A stretch of 32,174 nt of DNA from Chloroflexota bacterium (GTDB lineage Bacteria; Chloroflexota; Anaerolineae; UBA4142): NCBI GenBank assembly GCA_016865935.1, contig VGOB01000038.1, forward strand, positions 1-32,174, written 5' to 3'. The stretch's first letter is position 1, and the number at the start of each line of letters is the position of its first letter. Position numbers and translations under genes: made by a program. Positions 1-32,174 of the stretch are shown one piece after another. The notes under the pieces are model-generated. The model was given only the letters and a program-made list of their open reading frames with translations, had not been told where the DNA came from and ran no database searches.

Positions 1-160
1 GCCGCGCGTGTGACATCCGAGTTCGAATCAGATATAATGGCCGTGCTCATCCGCAGCTCCTGTGAACCAAGGTTGGTTGTGCTTCCTTGATTTTACAAGA
101 GGCGGATGAGTCTGTCTAATCAGCCCCAGCGGCACGCCAAGCCGGAATTGCTTTTGGGAT

Positions 161-922
<762 letters not shown>

Positions 923-1009
923 ACTTACACTCAACCTCGTTTTTCTCGCATGAAAATGGTCACGCGAGCCACTTTCCCCTGAATTATTGAGAAGATACCT
1001 TGGCACAAT

Positions 1010-1270
1010 GTAGGACGAATTTCCAAACTGATGTTACGCATTGTCATTTCGAGACGCTTCGCGCATACCGCGCGGCGGTATGTTTGCAACCAGAAACTGT
1101 GCGCGCGTGTTCGTAGTGGGCGATTCATCGCCGCTCCGTGCGCTGAAGCGCATACTACGAACGCCAAGTTTCTGGGTAGCGAAGCGAGAAATCTTGGGTT
1201 GCGCAGAGATTTCTCCTCGCTCCGCTCGTCGAAATGACACGAGTGCGGGTCAGTTCCAAATTTGTCCTAC
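1010..1270. repeat. Nested inverted-repeat element
   Basis: Outer arms GTAGGACGAATTT (1010-1022) / AAATTTGTCCTAC (1258-1270); middle arms GTCATTTCGAG (1043) / CGAAATGAC (1230-1238); inner arms GTTCGTAGT (1109-1117) / ACTACGAAC (1154-1162); innermost hairpins 1119-1132 and 1139-1152. Confidence 0.75.
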
Positions 1271-1286
1271 AACGCGGGGGGACAAA

Positions 1287-2069
1287 ATGGACGAATCGAA
1301 TCGCGAACCAATGCGCGTTTTGATCGTGGACGACGACGCGGATTTGGCGCGCAGCACCGCGCTCATTCTCAAGTGCAAGGGCTTTACTACCAGCATCGCC
1401 ACCAGTGGCTTGGTAGCGCTCCACCAAGCCGAACAGCAATCGTTCGATGTGGTGTTGCTCGATATTCGAATGCCCGGAATGGACGGCGTCGAAACGTACC
1501 AGCGGCTCAAAACGATTCAACCCGATCTCATCGCGATTATGATGACTGGCTTTGCGTTGGAAGAGCGCGTGCAAGCATCACTGCGCGAAGGTGCGCTGAC
1601 TGTTTTCACCAAGCCCTTGGCTCTGGATCATTTGCTCCAGTTGCTGGAGGACGCCATCGCTCACCGGCGCGCGCTCGCGCTCGTCGTGGACGATTATCCG
1701 GATACGTGCGTGATGCTGGACGCGCTGCTCAAGCGAAAGGGTTATCGCGTCGCGCGCGCGGAAACCGGCGAACAGGCGATTGCGCGCATCAAGGAACGCC
1801 AGCCCGACATCGTTTTCCTCGACCTCAAATTGCCGACGATTGACGGCTTGCAAACGTTCCAGCACATTCGCCAAATCGCTCCTCTTGTGACAATCGTGAT
1901 GATGACCGGCTATCGCGACGAGATGAACGCGCTTGTCGAAACCGCGTTGCGCGCCAGCGCGTTCGCTTGCCTCTACAAACCATTCAGCGCAGACCAAGTG
2001 TTGACTGTGTTGGACGCGGTCAAGGCAAGGATGAAGGATGAAAGACGACTGCTGACTGCTGACCGCTGA
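1287..2069 (+). CDS. Response regulator with two tandem REC domains
   Basis: MRVLIVDDDADLARS...DVVLLDIRMPGMDGVE...TKPL, then a second REC (ALVVDDYPDTC...DIVFLDLKLPTIDG...YKPF). Start set at ATG 1287; the ORF-track extension to 1041 lies in the inverted-repeat element. Confidence 0.85.
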   Translation: MDESNREPMRVLIVDDDADLARSTALILKCKGFTTSIATSGLVALHQAEQQSFDVVLLDIRMPGMDGVETYQRLKTIQPDLIAIMMTGFALEERVQASLREGALTVFTKPLALDHLLQLLEDAIAHRRALALVVDDYPDTCVMLDALLKRKGYRVARAETGEQAIARIKERQPDIVFLDLKLPTIDGLQTFQHIRQIAPLVTIVMMTGYRDEMNALVETALRASAFACLYKPFSADQVLTVLDAVKARMKDERRLLTADR

Positions 2070-2081
2070 TTGCTGACCGCT
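2047..2081. repeat. Heptamer array GACTGCT/GACCGCT x5
   Basis: GACTGCT GACTGCT GACCGCT GATTGCT GACCGCT in perfect 7-nt register; the stop of the upstream CDS (2067-2069) lies inside it. Confidence 0.9.
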
Positions 2082-2095
2082 ATCCGAGGAAATAG

Positions 2096-5000
2096 ATGAA
2101 CTCTCACCCAACCGTTCTCATCGTAGACGACGACGAGGGAATTCGCCGCACGCTCGAAATGATTTTGGCGAAAAAGAATTATCGCGCGTTCACCGCGCCG
2201 GACGGCAAAACTGCGCTGACTTTGGCGCGCCAGCACGAATTCGATCTCGCGCTGTTGGATATTCGCCTGCCGGATGTTTCCGGCGCGGATTTGCTGGCGC
2301 AACTCAAAGCGCTCCAGCCGGATCTGGAAGCGTTGATCATCACCGGCAACGCGACGCTGGAGAGCGCGATCCAAGCACTGGCGAATGGCGCGTATCATTA
2401 TTTTATCAAACCGCTCAATCCCGACGAGTTACTCATCGCGTTGGAACACGCGCTGGACAAACGACGCCTCGTCATCGAGAATCGCGCGCTGCTCGCGTCA
2501 CTCCAAAGCATTTTTCGCGCCGCGCCGACCGGCATCGGCGTGGTTGCCAACCGCGTGCTGTTGCAAGTCAATGATCGGATTTGCGAGATGACCGGTTACG
2601 CGCGCGAAGAACTCGTCGGGCAAAGCGCGCGGATACTTTATCCCACTGCGGAGGATTTCGAGTACGTCGGAACGGAAAAATACCGGCAGATTCGCGAACA
2701 CGGCATCGGCACGGTCGAAACGCGCTGGCGGCGCAAAGACGGCGCAGTGTTGGACGTGTTGCTCAGTTCCGTCCCGCTCGATCCGGGCGATCTTGCCAAA
2801 GGCGTTACCTTCACCGCGCTCGACATCACCGAACGCAAGCGCGCGGCAGAAGCGTTGCGCGAATCGCACGATCGTTTGCTTGCCGTGCTGGATAGTATCG
2901 AAGGAGATATTTACGTTGCCGATCTGCAGACGTACGAAATCCTGTTTGTGAACCAACATATGCGCAGTAGTTTCGGCGGCGATCTCGTGGGGCAGGTCTG
3001 CTGGAAAGTGTTTCGCAATGAAACGCAACGTTGTCCGCATTGCACGAATGATCGCTTGGTGGACGCGGCGGGCAATCCGACCGGCGTTATTGTGTGGGAA
3101 GGACAAAACCCGCTCACGCAACGCTGGTACACTAACTATGATCGCGCGATTCGCTGGCTGGACGGGCGGCTGGTGCGCGTCCAGATTGCGACCGACATCA
3201 CCGACCGCAAGCGCGCGGAAGAAGAATTGCGCGAAAATGAAATCAAGTACCGCACCCAATTTGAAGCTTCTATGGATGCGATCTTCGTCGAGACGCTCGA
3301 AGGTAAAGTGCTCGATTGCAACGACGCGGCATGCAAGATGCTGGGCTATTCCAAAGCCGAATTGACCGCGCTCACCGTCGCCGATCTCGTTCCAGAGCAA
3401 GTGGCGCAGACCTTGCCCGCCGTGATCACGGAAGAACTGACCACGGGCGGTGTCTTGATTGAAGCATTCAACAAACGGAAAAACGGCAAAGTCTTTCCGT
3501 GTGAAGTCAGTACGCGCTTCGTCACGATCGGCGGCGAACCTCGCGTCATCGCCTATGTCCGTGACATCACCGACCGCAAGCGCGCGGAAGAAGAATTGCG
3601 CGAGAGCGAACGCCGTCTGGCGGTGCTGATGAGCCATTTGCCAGGAATGGCTTATCGTTGCGCAAATGATCCGGACTGGACGATGGAATTCGTCAGCGAA
3701 GGTTGCCTTACTCTAACCGGTTACTCCGCTGTTGATCTGACCCGCAATGCCAAAATTTCGTACGCTCAAGTGATCCACCCGGAAGATCGCGCGGCGGTGT
3801 GGCGTGGCGTACAAACCGCACTGGAAGAAAAACGCGCGTATCAGCTGACGTACCGCATCGTCGCCGCCGATGGCAAAACAAAATGGGTGTGGGAGCAAGG
3901 AAGCGGCGTCTTTACGGAAGACGGAACACTCGTTGCGTTAGAAGGTTTTATCGCTGACATTACCGAACGCAAGCGCGCGGAAGAAGAATTGCGCGCCGCC
4001 GAAGCTAGCTACCGCACGCTCTTTGAAAACGTACCGGACGGCGTCTACCGCAGTACGCTCGACGGAAAATTTCTCGCCGTCAATCCCGCGCTCGTCCAAA
4101 TTTTCGGTTACGCGTCCACCGAAGAATTGCTGATGGCAGACATTCCGCGCGATTTGTTCTTCCAACCCGAAACGCGTCAAGCGTGGATCGAAGAAATTTT
4201 GCAAAAAGGCGAACTGCGTAACGTCGAGATGACGATCAAGCGCAAAGATGGTCAGCCCATCGTCGTGCTGGACAATTGCCGCGTGATCCGTGACGCGCAA
4301 GGCAACGCGCTGTTTCTGGAGGGAACGCTCACGGACATTACGGGATACAGACAACGCGAACGCGAGATCCAAGCCGTCGCCGCCGTCAGCGCGGCGTTGC
4401 GCGCTGCCACGACGCGCGCTGAGATGTTGCCGATCATCCTGGACCAAGTCCAGTCCTTTTTGAACTCGGACGCGCTATCGCTCAACACGCGCGATCCGTT
4501 GACCGGCGAGACCGTGATCGAACTGGCGCGCGGCGCGTGGGCAAGCGCGACCGGCACGCGGATCCCCGCGCATCAAGGCATCGCCGCGCGCGTAATGGAC
4601 TCGCGGCAACCTTACCTCACAAACGATCTGCAGAACGATCCCTTGTTCTACTGGAAAAACCTGATCGGCGATTTGCGCGGCTATGTCGGGATGCCGTTGA
4701 TCGTCCAAGATCGCGCCGTCGGAATACTTTCGATTGGATGTCATTATGCCATCGCGCCGGAACAAGTGAACGTGCTGAAAGCGATTGCCGATATTGTCGC
4801 GAGCGCGTTGCATCGCGCTGCCTTGCACGAGAAAACGGAACAACGCTTGCAACATCTCGTCGCGCTTCGCACGGTTGATCAAACGATCAACGCTAGTCTC
4901 GATCTGCGCTTTACGCTCACCGTTCTGCTCGAACAAGTGATCGCGCAATTGCATGTGGATGCCGCCGACGTATTGTTGTACGATTCCGCGCTCCGCACGC

Positions 5001-5914
5001 TCGGCTACGCCGCCGGACGCGGTTTTCGCACCCAGGAGATCGAGCGGCTCACGCTCCGGCTGGGCGAAGGGTACGCGGGCAAGGTCGCGCTGGAACACCG
5101 CACGCTGACGATTCGCAACCTGGCGGCGCGCGAACCTGGACGCGCATCAATCCTGGCAGGCGAAGGATTTGTGGCGTACTGCGGTGTGCCGCTGATCGCC
5201 AAAGGACAACTCACCGGCGTCTTGGAAGTGTTTCATCGCGCGCCCTTCATCGCCGATCCCGAGTGGCTGGACTTGCTGGAGATGCTGGCGGGGCAAGCCG
5301 CCATCGCGATTGATAACGCGCGCCTGTTCGAAGAACTCGAGCGGTCGAGCGCGCGCCTGGTTCAATCGTACGATGCGACGATTGAGGGCTGGTCGCGCGC
5401 GCTCGAACTGCGCGATCGGGAGACGGAAGGTCACACGCAGCGCGTCGCGCAGTTGACCGAACAGTTGGCGCGCGCAGTCGGCATCGGCGAAGCCGAACTG
5501 ATTCATCTGCGACGCGGCGCGCTCTTGCACGACATCGGCAAGATCGCGGTGCCGGATCACATTTTGCTCAAACCGGCTGAATTGACGGATGACGAGTGGG
5601 TGATTATGCGGCGGCATCCGGAATTTGCGTTCAATCTGCTCAAGCCGATTCCGTACCTCCAACCCGCGCTGGACATTCCGCACTATCATCACGAAAAATG
5701 GGACGGCACCGGTTATCCGCGCGGCTTGCAAGGTGAGGCGATTCCGCTTCCCGCGCGCGTCTTTGCCTTGGTGGACGTGTGGGACGCGCTGCGCTCGGAT
5801 CGCCCGTACCGTCCGGCGTGGAACGACGCGCGCGCGCGCGAACATTTGCGCCAGCAAGCCGGCAAGCATTTCGATCCGAACCTGGTGGAACGCTTTCTGA
5901 AATTGGTGGGGTGA
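2096..5914 (+). CDS. REC - multi-PAS - 2x GAF - HD-GYP response regulator, putative c-di-GMP phosphodiesterase
   Basis: N-terminal REC; repeated PAS/PAC ends DITDRKRAEEELRE; GAF segments; C-terminal HDIGK ... HHEKWDGTGYP HD-GYP signature. Confidence 0.9.
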   Translation: MNSHPTVLIVDDDEGIRRTLEMILAKKNYRAFTAPDGKTALTLARQHEFDLALLDIRLPDVSGADLLAQLKALQPDLEALIITGNATLESAIQALANGAYHYFIKPLNPDELLIALEHALDKRRLVIENRALLASLQSIFRAAPTGIGVVANRVLLQVNDRICEMTGYAREELVGQSARILYPTAEDFEYVGTEKYRQIREHGIGTVETRWRRKDGAVLDVLLSSVPLDPGDLAKGVTFTALDITERKRAAEALRESHDRLLAVLDSIEGDIYVADLQTYEILFVNQHMRSSFGGDLVGQVCWKVFRNETQRCPHCTNDRLVDAAGNPTGVIVWEGQNPLTQRWYTNYDRAIRWLDGRLVRVQIATDITDRKRAEEELRENEIKYRTQFEASMDAIFVETLEGKVLDCNDAACKMLGYSKAELTALTVADLVPEQVAQTLPAVITEELTTGGVLIEAFNKRKNGKVFPCEVSTRFVTIGGEPRVIAYVRDITDRKRAEEELRESERRLAVLMSHLPGMAYRCANDPDWTMEFVSEGCLTLTGYSAVDLTRNAKISYAQVIHPEDRAAVWRGVQTALEEKRAYQLTYRIVAADGKTKWVWEQGSGVFTEDGTLVALEGFIADITERKRAEEELRAAEASYRTLFENVPDGVYRSTLDGKFLAVNPALVQIFGYASTEELLMADIPRDLFFQPETRQAWIEEILQKGELRNVEMTIKRKDGQPIVVLDNCRVIRDAQGNALFLEGTLTDITGYRQREREIQAVAAVSAALRAATTRAEMLPIILDQVQSFLNSDALSLNTRDPLTGETVIELARGAWASATGTRIPAHQGIAARVMDSRQPYLTNDLQNDPLFYWKNLIGDLRGYVGMPLIVQDRAVGILSIGCHYAIAPEQVNVLKAIADIVASALHRAALHEKTEQRLQHLVALRTVDQTINASLDLRFTLTVLLEQVIAQLHVDAADVLLYDSALRTLGYAAGRGFRTQEIERLTLRLGEGYAGKVALEHRTLTIRNLAAREPGRASILAGEGFVAYCGVPLIAKGQLTGVLEVFHRAPFIADPEWLDLLEMLAGQAAIAIDNARLFEELERSSARLVQSYDATIEGWSRALELRDRETEGHTQRVAQLTEQLARAVGIGEAELIHLRRGALLHDIGKIAVPDHILLKPAELTDDEWVIMRRHPEFAFNLLKPIPYLQPALDIPHYHHEKWDGTGYPRGLQGEAIPLPARVFALVDVWDALRSDRPYRPAWNDARAREHLRQQAGKHFDPNLVERFLKLVG

Positions 5915-5930
5915 GCAGGGCTGGCGCCAA

Positions 5931-5986
5931 CCGACCTAACCCCCAGCCCCTTTCCTCGGAGGAAAGGGGGCGGGGGGATAGGTCGG
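5931..5986. repeat. Palindromic GC-rich hairpin after the HD-GYP gene
   Basis: CCGACCTAACCCCCAGCCCCTTTCCTC / GAGGAAAGGGGGCGGGGGGATAGGTCGG. Confidence 0.7.
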
Positions 5987-6010
5987 ACGCGACTTGGTGA
6001 GCGGAGCCGA

Positions 6011-6039
6011 TTGACAAATTCCCTCTAGTTCGCTATATT
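6011..6039 (+). promoter_or_regulatory. Sigma70-like promoter of the Fur-family gene
   Basis: TTGACA (6011-6016), 17-nt spacer, TATATT (6034-6039). Confidence 0.7.
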
Positions 6040-6044
6040 TCCAT

Positions 6045-6060
6045 TTGCAACTAGTTGCAA
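6045..6060. promoter_or_regulatory. 16-bp perfect palindrome TTGCAACTAGTTGCAA, candidate Fur-family operator
   Basis: Perfect dyad spanning the predicted +1, immediately upstream of the Fur-family CDS. Confidence 0.65.
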
Positions 6061-6072
6061 ACAGGAGTATCT

Positions 6073-6564
6073 GTGCATCACACTGAATTTCTCGACGATT
6101 TGCGGCAAGCCGGGCATCGTCTTACGCCGCAGCGCGAAATGATCTTGCAAGTCATTTGCGAAAGCGACGGGCATCTGACGGCTGACGAAATCAGCGCGCG
6201 CGTTCGCAAACGCTATTCGTACCTCAACAAGTCGGCGGTTTATCGCGCGCTGGAATTGTTCGTGCGGCTCGGCTTGGTCAACCCCACCGATTTTGGGCAA
6301 GGGCGCGTGACGTATGAAATGCATCGCGATCCGCATCATCATCACCTGGTTTGTCGTCGCTGCGGCAAGATGACGCAGGCGGATGCCGACCTGTTTGCGC
6401 CGGTCGAAAAAAAGTTGCGCGACGAGTACGCGTTTTTGCCCGCGCTCGATCATTTTGCGATTTTTGGTTTGTGCCAGAAATGCCAGAGGTCAGGGGCAGA
6501 GCGCAAAGGTCGGAGATCAGGGGTCAGAGGGTCAGGGGCAGAAGTCAAAAAGGTCTATCGCTGA
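6073..6564 (+). CDS. Fur-family transcriptional regulator
   Basis: RQAGHRLTPQREMILQVI, DEISARVRK, HHHHLVCRRCGK and CQKC metal-site motifs; GTG start at 6073 preceded by AGGAG. Confidence 0.85.
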   Translation: MHHTEFLDDLRQAGHRLTPQREMILQVICESDGHLTADEISARVRKRYSYLNKSAVYRALELFVRLGLVNPTDFGQGRVTYEMHRDPHHHHLVCRRCGKMTQADADLFAPVEKKLRDEYAFLPALDHFAIFGLCQKCQRSGAERKGRRSGVRGSGAEVKKVYR

Positions 6565-6587
6565 TTGCTGAATGCTGACCGCTAATC
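6487..6587. repeat. Heptamer-type array covering the Fur CDS 3' end
   Basis: AGGTCAG/GGGCAGA/GATCAGG/GGTCAGA-type units, then CGCTGAT TGCTGAA TGCTGAC CGCTAAT (6560-6587). Confidence 0.75.
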
Positions 6588-6603
6588 TTCACAAGGAGAA
6601 GGA

Positions 6604-7350
6604 ATGACCACCACCATTGCGGTTGCCGGCAAGGGCGGCACCGGCAAAACGACCCTATCGGGTTTGCTCACGCGATACTTGATCGAACGTCAGCGCGGCA
6701 AGGTTCTGGCGATTGACGCCGACCCGAGCAGCAATTTGCATCTTGTCTTAGGATTGGCGCTGACGAAAACCGTCGGCGATATTCGCGAAGACGCGCGCGA
6801 TAAAGTTCCGGCAGGAATGGCGCGCCAGGACTGGCTCGATTACGCGATTCGCACCTCCATCGAAGAAGGCGACGCGTTCGATCTGCTGGCGATGGGACGC
6901 CCGGAAGGACAGGGTTGCTATTGCGCGGCGAATCACTTGCTCCGCAACATCGTAGACGGAATTTGCAAGGCGTACGATTTCGTCGTGATGGACAACGAAG
7001 CCGGGATGGAACATCTCAGCCGCCGCACGACGCGCGACGTGGATCACTTGTTGCTCGTCAGCGATGCGAGTATGCGCGGACTGGCGGCGGCGGAAGCGAT
7101 GCTGGCGTTGAGCAAAGAGCTGGAAATCAACGTTCGCCAAACGCACCTCATCGTCAATCGCGTCGTCGGCGATTTGCCGCCCGCGTGGAACGACAAGATC
7201 GCGCGGATGAACGTTCCGTTGCTCGCGCAAATTCCGTACGATCCGCAGCTCGTCGAATTCGATAGCGGCGGACGGCCCCTGGTCGAATTACCCGGCGACG
7301 CGTTGATCAGTCGCGCGGTCAATCAGATCGCGCACAAGTTGTTGGCTTAA
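6604..7350 (+). CDS. cooC: CooC-like CO dehydrogenase nickel-insertion ATPase (MinD/SIMIBI family)
   Basis: Deviant Walker A AGKGGTGKTT; CxC in GQGCYCAANHLL; MDNEAGMEHLSRRT. Confidence 0.8.
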   Translation: MTTTIAVAGKGGTGKTTLSGLLTRYLIERQRGKVLAIDADPSSNLHLVLGLALTKTVGDIREDARDKVPAGMARQDWLDYAIRTSIEEGDAFDLLAMGRPEGQGCYCAANHLLRNIVDGICKAYDFVVMDNEAGMEHLSRRTTRDVDHLLLVSDASMRGLAAAEAMLALSKELEINVRQTHLIVNRVVGDLPPAWNDKIARMNVPLLAQIPYDPQLVEFDSGGRPLVELPGDALISRAVNQIAHKLLA

Positions 7351-7353
7351 CTT

Positions 7354-7443
7354 TGTCATTGCGAGGAGCGTTTTTCGCGACGAAGCAATCTCTAAATCGC
7401 GCACGTCGGGGATTGCTTCGCCGCTACGCGGCTCGCAATGACA
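7354..7443. repeat. Interspersed inverted repeat TGTCATTGCGAGGAGCG...CGAAGCAATC // GATTGCTTCG...CGCAATGACA, copy 1
   Basis: Complementary arms; second copy at 24811-24896. Confidence 0.8.
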
Positions 7444-7458
7444 GATCGAGGAGATACA

Positions 7459-8235
7459 ATGAAACTTGCGATTTCCGGCAAGGGGGGCGTCGGCAAAACG
7501 ACGCTCACCAGTTTGCTGGCATATACGTTCGTCAACCAAAATTTCAACGTGCTGGCGATTGACGCCGATCCGTCGCCCTGTCTGGGTGACGCGCTCGGTT
7601 TTCCGCGCGAGTTGATCCAGGGTCTCACGCCGATTGCAGAGATGGGCGATCTGATCGCCGAACGCACGGGCGCAAAACCAGGAACGTTCGGCGGCATTTT
7701 CAAAATGAATCCGCGCGTGGACGACATCCCGGATCGGTTTTCGGCGACGCATCGCGGCATCAGACTGCTCGAACTGGGCGCGGTGAAAATGGGCGGCGCG
7801 GGTTGCATTTGCGCGGAGAGCGTCTTGCTCAAGCAACTCGTCACGATCATTTTGTTGCAACGCAACGAAGTCGTGCTGATGGATCTGTACGCCGGAGTGG
7901 AACACCTGGGACGCGCGACCTCGGATATGGTGGACGCGTTGCTCATCGTCGCGGAGCCGACCGCGCGCTCGCTGGGCACCGCCGCGCAGATCAAGCAACT
8001 CGCGACCGACATCAAGATTCCACAATTGTATCTCGTCGGCAGTAAAATCGCCAGTCCAGCCGATCGCGATTTCATCGCGGAGAATTCGCCGGGCTTGCCG
8101 GTGATCGGATTCCTCTCCGCCGATCCGGCGGTGTTGCGCGCGGATCGCGAACGCGCGCCGGTGTACGATCTCTCGCCGACCTTGGTGACTGAGACGAAAG
8201 CGATTGTGGACGCGCTGCAATCAGACGCGCGCTAG
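7459..8235 (+). CDS. Second CooC-like MinD-family ATPase
   Basis: SGKGGVGKTTLTSLL; DADPSPCLGDALGF; CxC in GGAGCICAE; DLYAGVEHLGRAT. Confidence 0.75.
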   Translation: MKLAISGKGGVGKTTLTSLLAYTFVNQNFNVLAIDADPSPCLGDALGFPRELIQGLTPIAEMGDLIAERTGAKPGTFGGIFKMNPRVDDIPDRFSATHRGIRLLELGAVKMGGAGCICAESVLLKQLVTIILLQRNEVVLMDLYAGVEHLGRATSDMVDALLIVAEPTARSLGTAAQIKQLATDIKIPQLYLVGSKIASPADRDFIAENSPGLPVIGFLSADPAVLRADRERAPVYDLSPTLVTETKAIVDALQSDAR

Positions 8236-8268
8236 GCGAAGCGCAAAGTTTGCCGCTCAGGAGTCCCG

Positions 8269-9552
8269 ATGTCAGAACGCACGCGCGATTTATTGGTGCG
8301 CGGCATTGCCGCCGCCAAAGCCAATTCTAAAGACGAGGCGCGTTTTTATTTGCGCTGGGTCTTGGACGCGCCGGACGCCGAAACGGATCACATCATCGAA
8401 GCGTGGCGCGCGCTGGCGCAAGTCAGCGATGATCCGAAAGAAAAACGCGAATGTCTGGAGCACGTTCTCGCGCGCACGCCCGCCGATCCGGAAGCGCGGC
8501 GCGAACTGGCGGTGCTCGATGGACATTTGCAATCCGCCGACATCGTCAATCCCGCGCGCTTGCCGGTTGCGGGGGCGCAACCCGTCGCGCCGACGCGGCG
8601 TTACGTCTGTACGCAATGCGGCGGCGCGATGGCATTCACGCCGGAGGGCAACGCGCTGACGTGCGAGTACTGCGGACAGCATCAGTGGCTGGGTGATCTG
8701 AACGGCGACGACGCGATCCTGGTGGAACAAAATCTGATCGCCGCGCTGGCAACAGCCAAGGGGCATAGCAAGCCCACTGCGACGCGCGCGATCCAATGTC
8801 AAGGGTGCGGCGCGTCGTTCGTTCTGGCGCCGCACACGCTCGCGGCGAATTGCGCGTACTGCGGCGCGGCGTACGTCGTCGAGCGGATCGAAACGCGCGA
8901 ACTGATCGAACCGGACGGCGTCGTGCCGTTCGCGCTCAATCGCGATCAGGCGCTCCGCGCGTTGCTCGGTTGGTTTCGCGCGGAAAAACTGAGTTTGCGC
9001 GGCAATCCGGTCCCGCCGCGCGGCGTGTATCTGCCGGTCTGGACGTTCGATCTGGCGGGCGAAATCGGGTGGACGTGTCTGCAAGAGGAAAACGAGGTGT
9101 GGCGTGCGGCGTCCGGCAGTCGCGTCGTCTACGAAAACGATCTGTGCGTCGCGGCGAGTCACTCGCTGAGCGCGCCGCTGCTCGCGGCGATCAACACCTT
9201 CCCGCTCGATGCGCTCGCGCCGTACGACGCGCGCTATTTGGTGGACTGGGCGGCGGAAACGTACACGATCGCGGTCAGCGACGCGTCGCTGGTGGCGCGC
9301 TGGCGCGTGTTCGAGCGCGAGAAAAAAGCGATTCGGAATACGATGCTGAGACGCTACAAAGATTTGCAAGTGAGCAGCGCGCGCTTGACGGTCGAATCGT
9401 ACAAATTGATCTTGGCGCCGGTCTGGATCGCGCATTATCGGATGCAGGGCAAGCAGTACGCGATCGTCATCAACGGGCGCACGGGGGAGGTGCGCGCGGA
9501 AAAGCGCGCGCGCGGCGTTCGGAAATTCCTGGGTTGGCTGGGCAACGCGTAA
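8269..9552 (+). CDS. Zinc-ribbon protein of unknown function
   Basis: Two CxxC...CxxC ribbons: CTQCGG-CEYCGQ and CQGCGA-CAYCGA. Confidence 0.6.
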   Translation: MSERTRDLLVRGIAAAKANSKDEARFYLRWVLDAPDAETDHIIEAWRALAQVSDDPKEKRECLEHVLARTPADPEARRELAVLDGHLQSADIVNPARLPVAGAQPVAPTRRYVCTQCGGAMAFTPEGNALTCEYCGQHQWLGDLNGDDAILVEQNLIAALATAKGHSKPTATRAIQCQGCGASFVLAPHTLAANCAYCGAAYVVERIETRELIEPDGVVPFALNRDQALRALLGWFRAEKLSLRGNPVPPRGVYLPVWTFDLAGEIGWTCLQEENEVWRAASGSRVVYENDLCVAASHSLSAPLLAAINTFPLDALAPYDARYLVDWAAETYTIAVSDASLVARWRVFEREKKAIRNTMLRRYKDLQVSSARLTVESYKLILAPVWIAHYRMQGKQYAIVINGRTGEVRAEKRARGVRKFLGWLGNA

Positions 9553-9554
9553 CG

Positions 9555-10757
9555 ATGGATCGTCGCGCGATCGCGCTTTTCATTTTCGTTCCGTTCTGCA
9601 AAATCAAATGCACGTACTGCGATTTCAACGCGTACGCGCATTTGTCGCGTTGGATGGGATCGTATGCGGACGCGGTCGTCAAGGAAATTGACAATTGTCA
9701 ATTGTCAATTGTCAATTTTTTCGCGCGGAGTGTTTATTTCGGTGGCGGGACACCGTCGTTGATGCCGGTCGCGTCCATCGAAAAAATTTTGTCTGCCTTC
9801 CAACCTCTAATCTCCAATCCTCCCATCTCTCATCTCGAAATTACGCTCGAAGCGAATCCGGGCGATATTGACGAAGCGAAACTGCGCGCGCTACATTCAC
9901 TCGGCGTCAATCGGTTGAGCATCGGCGCGCAGGCGTTTGACGATGCCGCGCTGCGGCGCTTGAATCGCGGTCATACGGTCGCCGATACGTTGGCGACATT
10001 CGATCACGCGCGGCGCGCCGGATTCGACAACATCAGTCTCGATCTCATTTACGGCTTGCCGCTTCAAACATTGGACGATTGGCGCGCGTCGTTGGAACGC
10101 GCGTGCGCGCTCGCGCCCGAACATTTGTCGTTGTACGCGCTCAAGGTGGAGCCGGGCACCGGGCTGGCGCATCAAATCGCGCGCGGCAAGTATCCTGCGC
10201 CGGATGACGATCTGGCGGCGACGATGTACGAGACGGCGGAAGAAATGTTGGACGCGGCGGGGTACGCGCAGTACGAGATTTCGAATTGGGCTGTTGGCAG
10301 TCAGCGGTCAGCGGTCAGCGGTCAGCGATTAGATTCGCAATTCGCAATTCGCAATTTCCAATCTCAACACAACTTGACCTACTGGCGCAACGAGCCGTAC
10401 CTTGGTTTTGGCGCGGGCGCGCACTCGTCGTTGGGCGGTGAGCGTTTTTGGAATGTCGCGTCGCCGGTGGAGTACATTCAACGCGTCGCGCGTGGCGAGA
10501 GCGCGGTGGCGGGACGCGAAACGATCGCGCGCGAATTGGAAATGGCGGAGACGCTGATCCTGGGACTGCGCTTGAACGCCGGCGTTGCGTTTGCCGATTT
10601 TCGCGCGCGTTTTGGCGAGGACGCGCGCGCGCGCTATGCGCGACAGTTGGCGGAGGCGCGCGCGTTGGGCTTGATCGAATTATCGGATGAACGCGTGCGT
10701 CTGACGCGGCGCGGGCGGTTGCTCTCGAACGAGGTGTTTTGGCGGTTGTTGCCGTGA
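9555..10757 (+). CDS. hemW: HemW / coproporphyrinogen III oxidase-like radical SAM protein
   Basis: CKIKCTYCDFNAY (CxxxCxxC), YFGGGTPS, EANPGDID, RLSIGAQAF, DLIYGLP, YEISNWA. Start at ATG 9555; the longer ORF from 8796 is a spurious extension. Confidence 0.85.
   Translation: MDRRAIALFIFVPFCKIKCTYCDFNAYAHLSRWMGSYADAVVKEIDNCQLSIVNFFARSVYFGGGTPSLMPVASIEKILSAFQPLISNPPISHLEITLEANPGDIDEAKLRALHSLGVNRLSIGAQAFDDAALRRLNRGHTVADTLATFDHARRAGFDNISLDLIYGLPLQTLDDWRASLERACALAPEHLSLYALKVEPGTGLAHQIARGKYPAPDDDLAATMYETAEEMLDAAGYAQYEISNWAVGSQRSAVSGQRLDSQFAIRNFQSQHNLTYWRNEPYLGFGAGAHSSLGGERFWNVASPVEYIQRVARGESAVAGRETIARELEMAETLILGLRLNAGVAFADFRARFGEDARARYARQLAEARALGLIELSDERVRLTRRGRLLSNEVFWRLLP
9686..9719. repeat. Heptamer array CAATTGT inside hemW
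   Basis: CAATTGT CAATTGT CAATTGT CAATT in frame; encodes NCQLSIVNF. Confidence 0.85.
10296..10366. repeat. Composite heptamer array inside hemW
   Basis: GCAGTCA GCGGTCA GCGGTCA GCGGTCA GCGATTA GATTCGC AATTCGC AATTCGC AATTTCC AATCTCA in continuous 7-nt register; encodes SQRSAVSGQRLDSQFAIRNFQS. Confidence 0.85.
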
Positions 10758-10762
10758 GAACG

Positions 10763-10839
10763 CCCCGAATGAATTCGGGGGCTAGGAAAAATAAGCCCGA
10801 TGAATCGGGCTGCTATGCGCGCTATCGGCTTGAGCCGAT
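10763..10839. repeat. Three consecutive stem-loops after hemW
   Basis: CCCCGAA-TGAA-TTCGGGG (10763-10780); AGCCCGA-TGAA-TCGGGCT (10794-10811); ATCGGC-TTGA-GCCGAT (10824-10839). Confidence 0.8.
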
Positions 10840-11030
10840 TGCCATCAAGCCGCTGAATCTTGTTCGGCGGTGATGCTTGACGCCAGCGCGAATTTGGGTT
10901 ATTGTGGAATTGTGCGGAAAGGCGGATGGTGCAATCTATTTTGGTGATACCAGAAAGATCTTCTTTGATTCCCAGGTCGAGATCGTTGAATTCAGGTGGA
11001 AGGAAATCGAAACGGGAGGCGGGCGTTCCA

Positions 11031-11273
11031 ATGGCAACCTATCGCGTGGTTTTGCGAATTGATGTGGATGCGGACGACATTATCAAGAGTCGCGGCAAAG
11101 AAACGCTCGCGGAACTGAAAAGGGACGGGGGCGATTATTTGTTCGCGCATGTCGAAAACGAGATGGGATGGTTGGAGCAGTCTTTCAGCAACGTGGAAAT
11201 CGAATCAATTACGCGGCTGCAGGAAAGCAAGTCGGCGTCAAAAAGCGAATCGGTACGAAAGTCGAAGAAATGA
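11031..11273 (+). CDS. Small hypothetical protein coupled to a DNA methyltransferase
   Basis: MATYRVVLRIDVDADDI...; upstream GGGAGG; its TGA overlaps the methyltransferase ATG (ATGA). Confidence 0.5.
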   Translation: MATYRVVLRIDVDADDIIKSRGKETLAELKRDGGDYLFAHVENEMGWLEQSFSNVEIESITRLQESKSASKSESVRKSKK

Positions 11274-12241
11274 GCAAAGTAAAAATCATCCGCAAAAACA
11301 CTGGGCGAAAACCGAACAAACCGAATCATCCGCGAGCGCGAAAAACGCGCGAGTCGCAGGTTGTCTATGCAACAAGCACATCGCGCAAGAATTATTCAGA
11401 GTGTGCGCTTGGGTCGGGTAGATTCATTCGAGGAGATTGTTTGGATGTGCTGAACGCTCTCCCCGCCGATGAGTTCGTTCTGGCGTTTACGTCGCCGCCT
11501 TATCACAACGCGATCAATTATTCGCAGCACGTTGACAAAATCAAGGGACGTGTGGACCATTGGAAGCGCGAGAACGTCTCGTACGATGAGTACAGGCAGT
11601 TCCTGACGGATCGTTTCGCGGCATTGATGCGCGTGGTCAAGCCAGGTGGTTACAACGTCGTGAATATTTCGCCCGTTGGATGGAATGGTGAACGAATGGC
11701 TTTGCCATTTCACTTTGTGAGTTGGATGGAGCAAATCGGCTGGAAATTCAAAGAGGACATCGTTTGGGAAAAAACGATTGCGCGGGATCGGAGATCGGGC
11801 GTTCTTTTGCAGCACCCATATCCAGGATACTATTATCCCAGCCTCGTCTCGGAATATGTTTTCGTCTTCCAAAAGCCAGCCGCAAAAAAAGACCGCGAGA
11901 ACATCTACTGGAATCGCACGGCTGAAGAAAAAGAACGGAACAAACTTGACTTGAGTAATTTCCAGGGTGAGATGAGCAAGAATGTGTGGAAGATTCGTCC
12001 GCTTTCTCCGCAGGAAAATCTACATCCCGCGCCGTTTCCGCTCGAGTTGGCGGAGCGCGTAGTTTCGCTATACTCGTATCAAGGCGACGCGGTCATTGAT
12101 ATTTTTGCGGGGAGTGGTCAAACGGGATTGGCGTGTGAAAAACTTGGACGGCGTCACGTCGGCATTGAGATTCTGAAAGAGTACGTGGATTACGCGGTGA
12201 AGCGGATTCAAGCCCACATCGCACAGACCAAAATGTTTTGA
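11270..12241 (+). CDS. DNA methyltransferase (N4-cytosine/N6-adenine), circularly permuted motif order
   Basis: Catalytic TSPPY precedes SAM-binding FAGSGQT; GDCLDVLNALP. Confidence 0.85.
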   Translation: MSKVKIIRKNTGRKPNKPNHPRARKTRESQVVYATSTSRKNYSECALGSGRFIRGDCLDVLNALPADEFVLAFTSPPYHNAINYSQHVDKIKGRVDHWKRENVSYDEYRQFLTDRFAALMRVVKPGGYNVVNISPVGWNGERMALPFHFVSWMEQIGWKFKEDIVWEKTIARDRRSGVLLQHPYPGYYYPSLVSEYVFVFQKPAAKKDRENIYWNRTAEEKERNKLDLSNFQGEMSKNVWKIRPLSPQENLHPAPFPLELAERVVSLYSYQGDAVIDIFAGSGQTGLACEKLGRRHVGIEILKEYVDYAVKRIQAHIAQTKMF

Positions 12242-12250
12242 GGCGACACA

Positions 12251-13387
12251 ATGAACATTGAAGCAGAAATCGAAAAGATTTCCTATCATCCGCAAATGTG
12301 TGATCCGCTTCCTGTTTTTCGGATTGACGATTTCAAATCGGGGCAAGCATTTAGGCGCGGGCGATTCCTCTTGGAGTACGATGAACAAGAGTCTTTTGCA
12401 ATCAGCTACTGGACAAGCCCTAAACGGACGCGGACGTATCCGTACGGGCGCGTCTATGACACATTGAACGTTGACAATCGCATCACGATTATCCCATTCG
12501 TCAAAGACGAAGGCATTGACGGTGACCGGGACTTTCTGCAATGGGATACAGTTTCGCTGATGAGTTTGCTCAAAGTCTATGTCATTCCCGCTTTCTACAA
12601 GACTGCCAAGAAATCTTCACGCAATCCGAACAAAATCACCACCCAGGAATTCGACTATGATTATTTGCTTGACCGTTTGAATATGTTTGCGGATTTCAAT
12701 CAATCGGATGCTGTTCATTGGAATTTGAAAGAGATACAAGAACAGATTGTGCACGTTGCAGAATTGGCAAAACGGCACTATCTGGGAATCTCCAGACGAA
12801 CAGGTGTTGAACTTCACTCACCCGATGGACTTGACGAACGCATTCAAAGAATGGGAGAAGACATCGCGAGTTACCGCGCTTATTCCCGAACGCAGGCGCA
12901 ATCTGCTCGCGAACGCGAACGAGTGACGCGGCATGAGCAAGAACGCGTCAGCGGAGATAAGAGCATTATCACGATCAAAAATTTCATCGGCGGATACTAC
13001 TACTGGACGGTGGACGAGGCATCAATCATCAGAGACAAATTGCTTTTGGTTGAGAAAAAACATAGCCGCAAATCGCGTTTGCCGCACATGGGCGACATCA
13101 AGGACGCGTTTTTGAAAATGGTCTTGTTTACAAACCTATCTCGGGTCATGGCGGATGGAAACCACTACACTCCATTTCCAGTGATCGGTTTGACCTCTGA
13201 TTCGCTCCAAGGTTTCTGTCACAGCGCGATGGATGATTCACAGATTGAAAAATTCTTCAAGCGGAATGCGTTCAGTGACCGCGCACGCACTTTGGTTGGA
13301 AGGATTTTTCAAGAGGGTCGTACTAATCATTTCTTTGTCTCCATCTCATCACCCGAAGTTGACGTGCGGCGAGTCCTTGACGCGTGA
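12251..13387 (+). CDS. Hypothetical protein, candidate restriction endonuclease partner
   Basis: Directly downstream of the methyltransferase; conserved-looking IIPFVKDEGIDGDRDFLQWDTVSLMSLLKVYVIPAFY; visibly lower GC than flanks. Confidence 0.4.
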   Translation: MNIEAEIEKISYHPQMCDPLPVFRIDDFKSGQAFRRGRFLLEYDEQESFAISYWTSPKRTRTYPYGRVYDTLNVDNRITIIPFVKDEGIDGDRDFLQWDTVSLMSLLKVYVIPAFYKTAKKSSRNPNKITTQEFDYDYLLDRLNMFADFNQSDAVHWNLKEIQEQIVHVAELAKRHYLGISRRTGVELHSPDGLDERIQRMGEDIASYRAYSRTQAQSARERERVTRHEQERVSGDKSIITIKNFIGGYYYWTVDEASIIRDKLLLVEKKHSRKSRLPHMGDIKDAFLKMVLFTNLSRVMADGNHYTPFPVIGLTSDSLQGFCHSAMDDSQIEKFFKRNAFSDRARTLVGRIFQEGRTNHFFVSISSPEVDVRRVLDA

Positions 13388-13397
13388 ACCCAACACG

Positions 13398-13985
13398 ATG
13401 AACATTACTCCCCTCACCCTTCCCGGCATCCACGTCCGCCTCGAACCGCTCGCGCTGAAACACACGGACGATTTGTTTGCGGCGGCGCAGTTCCCAGAAA
13501 TCTGGGAATATTTTCTGATGCCGCCGCTGACAACGCGCGAACAGATGTGCGCGTGGATCGAAACGACGCAATCGCAAATCGAAGCGGGGACGCAGATCTG
13601 GTTTGCCATCGTCCGGTGCAGCGACAATCGCGCAGTGGGCGTGACGAGTTATATGAACATCGCGCGCCAAGATCGCGGTTTGGAAATCGGCGGAACGTGG
13701 CTGACGCCCGACGCGCAGCGCACGCCGATCAACACCGAGTGCAAGTACCTGCTCTTGCGTCACGCGTTCGAAACGCTTGGTTGCGTGCGCGTGCAGCTCA
13801 AGACCGACGAACGAAATATTCGCTCGCGCCGCGCGATTGAACGGCTGGGTGCGGTTCAAGAAGGCATCCTGCGAAAATATCAAATTCGCTATGATGGTTA
13901 TCAACGCAACACGGTGATGTACAGCATTGTGGATACGGAATGGCAAGCGGTGAAAGCGCGGCTGGAAGAGTTTCTAAAATCTTGA
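13398..13985 (+). CDS. GNAT-family N-acetyltransferase (RimJ/RimL type)
   Basis: RLEPLALKHTDDLF, LEIGGTWL, LKTDERNIRSRRAIERLGAVQEGILRKY. Confidence 0.85.
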   Translation: MNITPLTLPGIHVRLEPLALKHTDDLFAAAQFPEIWEYFLMPPLTTREQMCAWIETTQSQIEAGTQIWFAIVRCSDNRAVGVTSYMNIARQDRGLEIGGTWLTPDAQRTPINTECKYLLLRHAFETLGCVRVQLKTDERNIRSRRAIERLGAVQEGILRKYQIRYDGYQRNTVMYSIVDTEWQAVKARLEEFLKS

Positions 13986-14047
13986 CGGAAGACGGATGAC
14001 CGAGGACGGAACAAGTTGTTCGTCATCCGTCGTCGGTCTTCGGTCAG
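13983..14047. repeat. Inverted heptamer array (GACGGA family)
   Basis: TGACGGA AGACGGA TGACCGA GGACGGA / TCGTCAT CCGTCGT CGGTCTT CGGTCAG; starts with the GNAT stop codon. Confidence 0.8.
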
Positions 14048-14056
14048 GGGTTGAAA

Positions 14057-15553
14057 ATGTTCAAAAAAGTTCTCGTCGCGAATCGGGGAGAAATTGCGGT
14101 GCGCGTGCTGCGCGCGTGCCGCGAGCTGGGTCTGCGAACTGTCGCGGTGTACTCCGAAGTGGATCGCAACGCGCTGCACGTGCGCTACGCCGACGAAGCG
14201 TACTGCATCGGTCCGGCGTCCGCGCGCGAATCGTATCTGCGGATTGATCGCGTCATTGACGTCGCGATTCGCGCGAAGGCGGAAGCGATTCATCCTGGCT
14301 ACGGCTTTCTCGCGGAGAACGACGATTTTGCGCGCGCGTGCGTTGAGGCGGGTATCGTCTTCATCGGTCCTCCGCCTGCGGCGATGCAAGCGATGGGCGA
14401 CAAGATTCAGGCGCGGCGCACCGTCTCGAAGCAGGGTGTGCCCGTCGTTCCGGGGACGTACGATCCATTGCGCGACGACGAAATGATCGCGGCGGCAACT
14501 CAGGTCGGCTTTCCGTTGTTCGTCAAAGCGTCGGCGGGCGGCGGCGGCAAAGGGATGCGGCGCGTCGAAAAAATCGAAGAGTTGGCGAACGCGATCACGC
14601 GCGCGCGCAGCGAAGCCGAGTCGGCGTTCGGCGATGGCACGGTGTACCTGGAACGCATCGTCAAGCCCGCGCGCCATATCGAGTTTCAGATTCTCGCGGA
14701 CGCGCGCGGCAACGTCATTCATCTCGGCGAGCGCGAATGTTCGATTCAGCGGCGGCATCAAAAAATGGTCGAAGAATCGCCGTCCATCGCGCTCGACGAA
14801 AAATTGCGCGAGCAGATGGGCAAGGCAGCGGTCGCAGCGGCAAGGTCGGCGGGGTACGTCAACGCGGGAACGATTGAATTTCTGCTCGACAAGGATCGCA
14901 ATTTCTATTTTCTCGAAATGAACACGCGCTTGCAGGTCGAGCATCCCGTGACGGAACTTGTAACGGGCATTGACATTGTGAAAGAACAACTGCGGATCGC
15001 GTCGGGTCGTCCGCTGAGCCATCAACAAAAAGATGTGCAGCAGCGCGGTTGGTCAATCGAATGTCGCATCACCGCCGAAGATGCGTACAACGGCTTTCTG
15101 CCTTCGACGGGAAAAATCATCAGTCTGCACGAACCGACGGGACCTGGGGTGCGACTCGAAAGCGCGTTGTTCGAAGGATTCGAGGTGTCGTTGTATTACG
15201 ATCCGCTCATCGCGAAATTGTGCGTGTGGGGACAAGATCGCGCGACCGCGATTATGCGGATGAAGCGCGCGCTCGGCGAGTACAAAATCCTGGGTGTGTC
15301 CACCTCCATTCCATTTCATCAAAAACTTTTCCAAAGCACGAGTTTCATCGGCGGCACGATTGACACCAGTTTTCTCGACGAACGCTTTTCGATGGAGCAG
15401 GGCGGCTCGGATGAGCGCGAGCGCGTTGCCGCGATCATCGCCGCGCTGCTCACACACGATCGGCGCCAGCACGCGCTCAACATTCCACCGCCGACTTCAA
15501 GTACGCGCGGCGGATGGAAGCGGTTTGGAAATTGGGAGGGATTAGTTCGATAG
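14057..15553 (+). CDS. Acetyl/propionyl-CoA carboxylase biotin carboxylase subunit
   Basis: KVLVANRGEIAVRVLRAC, IHPGYGFLAEN, KASAGGGGKGMR, ERECSIQRRHQK, EMNTRLQVEHPVTE. Confidence 0.95.
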   Translation: MFKKVLVANRGEIAVRVLRACRELGLRTVAVYSEVDRNALHVRYADEAYCIGPASARESYLRIDRVIDVAIRAKAEAIHPGYGFLAENDDFARACVEAGIVFIGPPPAAMQAMGDKIQARRTVSKQGVPVVPGTYDPLRDDEMIAAATQVGFPLFVKASAGGGGKGMRRVEKIEELANAITRARSEAESAFGDGTVYLERIVKPARHIEFQILADARGNVIHLGERECSIQRRHQKMVEESPSIALDEKLREQMGKAAVAAARSAGYVNAGTIEFLLDKDRNFYFLEMNTRLQVEHPVTELVTGIDIVKEQLRIASGRPLSHQQKDVQQRGWSIECRITAEDAYNGFLPSTGKIISLHEPTGPGVRLESALFEGFEVSLYYDPLIAKLCVWGQDRATAIMRMKRALGEYKILGVSTSIPFHQKLFQSTSFIGGTIDTSFLDERFSMEQGGSDERERVAAIIAALLTHDRRQHALNIPPPTSSTRGGWKRFGNWEGLVR

Positions 15554-15556
15554 TAC

Positions 15557-15715
15557 ATAGTTGGGTAGTTGCGTAGTTGAATAGTTGGCTAGTTGCATAG
15601 TTGGATAGTTCGTCGTTATCTAGGAACCGACTATTGGACTATCCAACTATCGAACTAGCCAACTATCAAACTACCAAACCACTAAACTAACAAACTATCG
15701 AACTATCAAACTATT
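15557..15715. repeat. Inverted octamer array (xTAGTTGx / AACTATCx)
   Basis: Left arm ATAGTTGG GTAGTTGC GTAGTTGA ATAGTTGG CTAGTTGC ATAGTTGG ATAGTTCG; right arm about 11 AACTATCx units ending at the next ATG. Confidence 0.9.
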
Positions 15716-16213
15716 ATGAAATACACTGCGCTCATCAACGACAAAACGTACGAAATCGAAATCGGCGCGAACAATACGGTGGTGGTAAATGGCGAGCCCC
15801 ACAACATAGATTTTCGCACGATTGACGGCGGCGCGCTGTACTCGTTATTGCTCGACAACGCGTCCTGGGAAGCGCTCGTCGATCGGAACGGCGACGAGTA
15901 TCGCGTGTTGATCGGCGGCGAACTGAATGTCGTCGTCGTGCAGGACGAGCGCACGCGCAAAATGGCGAAGGCGGAAGGCACACAAGCCGCGCCGACGGGC
16001 GAAGCGATCATCAAAGCGCCGATGCCAGGTCTCGTGCGCGGCGTAAACGTGAACGTCGGCGACAATGTCGCGGCGAAGCAGGGTGTCGTGATCCTGGAAG
16101 CGATGAAGATGCAAAACGAATTGCGGACGCCGCGCGCGGGCGTCGTCAAGGAAGTGCGCGTGAAAGCGGGCGACAAGGTGGAGCAAGGGCAGGTGCTGGT
16201 CGTCGTCAAATAG
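15716..16213 (+). CDS. Biotin carboxyl carrier protein
   Basis: C-terminal biotinyl domain APMPGLVRGVNVNVGD...VILEAMKMQNEL. Confidence 0.9.
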   Translation: MKYTALINDKTYEIEIGANNTVVVNGEPHNIDFRTIDGGALYSLLLDNASWEALVDRNGDEYRVLIGGELNVVVVQDERTRKMAKAEGTQAAPTGEAIIKAPMPGLVRGVNVNVGDNVAAKQGVVILEAMKMQNELRTPRAGVVKEVRVKAGDKVEQGQVLVVVK

Positions 16214-16269
16214 GCGCGTGGTCGCGTAGTCGGCGTTCGCTGAAACGCCGAATCGCGCGGGAGGATGAG

Positions 16270-16665
16270 ATGGAAACGAAAAGCGAAACGCAACAAATGA
16301 TACACGAACTAAAGGAACTGCGTGAGCAAGTATACGCGCTGGAAGTGGAACTAAAACAAATGCCAAGTGGGAATCAACGCCCTGAATTTCTCACCGAGCA
16401 CCCGCATATTATTCGTTTACAGGGCGTGCATGGGGGACGGCCGATCGTGCGCGGCACTGGCGTTAGCGTGCAGACAATCGTCGCGCTGTTCAAGCAGAAT
16501 GTCAGCCCTGAACAAATCGTCGAGGATTATGACGGAGACTTGACGTTCGCACAGGTTTATGATGCGCTGAGTTATTATTATGACCATCCTGGCGAAATTG
16601 ATCAATACCTCGAAGAAAATCGCGCGGCACTGGAGCAAGGATGGCAACCGCCCGTCTCTTCATAG
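16270..16665 (+). CDS. DUF433-family putative antitoxin
   Basis: RPIVRGTGVSVQTIVALFKQNVSPEQIVEDYDGDLTFAQVYDALSYYYDH; overlaps the next gene. Confidence 0.85.
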   Translation: METKSETQQMIHELKELREQVYALEVELKQMPSGNQRPEFLTEHPHIIRLQGVHGGRPIVRGTGVSVQTIVALFKQNVSPEQIVEDYDGDLTFAQVYDALSYYYDHPGEIDQYLEENRAALEQGWQPPVSS

Positions 16666-17006
16666 CATTGTATTTGGATGCAGATGTCTCGAGGCATCTG
16701 GCACGAGCGTTGCGGGAAAAGGGTTTTGACGCGATTTCAGCAAAAGAAATCGGCAATGCTGAATTGAATGATCGCGCGCAACTGGATTACGCGATTGCAG
16801 AACATCGCGCCATCTTGACTCACAATGCCCAAGATTTCGTACCTTTGCTGGGTGAGTACTGGCAGGCAGGGAAAGAACATTACGGCGTTATTGTCTCCCA
16901 ACAACTGTCGTTCAGCGAATTGTTGCGCCGCATCCTCAATTTGCTGAATACGGTTGACGCCGACGAAATGAAAAATAGTTTTCGGAATCTGGGCGAGTTC
17001 AAATAA
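16641..17006 (+). CDS. DUF5615-family PIN-like putative toxin
   Basis: YLDADVSRHLARALREKGFDAISAKE...ILTHNAQDF; 25-nt overlap with the DUF433 gene. Confidence 0.85.
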   Translation: MATARLFIALYLDADVSRHLARALREKGFDAISAKEIGNAELNDRAQLDYAIAEHRAILTHNAQDFVPLLGEYWQAGKEHYGVIVSQQLSFSELLRRILNLLNTVDADEMKNSFRNLGEFK

Positions 17007-17081
17007 GAGAAAGATAGCAATTTTCAAAATCAGGGGCAGGGCGAGCCCTGTACCTATTCTTGTTCAATCGGGAGGTGCATA

Positions 17082-17648
17082 ATGCAAAAGACTGATTGGT
17101 TGAATCGGATTATGCTGGTCGTGGCTGTGCTAAGTTGTATCGCCGCATACTTGGCCTTGCCGCAGATACAAGACTTGCTATCAGGATTGTTCCAAGGTTC
17201 TGCAACTCCATCGGCACCGTTGTCAACCACACCTCCTGTGGCAAGTAGGGTGAATGTGACACCATCAATTTCCCCGAAAACTTCCCAAACATTAACACCT
17301 TTGGCCACGCCTACTCTGGCAGGGGTGATTTTTGTTCCTACCCAAACGAGAACTAGGACGCCGACATCGTTGCCCACGAGGCCATCAGTGTTGGCCAGGG
17401 TTATCGTGAAAACCGCCAATGTGCGTGAAGACGCGAGTACTGCGTCAGCGATTGTAGCCATTCTTGGGGAGGGTGACCAGATCGTTCTGAAAAATGTTTC
17501 TGGTGAATGGTATTTGGCGGATGTGAGTGAAGCATTAAACATTCGGTGGCTGGATCACAATTATCAATTCAATTGGGGTTGGGTTCATAGCGGAACTCTC
17601 AGAATCACGAGTGGTGATCCCAAGACACTATCGGAGTATGGCAAGTAG
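17082..17648 (+). CDS. Membrane-anchored bacterial SH3-like domain protein
   Basis: N-terminal hydrophobic helix, T/P-rich linker, TANVREDASTASAIVAILGEGDQIVL...WGWVHSGTL. Confidence 0.65.
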   Translation: MQKTDWLNRIMLVVAVLSCIAAYLALPQIQDLLSGLFQGSATPSAPLSTTPPVASRVNVTPSISPKTSQTLTPLATPTLAGVIFVPTQTRTRTPTSLPTRPSVLARVIVKTANVREDASTASAIVAILGEGDQIVLKNVSGEWYLADVSEALNIRWLDHNYQFNWGWVHSGTLRITSGDPKTLSEYGK

Positions 17649-17688
17649 TACAATTTGAGGGTTGAAAGATTGTTTAGGGAGGAATGAA

Positions 17689-19320
17689 TTGTCAGCAACT
17701 ATTCCATCTGAACGCAAGTTTCGCTTTGAAACGCTCTCAGGCATCGAAGCGAAGCGTGTTTACACGCCCGACGACGGCGCGCAGAATTACGACGCGCAAC
17801 TTGGTATGCCTGGCGAGTATCCGTTCACGCGCGGCGTGCAAGCGACGATGTATCGCGGACGCTTTTGGACGATGCGCCAGTACGCGGGTTACGCGAGCGC
17901 GGACGAATCGAACGCGCGCTATAAATATTTGCTCGCGCAGGGACAGACGGGCTTGTCGGTCGCGTTCGATTTGCCGACGCAGACGGGCTACGATTCCGAC
18001 GCGGCGATGGCAGAAGGCGAAGTTGGCAAAGTTGGCGTCGCGATTTCGTCGCTCGAAGATATGGAGCGACTGTTTGACGGCATTCCGCTCGGCAAGGTTT
18101 CGACTTCGATGACGATCAACGCGACGGCGGCGATTTTGCTCGCGCTGTACGTCGCGGTCGCGAAGAAGCAGGGCGCGGACGCGCGGCAATTGCGCGGCAC
18201 GGTGCAGAACGACATTCTCAAAGAGTACATCGCGCGCGGCACTTACATCTTTCCGCCCGCGCCTTCGATGCGACTCGCAACCGACATTATCGAGTTCTGC
18301 GCGCGCGGGGCGTATGGTCATACGCCCCTACAAAATTGGAATCCGATTTCGATCAGCGGCTATCACATCCGCGAAGCGGGTTCGACCGCGGTGCAAGAAA
18401 TCGCGTTTACGTTTGCGAACGCGATCGAGTACGTCAACGCGACGCTCGCGCGCGGCTTGACGATTGACGATTTCGCGCCGCAGTTATCGTTCTTCTTCGT
18501 CGCGCAGATGGATTTCTTGGAAGAGATTGCAAAGTTCAGAGCGGCGCGACGATTGTGGGCGCGCATCGTCAAGGAACGTTTTGGCGCGCAGAAAGCGCAA
18601 TCTATGATGCTGCGCTTTCACACGCAAACGGCGGGCGTCTCGCTCACCGCGCAGCAGCCGCAGAACAACATCGTCCGCACGGCAATCGAAGCGCTCGCGG
18701 CGGTGCTGGGCGGCACGCAATCGCTGCACACGAATTCGTACGACGAAGCGCTCGCGCTGCCGACGGAAGAATCGGTGCAAATCGCGCTGCGGACGCAGCA
18801 AATCATCGCGCACGAATCGGGTGTGACGAACACGATCGATCCAATCGCGGGATCGTACTATGTCGAAAATCTGACGGACGAAATCGAAAAGCGCGCGCGC
18901 GAATATCTCGACAAGATCGAAAAGATCGGCGGCGGCTTGAAAGCGATTGAAGCGGGCTACGTCGCGCGTGAGATTCAGGAATCGTCGTGGAAATTCCAGC
19001 GCGATGTCGAATCGAAAGAGCGCGTCGTCGTCGGCGTCAACGAGTTTGTGGCGGCGGTAGGGGCGAGCGGCCGCTCGCCCCTACTCCGCGTCGATCCGCG
19101 TGTGCGCGATGATCAAGTCGCGCGTTTGCAATCGCTCCGCGCGCGCCGCGACAACACGCGAACGCGGAACGCGTTGAACGCGCTGTGCGATGCCGCGCGC
19201 GGCACGTCGAACCTAATGCCTGCGATTCTCGCGTGCGTCGAAAGTTACGCGACGCTTGGCGAGATTTGCGACACGCTGCGGAAAGAGTTCGGCGAATATC
19301 GCGGCGGAGGAATGTTTTGA
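17689..19320 (+). CDS. Methylmalonyl-CoA mutase, large/catalytic subunit without B12 domain
   Basis: [96 protein letters not shown] start at 17689 after AGGGAGGA. Confidence 0.9.
18307..18328. repeat. Palindrome GGGGCGTATG-GT-CATACGCCCC inside the mutase CDS
   Basis: 10-bp perfect stem, in frame, encodes part of GAYGHTPLQ. Confidence 0.85.
19057..19084. repeat. 28-bp perfect palindrome GTAGGGGCGAGCGGCCGCTCGCCCCTAC inside the mutase CDS
   Basis: Perfect dyad, in frame, encodes VGASGRSPL. Confidence 0.9.
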
Positions 19321-19321
19321 G

Positions 19322-19650
19322 CCACAGAGGACACAGGGGACACAGAGAAAAAGAGGGGTAGATATGAAGACTATGATTCGAACAAACGAGACGGTTGATG
19401 CGAAGAAATTGGTCCGAGTGCTAGAACCAGTGATTCGCAAGATTGTTCGCGAGGAAATCGCGCGAGCCGCCGCGCGAAAGCCAGGAGTATTCTATCTGGA
19501 ACCTGGCGCGCCGCTGTATCAGGACATGGAGCAAATCCTGCGCGAAGCCCAATCTGGATCAGTCAGATTGCTATCGCGCGAGGAGGCGTTGCGTGATCGA
19601 AGGTAGTTTCTCTCGCGTGGTTTTCTCTGTGGTCTCTGTGTCCTCTGTGG
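19322..19650. mobile_element. MITE-like unit: 30-bp imperfect inverted repeats flanking a small ORF
   Basis: Left CCACAGAGGACACAGGGGACACAGAGAAAA (19322-19351); right TTTTCTCTGTGGTCTCTGTGTCCTCTGTGG (19621-19650); 27/30 complementary. Confidence 0.5.
19364..19606 (+). CDS. Small protein, possible antitoxin-like
   Basis: 80-aa charged protein MKTMIRTNETVDAKKLVRVLEPVIRKIVREEIAR...; lies between the inverted repeats. Confidence 0.45.
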   Translation: MKTMIRTNETVDAKKLVRVLEPVIRKIVREEIARAAARKPGVFYLEPGAPLYQDMEQILREAQSGSVRLLSREEALRDRR

Positions 19651-19666
19651 CAAAAGAAAGGTAACG

Positions 19667-20059
19667 ATGCCAACGACGAAAAAGCCAATGCCCAAGTTTA
19701 CCAAAGCGCCCGCAGAAACGGTGCGCTTGTTTGAGAACGCGCTGAAAGATTTTCCAATGGCGACACAGCGCAAGATGTTTGGTTATCCCTGCGCGTTCGT
19801 CAACGGGAATATGTTCACGGGATTATTCCAGGACGAAATGTTTCTCCGCTTGTCCGACGAAGACCGCGCGGCGATTCGCAAAGACGCTTCGCGTGGCACG
19901 CCGCTCTTTGAGCCGATGCCTGGTCGTCCGATGCGGCAATATGTTTTGGTTCCACACTACGTTTTGAAATCACCGCGTCTGTTGCGAGCGTGGCTGACGA
20001 AGGGGATGGAGTACGCCAAGTCGTTGCCGCCGAAGAAACAACGGACGAAAAAGGATTAA
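19667..20059 (+). CDS. TfoX N-terminal domain-family protein
   Basis: ATQRKMFGYPCAFVNGNMFTGLFQDEMFLRLSDEDRA...MPGRPMRQYVLVP. Confidence 0.8.
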   Translation: MPTTKKPMPKFTKAPAETVRLFENALKDFPMATQRKMFGYPCAFVNGNMFTGLFQDEMFLRLSDEDRAAIRKDASRGTPLFEPMPGRPMRQYVLVPHYVLKSPRLLRAWLTKGMEYAKSLPPKKQRTKKD

Positions 20060-20345
20060 GCGGACGCGTGCAAATGAGTTTGTCCGTTCAATCCGATAAA
20101 GTCCGTTGTCATTCCTCCCGCGCTTGTTGCGGACGTGGCTGACGAAGGGAATGGAGTACGCCAAGTCATTGCCGCCAAAATTACAACGGACAAAAGCGAA
20201 TTAAACGGACGCGCGGTTTTGTCCGTTGGCTTTCGCACTTGTCCGTTGTCATCCTTCCCGTGCCTGTTGCGGACGTGGCTGACAAAAGGGATGGAGTACG
20301 CCAAATCGTTGCCGTCGAAGAAACAACGGACGAAAATCCATTAAC
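19978..20345 (+). repeat. Three tandem copies (about 140-145 bp) of the TfoX-like gene 3' end
   Basis: GTTGCG(A/G)(G/A)CGTGGCTGAC(G/A)AA(G/A)GG(G/A)ATGGAGTACGCCAA(G/A)TC begins at 19981, 20126 and 20266. Confidence 0.9.
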
Positions 20346-20381
20346 AAAACTTGCACTTTGCCTCACGAAAGGAGTCACGAA

Positions 20382-20840
20382 ATGAACGCAACAACCACCC
20401 CAGGTATTCTTTCCCAAGGTTCTATTGAAGAACGTCTCAAATTGCTTGAGGCGAGAGTCACTCAACTTGAACAGAGAATATCCAAGCGAGATGACTTTCA
20501 GAGCGGAGGCGGGGGCAAGAATATTGGCTCTGGCACTTCAATTGATCATCAACCCCCTCTATTTGAGATAGTCAAGGTTGATACCAGAGTAACTGAATCC
20601 AACACGACTTGGTGGAAATTCGCATGGAAGCTTGTGTTGAAGAGTTTATCTGAAGTTCCTCTTCAACTCTCAGCAAAAGTCGAATTTTTGGATGCGGAGG
20701 GTTTTGTTGTGGATGACGACTCAAAATTAGTCCTGATGCAGCCCAATAGGGAGGAGACCTTTACCGACTATAAACTTGTAAATGCAGCAGTGGCTGGCAA
20801 TATTAGATCTATTTCAGCGAAAGTCGCGCTGACAAGGTAA
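20382..20840 (+). CDS. Hypothetical protein with N-terminal coiled coil
   Basis: IEERLKLLEARVTQLEQRISKRDDF then a beta-rich region; low GC; AAAGGAG before the ATG. Confidence 0.5.
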   Translation: MNATTTPGILSQGSIEERLKLLEARVTQLEQRISKRDDFQSGGGGKNIGSGTSIDHQPPLFEIVKVDTRVTESNTTWWKFAWKLVLKSLSEVPLQLSAKVEFLDAEGFVVDDDSKLVLMQPNREETFTDYKLVNAAVAGNIRSISAKVALTR

Positions 20841-20876
20841 TTCGGCTTTATCAAATGCCGTGAGCCGAGAACATAA

Positions 20877-21821
20877 ATGTCATCTCAACAACTTCACGTC
20901 ATCACAGGCGCGTTCGGCTATTCAGGCAAATACATCACCGCGCGATTGTTGAACGAAGGACAGCGCGTTCGCACAATCACCCAATCACCTAATCGCCAAA
21001 ATCCCTTCGGCGGCAAGGTCGAGGCGCATCCGTTCAACTTTGACGCGCCAGAGAAATTGGTTGAGTCGTTGCGCGGCGCGACGGTGCTTTACAACACGTA
21101 CTGGGTGCGCTTTAACTACCAGACCGCGTTCCAACATTCCGCCGCCGTCGAGAACACGCGCAAGCTTTTCGACGCGGCAAAGCGCGCGGGCGTCGAGCGT
21201 GTCGTGCATATCAGCATCACGAACCCGTCGGAAGATTCGCCGCTCGAATATTTCAGCGGCAAGGCGCAACTCGAACGCGCGCTGATCGAGTCGGGTTTGT
21301 CGTACGCGATTTTGCGCCCGACGGTGCTTTTCGGCGCGGAAGATATTCTCGTCAATAATATCGCATGGACCTTGCGGCATCTGCCAGTCTTCGGCGTCTT
21401 TGGCGCTGGCGCGTACCGCTTGCAGCCGATTTTCGTGGACGATCTCGCCGCGCTCGCGGTTACACAAGGCAAATCGCGCGAGAACTGCATCGTCAACGCG
21501 ATCGGTCCTGAAACGTTCACGTACCGCGAACTCGTGCGCGCGATTGGCGACATCATCGGCGCGCGACGCCCGATTGTTGGCGTGCCGCCGTGGTTCGGCT
21601 ACGTCGTCGGCTCGCTCATCAGTCGAATGCAGGGCGATGTGTTCATCACGCGCGAAGAGATCGAGGGGCTGATGCGCGATTTGCTCTACGTCGACGCGCC
21701 GCCAGCGGGGCAAACCAAACTCACCGAGTGGGCGCGCGCGCACGCGGCATCGCTTGGCGTCAGGTACGCGAGCGAGTTGGCGCGGCGGCGCGATCGTTTA
21801 GCAAACTACGAAAATTTATAG
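20877..21821 (+). CDS. NAD(P)-dependent epimerase/NmrA-like SDR protein
   Basis: HVITGAFGYSGKYITARLL; RVVHISITNPSEDSPLEYFSGKAQLE; atypical SDR fold pattern. Confidence 0.8.
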   Translation: MSSQQLHVITGAFGYSGKYITARLLNEGQRVRTITQSPNRQNPFGGKVEAHPFNFDAPEKLVESLRGATVLYNTYWVRFNYQTAFQHSAAVENTRKLFDAAKRAGVERVVHISITNPSEDSPLEYFSGKAQLERALIESGLSYAILRPTVLFGAEDILVNNIAWTLRHLPVFGVFGAGAYRLQPIFVDDLAALAVTQGKSRENCIVNAIGPETFTYRELVRAIGDIIGARRPIVGVPPWFGYVVGSLISRMQGDVFITREEIEGLMRDLLYVDAPPAGQTKLTEWARAHAASLGVRYASELARRRDRLANYENL

Positions 21822-21866
21822 CCACAGAGGACAGAAATCGAAAATCGAAAATCAGAAATGAGGAAT

Positions 21867-22265
21867 ATGATCACTCGCATTGATCACATCGGCATTGCCA
21901 TTCAAAACATCAACGACGCGCTCAAGTTTTTCCAAGACGCGCTCGGCATCGAACTGGATCACGTCGCGCTGGAGGAAGGCGGGCGCACGCGCGTCGCGTT
22001 TATGCCTGTCGGCGCGTCGGACGTGGAACTGGTGGAGCCGCAAGACGACGAAAGCGGGCTTGCCAAGTTTATGGCAAAGCGCGGCGAGGGCGTGCATCAC
22101 ATCTGTTTCGAGGTGGACGATATTGACGCCGCGCTCGCGCGCTTGAAAGAACACGGCGCGCAGATGATTGACGAGACGCCGCGCACGAACGCGAAAGGAA
22201 TGCGCTACGCGTTTGTCCATCCCAAGAGCGCGCATGGGGTGTTGATCGAGTTGTATCAAAAGTGA
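21867..22265 (+). CDS. mce: Methylmalonyl-CoA epimerase
   Basis: ITRIDHIGIAIQNINDALKFFQDALG...VELVEP...EGVHHICFEVDDI...HPKSAHGVLIEL. Confidence 0.9.
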   Translation: MITRIDHIGIAIQNINDALKFFQDALGIELDHVALEEGGRTRVAFMPVGASDVELVEPQDDESGLAKFMAKRGEGVHHICFEVDDIDAALARLKEHGAQMIDETPRTNAKGMRYAFVHPKSAHGVLIELYQK

Positions 22266-22317
22266 CGGAGGACGAAAGACGAAGGACGAATGACTTGTTT
22301 CTCGTCATTCGTCCTTG
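22263..22317. repeat. Heptamer hairpin between convergent genes
   Basis: TGACGGA GGACGAA AGACGAA GGACGAA TGAC; stem GGACGAATGAC (22284-22294) / GTCATTCGTCC (22304-22314). Confidence 0.9.
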
Positions 22318-22703
22318 CGGTTGGTCTTGCGTGGGGCGCGCTTGGCGCGGCGTTTGCGGCGCGTGTAAATCACTTTGCCCGTGCGTTTGATTTCGCCGAG
22401 AAAAGTCAGATGCGAAGCGCGCCGATAATCTCTGAGCGTGTACGGGTGCACTTCAAGCAAAGAGAAATCGCGCCATTGGCGTTGCGCCAGAAAGCGCGCT
22501 TGTTCCCAAAAATCGAATTTGCCGAAATCGTTTGAGATAACCGCAATGTCCACATCGCTCCATTCATCAGGTTCGCCGTTCAAGTATGAACCAAAGAGGA
22601 CGACTTTCTCGACGCGAACTTCGGGTTGGAGACGTGGGATAAACTGTCGGATCAGTTGCTTGATCTCGCTCAGTGATTTCACTTGAGTTGTTGTTTCAGC
22701 CAT
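22305..22703 (-). CDS. MNT-type nucleotidyltransferase (antitoxin partner of HEPN)
   Basis: VVLFGSYLNGEPDEWSDVDIAVI pol-beta superfamily motif. Confidence 0.85.
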   Translation of the reverse strand: MAETTTQVKSLSEIKQLIRQFIPRLQPEVRVEKVVLFGSYLNGEPDEWSDVDIAVISNDFGKFDFWEQARFLAQRQWRDFSLLEVHPYTLRDYRRASHLTFLGEIKRTGKVIYTRRKRRAKRAPRKTNRKDE

Positions 22704-23050
22704 CGGTGTACTTTCTTCGTCTGTTCCAAACACTGTTGGGCAAATGCGCGATTGTAACGCGAACGGTTTTCGTCGTAGCGCGTCTTGATTGCCTCTTTCG
22801 ATATTGACGATACAAATACTCTCATGCTTTCGGGAAATTCTATCGAAGCGTCTTCGGCAAGGTCATCCAAATCATGGCTCCTGGGTGGAAACCGATCTTT
22901 GTATTCGACGATGCATGCTTTCAATAGCCGCTCAATGGAAAGGTGGCAGCAGAATACGACGTACACGTATCGCCGCGTGTCAAACATGTGTTTGGCTGTT
23001 TTGAGATCGTAATCGGCGGTGTCAACCCACCACTTGGTTTCTTTCTTCAC
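22679..23050 (-). CDS. HEPN-domain protein (putative HepT-like toxin)
   Basis: WVDTADYDLKTAKHMFDTRRYVYVVFCCHLSIERLLKACIVEY; overlaps the MNT gene by 25 nt. Confidence 0.8.
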   Translation of the reverse strand: MKKETKWWVDTADYDLKTAKHMFDTRRYVYVVFCCHLSIERLLKACIVEYKDRFPPRSHDLDDLAEDASIEFPESMRVFVSSISKEAIKTRYDENRSRYNRAFAQQCLEQTKKVHRWLKQQLK

Positions 23051-23056
23051 ACCGCA

Positions 23057-23085
23057 ACTATAATTCACATTCCTAGATTTGTCAA
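23057..23085 (-). promoter_or_regulatory. Sigma70-like promoter for HEPN/MNT
   Basis: On the minus strand: TTGACA (23085-23080), 17 nt, TATAGT (23062-23057). Confidence 0.65.
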
Positions 23086-23102
23086 CGACGACAGGAGGGA
23101 GA

Positions 23103-24785
23103 ATGTTCGACCCACAAGAACTCGCCGCGATTAAACGCGCAAAAGATCGCTGGGAAGAAACGACGCTGCACCAAACGCTCGCGCGTTCGCCTGAACGCCG
23201 CGCGCAATTCATCACGGCATCGTCCGAGGAAATTGATCGCCTTTACACCCCGCTCGATCTCGCGGCGGCGGATTACAATCGCGATATCGCGATGCCAGGC
23301 GAGTATCCGTACACGCGCGGCGTCCACTCCACGATGTATCGCGGGCGTCCCTGGACGATGCGGATGTTCGCGGGCTTTGGCACTGCCGAAGAAACGAACG
23401 CGCGCTTCAAGTATTTGCTCGAACACGGCGAAACTGGGTTGTCCACTGCTTTCGATATGCCGACGCTGTACGGCTACGACACCGATTCGCCGCGCGCGGT
23501 CGGCGAGTTCGGCAAATGCGGCGTCGCGATTTCGTCGCTGGCGGACATGGAAATTCTTTTCGACGGAATTCCTGTTGATGAAGTGACGACTTCGATGACG
23601 ATCAACTCGCCTGCCGCGATCATCTGGGCGACGTACATTGCGGCGGCGGAAAAGCGCGGCATCCCGCGCGCGCAACTCGGCGGCACGCTTCAGAACGACA
23701 TTCTCAAAGAGTACATCGCGCAAAAAGAATTCATCTTCCCGCCGCATCCTTCGATGCGCCTCGTCGTGGACACGATGGAATTCGGCACGCGCGAAATGCC
23801 GCTCTGGAACACGATTTCGATTTCGGGTTATCACATTCGCGAGGCAGGTTCGACTGCCGCGCAGGAACTAGCGTTCACGCTCGCCGATGGGATGGAGTAC
23901 GTGCGGTGGGGGATCGCGCGCGGGATGAACGTGGACGATTTCGCGCCGCGCCTCTCGTTCTTCTTCAACGCGCACAACGATTTCTTCGAGGAGATTGCAA
24001 AATACCGCGCGGCGCGGCGCATCTGGGCGCGCTGGATGCGCGAAAAAACTGGCGCGCAGAATCCACGTTCGTGGCTGATGCGCTTTCACACGCAGACCGC
24101 AGGCGTCTCGCTCACCGCGCAGCAGCCGATGAACAACGTCGTCCGCGTCGCGCTGCAAGCACTGGCGGCGGTGCTGGGCGGGACGCAATCACTGCACACG
24201 AATTCGCTCGACGAAGCGTGGGCGCTGCCCAGCCAGGACGCTGCCACAATCGCGCTGCGGACGCAGCAGATCATCGCAAACGAGTCGGGTGTGACGAACA
24301 CGGTGGACCCGCTCGGCGGCGCGTACTTTGTCGAAGCGCTGACGAATCGGATGGAGCGCGAAGCGAACGCGTACTTTGATCGCATTGAAAAAATCGGCGG
24401 CGTGCTGCCCGCGCTCGAAAAAGGATTCTTCCAGCGCGAAATCGCGGAGAGCGCGGCGCGCTATCAAACCGAAATCGAAAAGAAAGAGCGCGTCGTTGTC
24501 GGCATCAACGATTACGTCGTGCAAGAAGAACTAAAAGTGCCGCTGTTGCGCGTGGATGAAGCGGGCGCGCAACGCCAAATCGCGCGCTTGGAAAAAATTC
24601 GCCGCGAACGCGACGCGGTGAAGGTTGGCGCGTGTCTCGACGCAGTGCGCGACGCGGCAAAAAAGGAGCGCGCGAACCTGATGCCGCCGTTCATTGCCGC
24701 CGTGAACGCGTACGCGACGCTCGGCGAGGTGATGGACGTGCTGCGCGGCGTGTGGGGCGAGTACAAGGAGCCAGTGATAGTTTAG
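23103..24785 (+). CDS. Acyl-CoA mutase large subunit, isobutyryl-CoA mutase-like by active-site residues
   Basis: MutB-like throughout; MRMFAG and [10 protein letters not shown] carry F/Q at the positions corresponding to MutB Y89/R207. Confidence 0.8.
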
Positions 24786-24810
24786 AGATTGAAGATTAGA
24801 GATTGGAGAT

Positions 24811-24896
24811 TGTCATTGCGAGGAGCGTTTTGTGCGACGAAGCAATCCCCAACTCGCGGCTTGGAGATTGCTTCGCAAAAAACGCTCGCAATGACA
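24811..24896. repeat. Interspersed inverted repeat TGTCATTGCGAGGAGCG..., copy 2
   Basis: Same arms as 7354-7443. Confidence 0.8.
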
Positions 24897-24908
24897 CGGG
24901 GAGGAAAC

Positions 24909-25406
24909 ATGGACAACGAAATCATCGCGCAGATGTACGACTACGGCATCTGGGCGAATCGCAAGTTGTTGGACACGGCGAGTACGCTTTCGGAGCGACG
25001 ATTGCGTAAACCATTCACCCAATTCGAATTTACGATCCTGGGTTCGTTCGCGCATCTCGTCAGCGCGGAATGGCGCTGGCTGCAAGCGTGGAAAGGCGAG
25101 CCGATGACGGAACGTCTCACGGTTGACGATTTGCCGACGCTCGACGCGGTGCGCGCGAAATGGGAGCCGCTGTTCGCGGAACGCCGCGCGTTCATCGCGT
25201 CGCTGACGCCCGAACACTTGGCGCAACCGATTGTGCGGAAAGTGCAGGGGCGCGAGCAGGGCATCATCCTGTGGCACGCGCTCGTCCACGTCGCGAATCA
25301 CGGCACGCAGCATCGCAGCGAAATCGCGCTGATGCTGACCGACCTGGGACAGTCGCCCGGCGATTTGGATATGGTCTGGTATTTTTTAGAGCAAGGCGGA
25401 ACGTGA
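24909..25406 (+). CDS. DinB-family protein
   Basis: MYDYGIWANRKLLDTASTL...ILGSFAHLVSAEWRWLQAW...HVANHGTQHRSEIALML. Confidence 0.85.
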   Translation: MDNEIIAQMYDYGIWANRKLLDTASTLSERRLRKPFTQFEFTILGSFAHLVSAEWRWLQAWKGEPMTERLTVDDLPTLDAVRAKWEPLFAERRAFIASLTPEHLAQPIVRKVQGREQGIILWHALVHVANHGTQHRSEIALMLTDLGQSPGDLDMVWYFLEQGGT

Positions 25407-25448
25407 TGCGTGATACGTAAAGTTTCACGCGTCACGCATCACGTTTTA
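25401..25448 (+). terminator. Hairpin followed by T-run after the DinB gene
   Basis: ACGTGATGCGTGA (25401-25413) / TCACGCATCACGT (25432-25444), then TTT. Confidence 0.55.
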
Positions 25449-25459
25449 CAGGAGTGGCA

Positions 25460-26632
25460 ATGCTACAAGCAGAAAAAATCGCGCAGGCGATCCGGATTCT
25501 TGACGAAACCAATCTCGACGCGTGGTTGTTGTTTGCGCGTGAGACGAGCGAGATCAACGAACCCGCGTGGCGAGTCGTCGCGCCCGCCGGCGTTGTCTGG
25601 CAATCGGCGATCCTGCTCACGCGGCGCGGCGAAAAAATCGCCATCGTCGGCAAGTTCGACGATGGCGCGTATCGCGCGAGCGGATTGTACGACGAGGTGA
25701 TCGCGTACACGCAAAGCATCGGCGACGCGCTGCGCGGCGCGCTGACGAGACTCGATCCGCAAACGATCGCGCTTGATTTTTCCAAGAGCAATCCGGCGGC
25801 AGACGGCTTGACCTACGGAATGTTTTTGCGCTTGCACGATTTTTTGAAAGACACGCCGTTGCCCGCGCGTTTTGTCTCCGCCGATCCGATCATCTCGCGT
25901 TTGCGCGGGCGCAAAACGCCGACCGAAGTGAACTTGATTCGCGCCGCGATTGCGACGACGATGCAGATTATTGGCGAGACGACGCCAGAGATTCGCGTCG
26001 GCGCGAGCGAAAAGCAGTTGTTCGATTGGATGCAAGCGCGCGTCACCGCGCGTGGATTGGAATACGCGTGGGACAAGGCGAACAATCCCATCGTCAACAC
26101 GGGACCGCATTCGCAGCCAGGTCATACGCCGCCGAGCGCGCGGCAAGTCGAACGCGGGCATATCGTCCACGTGGATTTTGGCGTCAAGCAAGATGAGTAT
26201 TGCGCGGACATTCAGCGCGTCTGGTACCTATTGCGCGAGGACGAGACGCGTCCGCCGCAAGCAGTGCAGCGCGCGTTTGACGCGGTCGTCAAAACGATTG
26301 AAGCGGGCGCGCGGTTTCTCAAGCCAGGTGTGCTGGGTTGGCAAGTTGACCAGCGCGCGCGCGAGGTTATCACGCGCGCGGGCTATCCCGAATACCAACA
26401 CGCGTTCGGTCATCAGCTGGGTCGGACCGCGCACGATGGCTCCACGCTTCTGGGCCCGCGCTGGGAACGCTACGGCGACACGCCGTTCGGCGTCGTCGAA
26501 GCGGGGCAGGTGTTCACGCTCGAACTCGGCGTGATGACCGATTGCGGCTTCGGCGTCGAGGAAGACGTGATCGTCACTGCAACGGGCTGTGAATTTTTGG
26601 AAGAGCCGCAGACAAGCATTTGGACAATCTAA
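25460..26632 (+). CDS. M24-family (Xaa-Pro) aminopeptidase-like protein
   Basis: VHVDFGVKQDEYCADIQRVWYL...HAFGHQLGRTAHDG...FTLELGV; metal-binding D, D, H, E, E pattern. Confidence 0.85.
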   Translation: MLQAEKIAQAIRILDETNLDAWLLFARETSEINEPAWRVVAPAGVVWQSAILLTRRGEKIAIVGKFDDGAYRASGLYDEVIAYTQSIGDALRGALTRLDPQTIALDFSKSNPAADGLTYGMFLRLHDFLKDTPLPARFVSADPIISRLRGRKTPTEVNLIRAAIATTMQIIGETTPEIRVGASEKQLFDWMQARVTARGLEYAWDKANNPIVNTGPHSQPGHTPPSARQVERGHIVHVDFGVKQDEYCADIQRVWYLLREDETRPPQAVQRAFDAVVKTIEAGARFLKPGVLGWQVDQRAREVITRAGYPEYQHAFGHQLGRTAHDGSTLLGPRWERYGDTPFGVVEAGQVFTLELGVMTDCGFGVEEDVIVTATGCEFLEEPQTSIWTI

Positions 26633-26674
26633 ATCTGGGCGCACACACAGATGCGCCGCCATGGAGGTATTCAC

Positions 26675-27868
26675 GTGAACACCGTTTCTTTTCGACTCCC
26701 CCCCGCCGAATTTCAATTCCGCGCCAAGCGCTTGCTCGATCACGTCAAGCGTCAGCAGTTGAGTGGCGCGGTCTTGTTCGACAATTTCCACATCACGTAC
26801 TTTACGGGTTTCGCGTTCATCCCCACCGAGCGCCCGATTTGTTTTGCGATGAACGCGGACGGCGAGCGCGTCCTCTTCGTCCCGCGCCTCGAAGTGGAAC
26901 ACGCGCAAGCCGAAGCGCAAGTCGAGCGCGTCGAATCGTACGTCGAGTACCCCGACCATCCGCATCCGATGAAATTGTTCGCGGAAATTCTAAAGCGATT
27001 GGAGATTCGGGACAAGGTCGGCGCAGACAACGACGGCTATCCCTGGATTCTTGGCTATCAAGGCGAGTCGCTCTCGTCGCTCACCGGCGCGCAAATCGTC
27101 AACGTCAATCCATTCGTCGAGCATCAGATGGCGATCAAGAGCGATGCGGAACTCGCGCTGATTCGCGAAAGCTGCAAGTGGGGCAATCTCGCGCACCGGC
27201 TCTTGCAAAAGTACACGCGCGTCGGCGCGAACGAAGTCGAGGTGAGCAAGCGCGCGAGCATTGAAGCGACGCTGACGATGCTCGACACGCTGGGACACTT
27301 GTATCGCTCGCAAAGTATGTTCTCCGATGGACCCGAGGCGGGTTATCGCGGACAAATCGGGCGGAACGCGGCGATTCCGCACGCGCTGACGACGAACGCG
27401 ATTTTTATGCCCGGCGACGTGCTCGTCACTGGCGCGAACGCGCCGCTGTGGGGTTACAACTCGGAACTCGAACGGACGATGATTATCGGCGCGGCGAGCG
27501 CGGAACAGAAAAAATTTTTCGACCACATGGTCGCGTTGCAAGACACCGCATTAAACGCGATCAAGCCCGGCGCGAAATGCCGCGACGTTGATCGCGCGGT
27601 TCATGCCTATTTCGACCAGCACGACTTGATGCCGTACTGGCGACATCATTCAGGTCACGCCATCGGCTTGCGCTACCACGAAGGTCCGTTTCTCGATTTG
27701 GGCGACGATACGATGATCGAACCTGGGATCGTCTTCACGGTCGAGCCGGGTTTGTACGCGCCGAACCTGGGCGGCTTTCGTCATTCCGATACGGTCGTGG
27801 TTACCCAAGACGGAATTGAGGCGTTGACGTACTATCCGCGCGATCTGGCGAGTCTGACAATCCAGTGA
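26675..27868 (+). CDS. M24-family peptidase, second copy
   Basis: DNFHITYFTGF...HHSGHAIGLRYHEGPFLDLGDD...GIVFTVEPGLY; GTG start after GGAGGT. Confidence 0.85.
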   Translation: MNTVSFRLPPAEFQFRAKRLLDHVKRQQLSGAVLFDNFHITYFTGFAFIPTERPICFAMNADGERVLFVPRLEVEHAQAEAQVERVESYVEYPDHPHPMKLFAEILKRLEIRDKVGADNDGYPWILGYQGESLSSLTGAQIVNVNPFVEHQMAIKSDAELALIRESCKWGNLAHRLLQKYTRVGANEVEVSKRASIEATLTMLDTLGHLYRSQSMFSDGPEAGYRGQIGRNAAIPHALTTNAIFMPGDVLVTGANAPLWGYNSELERTMIIGAASAEQKKFFDHMVALQDTALNAIKPGAKCRDVDRAVHAYFDQHDLMPYWRHHSGHAIGLRYHEGPFLDLGDDTMIEPGIVFTVEPGLYAPNLGGFRHSDTVVVTQDGIEALTYYPRDLASLTIQ

Positions 27869-27960
27869 ACGGTGAACAGTGAACAGTGTTCAGTATTCAG
27901 GATTCAGACCGAACACTGAACACTGAACACTGAATACTGAATGCTGAATGCTGAATGCTG
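27864..27960. repeat. Inverted heptamer array AGTGAAC/GAACACT/GAATGCT
   Basis: AGTGAAC GGTGAAC AGTGAAC AGTGTTC AGTATTC AGGATTC ... GAACACT x3 GAATACT GAATGCT x3. Confidence 0.95.
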
Positions 27961-27978
27961 TTTACCGACGAGGTGCCA

Positions 27979-28950
27979 ATGACGACACAAACGCTCGATC
28001 CCAACGAAGTCCGTTTCTTCAGTGGCAATTCCAATCCGCAACTCGCCGCCAACGTTGCAAGTCATCTCGGCGTGCCGCTCGATCCGACGCTCATCACGCG
28101 CTTTAGCAATGATGATCTGTACATCCAACTCGGCGCGAGCGTGCGGGGGCGCAGCGTCTTCGTCGTCCAGTCTCTCGCGCCGCCGGTGAATGATCACTTG
28201 ATGGAACTTTTGATGATGATCGACATTGCGCGCTCCGCTGCCGCGAAGCAAGTGCACGCGATCATTCCGTACTTTTCGTTTGCGCGCTCCGACAAAAAAG
28301 ACGCGCCGCGCATTTGCATCACCGCGCGTCTCGTCGCCGATTTGCTGGAGACGGCAGGCGCGACCCAGGTGATGACGATGGTGCTCCACGCGCCGCAAGT
28401 GCACGGCTTTTTCAGTGTGCCAACGGATCCACTCACCAGCCGCCCCGTTTTCCATCAGCACTTTCAAGAGGATGATTTATCGAGTACGATTGTCGTCGCG
28501 CCCGATATGGGGCATGCCAAGTCCGCCGCGCGCTTTGCCAAAGACCTGGGCTTGCCGATCACCGCCGGCGACAAAGAGCGCATTTCGGATACGCAAGTCC
28601 GCATCACCATCGTCGGGCGGCAAGTGAACGGTTTCAAACGCGCGCTCGTGTACGACGACGAGATTGCGACGGGCGGTTCGATTCTGGAATTGAGTCGCTT
28701 GTTGATCGAGCAGGGCGTTCGAGAAATTTGGGTTGCGTGTACGCACGGCGTTTTTACGCGCGGCGCGTTGGAACGGCTGGGCGCGCTGCCGCAAATCACG
28801 CGCGTCGTGACGACGGACACGGTGACGATTCCACCCGAAAAGCGACATCCCAAATTGCAAGTGTTGTCGGTCGCGCATGTTTTCGCCGACGCGATCCGCC
28901 GCAACTATTTGCATCAATCCATCGGCGATCTGTTTGTGTTTGGGGAGTAG
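27979..28950 (+). CDS. Ribose-phosphate pyrophosphokinase-like protein (divergent)
   Basis: FFSGNSNPQLAANVASHLG, SVRGRSVFVVQSLAPPVNDHLMELLMMIDIARSAAAKQVHAIIPYF, ALVYDDEIATGGS. Confidence 0.8.
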   Translation: MTTQTLDPNEVRFFSGNSNPQLAANVASHLGVPLDPTLITRFSNDDLYIQLGASVRGRSVFVVQSLAPPVNDHLMELLMMIDIARSAAAKQVHAIIPYFSFARSDKKDAPRICITARLVADLLETAGATQVMTMVLHAPQVHGFFSVPTDPLTSRPVFHQHFQEDDLSSTIVVAPDMGHAKSAARFAKDLGLPITAGDKERISDTQVRITIVGRQVNGFKRALVYDDEIATGGSILELSRLLIEQGVREIWVACTHGVFTRGALERLGALPQITRVVTTDTVTIPPEKRHPKLQVLSVAHVFADAIRRNYLHQSIGDLFVFGE

Positions 28951-28974
28951 GACAAATCTGTAAATTTGTCCTAC
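28947..28974. repeat. Hairpin GTAGGACAAAT-ctgtaa-ATTTGTCCTAC
   Basis: 11-bp perfect stem; same sequence family as the outer arms at 1010/1270. Confidence 0.8.
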
Positions 28975-28987
28975 AAGCGAGGTGATT

Positions 28988-31900
28988 ATGCCACAGGACA
29001 TTTCTAGGTTACGAATCTTTGTCGCTTCGCCGGGGGATGTGAAAGACGAACGCGACCGGCTTGGGCGCGTCGTGGAACATTTGCGAACTCACGTCGCAGC
29101 GCAGTATGGACTGGATTTGGAACTCGTGCGTTGGGAAACGCACATGCGCCCGGGGGTTGCCGCTGACGCGCAAGCCGTTGTCAATCCACAGATCGGCGCT
29201 TACGATTTGTTCATCGGCATTTTGTGGAATCGTTTCGGCACGCCGACCGGGCGCGCCGAATCCGGTACCCGCGAGGAATTCGATCAGGCATACGCGCGCT
29301 GGCAAAAAGATCCGGATAGTTTGGAAATCTGGATCTATTTCAGCAAGCAACCGTTCAACTTTACCGCGCCGCAAGAATTGGAACAGAAAACCAAGGTATT
29401 GGCATTCCGACAGGAATTGCAGACAGTCAAAGGGTTTCTAACGTGGGAGTATGCTACCCTGGCTGAGTTTGAAGAGCAGGTGCGCGGTCATCTGGAATCG
29501 TTCATTCCCAAACACGCGACTCTGGCAAAACCACTGCCTCGTCCTGCGTCTCCACTTGCCTCATCAATCGCCCCAACCAAACTCCACGCCGGGTATCTGC
29601 GCCGCGTCCAAACGACGTGCAACGCGCTGCCGCTCGCGGTGATCGATCCGCGCGCCGTCGAACGCACGCGCCAACAAACGATGGATTTGCTCGCGGTCTA
29701 CGTCGCACTCAACACGCAGACGCCGGCGCCGCTGACCGAAGAGGAACTCAAAGAGAAGCAAACGCGCGCCCGGCGCGAAGAAATGCCGGACGCGGCGCGC
29801 GAAACGCGGCTTCTCACCGCGCTGCAAGCCGCCGCGCGCGAACGGCAAATGGTTCTGCTCGGCGATCCGGGCGGCGGCAAGTCCACCTTTGCGAATTATC
29901 TCGCGCTTTGTCTTGCCGGCGCGCAGTTGGAAGCGTTGGGCGAGACCGGCGCGCTGCCTGGGCAAAACTGGCTCAAGTACCTCCAACCCGCGTGGACGCA
30001 CGGCGCGTTGCTCCCTCTGCAAATCGTCTTGCGGCATTTTGCCAAGAGCGATCACTGCAACGGCACCGCGGCGGGGCTGTGGAATTTTATCGCGCAAACC
30101 CTGGACGCGCAGTCGCTTGCCGATTACGCGCCGTACCTCCAGCAGCGTCTGCACGACGGCGGCGTGCTGGCGCTGTTCGATGGGTTGGACGAAGTGGCGG
30201 ACGCGACCAAGTCGCAAGCCGTGCGCGACGCGGTGCGCGAGTTCGCTCAGACCTACGGACATCCCGCCAATCGTTTTCTGGTGACTTGTCGCGGCTATGC
30301 GTACCAAGACGCGCGTTGGCAGTTGGATCATTTCGCGATTTACACTCTCGCCGCGTTCGATCAAGCGCAGATTGATGCATTCATCGGCTGTTGGTACAAA
30401 GAGGTCTGTCGGCTCGGTTGGAAGAGTGAAACCGAGGCGGAGGAGTTGACGGGACGATTGCAGGAGGCGACGCGCCGGACCGATCTCGCGCCGCTGGCAA
30501 AAAATCCACTCCAGTTGGCGATGATGGCGTCGCTGCACTTTTCCTGGGGACGCCTGCCGGACGATCGCGTCGAACTGTACCAAGAAATGGTGCGGCTACT
30601 CCTCGTGCGTTGGCAGGAAGCGCGCCTGGGACAAGAAACCGGCGTGACGCAATTGGTGCGCGCGGGCGAATTGGAATCGGCGTTAGAGCGCGTCGCGTTC
30701 GTCGCGCACCGCAGTCAGCAAGGCACCGAAGGCGCGGCGGACATCAGCGAAGCGATGCTCCGCAGTGTGTTCAAGGATTGTTTGGAGGGCGATTGGAATC
30801 GCGCCGGAGAAATGGTGACGTTCATCCAAGACCGCGCCGGACTGCTGATTGATCGCGGGAAAGGAACGTACACTTTTCCGCATCGCAGTTACCAGGAATA
30901 TCTCGCCGGTTCGTACCTGGCGGTGCAGCCGGACTTTCCGGATCAGGTCGCGGACTTGGTGCGCGCGAACTATGCCCAGTGGCGCGAGGTCGCGCTGTGG
31001 GCGGTCGAAGTGATGGCGCGTCTGAAAAAGATGGTTCACGTCGCGGTGGACGTTGCCGCCGCGCTCTGCCCGCGCGAATCACCCGGCGCGCAAGAACCCG
31101 AGATCGAATGGCGCGCGGCGCACCTTGCCGGTGAAGCGCTCGTCCAGATCGGGTTGGAGCGCGTGAACGCGCACGTGCTCCACAGCCAGGTGGTGGAACG
31201 CGTGCGGTGTTGGCTGGTCGCGCTGCTCGAACGCGGCGTCTTGACCCCCGCCGACCGCGCGGCGGCGGGACGCACGCTCGCGCACCTGGGCGATCCGCGT
31301 CCCGGCGTTGGCGTCACCCTTCCCCTGTCGAAGACGGGGGGAGGGACGGGGAGGGGGGTGCCTGATATCGTCTGGTGCGAAGTGCCCGCCGGAGAATTCG
31401 TAATGGGCACGCGCACAGAGGACATTGCCGCCCTGATGAAGAAATATGGCGGCGATCGCGATTGGTACGAGTACGAAACGCCGCAACTCAAACTCAATCT
31501 GCCTGCATTTCTCATCGCCAAGTATCCGTTGACGAACGCGCAGTTCGACGCGTTTGCGCGCGCGGACGGTTATCGCAATGAACGATATTGGACGGAAGCC
31601 ATCGCGCAAGGTTGGTGGCAAAAGGACGGATTCAAAGGGCGATTCGATGAACAACGGCGCGATCATCCCTACGATTTGGGCGCACCGTTCAATTTGCCAA
31701 ATCATCCGGTTGTGGGTATAACGTGGTACGAAGCGCTCGCGTTTTGCCGCTGGCTCACGGAGAGATTTCAGATTTCAGATTTCAGAATTCAGATTGAAAA
31801 GATCGTTGACCGTGATTTGCAATCCGCAATTCGCAATTCGCAATTTGCAATTCGATTGCCCACTGAAGCGGAATGGGAAAAAGCCGCGCGCGGCTCTGAG

Positions 31901-32174
31901 GGTCGAATCTTTCCGTGGCAGGGTGAACTGACGCCGCAACACGTAAACTACAGCGAGACGAACATCGGCGCGACGAGCGCGGTTGGGAGTTTTCCGTTAG
32001 GCGCATCGCCGTATGGCGCACTGGATATGAGCGGCAACGTCTGGGAATGGTGTAGCACCAAGTGGATCGAGAACTATAAAGACTATGCCAAGCGCGCCAA
32101 AGAGCGCGAGAATTTGGAAGGTACGGATTACCGGGTTCTGCGCGGCGGGTCGTTCGACTTCCTTCAGTACTACG
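28988..32174 (+). CDS. DUF4062-like - NACHT STAND NTPase - FGE-sulfatase protein, 3' truncated by the window edge
   Basis: Continuous open frame read by eye to the last base. RIFVASPGDVKDERDRL; Walker A LLGDPGGGKST; Walker B LALFDGLDEVAD; C-terminal VPAGEFVMGT...RLPTEAEWEKAARG...GNVWEWC...YRVLRGGSF. Confidence 0.85.
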   Translation, partial: MPQDISRLRIFVASPGDVKDERDRLGRVVEHLRTHVAAQYGLDLELVRWETHMRPGVAADAQAVVNPQIGAYDLFIGILWNRFGTPTGRAESGTREEFDQAYARWQKDPDSLEIWIYFSKQPFNFTAPQELEQKTKVLAFRQELQTVKGFLTWEYATLAEFEEQVRGHLESFIPKHATLAKPLPRPASPLASSIAPTKLHAGYLRRVQTTCNALPLAVIDPRAVERTRQQTMDLLAVYVALNTQTPAPLTEEELKEKQTRARREEMPDAARETRLLTALQAAARERQMVLLGDPGGGKSTFANYLALCLAGAQLEALGETGALPGQNWLKYLQPAWTHGALLPLQIVLRHFAKSDHCNGTAAGLWNFIAQTLDAQSLADYAPYLQQRLHDGGVLALFDGLDEVADATKSQAVRDAVREFAQTYGHPANRFLVTCRGYAYQDARWQLDHFAIYTLAAFDQAQIDAFIGCWYKEVCRLGWKSETEAEELTGRLQEATRRTDLAPLAKNPLQLAMMASLHFSWGRLPDDRVELYQEMVRLLLVRWQEARLGQETGVTQLVRAGELESALERVAFVAHRSQQGTEGAADISEAMLRSVFKDCLEGDWNRAGEMVTFIQDRAGLLIDRGKGTYTFPHRSYQEYLAGSYLAVQPDFPDQVADLVRANYAQWREVALWAVEVMARLKKMVHVAVDVAAALCPRESPGAQEPEIEWRAAHLAGEALVQIGLERVNAHVLHSQVVERVRCWLVALLERGVLTPADRAAAGRTLAHLGDPRPGVGVTLPLSKTGGGTGRGVPDIVWCEVPAGEFVMGTRTEDIAALMKKYGGDRDWYEYETPQLKLNLPAFLIAKYPLTNAQFDAFARADGYRNERYWTEAIAQGWWQKDGFKGRFDEQRRDHPYDLGAPFNLPNHPVVGITWYEALAFCRWLTERFQISDFRIQIEKIVDRDLQSAIRNSQFAIRLPTEAEWEKAARGSEGRIFPWQGELTPQHVNYSETNIGATSAVGSFPLGASPYGALDMSGNVWEWCSTKWIENYKDYAKRAKERENLEGTDYRVLRGGSFDFLQYY
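31315..31360 (+). repeat. G-rich imperfect palindrome in frame between NACHT and FGE regions
   Basis: CACCCTTCCCCTGTCGAAGACGGGGGGAGGGACGGGGAGGGGGGTG. Confidence 0.75.
31763..31860. repeat. 14-unit heptamer array inside the FGE domain
   Basis: AGATTTC x3 AGAATTC AGATTGA AAAGATC GTTGACC GTGATTT GCAATCC GCAATTC x2 GCAATTT GCAATTC GATTGCC in unbroken 7-nt register. Confidence 0.9.

Follow-up and report, generated by a model that had tools for sequence, protein, structure and literature searches.

The hemW locus

We analysed a 32,174-nucleotide stretch of Chloroflexota DNA (hereafter, the window), in which a gene on the forward strand (9555–10757) encodes a predicted 400-amino-acid radical SAM heme chaperone, HemW, in an intact frame. 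In a profile search, the protein scored 293.7 bits against TIGR00539 (curated cut-off 205.4). Its motifs include CxxxCxxC (as CKIKCTYC at residue 15), GGGTP and HNxxYW (as HNLTYW at residue 272), the last of which has been implicated in heme binding by HemW (PMC11834973). The nearest solved fold is that of HemN (1olt, TM 0.81). Of the 14 family genomes, 11 yielded HemW, including the one studied here; the remaining three are incomplete assemblies without a good match. The orthologues in the 10 further genomes are 65–77% identical to it, and our alignment combines family members with sister-family and class outgroups.

The original prediction held that this gene carries three in-frame insertions of different short-repeat units, either tolerated or functional. 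Three in-frame repeat stretches are indeed present in an intact HemW, as judged by the family model, the motifs and the substitution rates. Over nine genomes, the frames are open and dN/dS in the core of the protein is about 0.1–0.2. These values reject the pseudogene that the prediction had itself raised as a possibility, and HemW is under purifying selection. Between relatives, dN at the array sites is about 0.55–1.05, versus 0.10–0.21 in the core.

Site 1 is an array of 4.6 copies of AATTGTC on the forward strand (9686–9717, found by TRF; residues 44–55). In an AlphaFold (AF2) model of the protein (mean pLDDT 93.7, built from 45 homologues), it is placed at the C-terminal end of a predicted helix (residues 31–51) and in the loop that follows. 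The segment from CxxCxFN to GGGTP is 37 amino acids long, which equals the modal length in the outgroups. The array therefore occupies or replaces native sequence, with no net insertion. Homologues have unrelated native sequence of equal length at this place, an observation that the original prediction had named as speaking against it, so site 1 cannot be called an insertion. The repetition itself is clear: the period-7 scores of the segments with sites 1 and 3 are 22 and 23, respectively, versus a maximum of 15 among 2,102 control windows of 96 nt from outgroup HemW genes, 99% of which score 7 or less.

Heptamer arrays occur at site 1 in 7 of the 11 family genomes with differing units. In addition to AATTGTC, these are AAAATTC, CAAATTA, CAGATTG, GCAATTC, GTAATTC/GAAATTC and CAGATTT in relatives. 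All seven arrays share a common 7-nt phase, starting from native GARATT codons (Glu-Ile). Where heptamer arrays are missing, we found a REP-like palindrome (L002), an element resembling one with terminal inverted repeats (L010) or native sequence (L008). The L010 element is MITE-like and in frame, has inverted ends AAGGGCGAAGCATTCG / CGAATGCTTCGCCCTT, and adds about 24 amino acids.

Site 2 is a decayed array of the CCAATCT type on the forward strand (9800–9836; residues 82–94), which the model places in a loop joining a helix (72–86) to a strand (95–100). The segment that holds it is 27 amino acids long versus 25 native residues in nearly all genomes, so that only two residues are gained. Its own period-7 score is 7, and this array would not stand alone as evidence. 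Its heptamer origin is supported by three relatives in which the CCAATCT array at this position is clearer (scores of 20 in L002, 22 in L003 and 11 in L012).

Site 3, between YEISNWA and HNLTYW, consists of two adjoining forward-strand arrays. The first is four copies of GTCAGCG (10300–10327, found by TRF; residues 249–258), and the second is an ATTCGCA array (10333–10363) that runs into CCAATCTC shortly ahead of the HNxxYW motif. Here the protein has 26 amino acids, versus eight in the sister family f2 and most outgroups. Family members that could be measured in full have 19–37, and site 3 is therefore a true net insertion. Arrays with differing units occur at this site in at least 8 of the 11 family genomes, and they form inverted pairs in L002, L005, L008 and L010, such as (AAGTTGG)n..(CCAACTT)n in L008. 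The GTCAGCG unit family is restricted to the genome studied here and the sister genome G001. Given that the HemW gene of G001 lacks this unit at site 3 and carries a different one there, the GTCAGCG array is probably a recent arrival.

Thus, in-frame repeats were confirmed at all three sites, with the qualifications that site 2 is decayed and site 3 contains two arrays, and the prediction of insertions fails for site 1, holds for site 3 and holds hardly at all for site 2. Several unrelated repeat classes have been accepted at one place in HemW, and a permissive site is therefore the best description.

Heptamer arrays across the genome

To the window we added 20 stretches of 20 kb, which gave a genome sample of 432 kb. 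It contains 115 period-7 arrays under tolerant settings, versus 0–30 for other periods except the multiple 14 (80), and 58 exact period-7 arrays versus none in a Markov control. With a simple home-made gene caller, we defined 361 genes in the sample. The arrays avoid them: 31 are internal to genes (361 kb of coding DNA) versus 84 in non-coding DNA or at gene edges (71 kb). This corresponds to densities of about 0.09 and 1.2 per kb, or a roughly 14-fold lower density in coding DNA. The internal arrays are spread over about 20 of the 361 genes, and at least 3 of the 31 reflect GC-rich codons of low complexity and are not clear satellites.

Among 24 neighbouring array pairs, 10 are inverted-complementary (6/7 or better), versus 3% of random pairs. 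We observed that such pairs correspond to hairpins with 7-nt periodic arms, both in L033–L050 and in G294 (L180 and L181). Somewhat more intergenic units (50 of 51) than shuffled ones (41 of 51) lack stop codons on one strand or both. This tendency, which might have pointed to selection of units for being stop-free, is not clear in the edge arrays and was set aside. As 7 is not divisible by 3, all three frames of an array without stop codons read as one heptapeptide, and the array is open throughout on that strand. The survival of such an array in a gene would thus be set only by its net length (3n) and by the tolerance of the fold.

Several arrays lie elsewhere in the window. On the forward strand, a histidine kinase gene (176–922) contains 4.4 copies of AGCGGTC (650–680) within its HATPase_c domain, and arrays of AGATTTC (31763–31793) and GCAATTC (31819–31852) are inside the FGE-sulfatase domain of the gene at 29039–32173. 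An array with a period of 14, i.e. twice 7, covers the 3′ end of a response-regulator gene and the spacer after it (2047–2081), and a GAATACT/GAATGCT array is located at a gene boundary (27911–27960).

The window also contains repeats of other kinds. Period-8 arrays, ATAGTTGG / CCAACTAT, at 15557–15610 and 15638–15714 form an inverted pair of 52 nt that lies upstream of the gene at 15716, and period 8 shows a smaller genome-wide excess. A 140-bp tandem repeat present in 2.6 copies (19973–20336) duplicates the 3′ end of the gene at 19688–20059 and the following spacer. A separate repeat family, inverted repeats of the CCACAGAGGACACAGG type, flanks a small gene (19321–19351 and 19621–19651). Related sequences at about 7350–7440 and 24790–24910 encode peptides of the LEIAS..KTLAMT type, in the latter case at the extended N terminus of the gene at 24789. 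The genes at 17662–19320 and 23079–24785, about 5.5 kb apart, are presumably paralogues of a methylmalonyl-CoA mutase-like large subunit.

Distribution in the family and phylum

Arrays matching the pattern CAATNNN occur in all 14 genomes of the family. Across the phylum, we found them in 55 of 400 Chloroflexota genomes, in patchy bursts of several hundred. In 83 kb of a sister-family genome (G014), we found two arrays, each at the edge of a gene. In G427, the richest genome by pattern, we read short contigs, and no arrays occur on those contigs. Period-7 arrays of the reversed control pattern, TAACNNN, are abundant in some other Chloroflexota (G121, G196 and G371) and recall TAACTGA repeats.

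Individual units can have a much narrower range. GTCAGCG has 66 matches in the genome studied here (G000), 19 in the sister genome G001 and none in the 12 other family genomes. Its places in G000 include HemW, ParB and the histidine kinase. This restriction to two genomes suggests a recent spread.

In 24 genomes, neither Y1_Tnp (Y1 transposase) nor RVT_1 (reverse transcriptase) was associated with the abundance of arrays. Y1_Tnp is absent from the array-rich genomes G294 and G343, and 15 copies are present in array-poor G287. Since neither domain tracks array abundance, neither is identified as the driver.

Other conserved genes with arrays

Arrays were found in genes for ParB, FtsY, a HemD/CobA fusion, SsnA, ArgH, FemAB, the histidine kinase, the FGE-sulfatase protein and HemW. 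ArgH, SsnA and FtsY score above the cut-off on curated family models, with a match that spans the array. Sites at which arrays recur while their units turn over are HemW sites 1 and 3 and those in ArgH, FtsY and ParB. We also observed in-frame REP-like palindromes at the same protein sites in HemW (L012 and L003), FtsY (L147) and ParB (L158 and L163). Examples are CCTTCGGCTTCGCTCAGGACAAG and CCTGAGCGGAG..GTCGAAGG, and they are sometimes nested within heptamer arrays (L012, L003 and L147).

The region of the ArgH array is 31 amino acids long in all 17 genomes that we read, whether an array is present or absent. Within a genome, the identity of the array to itself at a shift of 7 is 0.76, versus 0.64 between orthologous positions of different genomes. 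In the flank this relation is reversed (0.21 within and 0.71 between genomes). These figures are descriptive and come from one gene, a hand-chosen window and eight array-bearing genomes; within that scope, they would be a signature of concerted evolution. The amino acids of the native ArgH helix already follow a heptad pattern, which may have favoured such a process. By the same token, part of the 7-nt periodicity could reflect similarity among the codons of this pattern.

Origin of the arrays

A meaning specific to HemW, or a regulatory one, was dropped as the main reading because the arrays occur genome-wide. We consider it likely that the HemW stretches belong to a heptamer satellite that is dispersed, evolves fast and resembles the short tandemly repeated repetitive (STRR) sequences; it would be seeded and homogenised in place and kept only where the frame and fold survive. 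Beside the spread, recurrence, turnover and coding depletion that we observed, we infer that seeding would depend on short similarity. Arrays would start where the native DNA already resembles the unit (GARATT at HemW site 1 is an example), either by template switching driven by microhomology or by ectopic gene conversion from other arrays. They could then expand, contract and become homogenised through slippage or local conversion. Purifying selection would clear most arrays from coding DNA, and the survivors would be found in linkers, loops and helices with a compatible pattern. A bolder version, in which homology-driven copying rewrites short protein stretches with the dominant heptamer of the genome at constant length, acting as a concerted mutator even in the structured ArgH helix, is possible, and we lean against it.

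Local replication slippage alone would have each array arise from a chance near-duplication of 7 nt, with no exchange between sites. Slippage has been proposed for heptamers, the most abundant class of simple repeats of 5–11 nt in most genomes surveyed, according to previous studies recounted in PMC4679880, and the single phase in which HemW site-1 arrays start from GARATT is compatible with it. However, one unit is present at dozens of sites and missing in relatives (GTCAGCG; 101 versus 6 in the control), which requires dispersal, and slippage alone alters length, whereas the ArgH stretch has the same length everywhere. We regard this explanation as unlikely. Even less probable is the transposition of a discrete small element resembling REPs, MITEs or Rickettsia palindromic elements (RPEs), with heptamer arrays as its ends. 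It would account for the excess of inverted array pairs, which extends to HemW site 3 in four relatives and to intergenic DNA in G294, and for the REP-like palindromes nested in arrays. Yet neither a constant core nor constant ends nor a target-site duplication was seen, and many arrays have a single arm. Insertion does not agree with the unchanged lengths where arrays replace sequence in ArgH and at HemW site 1, and the distribution of Y1_Tnp, which is most abundant in array-poor G287, argues against transposition.

The arrays might alternatively have been retained for a purpose, with the site-3 loop tuning heme binding or a partner contact in the family. Site 3 does directly adjoin the HNxxYW motif (PMC11834973), and almost every family member has this site occupied. 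However, its sequence, unit, orientation and length vary freely, the segment is predicted to be disordered, and other members of the class have an unrelated insertion or none. We consider this very doubtful, and the functional half of the original prediction finds no support, since neither the unit, the encoded peptide nor the length is conserved. The array-encoded peptide probably has no dedicated function. Tolerance, the other half, agrees with the purifying selection on HemW, the free variation among relatives, the other repeat classes at these sites and the structural model, in which pLDDT values below 50 are limited to residues 251–264, within the site-3 arrays. As to an artefact, the assembly is a draft of 322 contigs, but these sites also hold arrays in assemblies that different projects made independently, and the arrays are far shorter than a sequencing read. 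With the open frames and low dN/dS, the chance that we are dealing with an assembly error or a pseudogene is practically negligible. A dispersed satellite that is homogenised in place thus remains our preferred reading.

Relationship to known repeats

Known heptameric repeats include the STRR sequences of Calothrix and Nostoc, GGGGA(C/T)T in Nostoc and GGGAATC in Xanthomonas (Rehm 2015, PMC4692102). Like STRR sequences, the arrays have tandem units of 7 bp in few copies, are dispersed genome-wide, are mostly intergenic and are lineage-specific. The Nostoc unit CCCCAAT even fits the CAATNNN pattern for which we searched, a likeness of units only. Unlike STRR sequences, many units coexist here, they change over short phylogenetic distances, and arrays recur at coding sites in conserved enzymes. 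They are also not of the G-quadruplex type as a class. TAACTGA direct repeats in marine Beggiatoaceae are patchy across phyla, encode a repeating heptapeptide and occur in some ORFs (MacGregor 2015, PMC4679880); the stop-codon side of the three-frame property was also remarked for them (PMC4679880). However, TAACTGA is a single unit whose coding cases are mainly at protein ends, whereas the units described here vary and lie inside ArgH, FtsY, SsnA and HemW.

RPEs are about 150 bp long, have a conserved palindromic sequence and occur in frame in conserved genes (PMC10969869). The arrays resemble them in being in frame in unrelated conserved genes (ArgH, FtsY, ParB, SsnA, HemD, HemW, HATPase and FGE), but are simple heptamer arrays of about 20–90 nt, are often length-neutral and show unit turnover. 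We found no palindromic core or ends that would be shared as in a discrete RPE-like element; units differ across the sites and genomes compared. PARCELs, a 25-residue motif in ORFs without an assigned function, many of them membrane-targeted (PMC2996958), likewise combine repeat coding DNA, dyad symmetry and intragenomic shuffling, but are not found in housekeeping enzymes.

Hence, heptamer simple repeats and in-frame repeats in conserved genes are already known (PMC4692102, PMC4679880, PMC10969869). In the literature searched, no paper dealt with heptameric tandem repeats in Chloroflexi. As far as this literature shows, what is new is that heptamer arrays occur throughout a family at set positions in conserved enzymes, while their units turn over and the protein length often stays the same.

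Among the long simple repeats of many bacteria, heptamers are the most common, but they have mostly been regarded as intergenic curiosities. Here, they occur inside about 1 gene in 20, conserved enzymes among them, at the same sites in successive relatives and with the units replaced each time. This amounts to an experiment of nature that bears on where proteins tolerate being rewritten, as well as on the way in which simple repeats disperse and become homogenised. It also calls for caution in annotation and structural work, in which such segments should not be taken as functional motifs. In this uncultured Chloroflexota family, simple repeats are a recurrent source of protein change.
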